Assembly (NCBI RefSeq): GCF_030693405.1
Contig: NZ_JAUYAW010000009.1
Span: 17,812 to 81,811, forward strand
DNA length: 64,000 nt
Source: Phenylobacterium sp.
GTDB taxonomy: Bacteria > Pseudomonadota > Alphaproteobacteria > Caulobacterales > Caulobacteraceae
Direction: 5' to 3'
Part shown: positions 1 to 64,000 of the stretch, one piece after another
How positions within the stretch are numbered: position 1 is the first letter of the stretch
Layout: every line of letters starts with the position of its first letter
Notes under the pieces: model-generated
What the model saw: the letters and a program-made list of their open reading frames with translations, nothing else
Database searches by the model: none
What the model was told of the DNA's origin: nothing
Translations under genes and position numbers: made by a program

Positions 1-1325
1 TAGGTCTCGTGCACCTGGGCCCGGGCCGCGCCCAGGGGATAGTCCACCATGTCCGGCGCCGGGGCGGGGGCCAGGTGGCCCTCGGCGAAGCCAGACGCGC
101 CCGGGGATGGCGGCTGGTAGGCCGGCTCGTGGCGGGCGGAGGTTTCGCTGAGGCCCGGGATCGCCTGGGCGAGGGCCGGACCCCAGCCGCCGCCGCTCCA
201 GCTGGAAAAGCCCTGGGCCGAGGGTCCAGGGCGATAGGCGGGCGCGGGCGTCATGCCAGGCCGCAGGCCTTGCAGCGCGTCGGCGGCCACGGTGGTCGAG
301 GCCCGGTGTCCGGCGCCGGCCAGGGCGTGGCGCAGGCCGCCGACGATCAGACCGCGCACCAGCGCCGGGTCGCGGAAGCGCACCTCGGCCTTGGCCGGAT
401 GGACGTTCACATCCACCAGGGCTGGATCGAGCTCCAGGAACAGAGCCGTCAGCGGATGGCGGTCGCGGGCCAGGAAGTCGGCATAGGCGCCGCGCAGGGC
501 GCCCTGCAGCAGGCGGTCGCGGACCGGCCGGCCATTGACGAACAGGTACTGGTGGGCGGCGTTGCCGCGGTTCAGGGTCGGCAGACCGGCATAGCCCGAC
601 AGGCGCACGCCCTCGCGGACATGATCGATCAGCAGGGCGTTGTCGGAAAACTCCCGCCCCATGATGGCCGAGAGGCGGGCCAGCCGGCCCACATCGCCCT
701 CCGGCTCGGCGGGCAGGCGCAGAACCTTTCGCCCGTCGATCTCCAGGCTGAAGCTGACGGCTTCATGGGCCATGGCCTGGCGCTTGATCTCCTCGGCGAT
801 GGCCATGGCCTCGGCCCGCTCGGACTTCATGAACTTCAGACGGGCCGGTGTGGCGTAGAACAGGTCGCGCACCTCCACCCGCGCCCCGTGGGGGCCGGGG
901 AAGGCGGCCGGCGACACCTGGCCCATCGCCCCGCCGTCGACCCGCAGGGCGTGGGCGTCAGAGGCGCCGCGCGCGCGGCTGGTGATGGAGAGCCTGGCCA
1001 CCGAGCCGATGGACGGCAGGGCCTCGCCCCGGAAGCCCAGGGTGGCGATACGCAGCAGGTCATAGTCGCCGGCGTCGTCGGGCAGGAGCTTGGAGGTGGC
1101 GTGGCGCTCGACCGCCAGCAGCAGTTCGTCCGGCGAAAGGCCAAAGCCGTCATCGGCCACCAGGATGCGGGACAGGCCGCCGCCGTCCACCTGCACCTCG
1201 ATCTGTCGCGCCCCGGCGTCCAGGGCGTTCTCGACCAACTCCTTGATGGCGCTGGCCGGCCGCTCGACCACCTCGCCGGCGGCGATGCGGTTGACGGTTT
1301 CGGGGGGAAGGCGATGGATGCGCAT
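1..1325 (-). CDS. mutL: DNA mismatch repair protein MutL (partial, C-terminus beyond left edge)
   Basis: This frame is missing from the ORF track because the gene runs off the left edge. I read it from the ATG at 1323-1325. It begins [20 protein letters not shown] and shows the GHKL ATPase motifs of Mut[12 protein letters not shown] (motif I), DDGFG (motif II) and [10 protein letters not shown] (motif III). A DVNVHPAK-type segment and a proline/alanine-rich linker follow. The last readable residues, [12 protein letters not shown], match the start of the MutL C-terminal dimerisation domain, so about 440 residues are present. MutL couples MutS mismatch recognition to strand incision and repair. 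The gene is divergent from the GumN-like gene, with about 70 bp between their starts. The identification is firm. Confidence 0.97.
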
Positions 1326-1396
1326 GTTCGAGCCTGGGTCCAAAAGGCGTTATAGGACGATTCAGGCTGCGGGGGCGGCTCTTGAGGAAAGACATA

Positions 1397-2350
1397 ATGC
1401 GCCTGACTGCGCTCCTCTGCGGACTGCTGCTTCTGGCCACCCCCGTTGGCGCGGTGGCTCAGGCGCCGCCCGGCCTGCTCGAAGACCCCGACGCGGTCCT
1501 GGTGGAGGAGCTGGTGGTCACCGCGCGCGAGATCGGCCCCGCTTGGTGGCGGGTCTCGGACGGGGACTCCACCGTCTATGTGATGGGGGTGCCCTCGGTG
1601 ATCCCGAAGGGCTCCGGTTGGGACCCGAGCGTGCTGGAGCGGCGTCTGGAGGGGGCCAATCTGGTCATCCTGCCGTTCAACAACGCCAGCGTGAACCTGC
1701 TGACGGCGCCGGGCGCGGTGGTCAGCCTGGTGCGCCTGCGGTCCTCCGCCCCTTTTGAGGAGACCCTGGAGGGCGCCTTGAAGGCGCGCTTCGTCGCCGC
1801 CCGCACCCGTGCCGGGCAAGAGGCCGACCGCTACAAGACGCGCAACGGCATGGCTGCAGCCCTGCTGCTGGTCAGCGACTATCGAGACGCCGCCCGGCTG
1901 ACGGCGGCCGATCCGGCCAAGACCATCGGACGGATGGCGGCGTCGCGGGGGATCCGTGTGGAGGCCAAGACCTATGACGCCGCCCCCCTGCTGGCCGCCG
2001 TGGTGCGCACGCCGGCGGCGGCTCAGCGGGCCTGCGTTGTGGAAGCCCTGGCGGCTGTAGAGGCGGGCCCGGCTTCAGCCGAGGCTGCGGCCCGGGCCTG
2101 GGCCTGGGGCCGCGTGCGCGAGGCCCTGGGGGGCGAGCGGAGCTATGAGCGGTGCATCGCGGCGGCGCCTGGGGCTGCGGACCTGGACGCCCGGCTAAAG
2201 GCCGACCAGACCGCCGCCATCGTGGCCGCCCTCAGGCGGCCAGGGCACAGCATAGCGGTGGTGCAGCTGCGCCCCCTGCTGGCGCAGGGGGGTGTGCTCG
2301 ATCGCCTGGGCGCGCTGGGCTACGAGATTCGCACGCCAGCCGAGGACTGA
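1397..2350 (+). CDS. TraB/GumN-family secreted protein with degenerate active site
   Basis: The start was moved from the track TTG at 1382 to the ATG at 1397, because GAGGA lies 8 nt upstream of it. The protein is about 317 aa with an N-terminal signal peptide (RLTALLCGLLLLATPVGAVAQ). After it, the stretch WWRVSDGDSTVYVMGVPSVIP followed by a LERRLEGANLVI-type segment fits the TraB/PrgY/GumN fold. Family members normally carry a GTxH motif here and a VLE motif further on. This protein has GVPS and ILP instead, so the putative metal ligands are missing. It is probably periplasmic and its function is unknown. It converges on the DUF3035 gene with 9 bp between stops. Confidence 0.75.
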   Translation: MRLTALLCGLLLLATPVGAVAQAPPGLLEDPDAVLVEELVVTAREIGPAWWRVSDGDSTVYVMGVPSVIPKGSGWDPSVLERRLEGANLVILPFNNASVNLLTAPGAVVSLVRLRSSAPFEETLEGALKARFVAARTRAGQEADRYKTRNGMAAALLLVSDYRDAARLTAADPAKTIGRMAASRGIRVEAKTYDAAPLLAAVVRTPAAAQRACVVEALAAVEAGPASAEAAARAWAWGRVREALGGERSYERCIAAAPGAADLDARLKADQTAAIVAALRRPGHSIAVVQLRPLLAQGGVLDRLGALGYEIRTPAED

Positions 2351-2359
2351 CGCCTGCGC

Positions 2360-2908
2360 TTAGAGGCCCGGCAGCTTGATGCGGCTGCCGGCGTCGCGGC
2401 GGATCACGACATTGCCGCCGCCGGTGATGGCGTTGATCCGGGCCTGCTCAGCCTCGGCGTCCACGGGGCCGGACAGGTCGGGACCGCCGGCTTGAGCCGG
2501 GGCGGCGCTTCCCCGCCAGAACATCACCCGGTCGGCGAAGCCCTTGTCCTTGTGGGCGATGTCGCCGAACTCGTCGTCGACCACATAGCGGATCAGCGGG
2601 TCGGCGCCGGCGAGGCCGGCCTTGGCCACCAGGGCCTGTTCACCCTGGCTGCGGTTGAGGCCTTCGCGCTCGCCCACCAGGGCCGCCCGGGCCGCGCTTT
2701 CGGGGCGCAGCTCCTGGGGTTGCGGCTCGCCAGGCGCCGGCGGACGCAGGGAATAGTCAGGGGGCACCACCAGCGGGGCCTTGGTGACGACCCGGAATTC
2801 GTCAGGGGTCACCTTGGTCATGCCAAGGGCCTGGCGGGTGGAGCTGCAGCCGGCCAGACCGACGGCCGCAACCAGGGCGCCGGCGAGGATCACGCGGTTG
2901 AGGGTCAT
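2360..2908 (-). CDS. DUF3035-family outer-membrane lipoprotein
   Basis: About 182 aa from the ATG at 2906-2908, with GGGAG upstream. The track start (2950) adds 14 residues before the signal peptide and is unlikely. The signal peptide ends in a lipobox (VGLAGC), giving a lipidated Cys. The body contains the family signature TPDEFRVVTKAPLVVPPDYSLRPP and a C-terminal VVIRRDAGSRIKLPGL. DUF3035 proteins commonly follow ileS-lspA in Alphaproteobacteria, and this one sits directly downstream of lspA, the enzyme that would cleave its signal peptide. The molecular function is unknown. Confidence 0.88.
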   Translation of the reverse strand: MTLNRVILAGALVAAVGLAGCSSTRQALGMTKVTPDEFRVVTKAPLVVPPDYSLRPPAPGEPQPQELRPESAARAALVGEREGLNRSQGEQALVAKAGLAGADPLIRYVVDDEFGDIAHKDKGFADRVMFWRGSAAPAQAGGPDLSGPVDAEAEQARINAITGGGNVVIRRDAGSRIKLPGL

Positions 2909-2986
2909 GACGAAACGCTCCCAAAGGCCGCCCCCGGCCGGAAAGTCCATTGCATTAGCGCAAACACAGGCCCGGCGCCAACGCCC

Positions 2987-3478
2987 TTAGGTCTTGGCGT
3001 CGCGGCGAAAGCCATCGAGCAGTAGCAGGACCACCCCCACAGAGATGGCCGCATCGGCGATATTGAACACCCACGGGAAGTAGAGCCTGGAGACATCGAT
3101 GAAGTCGACGACGGCGCCGAACCGCGCCCGGTCGATGGCGTTGCCGACGGCGCCGCCCATCACCAGGCCGAGCGCCAGGGCCATCAGGGTGCGGTCGCCC
3201 CGCTGCGCCCAGATCGCCAGGGCGATGGCCACCAGGACGGAAAAGGCCACCAGCAGCCAGCGGCCCAGGTCCTGGTCGGCCCGCAACAGGCCAAAACTGA
3301 CCCCCTGGTTCCAGACCATGGTCAGGTAGAAGGGGCCGACCACCTGCTCGCTCACCCGGGTAGGAAGGTCATAGACGAACAGGATCCAGTGCTTGGACAG
3401 CTGGTCCAGCACGATGACCGCCAGCGCCAGTCCATAGGCGGTCCAGCCGTGACGATTGATCAGGGGCGAGGCGGTCAT
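2987..3478 (-). CDS. lspA: Lipoprotein signal peptidase (signal peptidase II)
   Basis: 163 aa with four predicted transmembrane helices. LspA is the inner-membrane aspartyl peptidase that removes the signal peptide of prolipoproteins after lipid modification. Conserved family blocks are visible: the N-terminal DQLSKHWI, the central WNQGVSFGLL, and the two catalytic aspartates in GNAIDRARFGAVVDFID and FNIADAAISVG. The length is normal. It lies 12 bp downstream of ileS on the same strand, the classic ileS-lspA arrangement, and 78 bp upstream of the DUF3035 lipoprotein gene. Several lipoproteins in this window would be substrates. Confidence 0.97.
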   Translation of the reverse strand: MTASPLINRHGWTAYGLALAVIVLDQLSKHWILFVYDLPTRVSEQVVGPFYLTMVWNQGVSFGLLRADQDLGRWLLVAFSVLVAIALAIWAQRGDRTLMALALGLVMGGAVGNAIDRARFGAVVDFIDVSRLYFPWVFNIADAAISVGVVLLLLDGFRRDAKT

Positions 3479-3490
3479 GTCCGGGGCGCC

Positions 3491-6430
3491 TCAGGCTGCG
3501 CCATGGGCGGCGTCCCAGGCCGCCACGGCCTCGGCGTCGCGCAGGGACAGGTCGGGATAGCGGGGATCATCCCCCACCTCGAGCAGGATCCGCCAGGAGC
3601 GGGCGCATTTGCGGCCCTGCGCCCGCAGGGGCTCCACGGCCACGGCGGGGCTGTCGGCCAGGCGGAAGGCGCCGGCGGGGCCTTCGCCTGCGACCAGGGT
3701 CGCCTGGCTGGTGCGGAACACCTCAGCCGCATCCAGACCCTCGAAGGCGGCCAGCAGGGCCGGATCGCTGATATGGACCACCGGCGCGGCCTCAAGGGCG
3801 GCGCCCAGACGCTTTTCGCGGCGTTCCACCTCCAGGGCGCCGGTGACCACGGCGGTCACCGCCTGCACCTTGGCCCATCGGGCGGCCTCTTCCGGGCAGG
3901 CCCAGGCCGAAGGGGTCTCCGGGAAGACCCGCAGGGCGTTGGAGCCGGCCTCAGGGAAGCGGAGCGTCCAGGCCTCTTCGGTCGTGAAGGGCATGAGCGG
4001 GGCCAGCCAGACGGTCAGGCGCTCGAAGGCCAGATCCATGACTGTGCGGGCGGCCCGGCGGCGGAGCGCCGTGGCCTGGTCGCAATAGAGCGCGTCGCGG
4101 CGCACGTCGAAGAACAGGGCCGAAAGGTCCTCCTGACAGAAGGCGATCAGCGGCCGGATCACGTCCTGGAAGGCGTAGCCGGCATAGGCGTCGCGGACCT
4201 CGGTATCCAGCGCCTGCAGCCGGTGCAGGATGTAGCGCTCCAGCGGCGGCATGTCTTCCAGCGCCACGGCCTCGCCCGCGTCGTAGCCGGCGAGCGCCCC
4301 CAGCAGATAACGCAGGGTGTTGCGCAGCTTGCGATAGGCGTCGGCGGTGGTGGCCAGGATCGTCTTGCCGATCCGCTGGTCGTCGGAATAGTCGACCATG
4401 GCCGCCCAAAGGCGGATGATCTCGGCCCCGGACTCCTTGATCACCTGGTTGGGATCGACGGTGTTGCCCTTGGACTTGGACATCTTCTCGCCGTTCTCAT
4501 CCATGGTGAAGCCATGGGTGAGGACGCCGTTGTAGGGGGCGCGGCCGCGGGTGCCGGAGCTTTCCAGCAGCGAAGACTGGAACCAGCCGCGGTGCTGGTC
4601 TGACCCTTCCAGATAGAGATCGGCGGGCCAGCGGGTGTCCTCCCGGCCTTCCAGGGTGAAGGCGTGGGTGGAGCCGGAGTCGAACCAGACATCGAGGATG
4701 TCCTCGACCTTCTCGTAGCGATCCGGATCATGGGCGCCCAGGAAGTCGGTGACCGGACGGGTGAACCAGGCGTCGGCGCCTTCGGCGGCGATGGCCGCGA
4801 TGATGCGGGCGTTGACCTCTTCGTCGTGCAGGGGCTGGTTCGTCTCCTTGTCGACGAACATGGCCAGCGGCGCGCCCCAGGCCCGCTGACGGCTGATCAG
4901 CCAGTCCGGCCGGCTTTCCACCATGGTGCGGATGCGGTTGCGTCCGGCCTCGGGATAGAAGGCGGTGGCCTCGATGGCCTCGAGCGCCGTCTCGCGCAGG
5001 GTCCGGCCCCCGTGATGCGGGGTGTCCAGGGGCTCGTCCATGCGGATGAACCACTGGGGCGTATTGCGGAAGATCACCGGCGCTTTGGAGCGCCAGGAGT
5101 GCGGATAGGAATGCTCCAGCCGGCCGCGGGCCAGCAGGCCGCCGGCTTCGATGAGTTTTTCGATCACCGCCGGATTGGCCGCACCGAACTTGCCGGCCTT
5201 CTTGCCCTCGGTCTCCAGGACCTTCAGCCCGCCGAACAGGGGCACATGGGGATAGTAGGCGCCGTCGGCGTCCACCGTCTCGGGGATCTCCCGATGGCCG
5301 TGGGACATCCAGACCACATAGTCGTCGGCGCCATGGCCCGGCGCGGTGTGGACAAAGCCCGTGCCGGCCTCTTCGGTCACATGATCGCCGGCCAGCAGGG
5401 GGACGGAGAAGCCATAATGGCTGTCCAGCGCCGCCAGCGGGTGGGCGCAGACCATGCCCTGGCAGTCGATGGTCTCGATCCTGCGCCACTTGCCGATCTT
5501 GGCGGCCTTGAAGACCTCCTCGGCCAGCTTGTCGGCGACGATCAGCTTGTCGCCCGGCTTTGCCCAGGGCTCAAACTCCAGCCCCTCTTCCAGGGCCTCC
5601 ACCTGATAGGCGCCATAGGCGATGGACTCGTTATAGGCGATCGCTCGGTTGGCCGGGATGGTCCACGGCGTGGTGGTCCAGATCACGACGCTGGCCCCGC
5701 GGGCGGCGTCGGAGCCTTGCGTCACCGGGAACTTCACCCAGATCGTGGGGGAGACGTGGTCGTGATACTCCACCTCGGCGTCGGCCAGAGCCGTGCGCTC
5801 CACCGGGCTCCACATCACGGGCTTTGAGCCGCGATAGAGCTGGTTCGAGGCCACGAACTTGTGGAACTCCGCGACGATGGCCGCCTCGCTGCCATAGTCC
5901 ATGGTGGCGTAGCGGTTCTCCCAGTCGGCCAGGACGCCCAGGCGCTTGAAGCCGTCCCGCTGGACGTCGATCCACTGGCCGGCATAGGCGCGGCACTTCT
6001 CACGGAACTCGGCCTTGGAGACCTCGTCCTTGCGGCGGCCCTTGCTGCGCAGCTCCTCCTCGATCTTCCACTCGATGGGCAGGCCGTGGCAGTCCCAGCC
6101 GGGCACGAAGTCCACGTCGTAGCCCATGGCGAAGCGCGAACGGACCACGAAGTCCTTCAGGGTCTTCTGCAGGGCGTGGCCGATATGGATGGCGCCATTG
6201 GCGTAGGGCGGGCCGTCGTGCAGCACAAACAGCGGCGCGCCTTGCGCCTGCCGCGCCTTGCGGGCGGCATGGTACAGGCCGATCTCGTCCCACTTGGCCA
6301 GGATCTGGGGTTCCTTTTGCGGCAGGCCTGCGCGCATGGGGAAGTCGGTCTGGGGCAGGAAGACGGTCTCGCGATAGTCGCGTCCCGCAGTTTCGGGGGA
6401 AGCGGTGCGCTTTTCAGCGTCGTCGGCCAT
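3491..6430 (-). CDS. ileS: Isoleucyl-tRNA synthetase
   Basis: Class I aminoacyl-tRNA synthetase charging tRNA-Ile, with CP1 editing against valine. I chose the start MADDAEK at 6430 (979 aa); the track start adds a proline-rich leader, and ATG 6442 (MKNPM) is an alternative. PYANGAIHIGHA holds the HIGH motif (residues 82-85), and EKMSKSKGN near residue 650 holds KMSKS. The C-terminus reads GRKCARSWRILLEVGDDPRYPDLS where E. coli IleRS has a four-cysteine zinc finger; only one cysteine remains. That loss appears usual in Alphaproteobacteria. The gene lies between ribF and lspA. Confidence 0.97.
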   Translation of the reverse strand: MADDAEKRTASPETAGRDYRETVFLPQTDFPMRAGLPQKEPQILAKWDEIGLYHAARKARQAQGAPLFVLHDGPPYANGAIHIGHALQKTLKDFVVRSRFAMGYDVDFVPGWDCHGLPIEWKIEEELRSKGRRKDEVSKAEFREKCRAYAGQWIDVQRDGFKRLGVLADWENRYATMDYGSEAAIVAEFHKFVASNQLYRGSKPVMWSPVERTALADAEVEYHDHVSPTIWVKFPVTQGSDAARGASVVIWTTTPWTIPANRAIAYNESIAYGAYQVEALEEGLEFEPWAKPGDKLIVADKLAEEVFKAAKIGKWRRIETIDCQGMVCAHPLAALDSHYGFSVPLLAGDHVTEEAGTGFVHTAPGHGADDYVVWMSHGHREIPETVDADGAYYPHVPLFGGLKVLETEGKKAGKFGAANPAVIEKLIEAGGLLARGRLEHSYPHSWRSKAPVIFRNTPQWFIRMDEPLDTPHHGGRTLRETALEAIEATAFYPEAGRNRIRTMVESRPDWLISRQRAWGAPLAMFVDKETNQPLHDEEVNARIIAAIAAEGADAWFTRPVTDFLGAHDPDRYEKVEDILDVWFDSGSTHAFTLEGREDTRWPADLYLEGSDQHRGWFQSSLLESSGTRGRAPYNGVLTHGFTMDENGEKMSKSKGNTVDPNQVIKESGAEIIRLWAAMVDYSDDQRIGKTILATTADAYRKLRNTLRYLLGALAGYDAGEAVALEDMPPLERYILHRLQALDTEVRDAYAGYAFQDVIRPLIAFCQEDLSALFFDVRRDALYCDQATALRRRAARTVMDLAFERLTVWLAPLMPFTTEEAWTLRFPEAGSNALRVFPETPSAWACPEEAARWAKVQAVTAVVTGALEVERREKRLGAALEAAPVVHISDPALLAAFEGLDAAEVFRTSQATLVAGEGPAGAFRLADSPAVAVEPLRAQGRKCARSWRILLEVGDDPRYPDLSLRDAEAVAAWDAAHGAA

Positions 6431-6603
6431 GGGATTTTTCATCCAAGTCGGAGGCGGAGGAGGGCGGACAGGTCCCGGCGCGCGCTGGATCATAGGCTCC
6501 GGCGGCGTCACGCCGGGCGTGTAATTCGCAAGGATTTGCGGCCCCTCGTCATGGGGCGGTCCTAGCAGACCGTCGCGCAGCGAGCGAGCCCTTTAGGCGC
6601 GCC

Positions 6604-7539
6604 TCAGAAGTCGGGGATGAGGATCTGGCGGGCCTGGGCGGCGTCGCGCCGGATCTGTTCGACCATGACCTCGAGGCTTGAGAACTTCTGTTCCGGCCGC
6701 AGGAAGGTGATCAGATCGGTCTCGATGGTCTGGTCGTAGATGTCCTCATCGAAGTCGAACAGCCAGACCTCCAGCACCGGGGCCACTTCTCCCACCGTGG
6801 GATTGACCCCGATATTGGCCACGCCGGGCACCTCGCGCCCATCGGGCAGGCGGGTGCGGGTGGCGTAGACGCCGAACCTCGGCTGGACATAGTCGTCCAC
6901 CTGCACATTGGCGGTGGGGAAGCCCAGTTCGCGGCCCAACTGCCGGCCGCGCTGGACGACGCCTTCGATGGCGAAGGGCCGGCCCAGGATGGCGGCGGCG
7001 GCCTCGGGCTGGCCGTCCCGCAGGGCGTCCCGTACGCCGGTGGAGGAGTATTTCTCGCCGCTGTCATCGGCCACGGCGGCGGCGACCGAGACGCCGAAGC
7101 CGAAGTCCTGCCCATAGTCTTTCATGGTCGCGGGGCTCCCTGTGCGGCCCTTGCCGAAGGAGATGTCGAAGCCCACCGCCACGTGCCGCACCCCCAGACC
7201 CTCATGCAGGACCTGCTGGGCGAAGTCGCGATCGGTCAGGCTGGCCATCTCCTGGTCGAACGGCAAGACGTAGAACAGGTCCACCCCCAGGGCCTCAAGG
7301 GCGCGGGCCTGCTGGCCGGGCCGCATCAGTCGGAATGCTGGCGCATTGGGCGCAAAGATCTGCCGCGGGTGCGGATCGAAGCTGATGACCCCCAGGGGCG
7401 CGCCGATCTCGTGAGCGGCCTTGGCGGCCAGCGCGATGACCTGCTGGTGGCCGCGGTGGACCCCGTCGAAATTGCCGAGCGCAATGGCCGCGCCACGGTC
7501 CCGGGCCATCAGGCCCTTCCATCCCTTGATCACACGCAT
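6604..7539 (-). CDS. ribF: Bifunctional riboflavin kinase / FAD synthetase
   Basis: 311 aa, the normal RibF length. The N-terminal nucleotidyltransferase domain shows LGNFDGVHRGHQ and FDPHPRQIF; these form FAD from FMN and ATP. The C-terminal riboflavin kinase domain shows GVVQRGRQLGRELGFPTANV and GVANIGVNPTVG; these form FMN from riboflavin. The gene is 3 bp downstream of the MaoC-type hydratase stop and about 170 bp upstream of ileS, on the same strand. Its FMN and FAD products supply several flavoproteins here: ETF, acyl-CoA dehydrogenase, MnmC and the ApbE substrate. Confidence 0.97.
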   Translation of the reverse strand: MRVIKGWKGLMARDRGAAIALGNFDGVHRGHQQVIALAAKAAHEIGAPLGVISFDPHPRQIFAPNAPAFRLMRPGQQARALEALGVDLFYVLPFDQEMASLTDRDFAQQVLHEGLGVRHVAVGFDISFGKGRTGSPATMKDYGQDFGFGVSVAAAVADDSGEKYSSTGVRDALRDGQPEAAAAILGRPFAIEGVVQRGRQLGRELGFPTANVQVDDYVQPRFGVYATRTRLPDGREVPGVANIGVNPTVGEVAPVLEVWLFDFDEDIYDQTIETDLITFLRPEQKFSSLEVMVEQIRRDAAQARQILIPDF

Positions 7540-7542
7540 CGG

Positions 7543-7965
7543 TCAGGCGTCCCGCTTGGGCACGAGGACCACAGCCTCGCCGTCGGCCACGGTCTTGCCC
7601 GCGACGGTGCAGACGGTGGCGAAGGTGGCGTGGCCCTTGCGGGGATCCAATTCGCGCACCGTGACGGTGGTGGTCACTTCATCGCCAAGGCCCACGGGCC
7701 TGCGGAAGCGCAGGGTCTGGGAGACATAGACGGCGCCGGGGCCTGGCAGGCGCGAGCCCAGCACCGCCGAGATATAGGCGCCGGTCAGCATGCCGTGGGC
7801 GATGCGGCGCTTGAACGGCGTGGTCGCCGCATAGGCTTCATCCAGATGCAGGGGGTTGTCGTCGCCGGAGACGGCGGCGAAGGCCTCCACATCGGCGGCG
7901 CTTACCGTGCGGGCGATCTGTGCGCTCTGGTCCAGACTGAGGTCCTCGAAGAATAGTCCCGGCAA
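7543..7965 (-). CDS. MaoC-like (R)-specific enoyl-CoA hydratase
   Basis: Hot-dog-fold hydratase of the MaoC/PhaJ family. The track start gives 152 aa, but a TTG at 7963-7965 with GGGGAG 7 nt upstream gives about 140 aa (PGLFFEDLSLDQ at the N-terminus), the usual family length. The catalytic block SGDDNPLHLDEAYA contains the Asp/His pair that hydrates trans-2-enoyl-CoA to (R)-3-hydroxyacyl-CoA. It is followed by RRIAHGMLTGAYIS. It is the first gene of the same-strand series leading into ribF. The preferred chain length cannot be read from sequence. A PHA or fatty-acid role is inference. Confidence 0.88.
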   Translation of the reverse strand: MPGLFFEDLSLDQSAQIARTVSAADVEAFAAVSGDDNPLHLDEAYAATTPFKRRIAHGMLTGAYISAVLGSRLPGPGAVYVSQTLRFRRPVGLGDEVTTTVTVRELDPRKGHATFATVCTVAGKTVADGEAVVLVPKRDA

Positions 7966-8088
7966 GGAAACGCTCCCCTTTTTGGCCCTGCATAGACGCA
8001 ACCCTGCCCAATGCGAAGGCGCTTGAGCTGCACGGGGGCCGCGATCTGCGCCGAAGATGGCCCCGACAGGCTTCCAATGGGGAGAGCG

Positions 8089-8214
8089 ATGGAAATGTGC
8101 AAGACGCTGATCGGCGCCGCCGCGGCCCTGATCCTACTGGCCGCCTGCGACCAGACGCCGGCTGATCCGGTCCCCCCGCCGCCGCAGGCGCCGGTGGGTC
8201 AGAGCGCGTCCTGA
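8089..8214 (+). CDS. Small lipoprotein (41 aa)
   Basis: The track gives a 67-aa ORF from 8011, but ATG 8089 is preceded by GGGGAGA at good spacing and starts a clean lipoprotein signal peptide: MEMCKTLIGAAAALILLAAC. The lipobox is LAAC. The mature peptide is only about 22 residues, acidic at first and then proline-rich (ADPVPPPPQAPVG). It is transcribed against its neighbours and converges on the HAD gene with 25 bp between stops. No function is recognised. The real start and lipobox make it a credible small gene rather than noise. Confidence 0.65.
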   Translation: MEMCKTLIGAAAALILLAACDQTPADPVPPPPQAPVGQSAS

Positions 8215-8239
8215 CGCCGAGGCGCGGCGACCGCTCGGG

Positions 8240-9103
8240 CTACCAAGCCAGGTCGGCCATGGCCCAGCGCGCCTGGGCGCCTTCCTGGCGCAGCAGGGAT
8301 TCGACGGCGGCGGCGTCCAGGCCCTCAGGGGTGATCGTCTCGCCCCCATGGATGCCGGCGGCGATGAACAGGACGTCCAGACCCTGGGCGTTGGCGCCTT
8401 TGACGTCGGTGGCCACCCCGTCGCCGATGCACAGCATCCGCGAGCGCGCGACCGGACCGCCCGTCAGGCGCTCGGCCTCTGCGACGCACAGCTCATAGAT
8501 CGGCGCATGCGGCTTGCCGGCCATGACCACCTTGCCGCCGAGGGTCTCGTAGAGCTGGGCCAGCGCGCCGCCGCAATATATCAGCCTGTCGCCCCGCTGG
8601 ACCACGATGTCGGGATTGGCGCAGACCATCTCCAGCCCGCGGGCCGCGGCGCCTTCGAACCGGTCCTGATAGTCGCCGGGACCCTCGGTCTCGTCATCGA
8701 TCGGGCCAGTGCAGGCGATGAAGGCCGCCTTCTCAAGGCTCTCGAAGGACAGGCCGAGGCCCTCATAGAGCGGGGCATCCCGGTCGGGGCCCAGGCGCCA
8801 GGCGGGTCCGGGCGCCCGCTCGGCCAGCAGCAGGCGGGTGGCGTCGCCGGAGGTGACGAAGGCTGACCAGGAGTCCCGCGGCACGCCCAGGGCGTCCAGC
8901 TGGGCCACCACATCGGCCGAGGGACGCGGCGAGTTGGAGATCAGGATCACCGGTCCCCGCTCGGCCCGCCAGCGGGCCAGGGCCGCACAGGCGGCCGGAA
9001 AGCTCTCGCGGCCATTGTGGATGACGCCCCAGACGTCGCTCAGCAGGACGTCATAGTGGTCGATAAGGTCGGAAAGGCCCTGGGGCGTCTGCGGCGTGCT
9101 CAT
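8240..9103 (-). CDS. HAD-superfamily class IIA hydrolase (TIGR01459-like)
   Basis: 287 aa. The HAD motifs can be followed in order: motif I as LLSDVWGVIHNG (nucleophile Asp in a DVWG context, typical of this subgroup), motif II as ILISNSPRP, a Lys in GGKVVMAGKPHAPIYEL, and motif III as CIGDGVATDVKGA. The large C2 cap between motifs II and III is that of class IIA (NagD-like) phosphatases. The substrate is unknown. It lies just downstream of tipF and upstream of the ribF-side operon, a position where this family is often found in Alphaproteobacteria. Confidence 0.88.
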   Translation of the reverse strand: MSTPQTPQGLSDLIDHYDVLLSDVWGVIHNGRESFPAACAALARWRAERGPVILISNSPRPSADVVAQLDALGVPRDSWSAFVTSGDATRLLLAERAPGPAWRLGPDRDAPLYEGLGLSFESLEKAAFIACTGPIDDETEGPGDYQDRFEGAAARGLEMVCANPDIVVQRGDRLIYCGGALAQLYETLGGKVVMAGKPHAPIYELCVAEAERLTGGPVARSRMLCIGDGVATDVKGANAQGLDVLFIAAGIHGGETITPEGLDAAAVESLLRQEGAQARWAMADLAW

Positions 9104-9162
9104 GGCCTGCGGCGGTAAAGGTCGCCGGCTCCGCGGTCAATCGAGGTGTGCGGCGGTAAGCT

Positions 9163-10422
9163 TCAGCCCCGGCCGCCGGCCCGCCGGCGCAGGCCCTGGC
9201 GCAGGAAATCGGCGGGGGGATCGGCCTCGGCCAGAACGGCTTCGCGGATCGGGCGCGGCTCGCCGAACAGGTGACCCTGGCCGTAGCCGACCTCCAGTTC
9301 CAGCAGGTCGACGATCTGCCGCTCGCTCTCCACTTTTTCGACGATCACCTCGACCCCATAGCGGCGGGTCAGCTGACAGAAGTCCTCGGCGGCGAGGTCG
9401 GGCAGGGATTTCAGCACCAGTCGGCCGTCCAGCTCGACCATCTCGTCCAGCAGCATCTGGGCGCCGACCCGCACGAACTTCACGTCCGAGCGCGCCAGAT
9501 CCTGCAGGTCGAAGTCCAGGTCGGTGACCTTGTCGAGGGAGAAGCGGAAACCGAGGTCGGCGAGTTTGGCCATGTTGCGCGCCTCCACCGAGCCGCGACC
9601 TTCGAAGGCGCTCTGGCCCAGTTCGAAGATCAGGGCGCCGGCCAGGTCACGATTGGCCGCCAGCATGTCGAGGAACTGCGGGAAGAAGCTTTCGTCGCCC
9701 AGGCTGGTGGCCGCGACATTGCAGAAGATGCCGACCTTGCGGTCCTGCTTGGCCAGGCGCCGGACGATCTGGACGCAGCGGAACAGCAGCAGGTTGTCGA
9801 TGGCCGTCATCAGGCCCTCAGCCTCGGCCACGCTGATATATTCGGCCGGCATCAGCACCCGGCCGCTCTCGTCGCGCAGGCGCGAGAAGCTCTCGTAGAA
9901 GATGGTCTTGCGCTGGGGCAGGGCCACGACCGGCTGCAGATAGAGATCCACCCGGTTGTCGGCCAGGGCGCCGCGGACGGTCTCCAGCAGGGCGGCCTCG
10001 CGCCGGTGGTCATGTCCGGGCCGGGTATGGACCGGCGGGGCGGTCACCCGCTCCTCCAGCCGCTGGCCCATGCGCTGGACCAGATCCTCCAGCATGTGAA
10101 CCTCGGTGGAGAGTTCCTCGGAGCGGCGCAGGGCGTCGTCGGTGACGGTCTCCACCACCTGGGACAGGCGGGCGTCGACCTTCTCGACCTGGTCGATAAG
10201 GATGCGATGGGCGTCGCGCAGGGCGGCGATCTCGCCGCGCAGGCCCGTGGCGGTCAGCGCGTGCTCGATCAGGCCGTGGAAGGCGAAGGCCAGGCCCAGC
10301 CCACCCACAAGGGCGGCGACGCCCGCGCCCCAGCCGCCACCGTTCCGCCACAGCGAAAGGGCGATGATCAGCGCCAGACAGAGATAGGCGCCGCAGAGCA
10401 GCGCAAGCGTCAGCCTTCGCAT
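9163..10422 (-). CDS. tipF: TipF-like EAL-domain c-di-GMP receptor for flagellum assembly
   Basis: About 419 aa from the ATG at 10420-10422. Two N-terminal membrane segments (about residues 3-25 and 31-53) are followed by a coiled coil (about 58-125) and a C-terminal EAL domain (about 143-405). This is the architecture of Caulobacter TipF, which localises to the new pole and recruits flagellar switch proteins when bound to c-di-GMP. The EAL motif is degenerate: E177 is kept in YESFSRL, but the catalytic DDF loop reads LDKVTD. Binding without hydrolysis is therefore expected, as known for TipF. The assignment rests on architecture and memory of the family, with no alignment run. Confidence 0.8.
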   Translation of the reverse strand: MRRLTLALLCGAYLCLALIIALSLWRNGGGWGAGVAALVGGLGLAFAFHGLIEHALTATGLRGEIAALRDAHRILIDQVEKVDARLSQVVETVTDDALRRSEELSTEVHMLEDLVQRMGQRLEERVTAPPVHTRPGHDHRREAALLETVRGALADNRVDLYLQPVVALPQRKTIFYESFSRLRDESGRVLMPAEYISVAEAEGLMTAIDNLLLFRCVQIVRRLAKQDRKVGIFCNVAATSLGDESFFPQFLDMLAANRDLAGALIFELGQSAFEGRGSVEARNMAKLADLGFRFSLDKVTDLDFDLQDLARSDVKFVRVGAQMLLDEMVELDGRLVLKSLPDLAAEDFCQLTRRYGVEVIVEKVESERQIVDLLELEVGYGQGHLFGEPRPIREAVLAEADPPADFLRQGLRRRAGGRG

Positions 10423-10533
10423 GAACCCGCCTGTTCGAATCGTCTCGCAGTATCGGTCACGCCGGGGGCGCAAGTCGAACGGATTAACGATTGCGCCCAG
10501 GCTGGGCGCGAAATGGCCGCAGGACGCGGCGCC

Positions 10534-11412
10534 CTAGCGGGTGGGGACGGGGTTTTCGCCGCGATAATCGTAGAAGCCGCGGCCCGCCTTGCGGCCCAGC
10601 CAGCCGGCCTCGACATATTTCACCAGCAGCGGGCACGGACGGTACTTGGAATCGGCCAGGCCGTCATAGAGGACGTTCATGATCGACAGGACGGTGTCCA
10701 GGCCGATGAAGTCCCCGAGTTCCAGCGGCCCCATGGGGTGGTTGGCGCCGAGCTTCATGGCCGTATCGATGGCCTCCACCGTGCCCACGCCCTCATACAG
10801 GGTGTAGATCGCCTCATTGATCATCGGGACCAGGACGCGATTGACGATGAAGGCGGGGAAGTCCTCGGCATTGGCTGTGGTCTTGCCCAGAGACCGGGCG
10901 AAGTTGACGGCGGTCTCGTAGGTCTCGGCGCCGGTGGCGATCCCGCGGATGATCTCCACGAGGTTCATGCGCGGCACCGGGTTCATGAAGTGCAGGCCGA
11001 TGAACCGCTCGGGCCGGTCTGTGGCCGAGGCCAAGCGCGTAATGGAGATGGACGAGGTGTTGGAGGCCAGCAGCGTATCGGGACCGAGATGGGGCGACAG
11101 GGCCCGGAAGATCGACTTCTTGACCTCTTCGTTCTCGGTGGCGGCCTCGATGGCCAGGTCCGAACCGCCCACGGCCTGAAGCTCTGCGGCGGGCTTGATG
11201 CGGGCCATGGCCGCGTCCTTGGCGGCCGCGTCGATCAGACCGCGGGAGACCTGACGTGCCATGGCCTGGTCGATATGGGCCAGGCCCGCCTCGATCCGCT
11301 CGGGGCTGACGTCATGCAGCAGCACGTCGTAGCCGCCCAGGGCGCAGACATGCGCGATGCCGGAGCCCATCTGGCCGGCGCCGATCACGCCCACCGATCT
11401 GATCTCAACCAT
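10534..11412 (-). CDS. 3-hydroxybutyryl-CoA / 3-hydroxyacyl-CoA dehydrogenase
   Basis: About 292 aa starting MVEIRSVGVIGAGQMGSGIA; GGGG upstream favours ATG 11412 over 11418 or 11427. GAGQMG is the Rossmann glycine motif for NAD(P). The block LASNTSSISIT, the catalytic His in IGLHFMNPVPRMNLVEII and PAFIVNRVLVPMINEA belong to the 3-hydroxyacyl-CoA dehydrogenase C-terminal domain. The enzyme interconverts (S)-3-hydroxyacyl-CoA and 3-oxoacyl-CoA. It lies downstream of etfBA on the same strand, beyond a terminator hairpin. The single-domain length points to the short-chain PaaH/Hbd type rather than the FadB multienzyme. Confidence 0.93.
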   Translation of the reverse strand: MVEIRSVGVIGAGQMGSGIAHVCALGGYDVLLHDVSPERIEAGLAHIDQAMARQVSRGLIDAAAKDAAMARIKPAAELQAVGGSDLAIEAATENEEVKKSIFRALSPHLGPDTLLASNTSSISITRLASATDRPERFIGLHFMNPVPRMNLVEIIRGIATGAETYETAVNFARSLGKTTANAEDFPAFIVNRVLVPMINEAIYTLYEGVGTVEAIDTAMKLGANHPMGPLELGDFIGLDTVLSIMNVLYDGLADSKYRPCPLLVKYVEAGWLGRKAGRGFYDYRGENPVPTR

Positions 11413-11559
11413 GTCCATTCGCCCCAAATCTGCGGGCCGCCTTTTAGGCCGCCTCTGGTCTGTGACGGCTTTCTAACATGGGCGACGGCGGCCCCGCCAA
11501 GGTCTTTATGTTGCGCCGCAATGTGAAGGGGGCGCCCCTTGTGGCGCCAAAGCCGCACT

Positions 11560-11598
11560 TGCAAACGAAACGAGGCGGCGCCCGGGGGCGCCGCCTCG
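11560..11598 (-). terminator. Rho-independent terminator after etfA
   Basis: CGAGGCGGCGCC and GGCGCCGCCTCG form a perfect 12-bp stem around a CGGG loop (11571-11598). On the minus strand this is followed by TTTCGTTTG. It lies 39 bp past the etfA stop and separates the ETF operon from the downstream dehydrogenase gene. Confidence 0.8.
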
Positions 11599-11636
11599 CA
11601 AGTCGTAAGCCGGTGATCTCCCGGCCGGGCGGTCGA

Positions 11637-12569
11637 TCAGCCGAGGGCCGACATCAGCTCCGGCACGGCGGCCTTGTAGTCGGCCACCAGGCCATAGTCG
11701 GCGACCTGGAAGATCGGCGCATCGCCGTCCTTGTTGATCGCGACGATGATCTTGGAGTCCTTCATGCCGGCCAGGTGCTGGATGGCGCCCGAAATGCCGA
11801 TGGCGATGTAGAGCTCCGGCGCGACCACCTTGCCGGTCTGGCCGACCTGATAGTCGTTCGGCGCGTAGCCGGCGTCCACCGCGGCGCGGCTGGCGCCGAC
11901 GGCGGCGCCCAGACGGTCAGCCAGGGGCTCGATCACCTTCTGGAACTCTTCGGCCGAGCCCATGGCGCGGCCGCCGGAGACCACGATCTTGGCGCCGGTC
12001 AGCTCCGGACGTTCCGACTTCACGATCTCTTCGGTCACGAACTTGGTGGCGCCCGCGCCGTCGCCGGCGCCGATGTCCTCGATCGCCGCCGAGCCGCCTT
12101 CGCCGGCCGCCTTGAAGGCGGTCGGACGGACGGTGATGACCTTCTTGGCCTCGGAGGACTGAACGGTCTCCAGGGCGTTGCCGGCATAGATCGGCCGCAC
12201 GAAGGTCGAGGCGTCCACCACTTCGACGATGTCGGAGATGTGCGAGACGTCGAGCTTGGCCGCGATGCGGGGCGAGAAGTTCTTGCCCTGCGAGGTGGCC
12301 GGGGTCAGGACGGCGTCATAGCCCCCCATCAGCGGAACCACTGCGGCCTCGACAGCTTCGGCCAGGCCATGGCCGAGGTCGTCGCTCTGGGCCAGCAAGA
12401 CCTTGCGCACGCCTTCGATCTTGGCGGCGGCCTCGGCGGCGGACTTGCAGTCCTTGCCTGTGACCAGGATGTCGATATCGCCGCCGATGGCCTTGGCGGC
12501 CGAGACGGTCTTATGGGTGTTGTCGCTGAGCGCGCCGCCGGTTTGGTCGGCGATGACGAGAACGGCCAT
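11637..12569 (-). CDS. etfA: Electron transfer flavoprotein subunit alpha
   Basis: 310 aa, normal length. The C-terminal FAD-binding domain shows [61 protein letters not shown] and [20 protein letters not shown], the usual ETF-alpha FAD blocks. With EtfB it accepts electrons from acyl-CoA dehydrogenases and passes them to ETF:quinone oxidoreductase. Its ATG overlaps the etfB stop as TAATG, so the two are translationally coupled. The likely electron donor in this window is the acyl-CoA dehydrogenase at 16342-17991. Confidence 0.97.
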
Positions 12570-13318
12570 TAGAGCACCCCCGCTTCATTCTTGAGCTTGG
12601 CGACCAGGTCGGCCGCGGTTTCGACCTTGATGCCGCCGCCGCGCTTCGGCGGCTCGGCGACCTTGACCACCTTGAGGCGGGGCGCCGTGTCGACGCCGTA
12701 GGACGCGATGTCCTTGGTATCGAGGGGCTTCTTCTTGGCCTTCATGATGTTCGGCAGAGACGCATAGCGCGGCTCGTTCAGGCGCAGGTCGGCGGTGATG
12801 ATCACCGGCAGCGGCGCCTCGATGGTCTGCAGGCCGCCGTCCACTTCACGGGTGACGGTCGCCTTGTCGCCGGACACTTCCAGCTTGGAGGCGAAGCTGG
12901 CCTGGGGCCAGCCGAGCAGGGCCGAGAGCATCTGGCCGGTGGCGTTGTTGTCGCCGTCGATGGCCTGCTTGCCCATGACCACCAGGTTCGGGGACTCTTC
13001 GTCGATGACGGCCTTGAGCACCTTGGCCACGGCCAGGGGCTCCAGATCGGCGTCGGTCTGCACCAGGATGGCGCGATCAGCGCCCATGGCGAGCGCCGTA
13101 CGCAGGGTTTCCTGGGCCTGAGCCGGACCGATCGAGACCGCGACCACCTCGGTGACCACGCCCTTTTCCTTCAGCCGGACCGCCTCTTCGACGGCGATCT
13201 CGCAGAAGGGGTTCATGGACATCTTGACGTTGGCGAGGTCCACGCCGGTTTCGTCGGACTTCACCCGGGGCTTGACGTTGTAATCGATCACCCGTTTGAC
13301 CGGGACCAACACCTTCAT
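12569..13318 (-). CDS. etfB: Electron transfer flavoprotein subunit beta
   Basis: The start [18 protein letters not shown] at 13318 gives 249 aa, the standard EtfB length. The track start at 13405 adds a spurious 29-residue leader. The AMP-binding and structural blocks [46 protein letters not shown] and [26 protein letters not shown] are clear. It is the first gene of the etfBA operon and is divergent from a small membrane protein gene at 13449. Confidence 0.97.
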
Positions 13319-13359
13319 GAAAGCCTCAAATTCGCATTGCGGAAGAATGGGACGCACGG

Positions 13360-13387
13360 GGCATAACGTTTCCCGCGCGGTTTGCAA
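13360..13387 (-). promoter_or_regulatory. Candidate promoter of etfBA
   Basis: On the minus strand TTGCAA (13387-13382) and TATGCC (13365-13360) are separated by 16 bp, about 40 bp upstream of the etfB start. It is a plausible sigma-70-type promoter, found by eye only. Confidence 0.4.
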
Positions 13388-13448
13388 GTCAGGGACATGG
13401 GGCATTTTGCGCCAATGTCGACCCTAGCCAGGGAGAAAAAGCCCGAAT

Positions 13449-13730
13449 ATGAGCCATCCGATGAGCCGCATCATCGATCGCCTGAAACTCGTTTTCCTGG
13501 GTGTCTTCGTCCTCTCCCTGGTCGGCATCTTCGCCTACCAGGCCTATGTGGTCTGGCCCGCCGAGCGGTGCGAGGCGCAGGGCGACTGGTGGGATCCCGA
13601 TGGCCGGGTCTGCGCCCGCCCCGTGCTGATCTCCGACATCACCGGCCGGACCATTCCCGAGCGCAAGGCGGCTGAAGCGGCCGCCGCCGCCGCCCAGGCC
13701 GAGGCCGAAAAGACGGCGCCGGCCCCTTAG
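13449..13730 (+). CDS. Small single-pass membrane protein
   Basis: 93 aa. A short basic N-terminus (MSRIIDRLK) is followed by one hydrophobic helix (LVFLGVFVLSLVGIFAYQAYVVW). A short extracytoplasmic region with two cysteines (RCEAQGDWWDPDGRVCARP) comes next, then an Ala/Glu-rich tail. GGGAG lies upstream of the ATG. The two cysteines could form a disulfide in the periplasm. It is divergent from etfB and converges on the cobalamin adenosyltransferase gene with 7 bp between stops. Function unknown; similar small proteins occur in Caulobacterales. Confidence 0.75.
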   Translation: MSHPMSRIIDRLKLVFLGVFVLSLVGIFAYQAYVVWPAERCEAQGDWWDPDGRVCARPVLISDITGRTIPERKAAEAAAAAAQAEAEKTAPAP

Positions 13731-13737
13731 GGCGTCG

Positions 13738-14313
13738 TCAGCCACGGGTCGCCCCGGGCCGCCAGAGGACGTCCAGCGCCCCCTGGGCGTTGGCCCGCCG
13801 GGCGGCGACGAACAGCAGGTCCGAGAGTCTGTTCAGATATTTCAGGGCCGGGTCAGCGACTTGCGTGGTCTGGGCGAGGCTCACCGCCGTGCGTTCAGCC
13901 CGGCGGCAGACCGTGCGGGCCTGATGCAGGGCCGCGGCCGCGGGCGTCCCGCCAGGCAGCACGAAGGAGGTCAGCGGCGACAGATCGGCGTTGATCTGAT
14001 CGATCTCCTGCTCCAGGCGCGTCACCTGGCCCTCGGTCACGCGCAGGACACGATCAGGGTCCTCCCCCGGCGTCGGGGGAGTGGCCAGATCGGCGCCCAG
14101 GTCGAACAGATCATTCTGGATCCGCTCAAGCATGGCGTGGAGCAGGGTGTCCTCGGCCGTGTGCAGGCGCACCAACCCCAGGCAGGCGTTGGTCTCATCG
14201 ACAGACCCGTAGGCCTCGACCCGCAGATCGGTCTTGGAGACCTCGGCCCCATTGGCCAGGCGGGTCAGGCCGGCGTCGCCGGTCCGGGTGTAGATTCGGT
14301 TCAGGACCACCAT
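13738..14313 (-). CDS. Cob(I)alamin adenosyltransferase, PduO type
   Basis: 191 aa. The N-terminal LNRIYTRTGDAGLTRLANG is the ATP-binding signature of PduO-type adenosyltransferases. YGSVDETNACLGL and the C-terminal RRAERTAV...YLNRLSDLLFVAAR complete the five-helix-bundle family pattern. The enzyme adenosylates cob(I)alamin to adenosylcobalamin, the cofactor of methylmalonyl-CoA and ethylmalonyl-CoA mutases. It is 7 bp downstream of the twin-TM gene. Proximity to ETF and the methylsuccinyl-CoA-dehydrogenase-like gene suggests supply for mutase reactions of acyl-CoA metabolism. Confidence 0.93.
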   Translation of the reverse strand: MVVLNRIYTRTGDAGLTRLANGAEVSKTDLRVEAYGSVDETNACLGLVRLHTAEDTLLHAMLERIQNDLFDLGADLATPPTPGEDPDRVLRVTEGQVTRLEQEIDQINADLSPLTSFVLPGGTPAAAALHQARTVCRRAERTAVSLAQTTQVADPALKYLNRLSDLLFVAARRANAQGALDVLWRPGATRG

Positions 14314-14320
14314 GGCCGGC

Positions 14321-14527
14321 TCAGCCGCCGTAGGTGTTGCGCCACCACACGGCGGTCACAAGGATCACGACGGCGGCGGCTTGCAGCACCACGCGCAGGC
14401 GCATCAGCTTGTTCGAGTAGGACCGACCGAAATCGCCCCCCCGGAACAGCGCATAGATGCCCACCCCCAGGGTGAGCGTGACAGCGAGCAGGGTCGCGGG
14501 GATCAGCAGGGCGAAGATCTGTGTCAT
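14321..14527 (-). CDS. Twin transmembrane protein (HIG1-like)
   Basis: 68 aa with two membrane helices (about 4-27 and 46-63) joined by a basic loop (FRGGDFGRSYSNKLMRLRV). This is the pattern of small HIG1-domain/twin-transmembrane proteins, which in Alphaproteobacteria are often encoded next to the PduO adenosyltransferase, as here (7-bp gap). Its function is unproven; distant HIG1 relatives associate with respiratory oxidases. Confidence 0.8.
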   Translation of the reverse strand: MTQIFALLIPATLLAVTLTLGVGIYALFRGGDFGRSYSNKLMRLRVVLQAAAVVILVTAVWWRNTYGG

Positions 14528-14946
14528 GGCCTGTTATCGTGATGCTTGAGCTTGATGGAAATGTAGGACTTTGTCGGCGAATTGCACGAAGGTGATTTCG
14601 CCTCGCAGTCGCGAAGCTGGTTGATCAAATTCACTGAGTCTGGTTCAATGGCTCGCGCGCCGGCTTCGCGCAAATTTCAGTCTTAACATGCCGTATCTGC
14701 ATACATTTCCCTTGCGACAACCGGTCGCGCCCCAAGCTCGACATATTTCGGATATCCCCTCGAGCCCATGAACTGAGACACGGGTTGTTGAACGCATTCG
14801 CCGAAAGCGCCGTCTCCGGCCGCGCCCTGGTGAGTTGCATCGAGAGCCCCTACCCGCGTTCCGCGCTCCGTCCCCGACCGGGCGGCGCGCCGTAGCGCAT
14901 GCGCCGATGGTCTCCCCCGCCGCGGCAAGCTGGAGTTGAAATACCG
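14528..14946. other. 419-bp divergent intergenic region
   Basis: This lies between the twin-TM gene (minus) and the first tetR (plus), and its first 250 bp are AT-richer than the surroundings. The short minus ORFs listed here (14631-14840, 14683-14976) lack a ribosome binding site and show no recognisable protein. I found no strong palindrome, tRNA or terminator. It presumably holds both divergent promoters and any TetR operator. Confidence 0.5.
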
Positions 14947-15597
14947 ATGAAGCACGTCGCTGAGGTCGAAGGTCACGCCGAAACCCGCGTCCGCATGCCC
15001 ACCCGCCGGGCGCTCGCCAAGCAGCAGACCCGGGCCAAGGTGCTGGCCGCGGCCCGGGAGCTGTTCAGCACCCAGGGCTACGAAGGCGCGACGATCCGCG
15101 ACATCGCCGCGGCGGCAGGCATGTCCACCGGCGCGGTCTTCGCCAACTTCGCCGACAAGTCCGAGCTGTTCCGCGAGATCATGACATCTGATTTCGACGC
15201 GGTGCTGGTCGCCATGTCGGACGCTGCGGTGCGCGGTCGCACCGTCGATGACGCGCTGCTGAAGGCGTTCAGCGCCGGCTACGCCTTCTATCGCGGCCAG
15301 ATGCCCCTTGTCCGGGCCGCGCTGGGCCTCTCCTGGTCCTGCGAGGATGGGCAGGCGCTGCGGGCCCTGCCGACCATGCAGGACACTATCGAGCTGTTCG
15401 CCGAGCAGTTGGCCCTCGGGGTCGAGCGTGGCGAGCTGTCCCAGGAGTGTGAGATCAAGCTCCGCAGCCAGATGCTGTTCGACAACTATCTGGCCAACTA
15501 CCCGCAGGCGGTTTTCGGCGGCTGGAGCCTTGAGGCCTTGCAGGCCCGCTCCCGCGACCAGATCCGGGTGATCCTCGCTGGGGCGCGTCGCGGCTAG
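14947..15597 (+). CDS. TetR/AcrR-family transcriptional regulator (first of tandem pair)
   Basis: 216 aa from ATG 14947, with GGAG upstream at slightly long spacing; ATG 14995 is an alternative. The N-terminal DNA-binding domain is clear: AAARELFSTQGYEGATIRDIAAAAGMSTGAVFANFADKSELF. The C-terminal ligand domain (about residues 80-205) is not recognisable to a ligand class. It is the first of two tetR genes in the same direction, facing the acyl-CoA dehydrogenase gene. A role in controlling acyl-CoA genes is inferred from location only. Confidence 0.9.
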   Translation: MKHVAEVEGHAETRVRMPTRRALAKQQTRAKVLAAARELFSTQGYEGATIRDIAAAAGMSTGAVFANFADKSELFREIMTSDFDAVLVAMSDAAVRGRTVDDALLKAFSAGYAFYRGQMPLVRAALGLSWSCEDGQALRALPTMQDTIELFAEQLALGVERGELSQECEIKLRSQMLFDNYLANYPQAVFGGWSLEALQARSRDQIRVILAGARRG

Positions 15598-15608
15598 GGC
15601 CAGGACAG

Positions 15609-16328
15609 ATGGTCTCCCCTCAGGGAAAGTGGCTTGCTACGGACGGGCTTGCCGGGTCTCCTGCTGGCGGGAAGCACAACAGGACGCGCCGTCAGAGCGC
15701 GCTTGGGGGGACATTGAACCTACGCCAGACGCAAAAGGAGGCGACGCGCCGACGCGTGCTCGACGCCGCCCGGGACCTGTTCGAGACGGTCGGCTACGAA
15801 GAGACGACGGTGCGCGAGATCGCCACCCGGGCAGGCGTGGCGGTCGGCAGCGTCTTCACCTGCTTCGCCTCCAAGGCCGAGGTGCTCAGCCAGGTGATGC
15901 TCGACCGGCTGGAGGACCTCTACGCCGAGCTTGACCGGATCACCCCGCACCTGAGGGGCACGGTGGTGGATCGGCTGTCCTCAATCTTCGCCCTGCACTA
16001 TGCCTTTGAGACCCGGCGCACGCCGCTGTTTCTGGCCCATATCGCGGCGGCCTATAATTGGCGTCCGGGGTCGGATTCGGTGCCCTACGGGCGCAATCCC
16101 CGGCTTCGGGGCATGATCCACGACTGTGTGGCCGACGGACGCAACCGGGGCGAAGTGGCCGATGACGCGGACATTCCGCTGATCGTCGATACGCTCATGG
16201 CGGCCTATGCCTGGAACTACCGGCTGGCGGCCTGGGAGCAGGCGGGGCCGGAGCAGATGAGCGCCATCATGGAGCGCCAGATCGCCCTGGTCGCCCGGGG
16301 TTTCGCCCCCACAGCCGCCGCGGCCTGA
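15609..16328 (+). CDS. TetR/AcrR-family transcriptional regulator (second of tandem pair)
   Basis: 239 aa from ATG 15609, with AGGACAG just upstream and 11 bp after the first tetR stop. The first 35 residues have no domain character, so the TTG at 15714 (LNLRQTQKEATRRRVLDAARDLF) is a serious alternative. The HTH reads YEETTVREIATRAGVAVGSVFTCFASKAEVL. It resembles the upstream regulator in its HTH (VRDIA-type helix, VFxxFA-KxEL) but the ligand domains differ. It converges on the acyl-CoA dehydrogenase gene with 13 bp between stops. The target is unknown. Confidence 0.88.
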   Translation: MVSPQGKWLATDGLAGSPAGGKHNRTRRQSALGGTLNLRQTQKEATRRRVLDAARDLFETVGYEETTVREIATRAGVAVGSVFTCFASKAEVLSQVMLDRLEDLYAELDRITPHLRGTVVDRLSSIFALHYAFETRRTPLFLAHIAAAYNWRPGSDSVPYGRNPRLRGMIHDCVADGRNRGEVADDADIPLIVDTLMAAYAWNYRLAAWEQAGPEQMSAIMERQIALVARGFAPTAAAA

Positions 16329-16341
16329 CCCCGAAGACAGG

Positions 16342-17991
16342 TCAGTTGGCGCCTTCGAGCAGGCGTCGGGCGATGACCTGAGCCTGAATCTCGCCGGCGC
16401 CCTCGAAGATGTTCAGGATGCGGGCGTCGGCCAGCAGCCGGCTGACCGGCTGTTCCACTGCAAAGCCGGTTCCCCCATGGATCTGCAGGGCGTTGTCAGC
16501 GCAGGCCCAGGCGATGCGGGCCGCCGTCAGCTTGGCCATGCCGGCCTCAAGGTCGCAGCGCCGCCCCGCATCCTTGGCCCGGGCCGAGTACCAGGCCAGG
16601 CGCCTCGCCCCGAGGATCTCGGCGGCCATCATGGCGAGCTTGTCGGAAACCCGAGGGAAGTGGGTGAGGGACTGGCCGAACTGCCGACGCGACAGGCCAT
16701 AGTCCAGGGCCAGGTCCAGGGCGTTCTGGGCCACGCCGATGGCCCGGGCGGCGGTCTGGATCCGGGCCGACTCGAAGGTCGCCATCAGTTGGCTGAAGCC
16801 TTGTCCCTCCCGGCCGCCCAGCAGATCGGCCTCCGGCGCCGCGAAACCGTCGAAGGCGATCTCGTATTCCTTCATGCCGCGATAGCCGATGACGGCGATC
16901 TCCCCCCCGCTCATGCCTTCGGCGGGGAAGGGCGCCTCATCGGTCCCCCGCGGCTTGCGCGCCAGCAGCATGGACAGGCCCCGATGGTCGCGGCTGTCGG
17001 GATCGGTGCGCACCAGCAGGGTCATCAGGTCGGCCCGGGCGGCGTGGGTGATCCAGGTCTTGGCGCCGGTCACCTTCCATTGGCCATCCTGGCGCACAGC
17101 CCGGGTGCGCAGGGACGCCAGGTCTGAGCCCGCCTCCGGTTCCGTGAAGACCGCTGTGGGCAGTACGGCGCCCGAGGCGATGGCCGGCAGCAGCCGCGCC
17201 TTCTGATCGTCCGTCCCGTGGGCCAGGATCAGCTCAGCGGCGATCTCCGAACGCGTGCCCAGGGAGCCGACGCCGATATAGCCCCGCGACAGGGCCTCGG
17301 AGACCACACACATGGCCACCTTGCCGAGCCCCGCGCCCCCATGGGCCTCTGGAAGGGTGAGACCGAACACGCCCAGGGCGGCCAGTTCCTCGATCAGGGG
17401 CAGGGGGATGAGCTCGTCGCGCAGATGCCAGCCATGGGCGTAAGGGGTGATCTTTTCCCGGGCGAAGTCGCAGAACTGCTGGCTGATCGCCTGATGGGTC
17501 TCGTCCAGGCCGCTGGCCTCCAGGGACGGCTGACCCCGGGCGGCCTCCAACAGGGCCACGATGCGGGCCTTGGCTGAAGATGTCGCGTGGGGGGCCAGCT
17601 CGGCGATCAGCGGGGCGAGACGGGCGGAGTCGAAACCGAGGTCTGCGGGGCGGACCATCTCTCCCTGGCTCATGGGCAGGCCGCCGGCCAGCTGGCTCAG
17701 ATATTCGTGCGCCAGCAGCAGGGCGGGCCGCAGGCTCGCCTCGTCCAGGGCGCCCGCGGCGGCGAGCTCGCCGGCCCAGGCGGCGGTCTGGCGCAGGGTC
17801 TCCACATAGGCGGCCGCCCAGGCCAGTCCATGGGCCGCATGCTGGCCGGCGTCCAGGGCATGGCGGTCGAGTCGGCCGTCGGGCGAGAACCGGACGGTGA
17901 GCGCCCCCTTGGCCTCGACGAGGCAGGCCTCGGCGGCCTCTGCGGCGGCCTGCAGGCGGCCTACGGAATCGGTCGGTAGTTCAGGGGTCAT
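16342..17991 (-). CDS. mcd: Acyl-CoA dehydrogenase, probably (2S)-methylsuccinyl-CoA dehydrogenase
   Basis: 549 aa from ATG 17989-17991, with GGAG 9 nt upstream. It is longer than ordinary acyl-CoA dehydrogenases because of a helical N-terminal extension of about 150 residues (HGLAWAAAYVETLRQ, GGLPMSQGEMVRPADLGF). That extension and the block YAHGWHLRDELIP match my memory of Rhodobacter Mcd, an ethylmalonyl-CoA pathway enzyme that oxidises methylsuccinyl-CoA to mesaconyl-CoA. The FAD and catalytic regions are intact: FTEPEAGSDLASLRT, KTWITHA, GGTGF and the catalytic Glu in ILNIFEGAGEIQ. ETF, encoded nearby, would be its acceptor. The family is certain; the Mcd call is likely, pending alignment. 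Confidence 0.78.
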   Translation of the reverse strand: MTPELPTDSVGRLQAAAEAAEACLVEAKGALTVRFSPDGRLDRHALDAGQHAAHGLAWAAAYVETLRQTAAWAGELAAAGALDEASLRPALLLAHEYLSQLAGGLPMSQGEMVRPADLGFDSARLAPLIAELAPHATSSAKARIVALLEAARGQPSLEASGLDETHQAISQQFCDFAREKITPYAHGWHLRDELIPLPLIEELAALGVFGLTLPEAHGGAGLGKVAMCVVSEALSRGYIGVGSLGTRSEIAAELILAHGTDDQKARLLPAIASGAVLPTAVFTEPEAGSDLASLRTRAVRQDGQWKVTGAKTWITHAARADLMTLLVRTDPDSRDHRGLSMLLARKPRGTDEAPFPAEGMSGGEIAVIGYRGMKEYEIAFDGFAAPEADLLGGREGQGFSQLMATFESARIQTAARAIGVAQNALDLALDYGLSRRQFGQSLTHFPRVSDKLAMMAAEILGARRLAWYSARAKDAGRRCDLEAGMAKLTAARIAWACADNALQIHGGTGFAVEQPVSRLLADARILNIFEGAGEIQAQVIARRLLEGAN

Positions 17992-18065
17992 GGATCGCGC
18001 TCCGCCCGGCCTGTCGACGTTCAATCCCGACCCCTATACGATGTAAGCCAAACCTGGGAGCCGCC

Positions 18066-18692
18066 ATGATCACCGTTCACCATCTCAATGAGTCCCGTTC
18101 GCAGCGCATCCTCTGGCTGCTCGAGGAGTTGGGGGCGGACTATGAGATCAAGGCCTATGCCCGCGATGCGACGACCCGCCTGGCCCCGGACGAGCTGCGT
18201 GCGGTCCATCCGCTGGGCAAGTCGCCGGTGATCACCGATGGGGACGCGACGATCCACGAGTCGGGCGCCATCATCGACTATCTGATCCGCCACCATGGGG
18301 CCGGCCGGCTGCAGCCCCCGGTGGGGGCGCCCGAATATGAGGACTATCTCCAGTGGCTGCACTATGCCGAGGGCTCGGCCATGCTGCCCCTGATGCTGCA
18401 GATGTACGTCATGCGCCTGGGCGAGGCCGGCGGACCGCTGCACGGCCGGATCGCCAGCGAGATCGACAACCACATGTCCTATGTCGACCAGGCCCTGGCC
18501 GGCCGGGACTACCTGCTGGGCCAGGCCCTGACCGGAGCCGACATCCAGATGAGCTTCGTGGGCGAGGTCGCCCGGGCCTTTGGCCTGCTGCCGAAATACC
18601 CTAACGCCGAGGCTTGGCTCGACCGTCTGCACGCGCGGCCGGCCTATAAGGCGGCCATCGAGCGCGGCGGCCCCTACGCGCTGGGGCGCTAA
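18066..18692 (+). CDS. Glutathione S-transferase family protein
   Basis: 208 aa. The N-terminal thioredoxin-fold domain (residues 1-80) begins ITVHHLNESRSQRILWLLEELG, with the conserved cis-Pro in GKSPVITDGD and the glutathione gamma-Glu contact HESGAIIDYL. The C-terminal helical domain holds LTGADIQMSF, the N-capping box. The start is well placed, with GGGAG upstream. It is divergent from the acyl-CoA dehydrogenase gene, with about 75 bp shared between them. The substrate cannot be inferred. Confidence 0.92.
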   Translation: MITVHHLNESRSQRILWLLEELGADYEIKAYARDATTRLAPDELRAVHPLGKSPVITDGDATIHESGAIIDYLIRHHGAGRLQPPVGAPEYEDYLQWLHYAEGSAMLPLMLQMYVMRLGEAGGPLHGRIASEIDNHMSYVDQALAGRDYLLGQALTGADIQMSFVGEVARAFGLLPKYPNAEAWLDRLHARPAYKAAIERGGPYALGR

Positions 18693-18707
18693 GCGACCCG
18701 CCGACCC

Positions 18708-19505
18708 CTAGAAGCGGTCGCCGAAGGGATCATCGAGCATCCCGTCCAGGAAGTCGAAGGTGGCGGCCTTGGTCAGGGCGTGGGGAATGGCCGAGAAGTG
18801 GTCGCAGCCCACGACCGTGATTCCGCGCCCGTTGGGAAAGGCTCGGGCCAGGCCGTCCGGATCGCCGGCCCCGTCGTCGCGCTGGCCGGCCACCACCAGA
18901 ACCGGCGCCTCCAGCCGGCCCATGGCTTCCACGTCCAGGGGCGGATTCTTCGCCTGAACGAAGGCCGCCAGGGCGCGGCGGTCCTCCCCCTGCTCATCGG
19001 CGAAATGGCGGAAGCTGCGCAGCATCGGATGGCTGATGGTCTCAGGATCCTCGGCCAGCATGGCCTGGCTCATGGCGTCGGTGGGCGCGCCTTCCACCCG
19101 CGGCTCAAGCAGGCGTTCGCCGACGCCCCCCAGGATCAGATGGCCGATCCTGTCGGGGGCGGCCAGGGCGGCCGCCAGAGCCGTCCTCGCCCCCATGGAA
19201 TAACCGAACACATCTACGCGCTCGAGCCCCAGATGATCGATCAGGGCGACCACGTCGCCACCCAGGATCTCTCGCCCGTAGGCTTCAGGATCATAGAGCT
19301 TTTCGCTCTCCCCATGGCCGCGCTGGTCGAGCGCCACGCAACGGGTCCCGCGCCGTTCCAGGGCGGCGTACCAGCCAGTTCGCCGCCAGCCTTCCTTGCG
19401 GTTGGAGGCGAAGCCATGGACCAGGATCATGGTGCGGGCGACGTCGCCCTGGGGCGGCAGATCGTCGAAAGCGATCTCGACGCCGGAATTTCGGAATGAG
19501 GGCAT
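18708..19505 (-). CDS. Alpha/beta hydrolase
   Basis: 265 aa. The oxyanion-hole block MILVHGFASNRKEGW, the nucleophile elbow GYSMGA, an acid residue in VVAGQRDD and the C-terminal catalytic His in GCDHFSAIPH are in the order expected for the fold. There is no signal peptide, so it is cytoplasmic. It converges on the GST gene with 15 bp between stops. The substrate is unknown; an esterase or lactonase role is as far as the sequence goes. Confidence 0.9.
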   Translation of the reverse strand: MPSFRNSGVEIAFDDLPPQGDVARTMILVHGFASNRKEGWRRTGWYAALERRGTRCVALDQRGHGESEKLYDPEAYGREILGGDVVALIDHLGLERVDVFGYSMGARTALAAALAAPDRIGHLILGGVGERLLEPRVEGAPTDAMSQAMLAEDPETISHPMLRSFRHFADEQGEDRRALAAFVQAKNPPLDVEAMGRLEAPVLVVAGQRDDGAGDPDGLARAFPNGRGITVVGCDHFSAIPHALTKAATFDFLDGMLDDPFGDRF

Positions 19506-19579
19506 TAAAGGCTCGATAACGCAGTTATTCGACTATGGCCCGGAAGCCGCCGGAGAGCGGGTGATGGCAGGAGAGTGGA

Positions 19580-20563
19580 ATGGACGATATGCGTCCCGAT
19601 CAGTCGATCGAGGTCACCATGGACCGGATCGAGCGCGAGGCAAAGCGTGCGGCGCAAGCCAAGGCGGAGCAGGCGCGGTTCGGCGACACCGTCGACGGCC
19701 GTCTCGGCCCCGCCGCCGAGGCCGAGGCGCTGGCCTCCAGGGTCGCCAGCCTGATCCAGTGCCACCGCGTCCCCTACCGCCCGCGGGACTGGGCGACGGT
19801 GGCCGCCCGCCCCCGAATCAACATCGTGCGCACCCATGAACGGGAAGCCGAGGCCCGTCAGGCGTTTCACGCCTATCGTCCGGGCTGGCTGGCCCAGCTG
19901 TTCGGTTCGGACCGGGAAAAACGTCGGCAGCTTGCCGCCCGGGTGGCGGAGGCCGCGAGCGAGGACGAGCAGGCCTATCGCGCCGCCTGGCGGGACGCCC
20001 AGGCCCACAATGTAGAGATCGATTTCGCCTGCAAGCTGGCGGAACTCGACATGCGCACGATCAACGAATCCCTCGCCGAGCACACCCGCCTCGGCGAGGT
20101 CTATGGCGCTGTCTCGCGGTTCCGCTTCGCTTCCCCCGCCAAGGGCAGCTTCCAGATCCAGATCGAGGCCCTGGACCTGGCCGAGATGCCGGCCGAAGAA
20201 GCGGAACGCCTGCCCCAGGGCCGGGCGGTGTTCCGCAAGGCCCCGACGGGGCGTCGTCATCAGATGCAGGGCGCCAATGTCTGCGCCGTGGCCCTGAGGT
20301 TCGCCGTCGAGATGCTGGGCTTCCTGCCTCTGGACGCCGTCGAGGTAGTTGTGAACGGCGATTTGCGCGATCCCCAGACCGGGCTCTATGAGCGCCATCC
20401 GATCCTGCAGCTCACCCTGACCCATACCCAGGCGGCCTCGGCGCCATTCGAGCGGGCCGATCCCATGAGTCTGGCCGCCCAACTGGGCGCGCGGATCAAC
20501 TGGAGCATCCAGGGGGGCTTCGCCCCCATCCAATTGATCGGGCAGCCGGCCGAGGCCGCTTAG
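19580..20563 (+). CDS. Conserved hypothetical protein (327 aa)
   Basis: I do not recognise a family. AGGAGAG precedes the ATG at good spacing. Residues 1-35 are charged and helical (MDRIEREAKRAAQAKAEQARF). Residues 100-150 form another long charged helix with many Arg, Glu and Ala. The C-terminal half (about 165-320) looks like a mixed alpha/beta domain (VYGAVSRFRFASPAKGSFQIQIEALD, FLPLDAVEVVVNGD, HPILQLTLTHTQ). There is no signal peptide or membrane segment. It stands alone between a hydrolase gene and the Rieske gene, converging on the latter with 16 bp between stops. Confidence 0.75.
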   Translation: MDDMRPDQSIEVTMDRIEREAKRAAQAKAEQARFGDTVDGRLGPAAEAEALASRVASLIQCHRVPYRPRDWATVAARPRINIVRTHEREAEARQAFHAYRPGWLAQLFGSDREKRRQLAARVAEAASEDEQAYRAAWRDAQAHNVEIDFACKLAELDMRTINESLAEHTRLGEVYGAVSRFRFASPAKGSFQIQIEALDLAEMPAEEAERLPQGRAVFRKAPTGRRHQMQGANVCAVALRFAVEMLGFLPLDAVEVVVNGDLRDPQTGLYERHPILQLTLTHTQAASAPFERADPMSLAAQLGARINWSIQGGFAPIQLIGQPAEAA

Positions 20564-20579
20564 CTGCCGGCGCCGAGCC

Positions 20580-21680
20580 CTAGCTGCGCCACCGCAGGCG
20601 GGCGGGCTCCACCGGATTGACGAAGGCGCGGCCCTCCCGCCGGCTCTGGGCCCATTCGCGCTTGAGCTGCTGGTACCATTTGGCCTGGCGGTCGGCGTCG
20701 TCGATCCACAGCAGGCTCGTGTCGTAGCGCAGGCCCTCGTTCTGCAGGTTCACCATGTCGCCGTCCTGCCGCAGGAAGGCCCGGGCGCCGGCCGCGATCA
20801 GCGGCTGCAGGAACCAGAAGGCCGGATGGTCGGACCAGACGATCTGGGTGATCTGTGTCTGGCTGGCGTTGAGCGGCGTCAGGCAGGTGAGCGACAGGAC
20901 CTGGCGCTTGCCCACGGTCACATGCTCCCAGCGCAGGCCTGGGATCCTGAACGTGATCTCCGTCAGCGGCTGGCCGCCGAGGATGGCGTAGGCTCGGCTG
21001 TTCTTGGAGGGCTCATGCCGCACCATGGCGAAGCCAGCCTCCCGGGGCTCGAAGGGCTTGGACTTCTCGTGCTGGCTCTTGGCCGAACGCCACCACCATT
21101 GCTGATGCACATAGGGGCCGTGCGCCGGGTCCATCAGGCCCACCACCGCATGGTCGATATGGGCGTCGAAGGTCATGCGGTCGACCAGCTTGGGCTTGCC
21201 GCCCACGACGCCCGGGAACACCGGCGGATCGATGTCTGGCTCCCCGTCGAACCGGGGATCGGCGCTGATCCAGATGAAGACCAGGCCCTGGCTCTCGCGC
21301 ACCGGAAAGCGCCGGACCTTGATCTTGCTGACGTCCATGGCCTGGTCGGCCACCAGGGAGGGAATGGCGGTGCAGGCGCCGTCCAGGCCAAAGCGCCAGC
21401 CGTGATAGGGGCATTCGACGCTTTCGCGCCCATCGGCCTCGGCGGTCAGCTTGCCGGCCGACAAGGGCGCAGCCCGGTGGGGGCAGATGTCGCGCACGGC
21501 GTAGGCCTCACCCTTACGGCCCCGGCCGATCAGGATCGGTTCGCCCAGGATCTCGAAGCGCTGCAGCTTGCCGGGCTTCAAGTCCGACGACAGGGCGGCG
21601 AAGTACCAGATGTCGGTGAGAAAGCCCTCACCGAAGCGGGGCCCTTTCGCGGGGGAGGTTTTGCTGTCGCCTTCGGCCAT
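20580..21680 (-). CDS. Rieske [2Fe-2S] aromatic ring-hydroxylating oxygenase subunit
   Basis: The start MAEGDSKTSPAKGPRFGEGFLTD at 21680 gives 366 aa; the track extends 46 residues upstream into the spacer. The Rieske cluster ligands are CPHRAAPLSAG and CPYHGWRF (CxH and CxxH). The C-terminal catalytic domain contains DAHIDHAVVGLMDPAHGPYVH, which supplies the mononuclear-iron histidines in the usual D-xx-H-x4-H-like setting. It resembles single-component VanA/LigXa-type oxygenase subunits. A reductase partner is not in the window. It is the last gene of a same-strand run after the ClpP-like and GH13 genes. The substrate is unknown. Confidence 0.88.
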   Translation of the reverse strand: MAEGDSKTSPAKGPRFGEGFLTDIWYFAALSSDLKPGKLQRFEILGEPILIGRGRKGEAYAVRDICPHRAAPLSAGKLTAEADGRESVECPYHGWRFGLDGACTAIPSLVADQAMDVSKIKVRRFPVRESQGLVFIWISADPRFDGEPDIDPPVFPGVVGGKPKLVDRMTFDAHIDHAVVGLMDPAHGPYVHQQWWWRSAKSQHEKSKPFEPREAGFAMVRHEPSKNSRAYAILGGQPLTEITFRIPGLRWEHVTVGKRQVLSLTCLTPLNASQTQITQIVWSDHPAFWFLQPLIAAGARAFLRQDGDMVNLQNEGLRYDTSLLWIDDADRQAKWYQQLKREWAQSRREGRAFVNPVEPARLRWRS

Positions 21681-21717
21681 GGCGTCTTCTAGCGGGGCTT
21701 TGAGCGCCCCGCACCTG

Positions 21718-23328
21718 TCATGAGGGATGTTTGAGGAACCGGCAGGCATAGGGACCCAGGGCCAGCCCGCCCGGGAGCGCCTCGCAGATCCCTGAAGCGA
21801 CCGGCAGCATCTCGCCACCCGTCAGGCTCGGGTGTTCGGCCCGGGCGGTGCGGCCGCTCATGTTGAAGACGCAGGCCACGGTCTGTCCCTCATGGCGGCG
21901 CAGGAAGGCCAGGATGGGCTCGGGCGTCTCCAGGAATTCGATCTCCCCGTGGGTCAGGGCCCGGGAGGCCTTGCGCAGGGTGATCATCTGGCGGGCGAAG
22001 GCCAGGGTGGACTTGGGATCCAGCTCCTGCCGGTCCACCGCCAGCGGGCGGTGGGTCTCGGCGGCCGGCAACCAGGCCGACCCGTTGGAGAAGCCCAGAT
22101 GGGCGGCTTCAGACTGCCAGGGCATGGGGGTGCGCGCGCCGTCGCGGCCCTTGGCGATGGGCCAGTAGAGATCCCCCACCGGATCGCGCAGCTCGCCGCG
22201 AGAGAGTTCGGCCTCAGGCAGCCCCAACTCCTCGCCCTGATAGAGCAGTATGGTGCCGCGCAGGGCCATCAGCAGGGCCAGCATCAGCTTGGCCACCGGC
22301 GCTCCGGCGTCTGGCCCGCCAAACCGGGTCGCGGTGCGGGCGACGTCGTGGTTGCAGAACGAGATGGTCGGCCAGTGGCCCGGATGGGCGCCCAGGGTCT
22401 GGTAGTGGTCCTTGAACACCTGGGCGGCCATCCGCCGCGCCTTCAGCAGGACGAAGGTATAGGCCGAATGCAGCCCCTCATCGGGGGCGCAATAGGCGCC
22501 GCAGCGCTCCTCTTCCTCCGAAAACTCGCCGAAGACGAAACGGTCGGGACCGTGGGCTTCCACCCGGCGGCGGACCTCGTCCAGCAGGGGGATGTTCTCG
22601 GGCAGGTTGGAGTCGAACAGGTGCCGCTGCATGTCGCTGGCGTGGCCCCAGTCGGCCTTGGTGCGCTCGGCCGGCGGGACGGCCGGATTGTCGGTCAGGG
22701 CGTCGTCGTGGAGAAAGGCGTTGGCCACATCCAGCCGGAAGCCGTCAGCCCCACGCGCGAGCCAGGTGTCGAGCACCTTCAGGGCGGCGTCCTTGGCCTG
22801 GGGCTGGCGCCAGTTCAGCTTGGGCTGCTGGCGTAGGAACTTGTGGTGATAGTGCTGGCGCCGCGCCGGCTGGTAGGCCCAGGCTGGGCCGCCAAAAACA
22901 CTCAGCCAGTTGTTGGGCGCTGTCCCGTCTTCGGCCGGATCAGCCCAGACATACCAGTCGGCCTTGTCGCCGCCAGCCCCCTCGTCGCGGCTGGCGGCGA
23001 ACCAGGGGTGCTCGTCGGAGGTGTGCGACAGCACCTCGTCCAGCAGCACCTTCAGGCCGCGGGCGTGGGCGGCCTCCGTCAGGGCCTGGAAGTCGGCGAC
23101 CGAGCCATAGTCGGGGTGAACGTCGTCATAGTCTGAGACGTCGTAACCCCAGTCGCGATTGGGCGAGGGGTGGATGGGAGAGAGCCAGATCGCATCGACC
23201 CCGAGGCTCTTCAGATAGTCCAGCTTGGCCATGACGCCCGCAAGGTCGCCATGGCCGTCGCCGTCGCTGTCGAAGAAGCTGCGGACGTAGATGTGGTAGA
23301 CCACCGCCCCCTTCCACCAGGGGCCCAT
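21718..23328 (-). CDS. Alpha-glucosidase, glycoside hydrolase family 13
   Basis: 536 aa. GH13 conserved regions are present in order: DYLKSLGVDAIWLSPIHPSP, DEVLSHTSDEHPWF (region I), GFRLDVANAF (region II, nucleophile Asp), FGEFSEEE (region III, acid/base Glu) and SFCNHDVART (region IV, transition-state Asp). The set and length fit an oligo-1,6-glucosidase/alpha-glucosidase acting on short gluco-oligosaccharides. There is no signal peptide, so it is cytoplasmic. The ATG is one base past the ClpP-like gene's stop (TGAGATG), so the two are translationally coupled, an unexpected pairing. Confidence 0.93.
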   Translation of the reverse strand: MGPWWKGAVVYHIYVRSFFDSDGDGHGDLAGVMAKLDYLKSLGVDAIWLSPIHPSPNRDWGYDVSDYDDVHPDYGSVADFQALTEAAHARGLKVLLDEVLSHTSDEHPWFAASRDEGAGGDKADWYVWADPAEDGTAPNNWLSVFGGPAWAYQPARRQHYHHKFLRQQPKLNWRQPQAKDAALKVLDTWLARGADGFRLDVANAFLHDDALTDNPAVPPAERTKADWGHASDMQRHLFDSNLPENIPLLDEVRRRVEAHGPDRFVFGEFSEEEERCGAYCAPDEGLHSAYTFVLLKARRMAAQVFKDHYQTLGAHPGHWPTISFCNHDVARTATRFGGPDAGAPVAKLMLALLMALRGTILLYQGEELGLPEAELSRGELRDPVGDLYWPIAKGRDGARTPMPWQSEAAHLGFSNGSAWLPAAETHRPLAVDRQELDPKSTLAFARQMITLRKASRALTHGEIEFLETPEPILAFLRRHEGQTVACVFNMSGRTARAEHPSLTGGEMLPVASGICEALPGGLALGPYACRFLKHPS

Positions 23329-23329
23329 C

Positions 23330-23935
23330 TCAGACCGCCGTCGCGTTCTCGATGACCTTCGAGACCAGCCCGTACTCGACGGCCTTCTCGGCGTTCATCC
23401 AGAAGTTCCGCTCGGTGTCGGTGACCACCTTGTCATAGGGCTGGCCGGTCTCGCGGGCGATGATGCGGTTGACCCGCTCGCGCATCTTCACGATCTCCTC
23501 GGCCTCGATCTGAATGTCCGAGGCCTGGCCCCGCACGCCGCCCATGGGCTGGTGCAGCAGGAAGCGGGTGTTGGGTAGGCAGAAGCGGTTTTCCTTGGTG
23601 GCGCCCAGGAAGATGTGCGCGCCGGCGCTCGCCACCCAGCCGGTGCCGATCACCTTCACCTGCGGTCCGCAGTAGCGGATCATGTCGTGGACGGTGTCGC
23701 CGCTTTCCACGTGGCCGCCGGGGGAATTGACGAAGACCTTGATGTCGCCCTTGCCGTCCGAGGCCAGGGCCAGCAGCTGGGCCGAGACGCGCTCGGCCAG
23801 CCGCATGTCGATCTCGCCGAAGATGAGGACGGTGCGCGACTTGAACAGGGCGTTCTGCACCGGCCCGGCGCTCATCGGCATGTCGGGAAGGCGGCCCTTA
23901 TCGTCGTCGTCTTCATCTTCGAGACGGAAACCCAT
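23330..23935 (-). CDS. ClpP-like protease subunit with Ser-His-Asn triad
   Basis: 201 aa with a strong AGGAGAG site. The fold and active-site blocks of ClpP are evident: VNSPGGHVESG, VASAGAHIFL (Ser103), FLLHQPMGG (His128) and the C-terminal AEKAVEYGLV. Where E. coli ClpP has TERDRF with catalytic Asp171, this protein has TERNFW, so the third residue is Asn177. The N-terminus is an unusual acidic tail (MGFRLEDEDDDD) in place of the usual axial-loop sequence. It is probably the alphaproteobacterial ClpP paralogue rather than the main ClpP, which is normally next to clpX. Activity or heteromer formation is untested. Confidence 0.9.
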   Translation of the reverse strand: MGFRLEDEDDDDKGRLPDMPMSAGPVQNALFKSRTVLIFGEIDMRLAERVSAQLLALASDGKGDIKVFVNSPGGHVESGDTVHDMIRYCGPQVKVIGTGWVASAGAHIFLGATKENRFCLPNTRFLLHQPMGGVRGQASDIQIEAEEIVKMRERVNRIIARETGQPYDKVVTDTERNFWMNAEKAVEYGLVSKVIENATAV

Positions 23936-23998
23936 TACGCTCTCCTAGATTCATCAGTGGGGCGGAACGTGCGACTTGCAGCGCCCCGCCGCAAGGGG

Positions 23999-25465
23999 TC
24001 AGCGCGCCGCTGTCGCGATCAGCCGCGCATAGAACTGCACCATTCGTTCCAGATTGGTGAGCGTCATGCGTTCATCAACCCCGTGGATCATCGCCGTCTC
24101 GGCCATGCTCAGCGTGATCGGCTGGAAGCGATAGGTGTCCTGCGCCACCTCGGCGAGGAATCGGCTGTCGGTGCCGGCGGTGACCAGGCCCGGCGCCACG
24201 GGCGCGCCGGTGACGTCGGCGGCCAGGGCGGAAATCACCTTCCATCCCTCAGAGTCGGTGGAGGAGACCGCCGAGGGCTCCTGCGGCGGGCGCGCCCAGG
24301 CGAAGGTCACCGGCAGGTCGCCGACAGCGGCCTTGGCCCGTTCCAGGACATCCTGCGAGGTGTCGCCCGGGGCGATGCGGTAGTTGATCCAGGCCCGGGC
24401 GTCCCGCGGCAGGACATTCTCCTTTGGACTGCCCTGCAGCATGGTCGGCGCAATCGTGGTGTGGAGCAGGGCCGCGCCGGCCGGGGTGGCGGCCATCTGG
24501 CGCACGATCAGCGGCTCGGTGGCCCACGTGTTGGCGAGCGCCGCGCGCATGGGCAGGCCCGACCCCGCCCCCAGCACATGCAGCATGTCGGCGCCGGGTC
24601 CCTGAAGGCGCAGGGGGAAGGGGCGCTCGGTGATCTGGGTGACGGCGCGGGCCAGGGTGGAGACGCCGGTCTGCGGCGGCGGGGCGGAGGAATGTCCGCC
24701 CTCGGACGATGCCGTGACTACGAGGGTCGCATAGCCCTTTTCCGCCACCCCGATCAGGGCGGCCGGGCCGCCGGTGAGGGGATTGTCGGCGACCACCAGC
24801 AGGCCCTCATCAAGGACGAACTGGGCCGAAAGACCCCGTGATTTCAGCAGGTCATTGGCCGCGGCTGCGCCGCCGCCGCCGACCTCTTCGTCATGGCCGC
24901 TGACCAGGATCACCGTCCGGCGGGGCTGGAAGCCGGCCGCTGTCAGGGTCTCCACCGCCTCGAACAGGCCGATCAGCGAGCCCTTGTCGTCGACGGCCCC
25001 GCGGCCCCAGACCGCCCCGTCGGCGATGACCCCTTCGAACGGCGGATGGGTCCAACCCTCAGCGGCGTCGGCGGGCACCACGTCCTGGTGGGCCATCAGG
25101 ACGATGGGGTCCAGGGCTGGGTCGGAGCCCGCCCAGGTATAGACCAGGGTGTGGCTGGCCACGACGTCGCGGCTCATGGCGGCGTGGGCGCGGGGATAGG
25201 TCGCCTGCAGCCAGGCGTGCAGGTCGTCCCACTCGGCCAGTTGATTGTCGGCGGCGTCCTGGTGGCTGACCGTCTGGAAGGTGATGGCCTGGGCGAGGCG
25301 TCTGGCGGCGGCCTGTAGGTCGAAGGCCGGGGCCGCGGCCAGCTCCAGATCCGCCGCCACCGCGGGAACCGGGGGTTCATAGAGGGCGGTGCGCACCGCC
25401 ACGACGGCGATGAGCGCCCCAAGGGCGACCCCGGCCCCCAGCGCCGCCTTGCTCAGAAGTCCCAT
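23999..25465 (-). CDS. M20-family metallopeptidase (carboxypeptidase S-like)
   Basis: 488 aa from ATG 25463-25465, with GGGGGAA upstream; the track start adds 29 residues. An N-terminal hydrophobic segment (about 5-25) is a signal anchor or uncleaved signal. Zinc-site motifs are clear: LMAHQDVVP, GRGAVDDKGSL, SGHDEEVGGGG and a C-terminal IHGVDERM His. The large insert with GGHSSAPPPQTG is the dimerisation lid. It resembles PM20D1/carboxypeptidase S enzymes that hydrolyse N-acyl amino acids or peptides outside the cytoplasm. It is divergent from the first extensin-like gene. Confidence 0.92.
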   Translation of the reverse strand: MGLLSKAALGAGVALGALIAVVAVRTALYEPPVPAVAADLELAAAPAFDLQAAARRLAQAITFQTVSHQDAADNQLAEWDDLHAWLQATYPRAHAAMSRDVVASHTLVYTWAGSDPALDPIVLMAHQDVVPADAAEGWTHPPFEGVIADGAVWGRGAVDDKGSLIGLFEAVETLTAAGFQPRRTVILVSGHDEEVGGGGAAAANDLLKSRGLSAQFVLDEGLLVVADNPLTGGPAALIGVAEKGYATLVVTASSEGGHSSAPPPQTGVSTLARAVTQITERPFPLRLQGPGADMLHVLGAGSGLPMRAALANTWATEPLIVRQMAATPAGAALLHTTIAPTMLQGSPKENVLPRDARAWINYRIAPGDTSQDVLERAKAAVGDLPVTFAWARPPQEPSAVSSTDSEGWKVISALAADVTGAPVAPGLVTAGTDSRFLAEVAQDTYRFQPITLSMAETAMIHGVDERMTLTNLERMVQFYARLIATAAR

Positions 25466-25572
25466 GGAATTCCCCCGTCTGCTCCGGTCCGACCATAGCC
25501 ACATTGAGGCGGCGCGGGCGCCGAATTGCACCGCCCCTTGAACCTGGGCCATTCCTGGCCGTTGCTCAATTC

Positions 25573-26322
25573 GTGACGCGTCCTCCCTGGCTCCCCCAAC
25601 TCAAGCCGGCCTCGGCCGAAGCCCTCGCCTTCGGCGGCCTCTGGGCCTTTCTGCTGGACGCCGCCCTGGTGGGGATCGTCCTGGCCGTTGTCATCGACGC
25701 CTTCGCCCCGCCCCAGGACCTGCCCTGGAAGCCCCTGCGGCTGGACGATCCCCCGGGCCTGGCCACAGCGGTGAAGTTCCACCGCGCCGCCAGCGACCCC
25801 CTGCTCTGCCGGGAAGTTCTGGACGCCGGCGGGGTGGACTTTACCGACGAGCCGGACCGGCTGACCGGCGACTGTCCTCTGACCAACACCCTTCGCCTGC
25901 GGGGCGGGGTGACGCCGCTGGCGCCTGCGGCCCCGGTCATGACCTGTCCGGTGGCGCTCTCCTACGCCTTCTGGGACCGCCATGTGCTGAATCCGGCGGC
26001 GAAGGCGGTGATGGAGACCGAGGTCGCCCGGGTCGAGCACTATGGGGTCTTCTCCTGTCGCAACGTCTATGGCCGCAGCGAGGGCCGCCGCAGCGAGCAC
26101 GCCAGCGCCAACGCCCTGGATGTGGCGGCTATCGTGCTGGAGGATGGCCGGCGGCTCAGCGTCATCGGCGACTTCAACGATGAGAACGATCGCGGAACCC
26201 TGATGCGGGCCCTGCGCACCGGCGCCTGCGACTATTTCCGCGCTGTGCTCAGCCCGGACTACAACGCCGCCCATGCCGATCACCTGCATCTAGATTTTGG
26301 GCGGTTTGGCATCTGTCGTTGA
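25573..26322 (+). CDS. Extensin-like family protein, copy 1
   Basis: No ATG is available upstream. GTG 25573 gives 249 aa and aligns its N-terminus with the second copy, so I prefer it to the track TTG at 25504. There is one membrane helix near residues 20-42, then LPWKPLRLDDPPG, a CREVLDAGGVDF segment with paired cysteines, and the family C-terminal core RRSEHASANALDVAA...SPDYNAAHADHLHLDFG. The His/Asp arrangement resembles LAS-type zinc D-Ala-D-Ala peptidases, suggesting a periplasmic cell-wall role; this is inference. It is followed about 100 bp later by a clear paralogue. Confidence 0.85.
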   Translation: MTRPPWLPQLKPASAEALAFGGLWAFLLDAALVGIVLAVVIDAFAPPQDLPWKPLRLDDPPGLATAVKFHRAASDPLLCREVLDAGGVDFTDEPDRLTGDCPLTNTLRLRGGVTPLAPAAPVMTCPVALSYAFWDRHVLNPAAKAVMETEVARVEHYGVFSCRNVYGRSEGRRSEHASANALDVAAIVLEDGRRLSVIGDFNDENDRGTLMRALRTGACDYFRAVLSPDYNAAHADHLHLDFGRFGICR

Positions 26323-26425
26323 GATGGCGGTGCGGGGGGCGGTCCAAGGGGCGAACCTTGTGGTCGCGTCGGCCTGGCGCTGCGGTTAAGGTCCGGAACA
26401 GTCCCAGGCGTCCTACCGAAAGTTC

Positions 26426-27178
26426 ATGGCCGGCTATCGCGTTCCCCGTCACCCGCAGGTGGAAAACCATGCGCGGCGCCAGACCCTGGTGGCCCGCGTG
26501 GTGGGACTGGCCGTCCTCTGGGTGCTGGTCGCCGCCCTGGTCCTGGTGGCCGAGCGGGCCATTCCTGACGAACATCTGCCCTGGAAGCCCCTCAGCGTCA
26601 TCGATCCCGTCGGGGCAGCCACCAAGGCCAAGGCCGCCCGCACCGGCCAGGATGTGGCGGCCTGCCGCGCCGTGCTGGCCAAGGGCGGGCTGACCTATCA
26701 GATCGCGCCGGAGACCGAGGACGGCTTCTGTTCGGTGAAGGACGCCATCCAGTTCACCGGTGGCATGGCCCCCTTGGCGCCGGCCGATGCGGTGATGACC
26801 TGCAAGCAGGCGCTGGCCGTGGCCATCTGGGAGCGGCAGGTGGTGCAGACCGCCGCCTTCGAAACCCTGGGCCAGGCGGTGGTGGCGGTGGAGCATTTCG
26901 GCTCCTTCTCCTGCCGGCGAATCTACAACCAGCAGGCCGGTCCCCCCAGCGAGCACGCCAGCGCCAACGCCCTGGACGTCTCGGGCTTCCGGCTGGCCGA
27001 CGGACAGGTGGTGCGGCTCAAGGACCATTGGGACGATCCCGGGCCCAAGGGCGTCTTCCTGAGGCAGGTCCGGGACGGGGCCTGCAAGGTGTTCCTGACC
27101 ACCCTGTCGCCCGACTACAACGAGGCCCATCTGGACCACTTCCACCTGGACATGGGCGGCCGCCCCCTCTGCGCCTGA
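26426..27178 (+). CDS. Extensin-like family protein, copy 2
   Basis: 250 aa, paralogous to the preceding gene. Shared landmarks at matching positions are an N-terminal helix (VVGLAVLWVLVAALVLVA), HLPWKPLSVIDPVG, CRAVLAKGGLTY, MAPLAPADAVMTCKQALAVAIWERQVV, PPSEHASANALDVSGFRLADG and SPDYNEAHLDHFHLDMGG. The conserved His and Asp residues of the core are kept in both. The tandem order and similar length indicate local gene duplication. It is expected to be anchored in the inner membrane with its domain in the periplasm. Substrate unknown. Confidence 0.87.
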   Translation: MAGYRVPRHPQVENHARRQTLVARVVGLAVLWVLVAALVLVAERAIPDEHLPWKPLSVIDPVGAATKAKAARTGQDVAACRAVLAKGGLTYQIAPETEDGFCSVKDAIQFTGGMAPLAPADAVMTCKQALAVAIWERQVVQTAAFETLGQAVVAVEHFGSFSCRRIYNQQAGPPSEHASANALDVSGFRLADGQVVRLKDHWDDPGPKGVFLRQVRDGACKVFLTTLSPDYNEAHLDHFHLDMGGRPLCA

Positions 27179-27266
27179 AGCCCCAGGCCGCGGCTTGACC
27201 CCGCCTTGAGGGGCGCCGCAAATGGCGGCCATTCAAACAAGCATTTCATTCTGGGAAAGACGCGCC

Positions 27267-28028
27267 ATGGAACTGTTCGATCTCACCGGCAAGGTGGCCG
27301 TGATCACCGGATCCTCCCGCGGCATCGGCAAGGCGATCGCCGAGCGCATGGCCGATCATGGCGCCAAGGTGGTGATCTCCTCGCGCAAGGCCGGGCCCTG
27401 CGACGAGGTGGCCGCGGCCATCAATGAGAAGCACCCGGGCGCCGCCATCGCCGTGCCGGCCTCGATCTCGTCGAAGGAGGATCTGCAGCGTCTGGTGGAC
27501 GAGACCAACAAGGCCTTTGGCAAGATCGATATCGTCGTCTGCAACGCCGCCACCAATCCCTATTTCGGCCCCATGGCGGGGATCGGCGACGACGCCTTCC
27601 GTAAGATTCTCGACAACAACATCATCGCCAACAACTGGCTGATCCAGATGGCCGCGCCGCAGATGCGCGAGCGCAAGGACGGGGCGGTGATCATCATCTC
27701 GTCCATCGGCGGCTTGCGCGGCTCCACCGGCATCGGCGCCTACAACATCTCCAAGGCCGCCGACTTCCAGCTGGCCCGCAACCTGGCCGTCGAGCTGGGC
27801 CCGGACAATATCCGCGTCAACTGCATCGCGCCGGGCCTGGTGAAGACCGACTTCGCCAAGGCCCTGTGGGACACCCCAGAAGCCGAGAAGCGCTCCAGCG
27901 CCAACAACCCCCTGCGCCGCCTGGGCGAGCCCGACGACATAGCCGGCGCAGCGGTCTTCCTGGCCTCCAAGGCCGGCGGCTGGATGACCGGCCAAGCCAT
28001 CGTGGTCGACGGCGGCGCCACCTGCTGA
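27267..28028 (+). CDS. Short-chain dehydrogenase/reductase
   Basis: The start MELFDLTGKVAVITGSSRGIG at 27267 (253 aa) has GGGAAAG upstream; the track start adds 15 residues. TGSSRGIG is the cofactor glycine motif, CNAATNPYFGP replaces NNAG, and the catalytic set is SSIGGL...YNISKAADFQLA (Ser, Tyr, Lys). It ends with the usual DGGATC. The SSRK segment after beta-2 suggests NADP(H) preference. It resembles the DHRS4-like/3-oxoacyl reductase branch. The GNAT gene starts 2 bp after its stop, so they are co-transcribed. Confidence 0.92.
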   Translation: MELFDLTGKVAVITGSSRGIGKAIAERMADHGAKVVISSRKAGPCDEVAAAINEKHPGAAIAVPASISSKEDLQRLVDETNKAFGKIDIVVCNAATNPYFGPMAGIGDDAFRKILDNNIIANNWLIQMAAPQMRERKDGAVIIISSIGGLRGSTGIGAYNISKAADFQLARNLAVELGPDNIRVNCIAPGLVKTDFAKALWDTPEAEKRSSANNPLRRLGEPDDIAGAAVFLASKAGGWMTGQAIVVDGGATC

Positions 28029-28030
28029 TC

Positions 28031-28495
28031 ATGAGCGTCCCGGCCTTCGCATTCGCCCCGGCGAAGGCCGGTGACCTTTCGGCCTTGACCGAGTTGCGCC
28101 TGACGGTCATGGCCGAGAGCTTCAACCGCATCGGCCGCTTCAATCCGGATCGGGCGCGGGCCTGGTTCGCCGACACCTACCGACCGGAGACCACCCGACT
28201 CATCGAGGTGGAGGGGGAGACGGCGGGCTGCGTCGCCTTCTACGAGGTGGAGCCCGGCGTGCTGAAGCTGGAACACTTCTATCTCGACCCCCGCTGGCAG
28301 GGGCGGGGCCTGGGCAGCGCCATACTGGACGGCCTGCTGGCCGAGGCGGACGCGGTCGGCGCGCGGGTGATCCTGACGGTCCTGCGCCAGAGCGACGCCC
28401 AGCGCCTCTATGACCGGCGGGGCTTCGTGGTCACCGGCCGCGACGACCTCGACGTCTATATGGAGCGTGTCGCTCAACCTACCGCGCCAGCCTGA
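28031..28495 (+). CDS. GNAT-family N-acetyltransferase
   Basis: 154 aa from ATG 28031 (MSVPAFAFAPAKAGDL), two bases after the SDR stop. The track start at 27866 lies inside the SDR gene and is not used. The acetyl-CoA loop is HFYLDPRWQGRGLGSAILDGLLAEA, followed by LTVLRQSDAQRLYDRRGFVVTG, the GNAT C-terminal signature. The acceptor is unknown. Its 3' end overlaps the convergent APH-like gene by 17 bp. Confidence 0.9.
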   Translation: MSVPAFAFAPAKAGDLSALTELRLTVMAESFNRIGRFNPDRARAWFADTYRPETTRLIEVEGETAGCVAFYEVEPGVLKLEHFYLDPRWQGRGLGSAILDGLLAEADAVGARVILTVLRQSDAQRLYDRRGFVVTGRDDLDVYMERVAQPTAPA

Positions 28496-29492
28496 CGGCT
28501 TCGGCAAAGAGCGGGCTGGCGAGGTTGCTTCCCGCCGCCCTCAATCTGGCGAGGCCGTAGGCGAGCCGACCTTCCCAGGCGTCGAGTTCAAAGCGCCCCT
28601 CTGACAGAGCCTGGTGGATATCGGCCAGGTCCGCTTCGACGGCTTCTGGGGCGATCCGTGCTCCGGGCCGCTCAGCCGCCGCCCCAGAGAGAAACATCAC
28701 GCCATAGAAGACGTGGTTCACCTGCCGCGCGAGGAAGAGACGCGCAACTTCGGCCTCGGTGGCCGCGCGCCCGAAATACGCGGCCGTCAGGAGGTCAAGC
28801 TCGGTGACGTCACGAACCATGACATTGGCCAAACTCGCCAGATCCACATAGCGATCTGCCAAAAAAGCGGACTCCCAGTCGATCAGCCAGAGCTTCACCC
28901 CATCATGCAGGATGTTGCGGGGGTTGAGGTCGTTGTGGCTCGAGACCTGTTCCGGGCGCAGGCCACGATAGGCCCGGTCGAGGGCGTCATAGCCAGCGAG
29001 CTCCGTTTCAAGCGCCCCCTCTGCGATGAGACCTGTGGTGCGGAGCTCGCCGATGACGGCGGCCATGCCATCCATGTAGTCGACCAGCGGCGGGAAGGGC
29101 GGAGTCGCATGGAGCCGGCGCACCAGATCGCCAGCGGCGCAGATCATCGTCGCCCTCGGGACCTCGTAGCCCTCGGCGAGGGGGCGGCCCTCCACAAAGG
29201 CTGTGATAGTGACGCCGCTGTCAGGGTCGGCATGCCGCACAGCCGGGGCCAGCCCGGCCTCCGCGGCGATGTGCATGCACTGATGCCAGCGGACCGGATC
29301 GCGGAACACGTCGCGCGCGCCATCTATGCGCAGAAGCCAAGGGAAGCCTTCGGCCTCTAGGCGAAAGAGGCGGGCGCCAGAGAGACCGCCCGTCACCGGC
29401 GACAGCGGGGATGTCTCAGCCTTGCCGAAGGCGGCGCGGAGGGCCGAGGAAACGGCTGCGGAGTCGAGGTTGGGAACAGCGGTGAGGGACAT
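28479..29492 (-). CDS. Phosphotransferase of the APH/choline kinase fold
   Basis: 337 aa. The catalytic loop is SSHNDLNPRNILHDG (HxDxxxxN) and the metal-binding Asp follows in LWLIDWESAF. The N-terminal lobe has TGGLSGARLFRLEAEGFPWLLRIDG. This fits choline/ethanolamine kinases or aminoglycoside-type kinases; the LNPRNIL form leans to choline kinase-like. The promoter sits so close that the transcript may be leaderless (see the promoter entry). Its local GC is slightly lower than its neighbours' in the first third. Substrate unknown. Confidence 0.88.
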   Translation of the reverse strand: MSLTAVPNLDSAAVSSALRAAFGKAETSPLSPVTGGLSGARLFRLEAEGFPWLLRIDGARDVFRDPVRWHQCMHIAAEAGLAPAVRHADPDSGVTITAFVEGRPLAEGYEVPRATMICAAGDLVRRLHATPPFPPLVDYMDGMAAVIGELRTTGLIAEGALETELAGYDALDRAYRGLRPEQVSSHNDLNPRNILHDGVKLWLIDWESAFLADRYVDLASLANVMVRDVTELDLLTAAYFGRAATEAEVARLFLARQVNHVFYGVMFLSGAAAERPGARIAPEAVEADLADIHQALSEGRFELDAWEGRLAYGLARLRAAGSNLASPLFAEAVRLAR

Positions 29493-29498
29493 GCCCGC

Positions 29499-29539
29499 TT
29501 TATGACCCGGGTAAAAATTCGCGTCAATAATACCCGGGT
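29499..29539 (-). promoter_or_regulatory. Promoter with two ACCCGGGT palindromes upstream of APH-like kinase
   Basis: On the minus strand TTGACG (29527-29522), a 17-bp spacer and CATAAA (29504-29499) form a good promoter. Its expected start point falls on or next to the ATG at 29492, suggesting a leaderless mRNA. Two perfect ACCCGGGT palindromes flank the -35 box: 29532-29539 upstream and 29505-29512 filling the spacer up to the -10. Their centres are 27 bp apart. This is the layout of a repressor operator pair; the regulator is unknown. Confidence 0.65.
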
Positions 29540-29543
29540 ATAA

Positions 29544-30710
29544 TTATCGGCGGTGCGCCAGGTCGCGGGCGCGGGCCAGCCGATGTGAGCCCTCTTGCAG
29601 GGTGGCGTCGGCCTTGGCGAAGCATAGTCGCAGGATTGTGGTCACGGGATCAGTCTCGTAGAGGGCAGAGACGGGGATGGTGGCGACGCCGGCCTGCTCG
29701 ACCGCCAGACGCGCGAAGTCGCGGTCGCCCATTTCAACGCCCGAGGCCGCCAGATCCACATTGAGGAAGTAGGTCCCCTGAGAGGCCAGGACCGCAAATC
29801 CCTCTCGGGTCAGGGCCTCGGCCAGGCGTTGCTGGCTGGCGGCCAGGGTGGCGGGCATCTCTGTCCACCAGTCATCCAGGGTTTCCAGACCGAAGGCCAC
29901 GGCGACCTGCAGATTGGGCGGGGTGGTGAAGGTCAGGAACTGGTGGGCCTTGGCCAGGTGACGGGCCAGAGGTGCGGCGGCGCAGACAAAGCCTACCTTC
30001 CAGCCGGTCAGCCCGAACATCTTGCCCGCCGAGCCGATCTTGACGCAGCGCCCGGCCATGCCGGGATAGGCCATCAGCGGGCGATGGACGGCGGGCGCGA
30101 ACACCACCTGCTCCCAGACCTCGTCGCAGATGGCGATCAGGTCGTGGGCCACGCAGAGCCGCGCCAGCTGGGCCAGGTCCTCGTCGGGGACCACCACGCC
30201 CGTGGGATTGACCGGGTTGTTCAGCACCACGAAGCGGGTCTTTGGCGTGACCGCCGCCTCCAGCATGGCGGCGGTCAAGCGCCAGTGGGGCGGGGACAGC
30301 GAGATGAGCTTAGCCACGCCGCCGGCCCGTCGGATCAACGGCAGATAGGCGTCATAGAGGGGCTGGAAGACGATGACCTCATCGCCGGGTTCGATCAGGG
30401 CCAGGAAGGCTGCGGCCAGGGCCTCGGTGGCGCCCGAGGTGATCACGACCTCGCTGGCCGGATCGAACTCAAGCCCCTGGGTCCGGCGATAGTGGCCGGC
30501 GACCGCGGCCCGCAGCTCCGGCAGGCCGGCCATGGGCGGATACTGGTTGTAGCCGTCCAGCACCGCCTCAGCCGCCCGGCGCCGCAGGACTTCTGGCCCC
30601 GGATCGTCGGGAAAGCCCTGGCCGAGATTGATCGCCCCATGCGCCCGCGCCAGGCCGCTCATCTCTTCGAAGATGGTGGTCGGCAGGGCGGCGAACACAG
30701 CGTCGGGCAT
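29544..30710 (-). CDS. PLP-dependent aminotransferase, class I/II
   Basis: 388 aa. Fold-type I motifs are present: INLGQGFPDDPGP, YNQYPPMAGLPELR, VITSGATEALAAA, NNPVNPTG, DEVWEQVVF and the PLP lysine in GSAGKMFGLTGWKVGF, then the substrate Arg region TILRLCFAK. It looks like the YbdL/kynurenine-aminotransferase-like subgroup, which uses hydrophobic or sulfur amino acids, but substrate cannot be assigned with confidence. It lies 33 bp downstream of typA on the same strand. Confidence 0.92.
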   Translation of the reverse strand: MPDAVFAALPTTIFEEMSGLARAHGAINLGQGFPDDPGPEVLRRRAAEAVLDGYNQYPPMAGLPELRAAVAGHYRRTQGLEFDPASEVVITSGATEALAAAFLALIEPGDEVIVFQPLYDAYLPLIRRAGGVAKLISLSPPHWRLTAAMLEAAVTPKTRFVVLNNPVNPTGVVVPDEDLAQLARLCVAHDLIAICDEVWEQVVFAPAVHRPLMAYPGMAGRCVKIGSAGKMFGLTGWKVGFVCAAAPLARHLAKAHQFLTFTTPPNLQVAVAFGLETLDDWWTEMPATLAASQQRLAEALTREGFAVLASQGTYFLNVDLAASGVEMGDRDFARLAVEQAGVATIPVSALYETDPVTTILRLCFAKADATLQEGSHRLARARDLAHRR

Positions 30711-30743
30711 GGAACGATCCTGGAGCCCTGACGGGCTGGAGCG

Positions 30744-32576
<1,833 letters not shown>

Positions 32577-32780
32577 GGGAAACCTTTTCCGGAAGCGGCG
32601 GCTTTTAGGGGACAAGACGCCCCAGGGCTAGCGCGAACTGGTGACAACCCCTCAGATGGGCGGTCGCGACTTGTGCGTTGCAATACGAAATCTTGCGTGA
32701 TGGTCACCCCTCAGGCTGTTGAAAAGACAGGGGAAACCGACGTATCGGGGTTCACCTTCGCAATTGCGACAATTTATCCC

Positions 32781-32809
32781 TTGTTCTTTTGTGCGCCGCA
32801 CCGTAGATT
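32781..32809 (+). promoter_or_regulatory. Promoter of the small RNA gene
   Basis: TTGTTC (32781-32786), a 17-bp spacer and TAGATT (32804-32809). The first base of the hairpin-rich transcript lies 7-8 nt downstream, as expected. Confidence 0.6.
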
Positions 32810-32816
32810 TTCACCG

Positions 32817-32900
32817 TGAGGCGTCTCCGGACGTCTCTGCCCTTCCTGGGCGTTTCCTCCCTAATGAACTGGCCGCGCTTTCGAGCGCGGCCTTTTTTTT
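32817..32900 (+). ncRNA. Three-hairpin trans-acting small RNA, alpha-r14/suhB-like
   Basis: About 84 nt in a protein-free interval. Hairpin 1 pairs GAGGCGTC (32818-32825) with GACGTCTC (32830-32837) around TCCG. Hairpin 2 pairs GCCC (32839-32842) with GGGC (32848-32851) around TTCCT. A single-stranded CGTTTCCTCCCTAATGAA follows, and then a perfect terminator: GGCCGCGCT-TTCG-AGCGCGGCC followed by eight T. A CCUCCC stretch able to pair with Shine-Dalgarno sequences, plus a terminal GC hairpin, is the plan of the alphaproteobacterial alpha-r14 (Rfam suhB) RNAs. RNA existence is likely; the family name is from memory of its pattern. Confidence 0.75.
32871..32900 (+). terminator. Rho-independent terminator of the small RNA
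   Basis: A 9-bp perfect stem GGCCGCGCT/AGCGCGGCC with a UUCG tetraloop, then TTTTTTTT. No protein gene on the plus strand precedes it, which is the main argument for the RNA gene. Confidence 0.93.
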
Positions 32901-32920
32901 AGCCGCGGAACGGGCCGGCC

Positions 32921-33823
32921 TCAGCGCAGCGCCGACCAGTCGTGCGCCGTCAGCGCCACGGTCAGGGCGGCGATGTCGGCCTTCAGGCGGGCGAAGCCGG
33001 CGGTCGGCGACAGGGTGTTTTCGTCTAGATAGAGGCCGCGGTTCAGCTCGATCTGCAGGGCGTGGACCTTGCGGGCCGGGCGACCATAGTGCTCGGTGGT
33101 GTAGCCGCCGGCATAGGGCGTGTTGCGCACCACCCGGTAGCCGCGGGCCTCCAGCTCCACCTCGGCCAGTCGGGTCAGGGCGTTGGCGCAGGCCGAGCCG
33201 AAACGGTCGCCCAGGACCATATCGCAGCCGCCGGCGCCGGCCGCCCTGGCGGCGGCGGAGGGCATGGAATGCCAGTCCACCAGTATGGCGACCCCATGGG
33301 CGGCCTGGGCCTCGGCGATCAGGCCGCTCAGGGCCTCATGATAGGGCCGGTGGGCGCCTTCGATGCGGCTCTGGGCCTCGGCGAAGGTCAGCTTGCGCGC
33401 ATAGATCTCCTGGCCTTCGGAGACCACCTTGGCGATGGCGCCCAGGCCTGCGGCCACCCGGGCGGTGCGGCTGCGGGCGAAGTCCGGCAGGGCGTCGGCG
33501 AACATGGCCGGGTCGAGTTCGAAGGCGTCGCGGTTCACATCTATATAGGCGCGCGCATAGTTGGCGGTGATCAGGGCCGCTCCGGCCTGCGGCGCGCTGT
33601 CCACCAGCTGGTCGACAAAGGCGTCTTCGGAGCGGCGGATGGCCTGGGCGTCGAGCCTGGCCGCCGACATCATGTCGTCCGGATAGAGCCGGCCCGAATG
33701 GGGCGAGGCGAAGATCACGGGGGTCCGGGGCGGGGCGCCGGGCTCCGCGGTGCGGCGCACCTCGAAGCCCGCCGGCGCCAGGGCGGCCGGCTCTGCGACA
33801 TCAAGGGGCTCGACCGCGGACAT
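32921..33823 (-). CDS. N-formylglutamate amidohydrolase family protein
   Basis: About 300 aa from MSAVEPLDVAEP (33823); ATG 33832 is nearly as good and neither has a strong ribosome site. Family motifs are IFASPHSGRLYPDDM (metal His), RRSEDAFVDQLV, AYIDVNRDAFELDP, VDWHSMPS (metal-binding), DMVLGDRFG and ALQIELNRGLYLDE. The family includes HutG-type enzymes that hydrolyse N-formyl-glutamate to glutamate and formate at the end of one histidine route. No other hut gene is in the window, so the histidine role is inference. It is divergent from cpdR. Confidence 0.9.
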   Translation of the reverse strand: MSAVEPLDVAEPAALAPAGFEVRRTAEPGAPPRTPVIFASPHSGRLYPDDMMSAARLDAQAIRRSEDAFVDQLVDSAPQAGAALITANYARAYIDVNRDAFELDPAMFADALPDFARSRTARVAAGLGAIAKVVSEGQEIYARKLTFAEAQSRIEGAHRPYHEALSGLIAEAQAAHGVAILVDWHSMPSAAARAAGAGGCDMVLGDRFGSACANALTRLAEVELEARGYRVVRNTPYAGGYTTEHYGRPARKVHALQIELNRGLYLDENTLSPTAGFARLKADIAALTVALTAHDWSALR

Positions 33824-33853
33824 GGCGCGCATATGACGATGCGCCGGGCGCGG

Positions 33854-33892
33854 GGTCAAACGGATCGGGGGTCAAACGGACCTGGTCAAAGG
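33854..33892. repeat. Short direct repeats upstream of cpdR
   Basis: GGTCAAACGGA occurs at 33854-33864 and 33870-33880, and a partial third copy GGTCAAAGG at 33884-33892. They lie in the 143-bp region between the divergent amidohydrolase and cpdR genes. A regulator site array is possible; chance duplication is not excluded. Confidence 0.5.
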
Positions 33893-33966
33893 TGGGGCGG
33901 TTCATCGGGGATTTACAAAGCCGTCCCTATGGTCGCTCCATGAAAGACGACGCCCTGGAATCGCCC

Positions 33967-34323
33967 ATGCCCCGCATTCTTCTCGCCGAGGACGACGACT
34001 CCCTGCGCGGCTTCCTGGCCCGCGCCCTGGAGCGCGCCGGCTTCGAGGTGCGCGCCTGCGCCGATGGCGAGGAGGCGGCCTCGGTTCTGGATCAGGACTG
34101 GGACCTGCTGCTGACCGACATCGTCATGCCTGGCATGGACGGGATCGAGGTGGCCCGCCTGGCCGCCGCCCGCAATCCGTCCCTGCGGATCATGTTCATC
34201 ACCGGCTTCGCCGCCGTGGCGCTGGCCGCCGGGGATGCCGCCCCGGCTGGGGCCAAGGTCCTGTCCAAGCCCATCCACCTGCGCGAGATCGTCGCCGAGG
34301 TGGAGCGGATGATGGCCGCCTGA
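33967..34323 (+). CDS. cpdR: Cell-cycle response regulator CpdR
   Basis: Starting at ATG 33967 (MPRILLAEDDDSLRGFLARALERAG) the protein is exactly 118 aa, the known Caulobacter CpdR length; the track start adds 25 residues. It is a stand-alone receiver. The acidic pocket is EDDD, the phosphorylated Asp is in LLTDIVMPGMDGIEVARLA, the switch Thr in MFITGFAAVAL, and the Lys in KVLSKPIHLREIVAEVERMM. Unphosphorylated CpdR takes ClpXP to the cell pole and primes it to degrade CtrA, PdeA and other substrates; CckA-ChpT phosphorylation turns this off. The sequence resemblance to Caulobacter CpdR is very strong. Confidence 0.95.
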   Translation: MPRILLAEDDDSLRGFLARALERAGFEVRACADGEEAASVLDQDWDLLLTDIVMPGMDGIEVARLAAARNPSLRIMFITGFAAVALAAGDAAPAGAKVLSKPIHLREIVAEVERMMAA

Positions 34324-34353
34324 GGCGTCGGCCCTGCGGGCGCCTTTCAGCCC

Positions 34354-34382
34354 TTGCACAGGGGCGGGCCGCCCGTTATACC
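34354..34382 (+). promoter_or_regulatory. Promoter of tRNA-Val
   Basis: TTGCAC (34354-34359), a 17-bp very GC-rich spacer, TATACC (34377-34382). The tRNA starts 37 bp downstream. Confidence 0.6.
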
Positions 34383-34418
34383 GCCGCCCTTCCCGTCCCC
34401 AAAAGGGGCCGCCCTTAT

Positions 34419-34493
34419 GGACGCGTAGCTCAGCGGGAGAGCACCTCGTTGACATCGAGGGGGTCACAGGTTCAATCCCTGTCGCGTCCACCA
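34419..34493 (+). tRNA. tRNA-Val (anticodon GAC)
   Basis: A 75-nt cloverleaf. The acceptor stem is GGACGCG with CGCGTCC, then discriminator A and an encoded CCA. The D-arm is GCTCAGCGGGAGAGC. The anticodon stem-loop is CCTCG-TTGACAT-CGAGG, giving anticodon GAC (Val codons GUC/GUU). The T-arm is ACAGG-TTCAATC-CCTGT. All stems pair fully. Confidence 0.97.
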
Positions 34494-34569
34494 TCCCTTT
34501 CTTACCTACATCCGCCGGCCGCCCTTGGCGCGCTGGCCTGATGGCTGCGGCCCTGCTAGCCTGCGCGCC

Positions 34570-34647
34570 ATGATCCTCGCTTCGCACCGCGGCAATTGTT
34601 CCTATCGTCCCTCCCGGGGTCGTACGGACGTTCGCCTGCGCGCCTAG
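34570..34647 (+). CDS. Possible leader peptide (25 aa), arginine-rich
   Basis: ATG 34570 to TAG 34645-34647 encodes MILASHRGNCSYRPSRGRT followed by DVRLRA: 25 residues, six of them arginine. It has no visible Shine-Dalgarno sequence, so it could be leaderless or untranslated. It sits between tRNA-Val and an acetyltransferase gene, and the codons near its middle (CGGGGTCG) can pair with the downstream hairpin region. It is too short for the ORF track. I list it because of the mutually exclusive pairing possibility, not because of coding statistics. Confidence 0.4.
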   Translation: MILASHRGNCSYRPSRGRTDVRLRA

Positions 34648-34688
34648 CGCAAGATCGATCCCCGACCCCCGCCGCAAGGCCGGGGTCG
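34616..34688 (+). promoter_or_regulatory. Candidate attenuator with mutually exclusive hairpins
   Basis: Segment 1, GGGGTCG (34616-34622, inside the leader ORF), segment 2, CGACCCC (34663-34669), and segment 3, GGGGTCG (34682-34688). Segment 2 can pair with 1 or with 3. The 2:3 hairpin gains an inner GCC-GCAA-GGC stem with a GNRA loop. There is no clear T-run after it, so any effect would be on translation or a weak termination. Confidence 0.4.
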
Positions 34689-34731
34689 TTCGTCCTCGGA
34701 TCCCTGCGGCCCAAGCCCCTGGAGAAGAGAC

Positions 34732-35319
34732 GTGACCACCCCCGCCGCCGATCTGGCGCCTCAGCCCGAACGCCCTGACAGCCTGGAGACCGAACGCCTG
34801 ATCCTGCGGGACTTCCGGCTGGAGGACACGGAGGCTGTGCACGCCTATGGGTCCGATCCCGAGGTGACCCGGTACATGCCCTGGGGACCCAACAGTCCCG
34901 AGGACACCGCCGCCTTCATGGCCCGGGTTCTGGAGCAACAGGCGACCTGGCCCCGTCTCGACCTGTCCCTGGCCATCGAACTGAAGGCCGAGGCCCGTGT
35001 CGTCGGCTCCATCGCCCTGCATTTGCGGGACATTCCGAACACCGCCGTCGAGATGGGCTACGTCCTGCGCCGCGATCTCTGGGGGCAGGGGATCGTCAGC
35101 GAAGCGGCCGCGGCCATGATCGACTTGGGCTTCCGGCTCGGCCTGCACCGCATCGCCGCCACCTGCGACGTCCGAAACACCGGTTCCTACCGGGTGATGG
35201 AAAAGCTGGGCATGCGCCGGGAGGGCTGCTTTCGGCAGGATCGGCGGCTTCGCGGGGCCTGGCGGGACACCTATCTCTACGCCGTGCTGGCCGAGGAGTG
35301 GGTCGCCGGTCGGCGGTGA
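34732..35319 (+). CDS. GNAT acetyltransferase, RimJ/RimL type
   Basis: 195 aa with a GTG start; GGAGAAGAG upstream fixes it. The N-terminal ETERLILRDFRLEDTEAVHAYGSDPEVTRYMPW is the typical RimJ/RimL opening. The acetyl-CoA-binding segment is VEMGYVLRRDLWGQGIVSEAAAAMIDLGF, followed by HRIAATCDVRNTGSYRVMEKLGMRREG. Relatives acetylate ribosomal protein N-termini, antibiotics or small amines; the target is not evident here. The possible leader-peptide attenuator immediately upstream would be an unusual regulation. Confidence 0.92.
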   Translation: MTTPAADLAPQPERPDSLETERLILRDFRLEDTEAVHAYGSDPEVTRYMPWGPNSPEDTAAFMARVLEQQATWPRLDLSLAIELKAEARVVGSIALHLRDIPNTAVEMGYVLRRDLWGQGIVSEAAAAMIDLGFRLGLHRIAATCDVRNTGSYRVMEKLGMRREGCFRQDRRLRGAWRDTYLYAVLAEEWVAGRR

Positions 35320-35730
35320 CGCGCGCGTCTTGGCCTGATTCGTGGCGGTGAAGCGCGGCGTGGCCTGGCGCGACGCCAGCCCCCGCCGAGTCGCTATAGA
35401 AAATACGGTATTGTCAAAAAGGGGGCGCTATCGCCTGCGTTACGCCCCGCTTCAATGGGCGCCCTTAGGGAAGCCGGGCGCGCTGGGCCCCCCGAATGTA
35501 ACGTCGGAAGGGGTTACATCAAAGGTTGTAGAAGGCGGGGTACGCTCGCAACCCCTTAAGCCGTAAGGGTTTCGCTACAGAAACTTGCATGACGGTCAAA
35601 TAGTCTGGATATGTCTCCCCGTTGAAAAAATTCTGGCGCTTTTGCAAAAGGTGCCGGATGATCGTTTTTGCTCACGGGTCAAAATCCCCACGCCATAAGG
35701 GGATCGGCGCCAAGAGGGGGAAGGAAACCA
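35320..35730. other. 411-bp intergenic region upstream of TonB receptor
   Basis: No convincing gene; the 74-aa ORF at 35342-35566 lacks a ribosome site and protein-like composition. It contains an inverted repeat TGTAAC-N10-GTTACA at 35497-35518, and an AT-rich stretch from about 35570 that should hold the receptor promoter. I looked for a B12 box or other riboswitch core and did not find one. Confidence 0.5.
35497..35518. promoter_or_regulatory. Inverted repeat TGTAAC-N10-GTTACA, candidate operator
   Basis: Perfect 6-bp arms 22 bp end to end, 213 bp upstream of the TonB receptor start. The symmetry suits a dimeric repressor or activator such as GntR or TetR type; the protein is unknown. Confidence 0.4.
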
Positions 35731-38712
35731 ATGTTGAAACGTACCTATTTCTGCGGCGGCTCGGTCATGGCTGTCGCCCTGGCCATGGGAGCCGCCGGTT
35801 CGGCCGCGGCCCAGGCTCAGCCGACGGTGGTCGAGGAAGTCGTCGTCACCGGCTCATTCATCGCCGGCACGCCGGAAGACGCCGCCCTGCCGGTGGACGT
35901 CCTCGGCGCGGCGGAACTGGAGCGCCAGGGCTCGCCCAGCATCGTCCAGCTGGTCAAGACCATCAGCGCCTCGCAATCCGCGCTCGGCGAAAGCAACCGC
36001 TATAACGGCGGCGCGGGCACCGCGACCATCAACCTGCGCGGCCTCGGCGCCTCGCGGACCCTGGTCCTGATGAACGGCCGTCGTCTGGCCGACTCCACCC
36101 AGGCCGCCTTCCAGGGCGGTGGTCAGGACCTTGGCTTCATCCCCACGGCCGCGACCGGCCGGGTGGAAATCCTGAAGGACGGCGCGGCCGCCACCTACGG
36201 CTCCGACGCCGTCGGCGGCGTTGTGAACTTCATCACCCGCAAGGACCTGAACGGCTTCGAAATCGACGCCGACTACCTGTTCGTGGATGGCTCCGACGGC
36301 GACTACACCCTCGATGTCGCCTGGGGCAGCCTGTTCGACCGCGGCAATGTCCTGCTGACCGCCGGCTACCGCCACCGCTCGCGCCTGGACATCAACGAGC
36401 GTGACTGGGCCCGCACGCCCATGGACGCCGTTTACTACGGCGGCTGGTCGGGCTCCTCGAACCCCGGCTATTACGGCACGCCTGGCGGCACGACCTTCTT
36501 CCGGGACAACGGCTGTAATGAACTTGGCGGCCAGCTGACCGCGGGCGTGGTGCCCACCAGCAACACCGCCACCGGCAGCGTCTGCCGCTTCCAGTTCTCG
36601 GCCTTCAACGATCTGGTGAACGAGGAAGATCACTACCAGCTCTACGGCGAGCTGAACTTCGACGTCACCGACACCATCACCTTCCACGGGGAAGTGGCCT
36701 GGAAGCGCAGCGATGTGCCGAACCAGCGCCTGTCGCCGGCCAACCTCACCACCCAGTTCCCGACCCCGCGGACGGCGGGCGGCACCTCGGGCTCGACGGC
36801 GGTCCCCGGCTTCAACGGCCAGGTTCCGTACTTCGTGCCGGCCACCCATCCGGGTCTGATCGACCTGCGCACCCAGTGCGCGGCCCCGCTCTCCGCCGCC
36901 CAGTGCGCCGGCATGGCTGGCGGCGTGACGATGGCCAAGGCCTTCTGGCGCGCCATCGCCCACGCCGGTCACCCGACCAATCCCGACGGCGCCGACTACC
37001 AGGACATCCAGAACAGCTCTTTCCGGGTCTCCGGCGGCTTCAAGGGTGAGTTCGAGAACGGCATCGGCTGGGATGCGGCTCTGACCTACATGGAGACCGA
37101 ATCCGTCATCGTGACCAACGACCTGCTGGTGAACCGCATCCAGCATGCGCTCAATGGTCTCGGCGGTCCCGGTTGTAACCCGGCCACGGGCGTCCCCGGC
37201 GTCGGCCCCTGCCAGTACTTCAACCCCTTCACCAACAGCATCGCCACCAGCGCGGTGAACGGCGCGGCCAACCCCTACTATCGCGGCGGCGCCAATCCGG
37301 CGGTTCGGAACAATCCGGCCCTGGTGGAGTGGCTCTACGGCACCTACACCAACGTCGGCACCAACAACATCCTGGTGGCTGACCTGGTGTTCAACGGTGA
37401 GACCGGCATCGAGCTGGGCGGCGGCAACATCGCCTGGGCGGCCGGCGGCCAGTATCGCTACAGCCGTTCGCGGGATGACTGGGAAAACCTGGGCGACGTC
37501 CGGGCCACCCCTTGCGTCGACTCCATCGATGACGGTCTGCCGATCTGCTCTGACCCGGTCGGTCCGTTCGTCTTCTTCGGCGCCCAGGAAGACTATGATG
37601 TCGACCGGGACGTCGAGGCCCTGTTCGCCGAAGTCCGTCTGCCCTTCACCGACGACTTCGAAGTCAGCGCCGCGATCCGCCACGAGGAGTTCGGCGGCCA
37701 GGTGGGCTCCACCACCAACCCGAAGATCTCCGCCCGCTGGCAGGCCACCGACTGGCTCGCCTTCCGCGGTTCGGCGGGCACCACCTTCCGCGCCCCTGGC
37801 CAGACCCAGATCTCGCCGGGCAGCAGCAAGGGCGTGTCCAACATCGGCGGCAGCTATCGCGCGGTGGTGACCAACAATAATCCGGGCCTGCAACCGGAAA
37901 CCGCCAAGACCTATAACTTCGGCGTGCTGCTCAACACCGGCGCCTTCAAGGCGTCCGTCGACTACTTCAAGTTCGACTTCGAGGACGAGCTGGTTCTGGA
38001 ACCCACCCAGGCCATCTATGACTCCCTGAACTGCTCGAACGCCGCCATCGTCGCGCGCTTCATCTTCGACGGCGCCTGCTCGCCGGCGAACGTGATCAAT
38101 GTCAGCCGCTTCGTGGTCAACGGTCCCTCGACCAAGACCTCGGGCCTCGACTTCAAGGCGCAGTACGACTTCGACGACTTCTTCGGCACCGACATGGTTG
38201 ACGCCCGCGTCTCCATGGGTGTCGACGGCACCTATCTGCTGACCTATGACCGCAGCGACTTCACCCTGTTCGGGGCCGACAATGTGGTCATTCAGCGGGC
38301 TCAGGACCGGGTCGGCCGCCACGAGCTGACCGGGGAATTCTATTCCTACCCCCGTCTGCGGGCGACCGGCTTCGTCAACGTCAATGGCGGAACCTGGAAC
38401 GTTCGTTACCAGGTCCAGTATCGTGAAGGCACCGAGATCATCGGCGCCCCCTGCCCGGCCAGCGGCGCCAGCGCCGCCTGCCGTTACGATCGCGCCTCGG
38501 CCACCTTCATCAATGTGGGCAAGAGCGACGACTTCTGGCAGCACGACCTGACGGGTCAGATCGAACTGCCCTGGAACACCACCATCAACGCCGGCATCCA
38601 GAACATCCTGGATACCGATCCTCCCTTCGTGCAGTCGATGTACAACTACGACTACACCAACGGGAACCCGCTCGGCCGGACCTTCAAGATCGGCGTCAAG
38701 CAGCGCTTCTAA
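35731..38712 (+). CDS. TonB-dependent outer-membrane receptor (993 aa)
   Basis: The start MLKRTYFCGGSVMAVALAMG at 35731 has a strong GGAAGGAAA site; the track start adds 21 residues. A signal peptide ends near SAAAQA. It is followed by a TonB-box-like VVEEVVVTGSFIAG, a plug domain (VDVLGAAELERQG, INLRGLGASRTLVLMNGRRL, VEILKDGAAATYGSDAVGGVVNFIT) and a large beta-barrel ending in the typical aromatic terminus VKQRF. The length and plug fit the large carbohydrate/oligopeptide class of Caulobacterales receptors rather than classical siderophore receptors. The substrate is unknown. It is monocistronic, ending at a good terminator. Confidence 0.93.
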   Translation: MLKRTYFCGGSVMAVALAMGAAGSAAAQAQPTVVEEVVVTGSFIAGTPEDAALPVDVLGAAELERQGSPSIVQLVKTISASQSALGESNRYNGGAGTATINLRGLGASRTLVLMNGRRLADSTQAAFQGGGQDLGFIPTAATGRVEILKDGAAATYGSDAVGGVVNFITRKDLNGFEIDADYLFVDGSDGDYTLDVAWGSLFDRGNVLLTAGYRHRSRLDINERDWARTPMDAVYYGGWSGSSNPGYYGTPGGTTFFRDNGCNELGGQLTAGVVPTSNTATGSVCRFQFSAFNDLVNEEDHYQLYGELNFDVTDTITFHGEVAWKRSDVPNQRLSPANLTTQFPTPRTAGGTSGSTAVPGFNGQVPYFVPATHPGLIDLRTQCAAPLSAAQCAGMAGGVTMAKAFWRAIAHAGHPTNPDGADYQDIQNSSFRVSGGFKGEFENGIGWDAALTYMETESVIVTNDLLVNRIQHALNGLGGPGCNPATGVPGVGPCQYFNPFTNSIATSAVNGAANPYYRGGANPAVRNNPALVEWLYGTYTNVGTNNILVADLVFNGETGIELGGGNIAWAAGGQYRYSRSRDDWENLGDVRATPCVDSIDDGLPICSDPVGPFVFFGAQEDYDVDRDVEALFAEVRLPFTDDFEVSAAIRHEEFGGQVGSTTNPKISARWQATDWLAFRGSAGTTFRAPGQTQISPGSSKGVSNIGGSYRAVVTNNNPGLQPETAKTYNFGVLLNTGAFKASVDYFKFDFEDELVLEPTQAIYDSLNCSNAAIVARFIFDGACSPANVINVSRFVVNGPSTKTSGLDFKAQYDFDDFFGTDMVDARVSMGVDGTYLLTYDRSDFTLFGADNVVIQRAQDRVGRHELTGEFYSYPRLRATGFVNVNGGTWNVRYQVQYREGTEIIGAPCPASGASAACRYDRASATFINVGKSDDFWQHDLTGQIELPWNTTINAGIQNILDTDPPFVQSMYNYDYTNGNPLGRTFKIGVKQRF

Positions 38713-38760
38713 GGCGCAGACATGCAGCCCGGCGGCTTGTCCGCCGGGTTCGCACCTCTC

Positions 38761-38795
38761 ATCGGCGTCGCCCCCGGGCGGCGCCGATTTTCTTT
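38761..38795 (+). terminator. Rho-independent terminator of the 993-aa TonB receptor
   Basis: ATCGGCGTCGCCC (38761-38773) pairs with GGGCGGCGCCGAT (38776-38788) with one G-U pair, followed by TTTCTTT. A second GC hairpin at 38728-38748 (CCCGGCGG/CCGCCGGG) lies between it and the stop codon. Confidence 0.85.
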
Positions 38796-38817
38796 GGTCA
38801 GAGGGTCTGGGGCGCCC

Positions 38818-39222
38818 TCACGGCCGGCTGCCCCGGGGCAGGGCTTCGACCTCAGCGGGCGTCAGCTTGCGGACGGCGCGCACCATGCAGCGCTGCTCGC
38901 CTAGGGGGCCTGGCGAGATGATGGTCGCATCCATGCCGCGGCAGACGCTGGAGCCGGACCGGGAGACCACCGCCAGCCGCTGGGCCCAGTCCATGTCGGG
39001 GCAGGGGGAGAACATCTGCATCTGGTAGACGTCGCGCACGCCGACGCGCAGATACAGGGTCTCGTCGTCCGGCGCGCTGAAGCCGCTGACATTGCGGGTG
39101 AAGAAGCACTCCCTTGCCTGACCCGTCTGGCCAGACGCCGCCAGATCGCCAGGCGCGGCGGTCGGGGCGCAGGCGGTCACGGTCAGGGCGGAGAGTGTGA
39201 GGGCGAGGACTCGGCTGCGCAT
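38818..39222 (-). CDS. DUF6491-like small lipoprotein
   Basis: 134 aa. The signal peptide MRSRVLALTLSALTVTAC ends in a lipobox. The mature part contains ARECFFTRNVSGFSAPDDETLYLRVGVRDVYQMQMFSPCPDMDWAQRL, SSVCRGMDATIISPGPLGEQRC, and a KLTPAEVEALP tail. Four cysteines plus the pattern RNVxGF...LYLRVGxRDVYxM fit the DUF6491 family seen in Caulobacterales and Sphingomonadales. Cellular role unknown; periplasmic-side lipoprotein. The preceding tonB gene converges on it. Confidence 0.8.
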   Translation of the reverse strand: MRSRVLALTLSALTVTACAPTAAPGDLAASGQTGQARECFFTRNVSGFSAPDDETLYLRVGVRDVYQMQMFSPCPDMDWAQRLAVVSRSGSSVCRGMDATIISPGPLGEQRCMVRAVRKLTPAEVEALPRGSRP

Positions 39223-39293
39223 CAGGGCCTCCTGTGGTCCGGCTCATGGGCCGGCCTTATGCCAAGCCACAATCCTAGGGCCGGAAGATGGTT

Positions 39294-41120
39294 TCAATCG
39301 GGCGGGCGACCACCGCGCCGCAGCGCCCGTTTGCGAAACCGGTCAGGGTCGATCAGTTCGGCGATGTCGGCCGGCAAGGGGGAGGGCGCGCCCAGGATCC
39401 TGGCCGCCACATGTTCCGCCAACAGGGGCGCCAGGCAGAAGCCCCGCGAACCCAGACCCGACAGCAGGTAGAACCCCGCCGTCCCAGGCGCGGCCAGGCC
39501 GGCCAAGGGCAGACGGTCGGGCGTCACGGCGCGTACCGAGGCGCGACCCGAAAGGCGCGCGCCGCCGGCCTGCCGGGCGAGCCCAGGCAGGGCCTCGGCG
39601 AGGGTCGCCAGGTTTCTTCCGTGGTCAGATGATCGGAGATCGATCGCGCTGTCATCCCGATCATGGGTGGCGCCGAACACCAGGCCCTCAGGCGCTTGGG
39701 CCACATAGCCGCCCCAGGCCGCCGCCCGCGCCGTGACCCCAGGCGCAATAGAGATCTGGCCCCTCACGGGCTGCAACTGGGCGCCCGCGACCAGACGCGA
39801 GGTTACAGGACCGGCGCACACCACCACCGCGTCCCCTCGCCACAGGATCTCGTCATCGGCCCCGCCCAGGATCCAGCCCCCCTCGGAGGGCGAGACCGTC
39901 ACGGCGGCCTCCTGGCGTGTTTTTCCGAGCCAGGCCAACAGAATCGCCTGCGGGCGGACCACCAGCGCGCCGTGCTGCGCCAGTCCATCGACCTGCGCCT
40001 CCCCCGTCCAAAGCCGGACCTCGGCGCGCGCCGCAAGCTGGAGCGTACCGCGATCAAAGAGGTCGGAGGTCGCGATGGCGGCGAACCGGCTGGGGTCTTT
40101 GGGCTGGCGGGCCAGTTGCATCACCCCCCGCTCGAGGACCGCGCCCGGAACCTCCGAATAGAGATCCCGCGCCCGGGTCAGAGCCTGGGCGAACAGGCCA
40201 GCCAGAGGACCCAGGCCGGCGTCCAAGCGCGGGGTGACCAGGGCCGCCGGGTTGCCGGACGCCCCATGTCCTGGCCCCCCAGGATCGAAGACCTCGACCT
40301 GGGCGCCGCCAAGCCGCAGGGCGCGCGCCATGGCCGCCCCGGCGATCCCGGCGCCGATGATCGCCACCCGTGGGGCGGGCGTCGCCGCCACGGGGGCGTC
40401 TTCTCGCCACGCCTCCAGCCGTTCGCGCTTGCGGCCGTGGCCCGGGCGCTTGGCGACGACCAGGCCTTGGCCTTCAAGACCCCGCCGCACCGCGCCGGCG
40501 ACGGTGAAGGTGGCCAGTCGCCCTCCAGGCGCCGTGCGGGCGGCCACAAGCGCCAACACCTCCTCTCGCCACATCTGTGGATTGAGGGCCGGGGAGAAGC
40601 CGTCGAGGAACCAGGCGTCGGCCTGTCCGGTCCAGGCGCTCAGGGCGGCCCCGACCTCCATGACCGCCAGGTCGAGGGTGGCCCCCAGCTCCGGCAGATC
40701 GACCCGGTGAAAGCCCTTGGCCTGCCCCGGCCATCGGGGGAGCAGCAGGTCTGTGAGATCGGCCAGTTCGGGCCAGGCGCGCAGGACCGCGGCGGCGGCC
40801 TCGGCGCTCAAAGGGTGGGCTTCGATGCTGAAAATGTGCAGCCGACCGCCGGGCGGGCGCGTCTGTCGCCAGAGGTCCAGCAGGGCCAGGATGTTGAGGC
40901 CGGTGCCGAATCCCAGTTCGCCCACGGTGAAGCGGGTCCGCCCCGCCCAGCGGTCGGGCAGGCCACAGCCCTGCAGGAAGACAGCCCGCGATTCGGCGAG
41001 GCCGTCCTGCGTGGAGAAGTAGATGTCGCCATAGAGCCGCGAGCGTGGCTGGCCCTCGGCGTCGAGGACCAGGGGCGAGGCGGAGGGCTCAGTCGGCGAG
41101 GGGACAGGCGGCGGGGTCAT
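39294..41120 (-). CDS. mnmC: tRNA 5-methylaminomethyl-2-thiouridine biosynthesis bifunctional protein MnmC
   Basis: 608 aa from MTPPPVPSPTEPSA (41120); the track start adds 15. The N-terminal methyltransferase domain (about 1-235) has RFTVGELGFGTGLNILALLDLW, the SAM site, and GFSPALNPQMW. The C-terminal FAD oxidoreductase domain begins VAIIGAGIAGAAMARALRLGGAQVEVFD and ends GLGSRGFCLAPLLAEHVAARI. MnmC converts the cmnm5(s2)U34 wobble modification to mnm5(s2)U34 in two steps. Both domains are intact, including the GAGIAG dinucleotide motif. It lies apart from other tRNA modification genes. Confidence 0.95.
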   Translation of the reverse strand: MTPPPVPSPTEPSASPLVLDAEGQPRSRLYGDIYFSTQDGLAESRAVFLQGCGLPDRWAGRTRFTVGELGFGTGLNILALLDLWRQTRPPGGRLHIFSIEAHPLSAEAAAAVLRAWPELADLTDLLLPRWPGQAKGFHRVDLPELGATLDLAVMEVGAALSAWTGQADAWFLDGFSPALNPQMWREEVLALVAARTAPGGRLATFTVAGAVRRGLEGQGLVVAKRPGHGRKRERLEAWREDAPVAATPAPRVAIIGAGIAGAAMARALRLGGAQVEVFDPGGPGHGASGNPAALVTPRLDAGLGPLAGLFAQALTRARDLYSEVPGAVLERGVMQLARQPKDPSRFAAIATSDLFDRGTLQLAARAEVRLWTGEAQVDGLAQHGALVVRPQAILLAWLGKTRQEAAVTVSPSEGGWILGGADDEILWRGDAVVVCAGPVTSRLVAGAQLQPVRGQISIAPGVTARAAAWGGYVAQAPEGLVFGATHDRDDSAIDLRSSDHGRNLATLAEALPGLARQAGGARLSGRASVRAVTPDRLPLAGLAAPGTAGFYLLSGLGSRGFCLAPLLAEHVAARILGAPSPLPADIAELIDPDRFRKRALRRGGRPPD

Positions 41121-41161
41121 CAGAACCATTGGCGCGCCGGGTGCGGCCCTGGCAACAGGGC

Positions 41162-41196
41162 GCAAAGCAAAAGGGCCGCCCCGGAGGGCGGCCCTT
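41162..41196 (-). terminator. Terminator after the Ala-rich lipoprotein gene
   Basis: AAGGGCCGCC (41171-41180) pairs with GGCGGCCCTT (41187-41196). On the minus strand the stem runs into TTTTGCTTTG. It follows the lipoprotein stop and precedes mnmC. Confidence 0.75.
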
Positions 41197-41227
41197 CATC
41201 GAAAACGCCGAGGCGTTCGCGAATGGC

Positions 41228-41500
41228 TTATTGAGCCGGGGCTTCAGCCGGGGCGGCAGCGGCGTCAGCGGCCGGGGCCATGGCGTCGGCAGCAGCTTCA
41301 CCAGCGGCGTCGGCAGCGGCGTCGGCGGTCGCGGCGGCGTCAACGGCCGTGTCGGCGGCGGCTTCGGCGGTCGCGGCTTCGGTGGTGGCTTCCGCGGCGG
41401 CTTCGTCGGCGGTTTCAGCGGGCTGGCCGCAGGCGGCGACGGAGAGAGCGGCGACGGCGGCGCCGGCAACGAGCAGCTTGCGAAGAATTTCGGAGGTCAT
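41228..41500 (-). CDS. Alanine-rich low-complexity lipoprotein (90 aa)
   Basis: The start MTSEILRKLLVAGAAVAALSVAAC at 41500 has GGGAC upstream and gives a lipobox at AAC, followed by GQPAETADEAAA. The rest is almost entirely Ala with interspersed Glu, Asp and Thr (a run such as EAATAEAAADTAVDAA), net acidic, with no aromatic residues. It could be a helical or flexible envelope spacer. The DNA is a run of GCG/GCC codons with internal near-repeats, prone to length change. The strong terminator downstream suggests a well-expressed gene. Function unknown. Confidence 0.75.
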   Translation of the reverse strand: MTSEILRKLLVAGAAVAALSVAACGQPAETADEAAAEATTEAATAEAAADTAVDAAATADAAADAAGEAAADAMAPAADAAAAPAEAPAQ

Positions 41501-41701
41501 GTCCCTGGTCCCCTGGAATGGAGTTGATTGCGCCTGGCGCGGCTGCCGCAATCGGCCCGGGGGCTAAAAGCTTCAGCATCGCTGCGCAGTGCAGGAATAT
41601 GCCGGTGTTCGCCTCGGGAGCAAGCGCCAAATCACGCCGCCGTGATCACTTTTTTACCCACAGGCTGCGGGCCTTGGTTTTTCAGGGGCCAGGCCCCGGT
41701 A

Positions 41702-42570
41702 TCAGGCCTCGGCGGGGATGGCCGAGAGGGCTTCTTCCAGCTCCAGGAAGCTCGGCTGGGCGGCGGACGGCACATTTCCGCGGCCGATTTCCACCGAGAT
41801 CTGGGCGGCGTTGCCGTGCAGGTGGGCGACGAGCACCGCCTGAATGATCCTGTAGAAGGAGCCCTCCTCCTCGACGACCGCGGTGAGGCGTGACGCAATC
41901 GGTCCCACCATGCCATAGGCGAGGAACACGCCCAGGAAAGTGCCACCAGGGCGCCGCCGATCATCCCGCCCAGAACCTCCGGCGGCTCGGTGATCGAGCC
42001 CATCGTCTTGATGACCCCAAGCACGGCGGCCACGATCCCCAGGGCCGGCAAGCCATCGGCCATGGTTTGCAGGGCGCCGGCCGGGGCGAGCGCCTCATGG
42101 TGGTGCTTTTCGAGCTGCTTCTCCATGGCGTCCTCGACCTGGTGGGGGTCCTCCAGGTTCATAGTCATCATCCGCAAGGTGTCGCAGATGAAGTCCACGG
42201 CGAAGTGGTCCTTGGTGATCTTCGGGTAGCGGGAGAAGATCGTGCTCTCACTCGGGTTTTCAATGTGACTTTCCAGGGCGATGACGCCCTTGGACTTCAT
42301 GGTCTTGGTCAGCAGGAAAAGCAGGGACAAGAGGTCGCGATAGTCGGACGCCTTCCACTTCGGACCTGCAAAGGCCTTGGCGAAGCCCCCCATCACCGCC
42401 TTGATCACCCCCATGGAGTTGGCGATCAGGAAGGCGGCGACTGCAGCGCCGAGGATCGCCATCAGCTCATAAGGCAGGGAATACAGGATGATCCCCATTT
42501 TCCCGCCCGCGAGGATGTAGCTGCCGAACACCATGGCGAACAGCAGAACCAGGCCGATGATCTGAAACAT
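41702..42570 (-). pseudogene. motA: Flagellar motor stator MotA, interrupted by a one-base frameshift
   Basis: The track shows two overlapping pieces: 42570-41632 (N-terminal MotA, then a nonsense tail) and 41929-41702 (true C-terminus). The N-terminal part (FQIIGLVLLFAMVFGSYILAGG, ASDYRDLLSLLFLLTKTMKSKG, PALGIVAAVLGVIKTMG) is a MotA proton-channel subunit. At GGMIGGALV the frame breaks: the expected reading GTFLGVFLAYGMVGPIASRL resumes one frame over. Adding one C on the plus strand near 41943-41944 restores a 289-aa MotA, normal length, ending LELEEALSAIPAEA. Either motility is lost or this is a sequencing error; no slippery site is seen. Confidence 0.93.
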
Positions 42571-42683
42571 GGTGGTGAACGGTCCCCGACGAATCCTGCC
42601 GGAGCATCGGGGTTAATGTTTAATGGCCGGTGAGCGGCAAACGGAATTTGCCTGCGTGGCCCGGCCGGATTAACAGCGATCAG

Positions 42684-44012
42684 ATGTCAGTCTCGTCCCC
42701 CATGCCCGTCGTGCTGCCGAAGCGGTCGTTTGCGATCATCTTCGGCGTGTCCCTGGCGACGGCGATGGGCAATACGGGGCTGATCTCGGTGCTGCCGGCG
42801 ATCGGCCGCTCCATCGGCATCCCCGACCCCCTGGTGGCGGCGGTCTTCTCGCTGTCAGCGCTGCTGTGGGCCTTTTCCTCGCCCTTCTGGGCGCGGGCGT
42901 CGGACCGCTACGGGCGCAAGCCCCTGATGCTGGTCGGCCTGACCGGTTTCATGGTGTCGATGGTCTGCTGCGGCCTCGTGGTGAATGCGGGTCTCCGCCA
43001 TTGGGCGACGCCCATGGTGATCTTCGTCTTCTTCCTGTTCGCCCGGGCGCTGTTCGGCCTGTTCGGCGCAGCCTCCAACCCGGCCACACAGGCCTATGTG
43101 GCCGAGCATACCGCGCCGGAGAAGCGGACCCAGGCCATGTCCAGCCTGGCCGGCGCCTTTGGCCTGGGCACCGTCATCGGTCCGTTCCTGGCGCCCCTGC
43201 TGATCCTGCCGTTCCTGGGGCTCTCTGGTCCCCTGTTCGGTTTCGCCCTGATCGCCGCGATCATGCTGATCGTGGTCTACCGCTACCTGCCGGAGAGCCC
43301 CTTCGCTGGCGAGACCCGGGCGCGCACCGACGCTGAGGCCGAGGTCCGCAAGGCCAATCCCGGGGTCAAGGAAACGCCCATGTGGCGGGACCCTCGCATC
43401 ACGCCCTTCCTGATCTATGGCTTCCTGGTCGCCGCCTGCCAGACCGCCCAGGGCCAGACCCTCGGCTTTCTGATCATCGACAAGCTGGCCCTCTCGCCGG
43501 CCGCCGCTCAGGGCTTCATCGCGATCGCCATGATGTTCGGCGCCATGGCCGGCCTGCTGGCCCAGTGGGGCATTATCCGCATGTTCGAGATGACCCCGCG
43601 CCAGCTCTTGCGCTGGGGGGTCGCCGTGGCGGCGGTGGGCAATGTGATCGTGGCGCTTTCGCCCAACTACTGGGCGGTGGTCATGGGCTACGCCATCGCC
43701 AGCCTGGGCTTTGGCTTCGCCCGCCCGGGCTTTACGGCGGGGTCGTCCCTGGCGGTGAACATGGGCGAACAGGCGCGGGTCGCTGGCGCCATCGCCGCGG
43801 TGAACGGCGTCAATGTGGTGCTGGCCCCGTTCTTCGTCTGGCTCTATCAGCTGATCGCCTGGGCGCCCTTTGCGCTGAACGCCGCCATTATGGTGGGCCT
43901 GCTCTACTACGCCTTCCGCAATCCGCAGCTGCGCAACGCCGATCCCCAGCCGGCGACCCGCGCCGATGCGGCCATGGCCACGCTGGATCGGCGCGACGAG
44001 TCCGGCCAGTAG
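42684..44012 (+). CDS. Major facilitator superfamily transporter
   Basis: About 442 aa from ATG 42684; the GTG 42630 on the track and ATG 42702 are alternatives, and none has a clear ribosome site. About 12 membrane helices are visible. The loop 2-3 motif A is WARASDRYGRKPLMLVG, and a motif C-like AGAFGLGTVIGPFLAPLL lies in helix 5, a pattern of drug:H+ antiporters of the DHA type. Substrate unknown. It is divergent from the motA remnant and converges on the transglycosylase gene with 34 bp between stops. Confidence 0.9.
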   Translation: MSVSSPMPVVLPKRSFAIIFGVSLATAMGNTGLISVLPAIGRSIGIPDPLVAAVFSLSALLWAFSSPFWARASDRYGRKPLMLVGLTGFMVSMVCCGLVVNAGLRHWATPMVIFVFFLFARALFGLFGAASNPATQAYVAEHTAPEKRTQAMSSLAGAFGLGTVIGPFLAPLLILPFLGLSGPLFGFALIAAIMLIVVYRYLPESPFAGETRARTDAEAEVRKANPGVKETPMWRDPRITPFLIYGFLVAACQTAQGQTLGFLIIDKLALSPAAAQGFIAIAMMFGAMAGLLAQWGIIRMFEMTPRQLLRWGVAVAAVGNVIVALSPNYWAVVMGYAIASLGFGFARPGFTAGSSLAVNMGEQARVAGAIAAVNGVNVVLAPFFVWLYQLIAWAPFALNAAIMVGLLYYAFRNPQLRNADPQPATRADAAMATLDRRDESGQ

Positions 44013-44046
44013 GGAACGCGCTCAAGTCGTTGAGCTTAGCGCCGGA

Positions 44047-45327
44047 TCAGGGCTGGCCCGCGGCCTCGGCGCGCAGGCGCCGCACCATCTCCAGAGACAG
44101 ATAGCCGTCGGCCACCAGGCCGCGACTGGCCTGATAGGCCCGCAGGGCCTTGCGGGTGTTGGTCCCGACAATGCCGTCCGGCGCCCCGGGATCGAAGCCC
44201 AGAACGGCCAGGGCGCGCTGGGCGTCGCTACGGTCGGTGAGGGCCAGCGGGGTTTCCTGCGGCCAGTCACGCACCAACTGTCCCTCGCCGCCCAGGCGCT
44301 GCGCCAGCAGGCCGACGCCGAGCGCATAGGCGGTGGAGTTGTTGTAGCGGCGGATCATGAAATGGTTGTGGAAGGCCAGGAACAGCGGCCCCCCGGCCCC
44401 CGACGGGGCGATCAGCTCGGCCGGCGCCTGCTGGTCGGCCGCTGAGAACGGGCGCCCATCGGCGGTGCGGATTCCCCGCTCGGCCCACCAGGCGGGGATC
44501 TCCCGCGGCCCTTCGGTCAGGGCGTAGTCGAAGCCCCCGGGCGCGATCACCTCCCGGTGCCAGCTCTCCCCGCGCCGCCAACCGGCCTTGGCCAGCAGGT
44601 TGGCGGCGGACGCCAGAGCGTCCGGCGCCGAGTTCCAGAGGTCGCGGCGGCCGTCGCCGTCGCCGTCGATGGCGGTGGCCAGGAAGGTGGTCGGAATGAA
44701 CTGGGTCTGGCCCATGGCGCCGGCCCAGGAGCCCACCAGGCGTGAGCGGGGAAATTCCCCCGAGCCGATGATCTTCAGCGCCGCCATCAGCTGGTCCTCG
44801 GCGAACTCCCGCCGCCGGCCATCGGCCGCCAGGGTCGCCATGGCGCGGATCACATCGAAGTCGCCCAAAATGGCGCCGAAGCCGGATTCCAGGCCCCAGA
44901 TCGCCACCAGGATGTTCTGCGGAACCCCGTGCCGGGCCTCGATCTGGCTGAGCGCGGGCAGGGCGTCCCGACGCCGGCGGCCGATGGCGATGCGATCATC
45001 GGTGACCACGCCACGGATGTAGTCGCTGACCGGGCGGGAAAACTCAGGCTGGCGAGAATCCAGCGCCGAGATGCGGTCATTGGGGGTAAGGCCGGCCAGC
45101 TCCCGATCGAGCAGGTCCGACGGCAGGCCTGCCCGGACGGCCTTGATGTAGAAGCTCCGCAGCCAGGCGTCGAAGGTCGGGCTTCCCGAGGGCGCCAGGG
45201 GGATCACCGGCTCGGGGTTGTGAGGGGTCGGCGCAGCCGGACCCAGGGCCAGCTGCGGCGTCAGGCCCGTCGCCGGGTCGGCGCAGCCGGCCACGACGAG
45301 TACGAGGAAGGAGCGTCGATCCATCAT
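44047..45327 (-). CDS. Lytic murein transglycosylase, MltB family
   Basis: About 426 aa from ATG 45325-45327. The signal peptide contains a lipobox-like LVVAGC. The catalytic domain (about 45-330) shows ILVAIWGLESGFGAILGDFDVIRAMATLA, in which the Glu of GLESGFG is catalytic, then SWAGAMGQTQFIPTTFL and DGDGDGRRDLWNSAPDALASAANLL, the MltB/SltB hallmarks. A C-terminal peptidoglycan-binding domain (AVLGFDPGAPDGIVGTNTRKALRAYQ) follows. It cleaves glycan strands to 1,6-anhydromuropeptides in the periplasm. It is divergent from the iron-uptake-type operon. Confidence 0.93.
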   Translation of the reverse strand: MMDRRSFLVLVVAGCADPATGLTPQLALGPAAPTPHNPEPVIPLAPSGSPTFDAWLRSFYIKAVRAGLPSDLLDRELAGLTPNDRISALDSRQPEFSRPVSDYIRGVVTDDRIAIGRRRRDALPALSQIEARHGVPQNILVAIWGLESGFGAILGDFDVIRAMATLAADGRRREFAEDQLMAALKIIGSGEFPRSRLVGSWAGAMGQTQFIPTTFLATAIDGDGDGRRDLWNSAPDALASAANLLAKAGWRRGESWHREVIAPGGFDYALTEGPREIPAWWAERGIRTADGRPFSAADQQAPAELIAPSGAGGPLFLAFHNHFMIRRYNNSTAYALGVGLLAQRLGGEGQLVRDWPQETPLALTDRSDAQRALAVLGFDPGAPDGIVGTNTRKALRAYQASRGLVADGYLSLEMVRRLRAEAAGQP

Positions 45328-45384
45328 CGAACCATAGGGGTCCTGGCTGCGGGCCTCAATCGCCATGAGGCGGGGGCCGAATGA

Positions 45385-45416
45385 AAAGCCCCGGACCTTG
45401 AGGGGCCCGGGGCTTT
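45385..45416. terminator. Terminator-like hairpin between divergent genes
   Basis: AAAGCCCCGG (45385-45394) and CCGGGGCTTT (45407-45416) form a 10-bp stem with short T-runs on either strand (TTTT on the minus side). It lies upstream of both divergent genes, so it does not terminate a known gene. It could end an unannotated short minus-strand RNA starting near the Fur-box-like site. Confidence 0.5.
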
Positions 45417-45524
45417 AAGGTGCTGCAGCCAGGTCGGTGGGGGGGATCACGACCTGACCGGCGCAGGAAGAATGCCCGCCGGGGCCGGGAGTTCCGGAAG
45501 ACCGAAAAAGAACGCGAATCTCCG

Positions 45525-45544
45525 AATAAGAATTAGTCGCAATT
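45525..45544. promoter_or_regulatory. Fur-box-like site upstream of the TonB/PepSY/ApbE operon
   Basis: AATAAGAATTAGTCGCAATT matches most positions of the 19-bp Fur consensus pattern AATGAGAATNATTCTCATT with one offset base. It lies 62 bp upstream of the receptor ATG in an otherwise GC-rich region. Iron-responsive repression is the natural inference; matched by eye only. Confidence 0.5.
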
Positions 45545-45605
45545 GTGTTGCGGGGCGTTCTCGGCCTTGTTACTGCGACCCAATCTCAAGTTCGGGGTTT
45601 CTTCC

Positions 45606-47756
45606 ATGTCCGGTTTCCAGCGCGCCGCGCGCCGTCGTCTCTTCGCCACCGCCCTGGGTCTGACCTTGGGCGCCGCTGCTGCGGCCAGCGCTCAGACCCC
45701 CAGCGCCGCCGATCAGGCCAGCGATGTGGTGGACGTCGATCAGCTGGTGGTCACCGCCTCGGCCTTCGAGCGCAAGATTGTCGATGCCCCGGCCTCGATC
45801 AGCGTGATTTCCCGTGAGGCGCTGCAGACCAAGCGCTTTTCCAGCCTCGCCGAGGCCCTGGCGGACGTGGAGGGCGTCGATGTGGGCGACGGCGTCGGCA
45901 AGACCGGCGGTCTGAACATTTCCATCCGCGGCATGCCCAGCGACTACACCCTGGTTCTGGTCGATGGCCGCCGTCAGAACGCGGCGGGCAATGTCACCCC
46001 CAACGGCTTTGGCGAAACCTCCACCAGCTTCATGCCGCCCACCTCGGCCATCGAGCGGATCGAGGTGGTGCGCGGCCCGATGTCGACCCTCCATGGCTCC
46101 GACGCCATGGGCGGCGTGGTCAACATCATCACCCGGCGCATCGGCGATCGCTGGCGGGCGGCCACCACGGTCCAGGGAACCCTGCAGAGCGACGACCAGT
46201 TCGGCGCCACCTACGGCGCGGAGGCCTATGTGGACGGCCCGATCGTCGCTGATGTCCTGGGACTCGCCCTGCGCGGCAGCGTCTTCAAGCGCGAGGCCTC
46301 CGACCTGTCCTTTGTGAACGCCATCGGTCAGCCCGTCGAAATCTCCAAGCGGGGGCCAAGCCCCGTCGAGGCCGATGTCTGGACCATCGGCGGACGGCTG
46401 AGCTTCGCCCCGGCGGCCGAACACGACCTCTGGCTCGACATCGATGTGGCCGAGCAGACCTATGACAATGCCGAGAGCCAGCTGGGCACCGGGACGGTCC
46501 AGGGCGGCTATGGCCCGGAGCTGCGCTTCGAACGCGAGCAGTACGGCTTGGCCCACGACTGGCGTTCGCCCATTGGCCTGATCACCTCGGACCTGGTGCG
46601 CAACACCACCACCACCATCGGCCGCACCATTCCGCCTGGCACGCCTGGCAAGACCGCTGGCGATCCCCGCACCCTGGAAGCGACCAATACGATCTTCAAC
46701 ACGCGTCTCGCCACCGAGATTGGCCGTCACGCCTTCACGGTCGGTGGTCAGTGGTGGGAGGCCGAGATGGTCGATGGCGTGGCCGTCGACACCTATGAGC
46801 ACACTCAGTGGGCGGTGTTCGCCGAGGACGAATGGCGGCTTGCGGACAATCTGGCCCTCACGGTCGGCGTCCGGCACGACGACCACTCCAAGTTCGGCGG
46901 ACAGACCAGCCCGAGGGCCTATCTCGTCTGGACGGCCAGCGAGGCCTGGACCGTGAAGGGCGGGGTGAGCCGGGGGTTCAAGACCCCCCGCCTTGACCAG
47001 ATCGCCTCGGGCATCACCGGCTTCACCGCCCAGGGTACGGTTCCGACCATCGGAACCCCGACCCTGCAGCCGGAAACCAGCACTACGGCCGAAATCGGCG
47101 TCTATTTCGACAATGGCGCCGGCTTCAGCGCCAATCTGACGGTGTTCAACAGCGAGTTCGAAGACAAGATCGCCTCGGGTCCCGGCCTGCCCAACTGTTC
47201 GTTCGCCGGCAGCCCCAATCGCCCCGGCTGCGTGAACTATGGGAGCTTCCCGCGGGTCGATCTCTATGGCCAGACGGTGAACATCGACGAGGCGGTGACC
47301 CGCGGCGTCGAGGCGGCCGGCCGCTACGCCCTGAACGAGGCCTGGACCGTTTCAGCCAACTACACCTACACCGACAGCGAGCAGAAGAGTGGCCCAGCCG
47401 CCGGCCAGCCCCTGGTCAATACGCCCGAGCACATGCTGAACGGCTCGGTTCGCTGGCGGGCCACCGACAAGCTGAACGCCTGGGTCCGGAGCGAGGTGCG
47501 CTCCGACCGCTACCGCGGCGCGGGCGCCGCCCAGACCGCTTTGGGGGACTACAAGGGCTACGCCCTCTTCCACCTGGGGGGTAGCTATCAGGTGGCCGAC
47601 AAGGTCCGGATCAATGCCACCATCTACAATCTGTTTGACCAGGACTTCCTGGACTACCTGCCCTATGCCAGCGGCGCGACCACGGCCTATGCCGGGGAAT
47701 ACGCCATCCAGCAGGAGCCCCGTCGGCTCTGGGTGTCGGTGAATGTCGACTTCTGA
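45606..47756 (+). CDS. TonB-dependent siderophore-type receptor
   Basis: 716 aa from ATG 45606; the track start adds 21 residues before the signal peptide. Cleavage is expected near AAASAQ. The plug domain carries DVDQLVVTASAFERKIVDAPASISVISREAL, ISIRGMPSDYTLVLVDGRRQN and IEVVRGPMSTLHGSDAMGGVVNIIT, the FepA/CirA pattern, and the barrel ends RLWVSVNVDF. Its length is that of ferric-siderophore or catecholate receptors. It is the first gene of a five-gene operon; its last 14 bases overlap the PepSY gene. A Fur-box-like site lies upstream. The exact ligand is unknown. Confidence 0.93.
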   Translation: MSGFQRAARRRLFATALGLTLGAAAAASAQTPSAADQASDVVDVDQLVVTASAFERKIVDAPASISVISREALQTKRFSSLAEALADVEGVDVGDGVGKTGGLNISIRGMPSDYTLVLVDGRRQNAAGNVTPNGFGETSTSFMPPTSAIERIEVVRGPMSTLHGSDAMGGVVNIITRRIGDRWRAATTVQGTLQSDDQFGATYGAEAYVDGPIVADVLGLALRGSVFKREASDLSFVNAIGQPVEISKRGPSPVEADVWTIGGRLSFAPAAEHDLWLDIDVAEQTYDNAESQLGTGTVQGGYGPELRFEREQYGLAHDWRSPIGLITSDLVRNTTTTIGRTIPPGTPGKTAGDPRTLEATNTIFNTRLATEIGRHAFTVGGQWWEAEMVDGVAVDTYEHTQWAVFAEDEWRLADNLALTVGVRHDDHSKFGGQTSPRAYLVWTASEAWTVKGGVSRGFKTPRLDQIASGITGFTAQGTVPTIGTPTLQPETSTTAEIGVYFDNGAGFSANLTVFNSEFEDKIASGPGLPNCSFAGSPNRPGCVNYGSFPRVDLYGQTVNIDEAVTRGVEAAGRYALNEAWTVSANYTYTDSEQKSGPAAGQPLVNTPEHMLNGSVRWRATDKLNAWVRSEVRSDRYRGAGAAQTALGDYKGYALFHLGGSYQVADKVRINATIYNLFDQDFLDYLPYASGATTAYAGEYAIQQEPRRLWVSVNVDF

Positions 47757-48435
47757 GCAGGTCAGCCTCGGGACGGCGCCTGCCGGGGCTGAGGCCGCCC
47801 AGGCCCGGGCGCTCGCCAAGCGCAAGGCGCAGCGGCGCGCAGGCTTCCTGCGCCAGATTCTGCGCTGGCATTGGATCAGTGCGGCCATCTGCCTGATCGG
47901 CATGCTGCTGTTTGCGATCACCGGCATCACCCTGAACCATGCCGGGTCGATCCCGGCCACGCCGCGGGTGACCGAGCGAACAGCTGACCTGCCCGCTGAC
48001 CTGCTTCCCCTGGTTCAGGCCGCCGAGGCGGAGGAGGCGCCGCTGCCCCAGCCTGTACGGGCCTGGATCGGCGAGGCGCTGAAGGTGCGGGTGCCGGCTG
48101 ACGCCCAGCCGGAGTGGTCGCCGGGCGAGCTCTATCTCGCCCTGCCGCGCCCCGGCGGCGACGCCTGGCTGACCCTCGACACCGCTGTGGGCGAGGCGAT
48201 CTACGAACGCACCGACCGGGGCGTGGTCGCCTACCTCAACGACCTGCACAAGGGCCGAAACACCGGAACGGCCTGGATGTGGTTCCTCGACATCTTCGCC
48301 GTCGGCTGCGTGGTCTTCTGCGTCACCGGCCTGATCCTCCTGCAGCTCCACGCCCACGCCCGCCGGTCCACCTGGCCCCTCGTGGGGGCAGGCCTGGTCA
48401 TCCCCCTGCTGCTCGCCCTGCTCTTCATCCACTGA
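47743..48435 (+). CDS. PepSY-type membrane protein (putative electron carrier)
   Basis: 230 aa. A long cytosolic N-terminus is followed by TM1 (about 43-64, RWHWISAAICLIGMLLFAITGITLNH), a periplasmic domain of about 105 residues, TM2 (about 176-201, WMWFLDIFAVGCVVFCVTGLILL) and TM3 (about 213-229). This is the PepSY-associated TM pattern. Histidines sit at both membrane faces (H43, H66, H169, H203, H205) and could ligate haem b; that is inference. The start overlaps the receptor gene by 14 bp. Position with ApbE and DUF2271 suggests it passes electrons from the membrane to a periplasmic flavoprotein. Confidence 0.87.
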   Translation: MSTSEQVSLGTAPAGAEAAQARALAKRKAQRRAGFLRQILRWHWISAAICLIGMLLFAITGITLNHAGSIPATPRVTERTADLPADLLPLVQAAEAEEAPLPQPVRAWIGEALKVRVPADAQPEWSPGELYLALPRPGGDAWLTLDTAVGEAIYERTDRGVVAYLNDLHKGRNTGTAWMWFLDIFAVGCVVFCVTGLILLQLHAHARRSTWPLVGAGLVIPLLLALLFIH

Positions 48436-48448
48436 CGAGATCGCCCCC

Positions 48449-48964
48449 ATGCGCCGACTTGCTTCCGCCGCCGTTCTCACCGGTCTCATGACCTCGCCGG
48501 CCGCCGCCGCCGAGCTGAACCTTACGGTGGAAATCCCGCGCCTCTCGGTGGCCGAGTACCACAACCCCTATGTGGCCATCTGGGTGGAGACGCCCGACCA
48601 GACGGCGGTGAAGACGCTCGCGGTCTGGTACGACTTCAAGCTGAAGAACCAGGAAGGCGAGACCTGGCTGAAGGATATGCGCCAGTGGTGGCGCCGGGCC
48701 GGCCGCGCCATGGACCTGCCCGCCGATGGGATCAGCGGCGCCACCAAAGCGCCCGGCCGTCATCAGGTGAAGTTCGTCGGCGGCAAGGCGCCGCTGGGGA
48801 CCCTGCCAGCGGGTCAGTACAATCTGGTGGTCGAGGCCGCCCGGGAAGTCGGCGGCCGGGAAATGGTCCGCATCCCCTTCCAATGGCCGCCCAAGGCCCC
48901 CGCGACTGGCCACGCCAAGGGGTCGAGCGAACTCGGCGCCGTGGCGCTGACCCTGAAGCCCTGA
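48449..48964 (+). CDS. DUF2271 protein with ApbE flavinylation motif
   Basis: 171 aa. A signal peptide (MRRLASAAVLTGLMTSPAAAA) is followed by a beta-rich domain: LNLTVEIPRLSVAEYHNPYVAIWVE, TLAVWYDFKL, EGETWLKDMRQWWRRAG. The C-terminal half contains LPADGISGATKAPGRHQ. D93-G-I-S-G-A-T99 matches the D-x-x-[ST]-G-A-T motif in which ApbE links FMN to the Thr, as in NqrC and RnfG. I predict FMN on T99. It lies 13 bp after the PepSY gene and in the same operon as apbE. The motif is read directly; flavinylation is inference from the known family chemistry. Confidence 0.88.
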   Translation: MRRLASAAVLTGLMTSPAAAAELNLTVEIPRLSVAEYHNPYVAIWVETPDQTAVKTLAVWYDFKLKNQEGETWLKDMRQWWRRAGRAMDLPADGISGATKAPGRHQVKFVGGKAPLGTLPAGQYNLVVEAAREVGGREMVRIPFQWPPKAPATGHAKGSSELGAVALTLKP

Positions 48965-48991
48965 ACCCATCCGAGACCGGAGAGACGCGCC

Positions 48992-49810
48992 ATGAAGACC
49001 CTGCTTCGCCCCCTCTGCGCCGCTGCGGCGCTCACCGCCATGCTGGCCGCCCCCATGGCCGCCCACGCCCACCGGCAATGGCTGCTGCCGTCCATGACGG
49101 TGCTGTCGGGGACCGATCCCTGGATCACGGTCGACGCCGCGGTCTCCAATGACCTGTTCATCTTCGAGCACGTGCCCATGCGCCTGGACGGCCTGGTCAT
49201 CACCGGTCCCGACGGGGCGGCCGTGACGCACCAGAACGCGGCCACCGGCAAGTACCGCACGACCTTCGACGTGCAGCTCTCCAAGCCCGGCACCTACCGC
49301 ATCGCCAGCGTCGGCGACGGGGTCATGGCCTCCTACAAGCTGGGCGGCGAGCAGAAGCGCTGGCGCGGGGCGCCTGCCGATCTCGCCACCGCGATTCCCG
49401 CCGGCGCCACCGAGGTGAAGATCACCCACTCCCAGCGCCGCATCGAAACCTTCGCCACCGCTGGCGAGCCGACCACGGAGTCGCTCAAGCCCACCGGCCA
49501 GGGCCTGGAGCTCGCGCCGGTCACCCACCCCAATGACCTGTTCGCTGGCGAGACGGCCCAGTTCCGGCTGCTGCTGGACGGCGAGCCGGCTGCGGGCGTC
49601 GAGGTGGCGGTGATCCGCGGGGGAGGGCGCTACCGCAATGAGCCGGGCGAGATGACCCTGACCACCGCCGCTGACGGCCTGCTGGAGATCACCTGGCCGG
49701 AGCCCGGCATGTACTGGATGGAGGCCGAACTGCGGGGCGGCAAGAGCTCCATTGAGGGCGCCGAGCGGATGGCGGTCTATGTGGGCACCCTGGAAGTCCT
49801 GCCGGAATAG
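48992..49810 (+). CDS. DUF4198 periplasmic protein
   Basis: 272 aa with GGAGAG upstream. The signal peptide ends in AHA, so the mature protein would begin HRQWLLPSMTVLSG, with histidine as its first residue. The domain has Ig-like beta segments: DAAVSNDLFIF, RLDGLVITGPDG, GTYRIASVGDG, then LFAGETAQFRLLLDGEPAAGVEVAVIRGG and GLLEITWPEPGMYWMEAEL. DUF4198 proteins often accompany metal uptake (NikK-like), and an exposed N-terminal His is a possible metal ligand. It follows DUF2271 by 27 bp and ends 5 bp before apbE. Confidence 0.87.
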   Translation: MKTLLRPLCAAAALTAMLAAPMAAHAHRQWLLPSMTVLSGTDPWITVDAAVSNDLFIFEHVPMRLDGLVITGPDGAAVTHQNAATGKYRTTFDVQLSKPGTYRIASVGDGVMASYKLGGEQKRWRGAPADLATAIPAGATEVKITHSQRRIETFATAGEPTTESLKPTGQGLELAPVTHPNDLFAGETAQFRLLLDGEPAAGVEVAVIRGGGRYRNEPGEMTLTTAADGLLEITWPEPGMYWMEAELRGGKSSIEGAERMAVYVGTLEVLPE

Positions 49811-49815
49811 GGCGC

Positions 49816-50838
49816 TTGCACGCACCGCCGCCGGGCGCCCGGGTCGCTGTACCTTTAAGTCTCCCGGCGGATCTTGCGCCGCCGCCGGGCGGCCTCGACG
49901 TGGAGGCGTCAGGCCTCGCCATGGGCGTGACCTGGACCCTGAAGGCCGTCACCCTGCCAGGCCTGGGGCCAGAGGTCCTGGCCCGCACGGTCCAGGGACG
50001 GCTGGACGCCGTGGTGGCGGAGATGAGCCCCTGGGAGCTGTCTTCCCATATCAGCGCCTTCAACCGGGCGCCGGCGGGCGCCTGGCTGGACCTGCCAGAG
50101 GGATTCGCTCAGGTCATGACCTGCGCCCTCGAGATGGCCCGCCTCGGCCAAGGGGCCTTCGACCCGACGATCGGCGCGCTCACCGACCTCTGGGGGTTCG
50201 GTCCCGCCGGTCCGGTGGAGGCGCCGCCGACTCCCGAATTGATCGAGGCCGCCTTGGCGCGGGCCGGGTGGGAGCGCCTGGCGTTCGAGGCCCAACCGCG
50301 GCGCCTGCGGCAGCCTGGGGGCCTGGCGCTGGACCTCTCAGGCATCGCAAAGGGGTTCGGGGTGGATCAGGCCGCCCGCGCCCTGCTGGCCCTGGGCGTC
50401 CGCCATTTCCTGCTGGAGGTGGGCGGCGAACTGCGCGGGGAGGGGCTTAAGCCCGACGGCCTGCCCTGGTGGGTGGAGCTGGAGCGGCTGGAGGGCGAGG
50501 TCGAGGGCCAGTCGCCTGTGGTGCTGGCGCTCTGCGGCCTGTCGGTGGCCACGTCTGGGGACTACCGACGCTACATTATCCATGAGGGCCGCAGGCTGGC
50601 CCATACGCTCGATCCCCGCACCGGCCGTCCCAGCGAGCGCGGCGTGGCCTGTGTGAACGTGCTGGGCCCTGAGGCCATGCGCGCCGACGCCTGGTGCACC
50701 CTGTTGTCGGTGGTGGGAGCAGAAGAGGGCCTGGCGCTCTGCGCGGCCCACGGCATTCCGGCGCGGTTTATGGTCCATACCAAAAAGGGCCTGGAAGAGC
50801 GGCTTTCGCCAGCCTTCCAGGCTCTTCTCGACGACTAG
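49816..50838 (+). CDS. apbE: FAD:protein FMN transferase ApbE
   Basis: 340 aa from TTG 49816, which has GGAATAGGG upstream overlapping the DUF4198 stop; ATG 49921 (MGVTWTLK) is a shorter alternative. ApbE blocks are present: GMGVTW-type opening, AFDPTIGAL, LDLSGIAKGFGVDQAA, LLEVGGELRGEG, SVATSGDYRRYI, AHTLDPRTGRP and ADAWCTLLSVVG. The enzyme takes FMN from FAD and links it to Thr/Ser of target proteins, using Mg2+. I see no signal peptide or lipobox with either start, whereas many ApbE proteins are periplasmic lipoproteins. The neighbouring DUF2271 protein is the likely substrate. Confidence 0.92.
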   Translation: MHAPPPGARVAVPLSLPADLAPPPGGLDVEASGLAMGVTWTLKAVTLPGLGPEVLARTVQGRLDAVVAEMSPWELSSHISAFNRAPAGAWLDLPEGFAQVMTCALEMARLGQGAFDPTIGALTDLWGFGPAGPVEAPPTPELIEAALARAGWERLAFEAQPRRLRQPGGLALDLSGIAKGFGVDQAARALLALGVRHFLLEVGGELRGEGLKPDGLPWWVELERLEGEVEGQSPVVLALCGLSVATSGDYRRYIIHEGRRLAHTLDPRTGRPSERGVACVNVLGPEAMRADAWCTLLSVVGAEEGLALCAAHGIPARFMVHTKKGLEERLSPAFQALLDD

Positions 50839-50848
50839 AGGAAGCCGG

Positions 50849-51664
50849 CTAGACCAGTTCGGACGGCTTGATCCCCAGCTCCTTGAGCAGGGGCTCGGCA
50901 TAGTCCACCCGGCCGGTCATGGTCTTCGCATCGGCCTTGGCCAGCTGATAGACTGCCTCGGCGATGAACTCGATGGGCTGCACCCGGTCCTTGGTCTGTT
51001 CGTTGATCAGGCCGTGGACGGCGACGCCAGGGGTGTCCACGAGGCCCGGGGAGACCACATTGACCGCAATCCCGTCCCCCTGGACCTCAGACGCCAGGCC
51101 GGTGGTGAACCGCTCAAGCGCGGCCTTGCACAGGCCATAGACCGTGCCGCCGCGGCCGCCGCTATAGGGTTGCTTCGGGTGAATGCCGGCCGGGGATGAG
51201 ATGTTGACGATAGAGCCCCAGCCCTTGGCGCGCATGCCGGGCATGACCAGCTGGGCCAGGTGGAAGGGCGCATAGACCTGCACCTCCATCATCAGCTTGA
51301 AGCGCTTTTCGGTGAAGTCCTGGACCGGCATGAAATAGGTGATGGCGGCGTTGTTGATCAGGATGTCGATGGGGCCGAAGGCGGCCTCGGCCTCCTCCAC
51401 CAGCCGTTCGCGCTCAGAGGCCTGGGCCAGGTCGGCCTTGACCAGGACGGCCTCGGCGCCGGCGGCCTTCAGGCGCTCGACCGTATGGGCCAGCGTGCCG
51501 GGCAGGCGGCTCTCGCCTTCCTGGGCGGTGCGGGCCGAGACGACGACCCTGGCGCCCTCCATGGCCAGGCGCGCGGCGATGGCCTCGCCGATGCCCCGGC
51601 TGGCCCCGGTGACCAGGGCTGTCTTGCCCTTCAGGGTTCCGTTCGGATTAATGGTCGCAGACAT
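50849..51664 (-). CDS. Short-chain dehydrogenase/reductase
   Basis: 271 aa from MSATINPNGTLKGKTALVTGASRGIG at 51664, with GGGAGGATC upstream; the track start adds 130 unrelated residues. TGASRGIG and VVVSART form the NADP-type cofactor site, INNAAITYFMP is the NNAG equivalent, and the catalytic residues lie in NISSPAGIHP and GGTVYGLCKAALERF (Tyr, Lys). It is a classical SDR with a slightly longer C-terminus (AEPLLKELGIKPSELV). Substrate unknown. It converges on apbE with 10 bp between stops and is divergent from rpmJ. Confidence 0.92.
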   Translation of the reverse strand: MSATINPNGTLKGKTALVTGASRGIGEAIAARLAMEGARVVVSARTAQEGESRLPGTLAHTVERLKAAGAEAVLVKADLAQASERERLVEEAEAAFGPIDILINNAAITYFMPVQDFTEKRFKLMMEVQVYAPFHLAQLVMPGMRAKGWGSIVNISSPAGIHPKQPYSGGRGGTVYGLCKAALERFTTGLASEVQGDGIAVNVVSPGLVDTPGVAVHGLINEQTKDRVQPIEFIAEAVYQLAKADAKTMTGRVDYAEPLLKELGIKPSELV

Positions 51665-51761
51665 AATGAATGATCCTCCCATGACTTTTTTCTTATGGGA
51701 GGAAGCCTCGCGCCTTTGGGCCAGCGCCGCAAGCCAGACCGGACGATAGCCCCACGCCCCG

Positions 51762-51790
51762 TTGACTCCGCAAGGCGTGGCCCGTATATG
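51762..51790 (+). promoter_or_regulatory. Promoter of rpmJ
   Basis: TTGACT (51762-51767), a 17-bp spacer and TATATG (51785-51790), about 60 bp upstream of the rpmJ start. Close to the sigma-70 consensus. Confidence 0.65.
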
Positions 51791-51850
51791 CGCCGGCTCT
51801 GTTGGTAACCCTCTGAAGGACGGCGCGCGGCGACGCGCGATGACAAGCTC

Positions 51851-51976
51851 ATGAAGGTCAGAAGCTCGCTGAAGTCGCTGAAGACGCGCCACCGCGACTG
51901 CAAGCTCGTTCGCCGCAAGGGCGTGGTCTACGTCATCAACAAGACGGACCCGCGCTTCAAAGCCAAGCAGGGCTAA
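51851..51976 (+). CDS. rpmJ: 50S ribosomal protein L36
   Basis: 41 aa, too short for the ORF track: [19 protein letters not shown], then [22 protein letters not shown]. The ends MKVRSS and RFKAKQG and the RRKGVVYVI core identify bacterial L36. Canonical L36 has three Cys and one His for zinc. Here only C17 remains, so this is the zinc-independent (C-minus) form usual in Alphaproteobacteria. It is monocistronic or followed by the HAD gene 19 bp later. A good promoter lies upstream. Confidence 0.95.
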
Positions 51977-51995
51977 GCGCGGCCGGCGCCCGGAG

Positions 51996-52598
51996 ATGCC
52001 CAAGGCGGTTCTCTGGGATATCGGCAATGTCGTGGTCCGCTGGGATCCACGCACGCTCTATGCGAAGATTTTTCAGGAACCGGCCGAACTGGACCGGTTC
52101 CTTTCGCATGTCTGCACCATGGTCTGGCACGTGAACCACGACCTGGGCGTCACCTTCGCAGAAAACCGCAAAGGCCTGATCGAGCGCTTTCCCGAGTACG
52201 AGGCGGAGATCCGCGCCTGGGAGAGCCGGTGGTGGGAGATGTTCTCCGGAACCATCCCGCAGACCGAACAGGCCATCGAGGCCCTGCACGCGGCCGGCGT
52301 GCCGCAGTTTGGCCTGACCAACATGTCCCACGAGGTGTTCGACGGGGTCATCGCCATGAGCCCGGCCTTTGCGCGGCTGGAAGGCTATGTGGTTTCGGCC
52401 GAAGAAAAGCTGATCAAGCCTGACCCGCGCATCTACGCCATCGCCTGCGAGCGGTTCGGCCACGCGGCTGGCGACATCCTGTTCGTGGACGACAGCGCGG
52501 CCAATATCGCCGCGGCCCAGGCCTTTGGCCTGCAGACCCACCACTTCACCGACCCGGCCGCCCTTCGCCCGGCCCTTGAGGCCCACGGCCTACTCTGA
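51996..52598 (+). CDS. HAD-family phosphatase, YihX-like
   Basis: 200 aa. Motif I is [12 protein letters not shown] (nucleophile Asp in DxGNVxV, as in E. coli YihX), motif II is [11 protein letters not shown], motif III Lys lies in [14 protein letters not shown], and motif IV is [17 protein letters not shown]. The small helical cap between motifs I and II places it in HAD subclass I. YihX is a glucose-1-phosphatase; whether this relative shares the substrate is not known. It is 19 bp after rpmJ and possibly co-transcribed with it. Confidence 0.9.
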
Positions 52599-52710
52599 GG
52601 ACCTGTGTCCTCCGGGCCCCAAACCGGCCTCTGACGGATTTCGTTCGGCGCGGATGCGCGGTAGGGTCCGCCGCTTCAAACCATCCCTCGACTCGGAAGA
52701 CGCGTTTCCC

Positions 52711-52977
52711 ATGGCTGACGACAGCGCCCACATCGACATCCTCAACACCACCGCTCAGGGGCAGCTGAAGAGCATCATCGAACGCATTGAACGCCTGGAG
52801 CTGGAAAAGTCCGAGATCGCCGAACAGATCAAGGAAGTCTTCGCCGAGGCCAAGGGCAACGGCTTCGACGTCAAGGTGCTGCGCAAGGTGGTCCGCCTGC
52901 GCAAACAGGACCGCGCCAAGCGGCAGGAGGAAGAGGCCATCCTCGACCTCTATCTCTCGGCGCTCGGAGAGATTTGA
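52711..52977 (+). CDS. gapR: Nucleoid-associated protein GapR (DUF2312)
   Basis: 88 aa from ATG 52711 ([21 protein letters not shown]); the track start lies in the upstream gene. Nearly the whole protein matches Caulobacter Gap[68 protein letters not shown]. The first 55 residues form a coiled coil and the basic C-terminal helices encircle overtwisted, AT-rich DNA. In Caulobacter GapR is needed for normal replication, transcription at highly expressed genes and cell division. Its stop overlaps the next start (TTGA). Confidence 0.95.
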
Positions 52978-53300
52978 AGCGCAAGGCTCCCCCAGATCCA
53001 AGGGCCCAGGCCAAGCGGGCCGCGCTGAACGCGCTCAAGCGCGCCCGGCGTGAGGCCGCGCGCACCGGCGTGGAGCTCTCCGAATGGGAGGGCGAATTCC
53101 TGGGTTCGGTGGAAGACCGGGTGAAGACCTACGGGCGGGCCTTCGGCGACCCTGAAAAGGGCGCGCCGGGCCAGGCGCTCTCAGCCCTGCAGCACCGCAA
53201 GCTCAAGGAAATCTCGGCCAAGGCCAAGGGCGAGAAAAAGCCCATGGTCAGGCGAGGCTTCGGCCGTAAGCCGCGTGATACTGAGGATTCAGAAGAGTAG
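52974..53300 (+). CDS. Small basic protein overlapping gapR (108 aa)
   Basis: It starts with TTG at 52974, overlapping the gapR stop by 4 bp, so it is probably translated by coupling. It is rich in Lys, Arg and Ala with acidic ends: [31 protein letters not shown], then [32 protein letters not shown] and [29 protein letters not shown]. The C-terminus is basic then acidic (DTEDSEE). I do not recognise a family by name. The composition suits nucleic-acid or ribosome binding, and the fixed link to gapR suggests a related role; both are inference. Confidence 0.8.
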
Positions 53301-53326
53301 GACGTCGGCGCGTCCTGCCCCCACGC

Positions 53327-53413
53327 CGTCATCCTGGGCCTTGTGCCCAGGATCCCTCGCGACGCTTGTGCCTGCCCCCGACAGGGATGCTCGGCACAAG
53401 GCCGAGCATGACG
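53327..53413. repeat. REP-like intergenic repeat with two inverted modules
   Basis: The interval opens CGTCATCCTGGGC and closes GAGCATGACG, so its ends are inverted. Inside are CCTGGGC-CTTGT-GCCCAGG and GCTCGGC-ACAAG-GCCGAGC, two perfect 7-bp hairpins. This style of repeat (CGTCATCCT...AGGATGACG) is common between genes in Alphaproteobacteria. A degenerate relative, CATCCTGGGCGCAGGACCCAGGA, occurs at about 57973-57995 between the PQQ dehydrogenase and rocD. Confidence 0.75.
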
Positions 53414-53438
53414 AGATCGGGGATTTCGAGGCCCCGTC

Positions 53439-54926
<1,488 letters not shown>

Positions 54927-55103
54927 TTGAAGACACCACCTGTACCGGACGCCCACCTCTCCGGGCGGGGCTCATTTGTCACGGATTGATACAGGTCGCC
55001 GGTAAAGGCGGGGTTTCGCAGACCTGAGTCAGGGGTTAACGGCCAAGGCTTGACCATGGGCCACCGCGGGTCCCTGATGAACCTCCCTGGGGAGGGACCG
55101 ATC

Positions 55104-55757
55104 ATGTTCGTGGGCCACTACGCCGCCGCCATCGCCGCCAAGGCGGTCGAGCCCCGCGGGCCGCTCTGGGCCTATGCGCTGGCGGCCCAGCTGGTGGATG
55201 TGGGCTGGGGCGCCCTGATCATCACCGGGGTGGAGCGATTCTCCGTCGATCCGGACCTGCCCGGCAGCGCCCTGGTGCTCGAGCACATGCCCTACACCCA
55301 TTCCCTGCCCGCCGCGGCCGCCTGGTCGGTGCTGGGCGCCCTCGCCGCGCGGCTCGTCCTGCGCCTGCCCTGGGCGGCGGCGGGGATGGTGGGGGCTGTG
55401 GTCTTCTCCCACTGGCTGCTGGATTTTCTGGTCCACCGTCCCGATCTCGCCCTGTGGTTCGGCGGGCCCAAGGTGGGCCTTGGCCTGTGGGACTATCCCG
55501 TGCCGGAACAGGCCGTCGAGATCGGCCTGATCGCCATGGCCGGCGCCGCCTGGGCCTGGAGCCGCGGCCGCCAGGGTCTGGGGCCTATCGCCGCCCCAGC
55601 GTTCATCGGCTTTCTCGTCGCCCTGCAGATCATCGCCATGCTGCTGCCGGCCGATGGAAACCCGGTGGGGACGGGCGTCTCGGCCATCGGCGCCTTCCTC
55701 GCCGTGACCCTGGCGGCCGCCTTCGCCGACCGGCCGGCCCGAAGGTCATCCCACTAA
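55104..55757 (+). CDS. Membrane protein of the YdjM/metal-dependent hydrolase-like family
   Basis: 217 aa from ATG 55104, with GGGGAGGG upstream. It has six or so hydrophobic segments. An N-terminal HYAAAIAAKAVEPRGPLW, a YTHSLPAAAAWSVLGAL His and FSHWLLDFLVHRPDLALWFGG with His/Asp residues resemble the YdjM-type membrane-bound metal-dependent hydrolase family. Active function has not been shown for most of this family. It precedes the PQQ dehydrogenase on the same strand by 81 bp and may or may not share its transcript. Confidence 0.72.
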   Translation: MFVGHYAAAIAAKAVEPRGPLWAYALAAQLVDVGWGALIITGVERFSVDPDLPGSALVLEHMPYTHSLPAAAAWSVLGALAARLVLRLPWAAAGMVGAVVFSHWLLDFLVHRPDLALWFGGPKVGLGLWDYPVPEQAVEIGLIAMAGAAWAWSRGRQGLGPIAAPAFIGFLVALQIIAMLLPADGNPVGTGVSAIGAFLAVTLAAAFADRPARRSSH

Positions 55758-55838
55758 GGCCAGGATTGCGAGACCGCCCGAGGGGGCCATACTGAATCTC
55801 AAAAGGCCGGACACACGGCCAGGCCGGGGAGGGCCGCC

Positions 55839-57950
55839 ATGAAACTCAAGTTCACCCTGATCGCGCTCGCCTGCGCCGGTCTGCTCAGCGCCTGCCAGGA
55901 GGGAGGCGGCCCCAAGGACGTGGATCAGGCCCGCCTGGAAGCCGCCGAGACCAACGCCGAATGGCTCTCCTATGGCCGCTCCTATTCCGAGCAGCGGTTC
56001 AGTCCGCTCACCCAGATCAACACCGAATCGGTTGGGGAGCTGGGCCTGGCCTGGTCCTACGAGTTCGACACCGACCGCGGCCAGGAGGCCACGCCGATCA
56101 TCAAGGATGGCGTGCTCTACACCACCACGGCCTGGTCCAAGGTCTATGCGTTTGACGCCGCCACCGGCGCGCTGAAATGGTCCTACGACCCCAAGGTGGC
56201 CGGCGAAAAGGCCTTCGACGCCTGCTGCGACGTGGTCAATCGCGGGGTCGCGGTCTGGGGCGGCAAGGTCTATGTGGGCGCCCTCGATGGCCGCCTGATC
56301 GCACTGGACGCCGACACCGGCGCAGAGGCCTGGTCGGTCCAGACCACCGACACCGCCAAGCCCTACACCATCACCGGGGCGCCCCGGGTGGTGAAAGGCA
56401 AGGTGCTGATCGGCAATGGCGGCGCGGAATACGGGGTGCGCGGCTATCTGTCGGCCTATGACGCCGAGACCGGCGCCCTGGTCTGGCGGTTCTTCACCGC
56501 CCCCAATCCTGATGGCCAGCCGGACGGCGCGGCGTCTGACGCCATCCTGGCGGAGAAGGCCGCGGGCACCTGGTTCGGCGAAGGCTGGAAGGCCACCGGC
56601 GGCGGCGCCACGGTCTGGGACTCCATGGCCTACGACCCCAAGCTCGACCTGCTCTATGTGGGCGTCGGCAACGGCACGCCCTGGAACCACGAGAAGCGGT
56701 CGGACGGGAAGGGCGACAACCTGTTTGTCTCCTCGATCCTGGCGCTCAAGCCCGACACCGGCCAGTACGTCTGGCACTACCAGACCACGCCTGGCGAGAG
56801 CTGGGACTATACGGCCACCCAGCACATCATCCTGTCGGACCTGACCATCGCGGGCCAGACCCGCCAGGTGCTGATGCAGGCGCCCAAGAACGGATTCTTC
56901 TATGTGCTGGACCGGGCCACGGGCGAGCTGATCTCGGCTGAGCCCTATGTGCCGATCACCTGGGCCACCGGCGTCGACAAGGCCACCGGCCGTCCGATCG
57001 AGGCGCCCGGCGCCCGCTATCGCGAGGCGCCCTCACTCCAGATCCCTGCGCCGTTTGGGGCCCACAACTGGCATCCCATGGCCTTCAACCCCCAGACGGG
57101 ACTCGTGTATATCCCGGCCCAGGTGGTGCCCTTCGCCTATGTGAATGACGCCAATTATCGCCATCAGCCCGGCGCCTGGAACGTCGGCACGGACTTCCTG
57201 GCCAACGCCCTGCCCGATGACGCCGCTCAGCTGGCGGGTCTGAAGGCCATGGTGAAGGGGCAGCTGATCGCCTGGGACCCGGTGGCCCAGAAGGCGCGCT
57301 GGACCGTCGAACATCCCTTCTTCTGGAACGCCGGCGTCCTGACCACGGCCGGCGGTCTCGTCTTCCAAGGGGCCGCCGAGGGGACCTTCTCGGCCTATGA
57401 CGCGGCCACCGGGACTAAGCTCTGGTCCTATGAGACGGTGAACGGGGTGATCGCCCCGCCCTCGACCTATGAGATCGACGGCGAGCAGTATGTGGCCCTG
57501 ATGGTCGGCTATGGCGGCGCCGGCGCCCTGTCCTCGCCAGCCCTTTTGCCCGACCGCTCGCGCCTGCCTGGCCGTCTGCTGGTCTTCAAGCTGGGGGGAA
57601 CCGCCACCGCGCCGGCCTATGATCTTCCCGAGGTCGAGCCGCTCGACCTCACGGGGGTGAGCTCCCGCGGGAACGCCCAGGCGGGCTTTGCGAGCTTCCA
57701 GCAGTATTGCCAGGTCTGCCATGGGGCCAACGCCTCGGGCCGCTACCTGCCGGACCTGAAACGCTCGCAGATGCTGCTGTCGGCGGAAAACTGGTCGTCG
57801 GTGGTCATCGACGGGGCCCTGGCGCCCCGCGGCATGGCCAGCTTCTCCCGCTTCCTGTCGCCCACCGAGGCCGAGAACATCCGCGCCTATGTGCTGGCCG
57901 AGGCTAGGAAGGGGCCGACCCCGTCCCCGGCTGTGGCTGGGGCGAAATAG
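55839..57950 (+). CDS. PQQ-dependent alcohol dehydrogenase with C-terminal haem c (quinohaemoprotein)
   Basis: 703 aa. A lipoprotein-type signal peptide ends LLSAC. The eight-bladed propeller starts EWLSYGRSYSEQRFSPLTQIN and repeats tryptophan-docking segments (DAATGALKWSYDP, DADTGAEAWSVQT). DACCDVVNRGVAV holds the vicinal Cys pair that covers PQQ, and WDYTATQ supplies the catalytic Asp. The C-terminal cytochrome domain has YCQVCHGANASG (CxxCH) and an axial Met in PRGMASFSRFLSP. It oxidises alcohols in the periplasm and gives electrons to the respiratory chain. PQQ synthesis genes are not in the window. Confidence 0.94.
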   Translation: MKLKFTLIALACAGLLSACQEGGGPKDVDQARLEAAETNAEWLSYGRSYSEQRFSPLTQINTESVGELGLAWSYEFDTDRGQEATPIIKDGVLYTTTAWSKVYAFDAATGALKWSYDPKVAGEKAFDACCDVVNRGVAVWGGKVYVGALDGRLIALDADTGAEAWSVQTTDTAKPYTITGAPRVVKGKVLIGNGGAEYGVRGYLSAYDAETGALVWRFFTAPNPDGQPDGAASDAILAEKAAGTWFGEGWKATGGGATVWDSMAYDPKLDLLYVGVGNGTPWNHEKRSDGKGDNLFVSSILALKPDTGQYVWHYQTTPGESWDYTATQHIILSDLTIAGQTRQVLMQAPKNGFFYVLDRATGELISAEPYVPITWATGVDKATGRPIEAPGARYREAPSLQIPAPFGAHNWHPMAFNPQTGLVYIPAQVVPFAYVNDANYRHQPGAWNVGTDFLANALPDDAAQLAGLKAMVKGQLIAWDPVAQKARWTVEHPFFWNAGVLTTAGGLVFQGAAEGTFSAYDAATGTKLWSYETVNGVIAPPSTYEIDGEQYVALMVGYGGAGALSSPALLPDRSRLPGRLLVFKLGGTATAPAYDLPEVEPLDLTGVSSRGNAQAGFASFQQYCQVCHGANASGRYLPDLKRSQMLLSAENWSSVVIDGALAPRGMASFSRFLSPTEAENIRAYVLAEARKGPTPSPAVAGAK

Positions 57951-58010
57951 GGCGCGCGGCGAGGGGAACGGCCATCCTGGGCGCAGGACCCAGGAGCGCC
58001 TGACTAGCCG

Positions 58011-59252
58011 CTAGGTGGGGTCGCGCAGGGCCGCCTCGAACTGCTCAGCGATCCAGTCGGCCTGGGCCGGGGTCAGCACCAGGGGCGGGGCGATGCGGAT
58101 GGTGTGCTCGTGGGTCTCCTTGCACAGCAGGCCGCGCCGCTGGAGGTTCTCGCAGACCCGACGGGCGCCGCCGGCCTCGGCATGCAGCTCGACGGCCAGC
58201 ATCAGGCCCCGGCCGCGGACCTGCTTGATGGCGTCGTGGCGGATGGAGGCCAGGGACGCCTGCAGGCGGTCGCCAACGCGGGCGGCGTTGCCGATCATGT
58301 CTTCTTCCACCAGCACCCTAAGGGCGGCGCGGGCCACGGCGCAGGCGAGCGGATTGCCGCCGAAGGTGGAGCCGTGCTCGCCTGGCTTCAGCACCCCCAG
58401 CACCGCATCGTTCGAAAGCACGGCCGAGACCGGGTAGAAGCCGCCCGACAGCGCCTTGCCCACCAGGGTGAGGTCGGCCTCGATGCCTTCGTGCTCCTCG
58501 GCCAGCAGCCTGCCCGTGCGGCCGAGACCCGTCTGGATCTCGTCCAGGATCAGGATGACGTCATGGCGGGTGCAGAGCTCGCGGGCGGTCTTCAGATATC
58601 CGGCCGGCGGGATGATGACGCCCGCCTCGCCCTGGATCGGCTCGACCAGGACCGCGACGGTGTTGGGGGTAATGGCCGCTTCCAGAGCCGACGCATCGCC
58701 GAAGGGGACGACCTTGAAGCCCGGGGCGAAGGGGCCGAAGCCGCCGCGGGCCTGCTCATCGGTGGAGAAGCCGACAATGGCCAGGGTCCGGCCGTGGAAG
58801 TTCTCCGAGCAGACAATGATCTCGGCCTGGCCGGCCGGCACGCCCTTGACCTCATAACCCCACTTGCGGGCCACCTTCAGGGCGCTTTCCACGGCCTCGG
58901 CGCCGGAGTTCATCGGGAGGGCCCGGTGGGAGCCGGTCAGGGCGCAGATCTCCTCATAGAACAGGGCCAGCTGGTCGTTGCGAAAGGCGCGGCTGGTCAG
59001 GGTCAGCCTGCCGGCCTGCTCCGTCATGGCCGCCAGGATCTTCGGATGGCAATGGCCCTGATTGACCGCCGAATAGGCCGATAGCCCGTCCAGGTAGCGC
59101 TTGTCCTCCACATCCCAGACATAGACCCCCTCGCCGCGGCTCAGCACCACATCGAGCGGTTTGTAGTTGCGGGCCCCCAGCCGCGCCTCGGCGGCGATAT
59201 AGTCCTGCGGGGTCGACAGGGCGGGGCGATCGAGCACGGCGTGATCGGTCAT
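58011..59252 (-). CDS. rocD: Ornithine aminotransferase
   Basis: 413 aa from [23 protein letters not shown] (59252), with GAGG upstream. It is a class III PLP aminotransferase: [67 protein letters not shown] and the PLP lysine in [19 protein letters not shown], with [17 protein letters not shown]. These match ornithine delta-aminotransferase closely. It converts ornithine and 2-oxoglutarate to glutamate semialdehyde and glutamate. It starts 8 bp after the upstream amidinohydrolase-like gene, and both are divergent from an Lrp regulator. Confidence 0.93.
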
Positions 59253-59260
59253 GGGAGGCC

Positions 59261-60136
59261 TCATTCAGCCGCCGCAAGCGCGGCTTGGGGGTGGGAGGTG
59301 AGATCCAGGCGCAGGGTCATGCAGAAGGCCGCCCCGCCGGACATGATGAAGGGGGAGAGATCGACCTCGACCAGGCGATAGCCCCGGGCCTCCAGGGCCG
59401 CCCGCAGGGTCGGCGGCGCCTTGGCCATGATCACGGTCTCGCCCAGGTTCACCGCATTGACGCAGAGCGCCTCGGCGGCGGCCTTGTCGGCCTCGATCAG
59501 CAGGTCGGGCGCCACTCGCTCGCGCAGGGTCTTCAGGGCCTGCTCGGTGAAGGCCGGCGGGTAGTAGAGGATGTGGCCGCCGTCCAGCGGACGCATGCAG
59601 GTGTCCAGGTGATAGAAGTGCGGGGTGGCTAGCTCCAGGGCCACCACCTCCTGGCCGAAGAAGTCCGCATGGGCCTCGAGGCCCGCCAGGGTCGAGCGCT
59701 GGCCATGGCCGCCCCAGAACCAGCCGCGGGCGCCATCCCACAGGGCGTCGCCGGCGCCTTCATGCACCACGCCAGGCGGCAGTTCGGCCACCTCGCGCAG
59801 TACGCCCCGGTCGCGCAGGGCCTGGAAGGCGGCCAGGAAGGGCGCCTCTTCGCCGCGGCGCTCAGGGTGGGCGAAGCGGGCCATCAGGGCGCGGCCGTCC
59901 AGGACGGTGGCGGCATTGGCGGGGAAGACCAGGTCTGGCAGGCCGGCCTCGGCGGGGATCATCTCCACCACCCCGCCGGCCGCCTCAATGGCGTGGCGCA
60001 GGGCGTCGGAACCCGCGGCGGCCCGGGCGCAGGCGTTGTCGTCGGCCCGCCAGAGGGCGGGGTCCATCCACGGGTTGATCTGGTAGCACACCTCGAAATG
60101 GGCCGGATCGGTCATCAGATAGTGCGGGGTCGCCAT
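59261..60136 (-). CDS. DDAH/amidinotransferase-superfamily hydrolase acting in arginine catabolism
   Basis: 291 aa with GGGAGG upstream of the ATG. Guanidino-group-modifying superfamily motifs are [50 protein letters not shown] (catalytic His) and [14 protein letters not shown] (catalytic Cys near the C-terminus). It is annotated in many genomes as dimethylarginine dimethylaminohydrolase-like. Because it precedes rocD by 8 bp, a reaction giving ornithine or citrulline from arginine is more likely than methylarginine breakdown; this is inference. The dihydrolase ArgZ is a related precedent. Confidence 0.85.
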
Positions 60137-60264
60137 GCGCGCCTCCCTCGGAATGTCACGGTTGCATCCGAGGATGAGGCGCGGCGGTGATAGCGAAAAG
60201 GCGCAGGACTTGTAGGATGTGCGGATCGTTCTGCCGATATGGCGCCCTGGAGTGACGATCTGCC

Positions 60265-60687
60265 ATGGATGAAACCGACCGCCAGCTCCTGACCCTGCTG
60301 CGCGCCGACGCCCGCGCCTCGGTGGCGAGCCTGGCCGAGCGCCTGAAGGTCTCCCGCGGCACGGTGCAGAACCGGATCGACAGGATGCGCCAGCGCGGCG
60401 TGATCCAGGGCTTCACCGTGCGCACCCGCCCCGATGTGGAGGCCCAGCGAGTGCGGGCGGTCATGACCATCTCGGTGGAGGGCGAGGGCGGTCCGCGGGT
60501 GGTGCGCGCCCTTCAGGGCTTCGCCGAGGTGGTGGCGGTCCACACCACCAACGGCCGCTGGGACCTGGTGGCCGAGCTGGACACCGACAGCCTGGCCGCC
60601 TTCAGCGCGGCCCTGGACGAGATCCGTTGCATCCCCGGCATCGCCGCCACCGAGACCTCGATCCTGCTGGCGACGACCCGCCTGTAG
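60265..60687 (+). CDS. Lrp/AsnC-family transcriptional regulator
   Basis: 140 aa. It opens MDETDRQLLTLLRADARASVASLAERLKVSRGTVQNRIDRMRQRGVIQGFTV, the winged HTH. The C-terminal RAM domain follows (VRAVMTISVEGEGG, LQGFAEVVAVHTTNGRWDLVAELDT, EIRCIPGIAATETSILLAT). The RAM domain binds amino acids. It is divergent from the arginine/ornithine operon across 128 bp, the classic layout for a local activator responding to arginine or ornithine; that role is inferred. Confidence 0.93.
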   Translation: MDETDRQLLTLLRADARASVASLAERLKVSRGTVQNRIDRMRQRGVIQGFTVRTRPDVEAQRVRAVMTISVEGEGGPRVVRALQGFAEVVAVHTTNGRWDLVAELDTDSLAAFSAALDEIRCIPGIAATETSILLATTRL

Positions 60688-60742
60688 ATTCTTGGACCAA
60701 GGGGAGGTGGCGGCCGGCGCTTGGCGTGCTTAGATCGCCCCC

Positions 60743-62533
60743 ATGAACGCACCGCTCAAGACCGACACCCTGCCCGAATGGCGCCTGGATGACCTCTATG
60801 CCGGTCGCGACGACCCGCAGATCGAGGCCGACCTGGACAAGGCGCGCAAGGCCGCCGCCGAGCTCCTGACCTATCAGGGCAAGCTGGTGGCCGCCCGTGG
60901 CGAGCCCGAAACCCTGGGCCGGCGGCTCGACGAAACCATCGCCCTCTACGAGGTGGGAACCAACGCCCTCTATGGCGTCGGCGCCTATGCCTCCCTGTCG
61001 TCGAGCACGGCGCGGGACAATCCGGCCTGGGCCAAGTTCGAGGGCGACTTCCGCACCAAGGCCGCGGTGATCGGCGCCGAGACCCTGTTTTTCACCCTGG
61101 AGATCAACCAGCTGGACGAGGCCGAGCTGGACGCGGCCCTGACCGCCCATGCCCCGGCTAGGCGCTGGCTGCCCTGGCTGCGGCGGGTGCGCCTCTCGCG
61201 ACCCCACGAGCTAAGCGCCGAGCTTGAGCGCCTTATGATCGACCGGGGGCCAGGGGTGGCCAACTGGGTGCGCCTCTATGACGAGACGCTCGCCAAGCTG
61301 ACCGCCAAGGTCGGCTCCGAAACCCTGACCCTGCCCGAAACGCTCAACCGGCTGTCAGATCCGGATGGCGCGCGCCGCAAACAGGCCGCCCAGGGGCTGG
61401 CCAAGGCGCTGGAGGCGCGGACCTCGACGCTGGCGCTGTGCCTCAACACCCTGGCCTACGAAAAGCAGGTGGACGACCGCTGGCGGAAATATCCGAGCCC
61501 CGCGGCCTCCCGCCACCTGGCCAACGAGGTGGACGCCGACGCCGTCGAGGCCCTGGTGGAGGCCGTGACCGAAGCCTATCCCGCCGTCAGCCATCGCTAT
61601 TACGCCCTGAAAGCCAAGGTCATGGGCCGCAAGAGCCTGGACTACTGGGACCGCAACGCCCCCCTCGACGCCGCGGCGCCCCGGACCTACAGCTGGCCCC
61701 AGGCCCAGGAGATGGTGCTGGAGTCCTTCTCCGCGCTCGCGCCCCGGTTCGCCGACACCGCCCAGACCTTCTTCACCCAGCCCTGGATCGACGCCCGCCC
61801 GCGGGCCGGCAAGCAGTCGGGCGCCTATTCCCATCCGGTCAGCGCCGACCGGCACCCCTATGTGTTCATGAACTATATGGGCGAGCGCCGAGACGTGCTG
61901 ACGCTCGCCCATGAGCTGGGTCACGCGGTTCACCAGACCCTGTGCGCGCCGCTCGGCACCCTGCTGGCCGACACGCCGCTGACGCTGGCCGAGACCGCCT
62001 CGATCTTTGGCGAAGGCCTGGTCTTCGAGCGCCTGATGGCCGGCGCCACCGACGCCGAGCGCCGCGGCCTGCTGGCCGGCAAGATCGAGGACGGGCTGAA
62101 CACGGTGGTCCGCCAGATCGCCTTCCACAAGTTCGAGACCGCCTTCCACGCCGCCCGCCAGCAGGGCGAGGTCTCCGCCGAGGAGATTTCGGCCATCTGG
62201 ATGGCGGTGATGGGCGAGAGCCTGGGGCCGGCCATCAAGCTGAACGCCGGCTATGAGCACTACTGGGCCTATGTCAGCCACTTCGCCCACGCCCCCTTCT
62301 ATGTCTACGCCTACGCGTTCGGCGACCTGCTGGTGCGGGGCCTGATGGAGAAGCGCCGGGAAGATCCGGAGGGCTTTGCGCCGCTCTACGAGGACCTGCT
62401 TGCCGCCGGCGGCTCCAAGACCTACGTCGAGGCCCTCGCCCCCTTCGGCCTGAATCCGCGGGAAAAGGCCTTCTGGGCGGCGGGCATGACCCAGCTGGAA
62501 CGTCTGGTGGACGAGTTCGAGGCCCTGGTCTGA
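60743..62533 (+). CDS. pepF: Oligoendopeptidase F (M3 family)
   Basis: 596 aa, normal for the M3B PepF family. The N-terminal helical domain (EWRLDDLYAGRDDPQIEADLDKARK) is followed by the zinc site VLTLAHELGHAVHQ (HExxH at residues 390-394) and a downstream Glu in TLAETASIFGEGLVFE. A C-terminal block YEHYWAYVSHFAHAPFYVYAYAFGDLLV with Tyr and His residues binds substrate. It cleaves oligopeptides of about 7-17 residues in the cytoplasm. It stands alone after the Lrp gene. Confidence 0.96.
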   Translation: MNAPLKTDTLPEWRLDDLYAGRDDPQIEADLDKARKAAAELLTYQGKLVAARGEPETLGRRLDETIALYEVGTNALYGVGAYASLSSSTARDNPAWAKFEGDFRTKAAVIGAETLFFTLEINQLDEAELDAALTAHAPARRWLPWLRRVRLSRPHELSAELERLMIDRGPGVANWVRLYDETLAKLTAKVGSETLTLPETLNRLSDPDGARRKQAAQGLAKALEARTSTLALCLNTLAYEKQVDDRWRKYPSPAASRHLANEVDADAVEALVEAVTEAYPAVSHRYYALKAKVMGRKSLDYWDRNAPLDAAAPRTYSWPQAQEMVLESFSALAPRFADTAQTFFTQPWIDARPRAGKQSGAYSHPVSADRHPYVFMNYMGERRDVLTLAHELGHAVHQTLCAPLGTLLADTPLTLAETASIFGEGLVFERLMAGATDAERRGLLAGKIEDGLNTVVRQIAFHKFETAFHAARQQGEVSAEEISAIWMAVMGESLGPAIKLNAGYEHYWAYVSHFAHAPFYVYAYAFGDLLVRGLMEKRREDPEGFAPLYEDLLAAGGSKTYVEALAPFGLNPREKAFWAAGMTQLERLVDEFEALV

Positions 62534-62605
62534 TCCTGGGGTGGTGAAGGGGCGAATCTCGCCTCAAGCCTTGTCATTTTTCAAACGGGCGTTAGTCAGC
62601 AGGGC

Positions 62606-63076
62606 ATGTCCGATGATCTGACCCCCCTGCAGGCCGCCGTCGTTCCGGACGGCTATGTGATCAACCTCTGGCAGCGCGGCTTCGGCCGCACGGTCGGCCC
62701 CTTCTACTCCAAGCGGGACGAGGCCAATAACGAGATCATGGCCTTTCGCGTGGAGGAGCATCACGCCAACGGCATGAACAATTGCCACGGCGGCATGCTG
62801 ATGAGTTTCGCCGACATGGCCTGGGGCCGGGTGATCTCCAACCAGCGCGAGATCGGCTGGGTGACAGTGCGCCTGACCACCGACTTCCTCTCCGGCGCCC
62901 AGATGGGCGACTGGGTCGAGGGCGGCAGCGAGATCGTCTCCGAGCAGGACGACATCTTCACCGTGCGGGGCAAGATCTGGTGCGGCGAGCGGCTGCTGAT
63001 GACCGGCTCCGGCGTCTTCAAGGGCCTGCGCAACATCAAGCGGACGCCGGGCGATCGCCAGGCGCGGCAGGCCTGA
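62606..63076 (+). CDS. PaaI-like hot-dog-fold thioesterase
   Basis: 156 aa. The hot-dog helix motif is [19 protein letters not shown], in which HGGxxxxxxD is the PaaI thioesterase signature, followed by [27 protein letters not shown] and the strand-rich C-terminus [24 protein letters not shown]. It probably hydrolyses an acyl- or aryl-CoA. It is followed 4 bp later by an alpha/beta hydrolase gene, so the pair is likely co-transcribed. Confidence 0.9.
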
Positions 63077-63080
63077 ACCC

Positions 63081-64000
63081 ATGACCGATCAGAGCAAGAC
63101 CACCCCCGCCGTCGCCGCCGCCGAGTTCGATGACGACCGTCCCGTCCCCACCAAGCCTGGGGAGCTGCCGCCGGAAATCCAGGCCCCTCTGGCGCCGTTC
63201 AAGGGCGAGAAGCCGCCGGCTCCGGCCTGGTTCGAGGCGGTCATCGCCAAGGCGCCGGAACGCAGCTTCGTCACCTCGATGGGCGCCCAGATCGAGGTGC
63301 TGACCTGGGGCGAGGTGGGCAAGCCCGGCCTGCTCCTGGTGCATGGTAACAGCGCCCATGCCGACTGGTGGAGCTTCATCGCCCCCTATCTGGCCGAGGA
63401 CTATCGGGTGGCGTCGATGTCGCTGGCGGGCATGGGCGCCTCGGACTGGCGCGAAACCTACGCCTTCCAGGATTTCGCCGAAGACGCTGAAGCCGTGGCG
63501 CAGGCCACAGGACTCTATGAGGGCGGCCGCAAGCCCATCTATATCGGCCACTCCTTCGGCGGATCGCAGGTCTTCTACGCCGCCAGTCGGCACCCCGAGC
63601 GCATGGCCGCCGCCGTCCTCGTCGACACCGGCTTCGGCGGCCCGCCGCCCAAGGAGCGCGAGGAGATGGAGCGCCGCATGGAGCAGGTGCGCAACATCCC
63701 CACCGCCGACCGGCCCAAGCGGGTCTACGCGACCCTGGAGCAGGCGCTCGCCCGCTTCCGCTTCATGCCGCCCCAGGCGGCCGGCCATCTGTTCGTCGCC
63801 GACTTTATTGCGCGGAAATCCCTGAAGCGCGCGCCGCTGGAGGACGGGTCAGGCGAAGGCTGGACCTGGATGTTCGACCCGGCCATGTGGAACAAGCTCG
63901 ACCGCAGCGCCATGAACGCCCTGGTCACCGAAGGCCCCCCCAAGGTCGAGGTGCCTGTCGCCCATATTCACGGGGAGCATTCCCCAGTGGTCGCGAGGCG
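63081..64000 (+). CDS. Alpha/beta hydrolase (partial, C-terminus beyond right edge)
   Basis: At least 306 residues are read from ATG 63081 (MTDQSKTTPAVAAAEFDDD). The first 50 residues are proline-rich and probably flexible. The fold begins at FVTSMGAQIEVLTWGEVG, with LLLVHGNSAHADWWSFI (oxyanion hole) and the nucleophile elbow IGHSFGGSQVFYAA. The cap region includes MERRMEQVRNIPTADRPKRVYAT. The acid and His residues should lie near or beyond the edge (VPVAHIHGEHSPVV is the start of that section). Its substrate is unknown; the thioesterase neighbour suggests an ester or thioester. Confidence 0.9.
   Translation, partial: MTDQSKTTPAVAAAEFDDDRPVPTKPGELPPEIQAPLAPFKGEKPPAPAWFEAVIAKAPERSFVTSMGAQIEVLTWGEVGKPGLLLVHGNSAHADWWSFIAPYLAEDYRVASMSLAGMGASDWRETYAFQDFAEDAEAVAQATGLYEGGRKPIYIGHSFGGSQVFYAASRHPERMAAAVLVDTGFGGPPPKEREEMERRMEQVRNIPTADRPKRVYATLEQALARFRFMPPQAAGHLFVADFIARKSLKRAPLEDGSGEGWTWMFDPAMWNKLDRSAMNALVTEGPPKVEVPVAHIHGEHSPVVAR

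Follow-up and report, generated by a model that had tools for sequence, protein, structure and literature searches.

A FGase-linked alpha-r8 small RNA of Phenylobacterium, very probably the orthologue of SisA and MmgR, and a conserved promoter dyad that probably ties it to the carbon store

Among the alpha-r8 small RNAs, SisA (CCNA_R0014) of C. crescentus binds Hfq and represses TonB receptors and transporters by means of a 10-mer (Vogt et al. 2025, PMC12559287); binding of SisA/R0014 by Hfq is also reported in PMC11005374. On carbon starvation SisA is removed by the sponge RNA CrfA, and the same 10-mer pairs with CrfA and with the target mRNAs (PMC12559287). The sisA gene of Caulobacter adjoins a gene for N-formylglutamate amidohydrolase (FGase; PMC12559287), as do most alpha-r8 RNAs. 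The S. meliloti counterpart is MmgR (SmelC689), whose promoter is bound by S. meliloti PhaR in an electrophoretic mobility shift assay (EMSA), the PhaR/AniA motif of that organism being YGCRNYGCR (PMC12542648). According to the review PMC8401924, the mmgR promoter, which is under AniA/PhaR control, carries a dyad between its −35 and −10 elements. The two carbon signals, PhaR and CrfA, have so far been described in separate organisms.

The window analysed here (the whole 64,000-nt stretch of Phenylobacterium DNA) contains an 84-nt locus that was matched over the full length (1-77) of the Rfam model RF00519 (suhB, Makes More Granules Regulator/MmgR) by cmscan, with 61.8 bits against a gathering cut-off (GA) of 41 bits. 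On the sequence evidence it is a genuine sRNA gene, of an RNA type already known, and it is very probably an Hfq-dependent anti-Shine-Dalgarno repressor, orthologous to SisA of C. crescentus and MmgR of S. meliloti. Like sisA, the gene is an FGase-adjacent alpha-r8 gene with the seed UUUCCUCCCU in a genome that carries CrfA, and the reported SisA residues C40 and C45 match the seed numbering if the RNA starts at the presumed position 32817, which is consistent with orthology without being proof of it. It differs from SisA in belonging to another genus and in having two alpha-r8 copies in the genome compared to four. With MmgR it shares RF00519, a dyad in the −35/−10 spacer and the presence of the PHB regulator gene, whereas the Phenylobacterium RNA has an extra covarying 5′ hairpin, together with a CrfA sponge and predicted TonB-receptor targets where the S. 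meliloti work reports phasin effects. The features are collected in Table 1.

Table 1. Features of the alpha-r8 locus and related sites (numbers are window positions unless a locus handle is given)
Feature	Position	Strand	Basis
−35 element TTGTTC (conserved part TTG)	32781..32786	+	TTG in 96-99% of 69 homologous upstream regions chosen for the dyad core
Dyad GTGC-GCC-GCAC in promoter spacer, putative PhaR operator	32791..32801	+	core TGCGCCGCA (32792-32800) fits YGCRNYGCR
−10 element TAGATT	32804..32809	+	TA conserved 97-99% at fixed distance in the same regions; 17-nt spacer
alpha-r8 sRNA gene, sisA/mmgR orthologue (very probable), 84 nt	32817..32900	+	RF00519 match, fold, family conservation; transcript ends presumed
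5′ hairpin (hairpin 1)	32818..32837	+	outside the Rfam model; both-side changes in 7/8 pairs, 37 homologues
Hairpin 2, UGCCC-UUCCU-GGGCG	32838..32852	+	stem 100% identical, 37 sequences
14 nt GGGCGUUUCCUCCC (nt 32-45 of sRNA), perfect complement of same-genome CrfA	32848..32861	+	sequence
Seed UUUCCUCCCU, alpha-r8 anti-Shine-Dalgarno 10-mer, start of unpaired linker	32853..32862	+	invariant in homologues
Rho-independent terminator stem-loop, 9 bp, UUCG loop closed by U-A	32871..32892	+	8/9 pairs covary
U8 tract, 3′ end	32893..32900	+	sequence
FGase gene, convergent, synteny marker of the ancestral alpha-r8 locus	32921..33859	−	PF05013, E 7e-75
Predicted target site, −14 to −3 of TonB-receptor gene 35731-38712	35717..35728	+	11 pairs, one bulge, −16.4 kcal/mol
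Second RF00519 copy	L002:1501-1579 = G000:C32:12222-12300	−	57.9 bits
Phasin promoter, two PhaR-type dyads	L176:1227-1263		TTGTGCGGTGCACAA and GCTGCGGTGCAGC
alpha-r8 copies with LacI-like promoter palindrome	L086, L092, L095, L096, L100, L103, L108, L111		

The promoter and its dyad

A strict sigma-70 scan detected no promoter at the sRNA locus, and the elements were assigned by conservation instead. In the 69 homologous upstream regions, which were selected for holding the dyad core and in which the independent part of the evidence is therefore the fixed spacing with the flanking TTG and TA, the sequence TGC-NNN-GCA occupied one fixed position in the spacer. The TTG and TAGATT elements at 17-nt spacing were nearly invariant in these regions, so the promoter elements that the earlier note had read are real. 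The promoter pattern alone, searched in 60 genomes, gave 38 matches where the reversed pattern gave a single one; of 30 matches read, 29 were located just 5′ of an alpha-r8 seed.

Among 54 FGase-linked loci, 51 carried the dyad core in the corresponding position, against an expectation of 0.006 per shuffled sequence. A second, separate set comprised 32 copies; here the dyad was present in all 17 FGase-linked copies but in only 4 of the 15 others (Fisher p 1e-5). Both marks of a PhaR/AniA regulon were detected, namely a YGCRNYGCR dyad in the sRNA promoter and a phaR gene in the genome; phaR adjoins a thiolase gene and has two copies of the dyad core upstream. At the sRNA promoter, the fit to the S. 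meliloti PhaR motif is only partial in the AT-rich arms. We consider it likely that PhaR acts on the sRNA promoter in Caulobacteraceae, and the conserved dyad probably ties the sRNA to the cell's carbon store. Control of an alpha-r8 RNA by PhaR in this family appears to be unreported; PhaR goes unmentioned in the SisA paper (PMC12559287).

A less likely reading is that the RNA is the same and the dyad is the site of another regulator, or a general feature of the promoter. It would accord with the S. meliloti system, in which the same spacer element also matters for NtrC nitrogen control according to the review PMC8401924, and with C. crescentus, where SisA expression was almost constitutive in the conditions examined (PMC12559287) and gives no hint of PhaR control. 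Such a reading is, however, opposed by the matching dyads that the same genome has in front of phaR and in the phasin promoter, by the paralogous alpha-r8 copies that have other promoters and no dyad, and by the in vitro binding of PhaR to the mmgR promoter (PMC12542648).

Other operators were seen among the paralogues. The promoters of eight non-FGase alpha-r8 copies without the PhaR dyad contain a LacI-like palindrome, for example TGTTAGCGCTATCA or TGACAGCGCTGTCA, which suggests that these siblings may be sugar-controlled.

The locus, its fold and its family

The sRNA gene is flanked upstream by bipA, divergent on the minus strand, and its end lies 20 nt from the stop codon of the FGase gene, an adjacency that marks the ancestral alpha-r8 copy. 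The closest named relatives of the FGase are from Phenylobacterium and Caulobacteraceae genomes, with 95% protein identity at best, which places the organism in Phenylobacterium or very near it. A tRNA gene (34419-34490, plus strand; Rfam) lies 1.5 kb 3′ of the sRNA.

The genome contains two RF00519 copies, the one in the window and a second (L002) 38 kb away, which is flanked by a membrane-protein gene and an acetyltransferase-like gene. The existence of this second copy, with 57.9 bits, admits the reading that the window copy is a passenger, conserved but weakly expressed, and that the other does the work. This is improbable, as the window copy has the ancestral, syntenic place beside FGase, its counterpart sisA outnumbers its siblings in abundance in C. 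crescentus (PMC12559287), and the second copy lacks the conserved promoter. The second copy also has no GAGGCGUC-type 5′ hairpin and no PhaR dyad.

The folding of 32817-32900 gave a minimum free energy of −41.6 kcal/mol (z = −6.3), which was equalled or bettered in none of 200 shuffles. In an alignment of 37 distinct homologues, 95.3% of the cells of the three-helix structure were paired. Changes on both sides were observed in 15 of 21 pairs. Shuffles gave 6.8 +/- 1.3 such pairs, and sliding the structure never gave more than 10, indicating that the structure is conserved beyond chance; the covariation is located in the 5′ hairpin and the terminator hairpin. The stem of hairpin 2 and the seed showed zero variation, and are therefore uninformative on pairing and telling on constraint. 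The earlier note had proposed an 84-nt gene with three hairpins, which fold and covariation together confirmed. The other parts that it had described were likewise recovered: the unpaired CCUCCC region is the open linker that begins with the seed, and the strong UUCG-capped terminator with eight U is the only terminator detected between 32600 and 33000. Single-stranded UUUCCUCCCU lies between a hairpin and a Rho-independent terminator, as is characteristic of alpha-r8/suhB/MmgR RNAs. Hfq binding and a transcript of about 77-85 nt are further marks expected of the family, and an hfq gene is present in the genome. As the note had also stated, the 84 nt hold no protein: no real gene lies over the locus, the ORFs of at least 60 aa that nominally overlap it being bipA and FGase shadow frames.

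Of 149 Caulobacteraceae genomes, 146 carry RF00519, with all 21 genera represented and up to nine copies per genome. The earlier note had placed the RNA in a suhB/alpha-r14 class and had proposed a search with both Rfam models. The suhB half of this assignment was borne out by the RF00519 match, and the alpha-r14 half was not: RF00519 is the alpha-r8 family, not alpha-r14, and the ar14 model RF02344 gave no match at 32817-32900 even at E <= 10, its best scores elsewhere in the genome being about 21 bits (top 21.3) against a cut-off of 58.8. (RF02346 models ar35 and is irrelevant to the alpha-r14 question.) That the RNA belongs to alpha-r14 (NfeR1) or to another group of CU-rich anti-Shine-Dalgarno sRNAs is highly improbable, and the alpha-r14 reading is refuted by the missing RF02344 match unless divergent members escape that model. 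Alpha-r14 likewise has three hairpins and a CCUCCC motif (review PMC7143759), but RF02344 is silent where RF00519 gives 61.8 bits, and the alpha-r14 motif sits in all hairpin loops, whereas here it is single and lies in the linker. SorX (RF02784) resembles the RNA in its CCUCCCU and a similar terminator, with 34 bits, which is below its gathering score of 46.6.

That the locus is a terminator remnant or the 3′-UTR of a neighbouring gene, as its convergent end so close to the FGase stop codon might recall, is scarcely credible, since FGase lies on the opposite strand, which has no U tract, bipA is divergent, the sRNA has its own conserved promoter, and the seed is invariant while the flanks vary.

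Predicted seed partners

The unpaired seed (nt 36-47) was scanned against positions −35 to +5 at 154 5′ ends of this genome, 30 of them from TonB-receptor genes and 124 from others, with start codons assigned by a heuristic rule; a first scan with nt 30-52 had been discarded because the GGGC stem dominated it. The four strongest pairings among the 154 5′ ends were all with TonB receptors (chance 0.0012). The overall shift between TonB-receptor and other 5′ ends was modest (Mann-Whitney p 0.015), and 5.5% of shuffled seeds matched the contrast. The scan is support, not proof, for a predicted targeting of TonB receptors. The exact 10-mer target AGGGAGGAAA was absent from the genome except in the two sRNA genes themselves, implying that the targets use partial or bulged pairing.

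In the earlier note, the CU-rich segment was held to pair with ribosome binding sites, and two nearby TonB receptors, together with transporters, were named as candidate targets. The first idea agrees with the anti-Shine-Dalgarno seed and with the repression of TonB receptors and transporters by the Caulobacter family member (PMC12559287). The second is supported by prediction for one gene of the two: the pairing at gene 35731, 2.8 kb 3′ of the sRNA, was the second strongest of the 154 and was equalled by no non-TonB gene, whereas receptor 45606 offered no useful pairing, 73% of background genes being equal or better. The nearness on which that choice had been based is no reason for targeting, since the best predicted targets are spread throughout the genome. 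Beyond the window, the TonB-receptor genes L172 and L174 showed seed pairing of −20.2 and −16.0 kcal/mol directly before their starts, the former being the best predicted target seen.

The genome was also searched with the seed-core complement GGGAGGAA, blind to CrfA. Among the sites read was a CrfA homologue (RF01527, 62.3 bits; G000:C14:57255-57391, outside the window), a hairpin in the intergenic space that separates hisG from a gene for an M13 peptidase. Its loop sequence GGGAGGAAACGCCC is a perfect complement of 14 nt of the sRNA (nt 32-45), so that the complementarity to CrfA expected of an RNA with SisA function is apparent here. The duplex of sRNA nt 32-46 with the CrfA site was calculated at −32.2 kcal/mol, compared to −28.5 for the best of 1970 random window segments, and the cofold gain of the two RNAs was 13.4 kcal/mol. 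CrfA was found in 139 of 149 Caulobacteraceae genomes, and its loop was identical in all 31 CrfA loci read. The homologue here has the loop of the Caulobacter-type genomes; it differs in its score, 62 bits compared to about 160 in the closest genomes.

A proposed carbon circuit

In the first step of the proposed mechanism, the one read directly in the DNA, the conserved promoter would drive a covarying three-hairpin RNA with the invariant UUUCCUCCCU exposed. On Hfq, whose gene is present in the genome, the seed would pair with the ribosome binding sites of TonB-receptor and other mRNAs and block their translation, as the orthologues do. PhaR on the dyad between −35 and −10 may keep transcription repressed until PHB granules titrate the regulator, and during carbon starvation CrfA, the partner found through the seed complement, may capture and remove the sRNA. 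Carbon surplus would then raise the sRNA and lower the uptake systems, and starvation would switch the sRNA off both transcriptionally and via CrfA.

We lean towards the view that the FGase-linked alpha-r8 RNA of Caulobacteraceae joins transcriptional control by PhaR (the PHB store) with removal by CrfA (starvation), and that its duplicated siblings lost the dyad and took other operators, some of them LacI-like. The sRNA gene itself is ordinary, and what is added is a circuit visible from sequence alone, in which conservation across the examined Caulobacteraceae genomes extends to the sRNA, the sponge with its match and the operator alike. This bridges the MmgR literature (PHB, PhaR) and the SisA/CrfA literature (TonB receptors, starvation), which were developed in different bacteria, and raises the question of whether PhaR represses sisA in Caulobacter. 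If the view is true, a single RNA would tie stored carbon to TonB-dependent uptake.

Follow-up and report, generated by a model that had tools for sequence, protein, structure and literature searches.

In Phenylobacterium, a relative of Caulobacter, five genes lying within a window of 64,000 nucleotides (the whole stretch of DNA analysed) may constitute an operon that serves reductive iron uptake during iron starvation, a reading to which, taken as a whole, we assign a probability of about 55%. The operon has as its core the flavinylation system that Meheust et al. described in 2021 as "PepSY-like", and hence belongs to a kind already described: PF16357 and PF03929 are each above cut-off in the PepSY protein, and it is clustered with an ApbE and with a DUF2271 protein that carries an acceptor motif. 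The features of the locus are listed in the table.

Features of the operon and of its upstream region (positions in the window)
Feature	Position	Strand	Remarks
Fur-like palindrome 1, CGAATAAGAATTAGTCGCAATTG	45523..45545		top score (22.2) among 63,978 window positions, congener-trained matrix
Fur-like palindrome 2, TTACTGCGACCCAATCTCAAGTT	45570..45592		second-best window score, 16.4; 47 bp after palindrome 1
TonB-dependent receptor, CirA-type	45606-47756	+	start ATG; PF00593 2e-57, PF07715 1e-26
TonB box DQLVVTA of the receptor	45738-45758		
PepSY_TM_like_2 inner-membrane protein	47743-48435	+	14 bp overlap with receptor; PF16357 1.7e-78, PF03929 1.2e-11
DUF2271, predicted exported flavinylation substrate	48449-48964	+	13 bp gap after PepSY; PF10029 5.4e-51
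Predicted flavinylation site D93-GISGAT99-KAPG103, acceptor Thr99	48725..48757	+	from conservation
DUF4198, predicted exported metal-binding protein	48992-49810	+	27 bp gap after DUF2271; PF10670 7.9e-59
Mature N-terminal His27 of DUF4198	49070-49072	+	after AxA; His in 156/156 homologues
ApbE, FAD:protein FMN transferase	49816-50838	+	start TTG; 5 bp gap after DUF4198; PF02424 6.3e-72

The first-pass annotation described five co-directional, closely spaced genes, and they are indeed all on the + strand, with gaps of 5-27 bp and the one overlap of 14 bp. A comparison of neighbourhoods found the order PepSY-DUF2271-DUF4198 in 161 distinct loci with nearly no exceptions, so the order is not peculiar to one genome and the arrangement is not due to chance; ApbE adjoins DUF2271 in the majority of loci. 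The TonB-linked cluster and the idea of siderophore reduction are not new: PMC8238504 already describes the cluster, its TonB-linked form and the reductive release of siderophore iron. For the electron donor, the acceptor and the flavin-loading site of the TonB-linked form, no report came to light in the literature.

The two Fur-like boxes directly upstream of the receptor are the two best sites in the 64 kb according to a matrix trained on other congeners. With this matrix, the third-best site in the window scores 12.0 only, and the highest score in 50 simulated 64 kb sequences was 18.4. The same matrix recovers the feoAB promoter of this genome, and the operon promoter would thus have its putative Fur-type boxes in common with feoAB. 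A search with the consensus TGCGAATNATTCGCA with 3 mismatches allowed returned 2 matches where 1.8 were expected, which is not significant, and it is only the trained matrix that gives a significant result. The 47 bp spacing recurs in the loci L040-L045 and L055, and in Caulobacter segnis the same motif is the top site before PepSY. It was shown that the orthologous operon of Caulobacter crescentus is positive in a Fur gel shift, Fur-repressed and up 12-51-fold (PMC3751524), and that insertions in the orthologue lower fitness in EDTA (PMC11870441). Together with the two boxes, these observations favour iron, the metal named in the first-pass annotation.

The PepSY protein does have conserved histidines at both membrane faces, as had been proposed. 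The first two transmembrane helices have H43, H66, H169 and H203 at their ends, and H230 is C-terminal; their conservation among 154 homologues is 99%, 90%, 100%, 82% and 92%, respectively. The pairs H43/H203 and H66/H169 would thus provide two sets of predicted heme ligands, one per membrane face, as expected of a FoxB-type protein. The FoxB-type fold, in which four or more helices go with large PepSY domains in the periplasm, was not found: the AlphaFold2 model (pLDDT 95.4) has three helices, its comparison with solved structures by Foldseek gave no match at E <= 0.001, and the sequence has no match in the PDB. Since no solved structure matches significantly, the kinship with FoxB rests on Pfam and on the histidines; as PF03929 is matched, a distant predicted kinship remains. 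Other loci usually include a flavodoxin-type reductase, but none of the sampled Phenylobacterium loci has one, nor does this genome. The donor therefore is not the usual flavodoxin-type reductase and would most likely be quinol or an unlinked reductase. An NAD-binding match on contig C48 was considered as a donor and rejected, being a FAD/NAD/2Fe-2S protein truncated by the contig end, with no flavodoxin and no Fur-like site nearby. The anatomy of the proposed path, on which electrons would cross the membrane to a predicted exported protein able to carry flavin, is supported.

The periplasmic location initially given to the whole module fits DUF2271 and DUF4198. In DUF2271, the flavinylation motif was confirmed as D93-G-I-S-G-A-T99, and the N-terminus is signal-like by hydrophobicity, a weak call (1.69-1.91), so that at least one of the ApbE/DUF2271 pair appears to carry a signal peptide. 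Tat export as its way out was discarded, since RRxPhi is present in 11 of 101 only. DUF4198, which the first-pass annotation had left uninterpreted, is a predicted metal-binding protein by its fold and its N-terminal histidine; the fold matches are Zcp (9mhj, 1.9e-14) and the Ni-binding IsDUF4198 (9gcb_A of 9gcb, 2.3e-8), and H60 and H179 are the candidates for a second metal ligand.

The reading that we prefer can be laid out as follows. At low iron, Fur would leave both boxes and the operon would be expressed, which other workers have shown for the orthologue in Caulobacter. Iron would enter through the CirA-type receptor as a ferric chelate, possibly a xenosiderophore of the catecholate type. 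Electrons would cross the inner membrane via PepSY hemes, for which the conserved histidines suggest H43/H203 as ligands towards the cytosol and H66/H169 as ligands towards the periplasm, and would be passed to FMN on Thr99 of DUF2271, flavinylation having been shown by others for another DUF2271. The flavinylated protein may then reduce Fe(III) in the periplasm, the N-terminal histidine of DUF4198 may hold the released divalent metal, and FeoAB, which is encoded in the genome, could carry the metal into the cytosol.

The first-pass annotation tied chelate reduction to the receptor. The receptor is present, but its coupling to the module as an integral part does not hold: among 27 Caulobacterales modules, a receptor lies directly upstream in only 6, and at the same site two congeners have the module with both Fur-like boxes but lack the receptor, the latter having probably been lost inside this very clade. 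Coupling to its ligand is therefore weakly supported, and reduction need not depend on that ligand. The ligand itself is not assignable, because the receptor, to which CirA (2hdf, 5.5e-92, nearly whole length) is the closest solved structure, scores 354 bits, below the 745 that NCBIfam sets as cut-off for a CirA equivalog. A 689-aa ORF before PepSY in one locus (L197) was rejected as a divergent receptor, having no Pfam domain. It is conceivable, if rather unlikely, that the four inner genes encode a ferric reductase of general use, acting in the periplasm on iron of whatever source, the receptor being co-regulated cargo whose ligand is not the specific substrate. The scarcity of the receptor, the two congeners without it, the position of the Fur-like site between receptor and PepSY in Brevundimonas-like loci and the importance in EDTA of the C. 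crescentus operon, which lacks a receptor (PMC11870441), agree with this. However, in Stutzerimonas and Pseudomonas this place is taken by a receptor 50-57% identical, which points to selection for keeping receptor and module together, and HiuB, a PepSY protein beside a TonB receptor, works with the ligands of its neighbour, being required for ferrioxamine and ferrichrome use (PMC13001220). That the module reduces or captures nickel, zinc or copper and not iron is very improbable. IsDUF4198 binds Ni with a Kd of 18 nM and prefers it in vitro, iron not being among the metals assayed (PMC12537917); the structures of Zcp, whose fold is nearest, contain Zn, Cu and Co; CrpH, another PepSY_TM protein, adjoins a copper receptor (PMC13038864); and CC3060/CC3061 decrease in a zur mutant (PMC4176598). 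Against these stand the boxes in common with feoAB, the gel shift and iron response of the orthologue (PMC3751524) and a receptor nearest to CirA.

The periplasmic location is not safe for ApbE, because no recognisable signal peptide is present: the protein, whose nearest solved relative is the ApbE 5mgy (5.2e-59), has no hydrophobic leader, export signal or lipobox at any in-frame start. The same is true of 106 of the 108 operon ApbEs that could be compared, although DUF2271 looks exported, and this counts against the reading that we prefer. In 15 of the 18 genomes of Phenylobacterium, this ApbE is the sole one. FoxB is thought to reduce the chelate directly. An ApbE that is cytosolic with a cytosolic target, a DUF2271 unflavinylated in vivo and a PepSY protein acting in the FoxB manner would agree with these counts, with the exact [ST]GA[ST] motif being found in 85 of 150 proteins only and with the known cytosolic ApbE that serves a cytosolic fumarate reductase (PMC12052999). 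We find this very improbable, since the acceptor place is Thr or Ser in all 160 DUF2271 homologues, Asp93 is kept in 147 of 150 operon-type proteins and ApbE and DUF2271 are mostly neighbours; moreover, in E. coli cells, a DUF2271 received its flavin from the cognate ApbE, both without leaders (PMC8238504). We tentatively suggest, at rather less than even odds, that ApbEs of the operon family load FMN on DUF2271 in the cytosol prior to export and that the electrons in Phenylobacterium come from a source not of flavodoxin type. If FMN is attached before export, the possible place of periplasmic flavinylation changes. Such loading contrasts with secreted ApbEs, which modify periplasmic proteins in place. 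As a test of location, cysteine content was 1.18 per 100 residues in operon ApbEs and 0.9 in exported fused ApbEs, a difference that does not place the protein.

The PepSY-like system is common in Pseudomonadota and is part of the iron-starvation response, and the window offers a compact case for the genetics of the replacement donor, of metal capture by DUF4198 and of flavin loading by a signal-less ApbE. Its operon has the PepSY, DUF2271, DUF4198, ApbE order of Caulobacter CC_3059-3063 (= CCNA_03155-03159), from which it differs by having the receptor inside and no gene for a CC_3063-like flavodoxin-type reductase. Fur-type regulation, proposed iron reduction and some TonB-linked clusters are in common with the PepSY-like system, whereas the ApbE without signal peptide, a trait shared by most of the sampled family, is a difference from the system as it was described. 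In HiuABC of C. crescentus (PMC13001220) and FoxB of Pseudomonas aeruginosa, the TonB receptor adjoins an inner-membrane PepSY protein with conserved histidines at both faces, as here, but HiuB and FoxB are larger, contain PepSY domains and come without DUF2271, DUF4198 or ApbE, while the PepSY protein of the window is made of three helices and no solved PepSY protein could be matched to its fold. The receptor shares plug and barrel with the catecholate receptor CirA and falls short of its equivalog cut-off. IsDUF4198 (PDB 9GCB) and Zcp (PDB 9MHI-9MHO) share the fold of the window DUF4198 at about 16-17% identity, and IsDUF4198 also has the histidine at its mature N-terminus; the iron context belongs to the window operon only.

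The five co-directional, tightly spaced genes (CirA-type TonB receptor, PepSY, DUF2271, DUF4198 and ApbE) are present as the first-pass annotation arranged them, with a 14 bp overlap at the first junction followed by gaps of 13, 27 and 5 bp. Their order is not peculiar to this genome: PepSY, DUF2271 and DUF4198 stand in this order at nearly all of the 161 distinct loci examined, and ApbE comes next in most of them. When sampled genomes were searched whole, DUF2271 exceeded the cut-off in 19 out of 385 from the class and in 65 out of 399 from the phylum; a named scan yielded 536 relatives. A 2021 paper (PMC8238504) already describes the core as a 'PepSY-like' flavinylation system, iron and siderophore reading included, and the operon is not new as a kind but belongs to this system. 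For the 231 'TonB receptor' clusters counted in its PepSY-like section, that paper cites PF03544, whose Pfam name, TonB_C, denotes the TonB protein and not a receptor; the count of clusters that are linked to a receptor may thus be different.

Features of the window and of contig C54 of the same genome
Feature	Position	Strand	Remarks
TonB-dependent receptor-like ORF	35668-38712	+	second such ORF, unrelated; 1014 aa
motA	41632-42570	-	congener MotA aligns in two frames, break near 41911-41944; apparent frameshift could reflect misassembly or a genuine lesion
Upstream Fur-like box	start 45523
Downstream Fur-like box	start 45570
Operon	45606-50838	+
TonB receptor of the operon	start ATG 45606	+	signal-like N-terminus; TonB box DQLVVTA
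ApbE N-terminal region (R-V-x-V-P-type motif)	49816-49920	+
Second set (L003)	L003 on C54, 2248-8378		heme-type TonB receptor, DUF6607, EF-hand protein, DUF4198, ApbE-DUF2271 fusion

Iron is likely the metal of the operon, because Fur-like sites precede it and because in Caulobacter crescentus the orthologous promoter is bound by Fur and induced under iron limitation (PMC3751524), while transposon insertions in the orthologous operon lower fitness in EDTA (PMC11870441). A symmetric 23-base matrix was built from 14 promoter sites that precede modules of congeners not in the window's clade; these sites had been chosen by likeness to a Fur-like consensus set beforehand, and a few are weak. The matrix ranks the upstream box first (22.2) and the downstream box second (16.4) of 63,978 window positions; the third scores 12.0, and the top score in 50 simulated sequences was 18.4. 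The best matrix site in Caulobacter segnis precedes PepSY (26.3; next 8.0), and feoAB of the window's genome has a single outstanding site in the surrounding 8 kb, 51 bp before feoA (14.9; next 0.8). The receptor scores below the cut-off of each NCBIfam named-receptor model shown; its nearest solved structure is CirA.

The receptor is an add-on to the module. It lies directly before PepSY at 6 of the 27 Caulobacterales loci (L040-L065 and the window), a lower bound because the profile derives from this receptor family. Of the 27, 25 come from the window's genus, a group in which the named genomes are Phenylobacterium or unnamed Caulobacteraceae. Two congeners (L041, L043) have the operon at the same site, with the same neighbours and the same two boxes upstream, and miss the receptor; they probably lost it, since a tree of the four other operon proteins places them among receptor carriers (relevant supports 70-100). 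Stutzerimonas and Pseudomonas have a receptor of 50-57% identity in the same position. At several other loci, including genus-g20 members of the family, a Fur-like site intervenes between receptor and PepSY, so that the receptor there is probably a separate unit.

PepSY has three predicted transmembrane helices and, as had been noticed, histidines at both membrane faces: H43 and H203 at the presumed cytosolic helix ends, H66 and H169 at the periplasmic ones, with H230 as the last residue. This placement is compatible with two bis-histidine hemes, but Foldseek matched the PepSY model to no solved PepSY protein. Modules elsewhere often include a reductase of flavodoxin type whose N-terminus has a hydrophobic stretch; of ten scanned, all had the flavodoxin domain and nine the NAD-binding domain. 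Neither the window locus nor any of the 24 Phenylobacterium loci sampled has this reductase. The genome of the window, which is 99.95% complete, gave zero homologues, with 7/7 positive controls outside the genus matching; judged from these sequences, the electron donor here is then something other than this flavodoxin-type reductase. Distant or unlinked homologues occur in three or four congeners.

At the predicted acceptor site of DUF2271, position 99, all 160 homologues have Thr or Ser, and 147 of 150 operon-type proteins retain Asp93; the published [ST]GA[ST] motif is exact in 85 of the 150, with SGPT, SAAT and SSAT common. DUF4198 has His after the predicted AxA cleavage site in 156/156, and conserves His179 (98%) and His60 (87%). 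Its AlphaFold2 model (pLDDT 95) matches Zcp, whose structures contain Zn, Cu and Co. It also matches IsDUF4198 with Ni bound, a protein in which the N-terminal His binds Ni (PMC12537917); DUF4198 would receive divalent metal after reduction.

By a hydrophobicity heuristic, the window ApbE has no hydrophobic leader from any frame-compatible start, and neither do 106 of 108 non-fused operon ApbEs; DUF4198 passes this test in 108/108 and DUF2271 in 83/108, the window DUF2271 leader being weak (1.69-1.91). According to a 2025 review (PMC12052999), one secreted ApbE needed a periplasmic location for function; the review also lists cytosolic ApbEs that serve fumarate reductases of soluble or fused type. 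Of 18 Phenylobacterium genomes, 15 encode no ApbE besides that of the operon. Among 111 leaderless operon ApbEs, 80 have in common a short R-V-x-V-P-type motif at the N-terminus. As an indicator of location, cysteine content failed to separate the ApbE forms.

Contig C54 shows that a putatively exported ApbE form coexists with the leaderless one in this genome: its divergently oriented ApbE-DUF2271 fusion, in which [ST]GA[ST] was not found, has a signal-like leader. The accompanying receptor scores above the TIGR01786 cut-off, the second DUF4198 also has a mature N-terminal His, and the set has three Fur-like sites.

By gene content, the C54 set matches the C. crescentus CC2193-CC2194 region. 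The operon itself differs from its C. crescentus orthologue, which has a flavodoxin-type reductase (CC_3063) that the window operon lacks. It is a further member of a known system with a supported iron role, and its electron donor and the location of its ApbE raise it above routine annotation.
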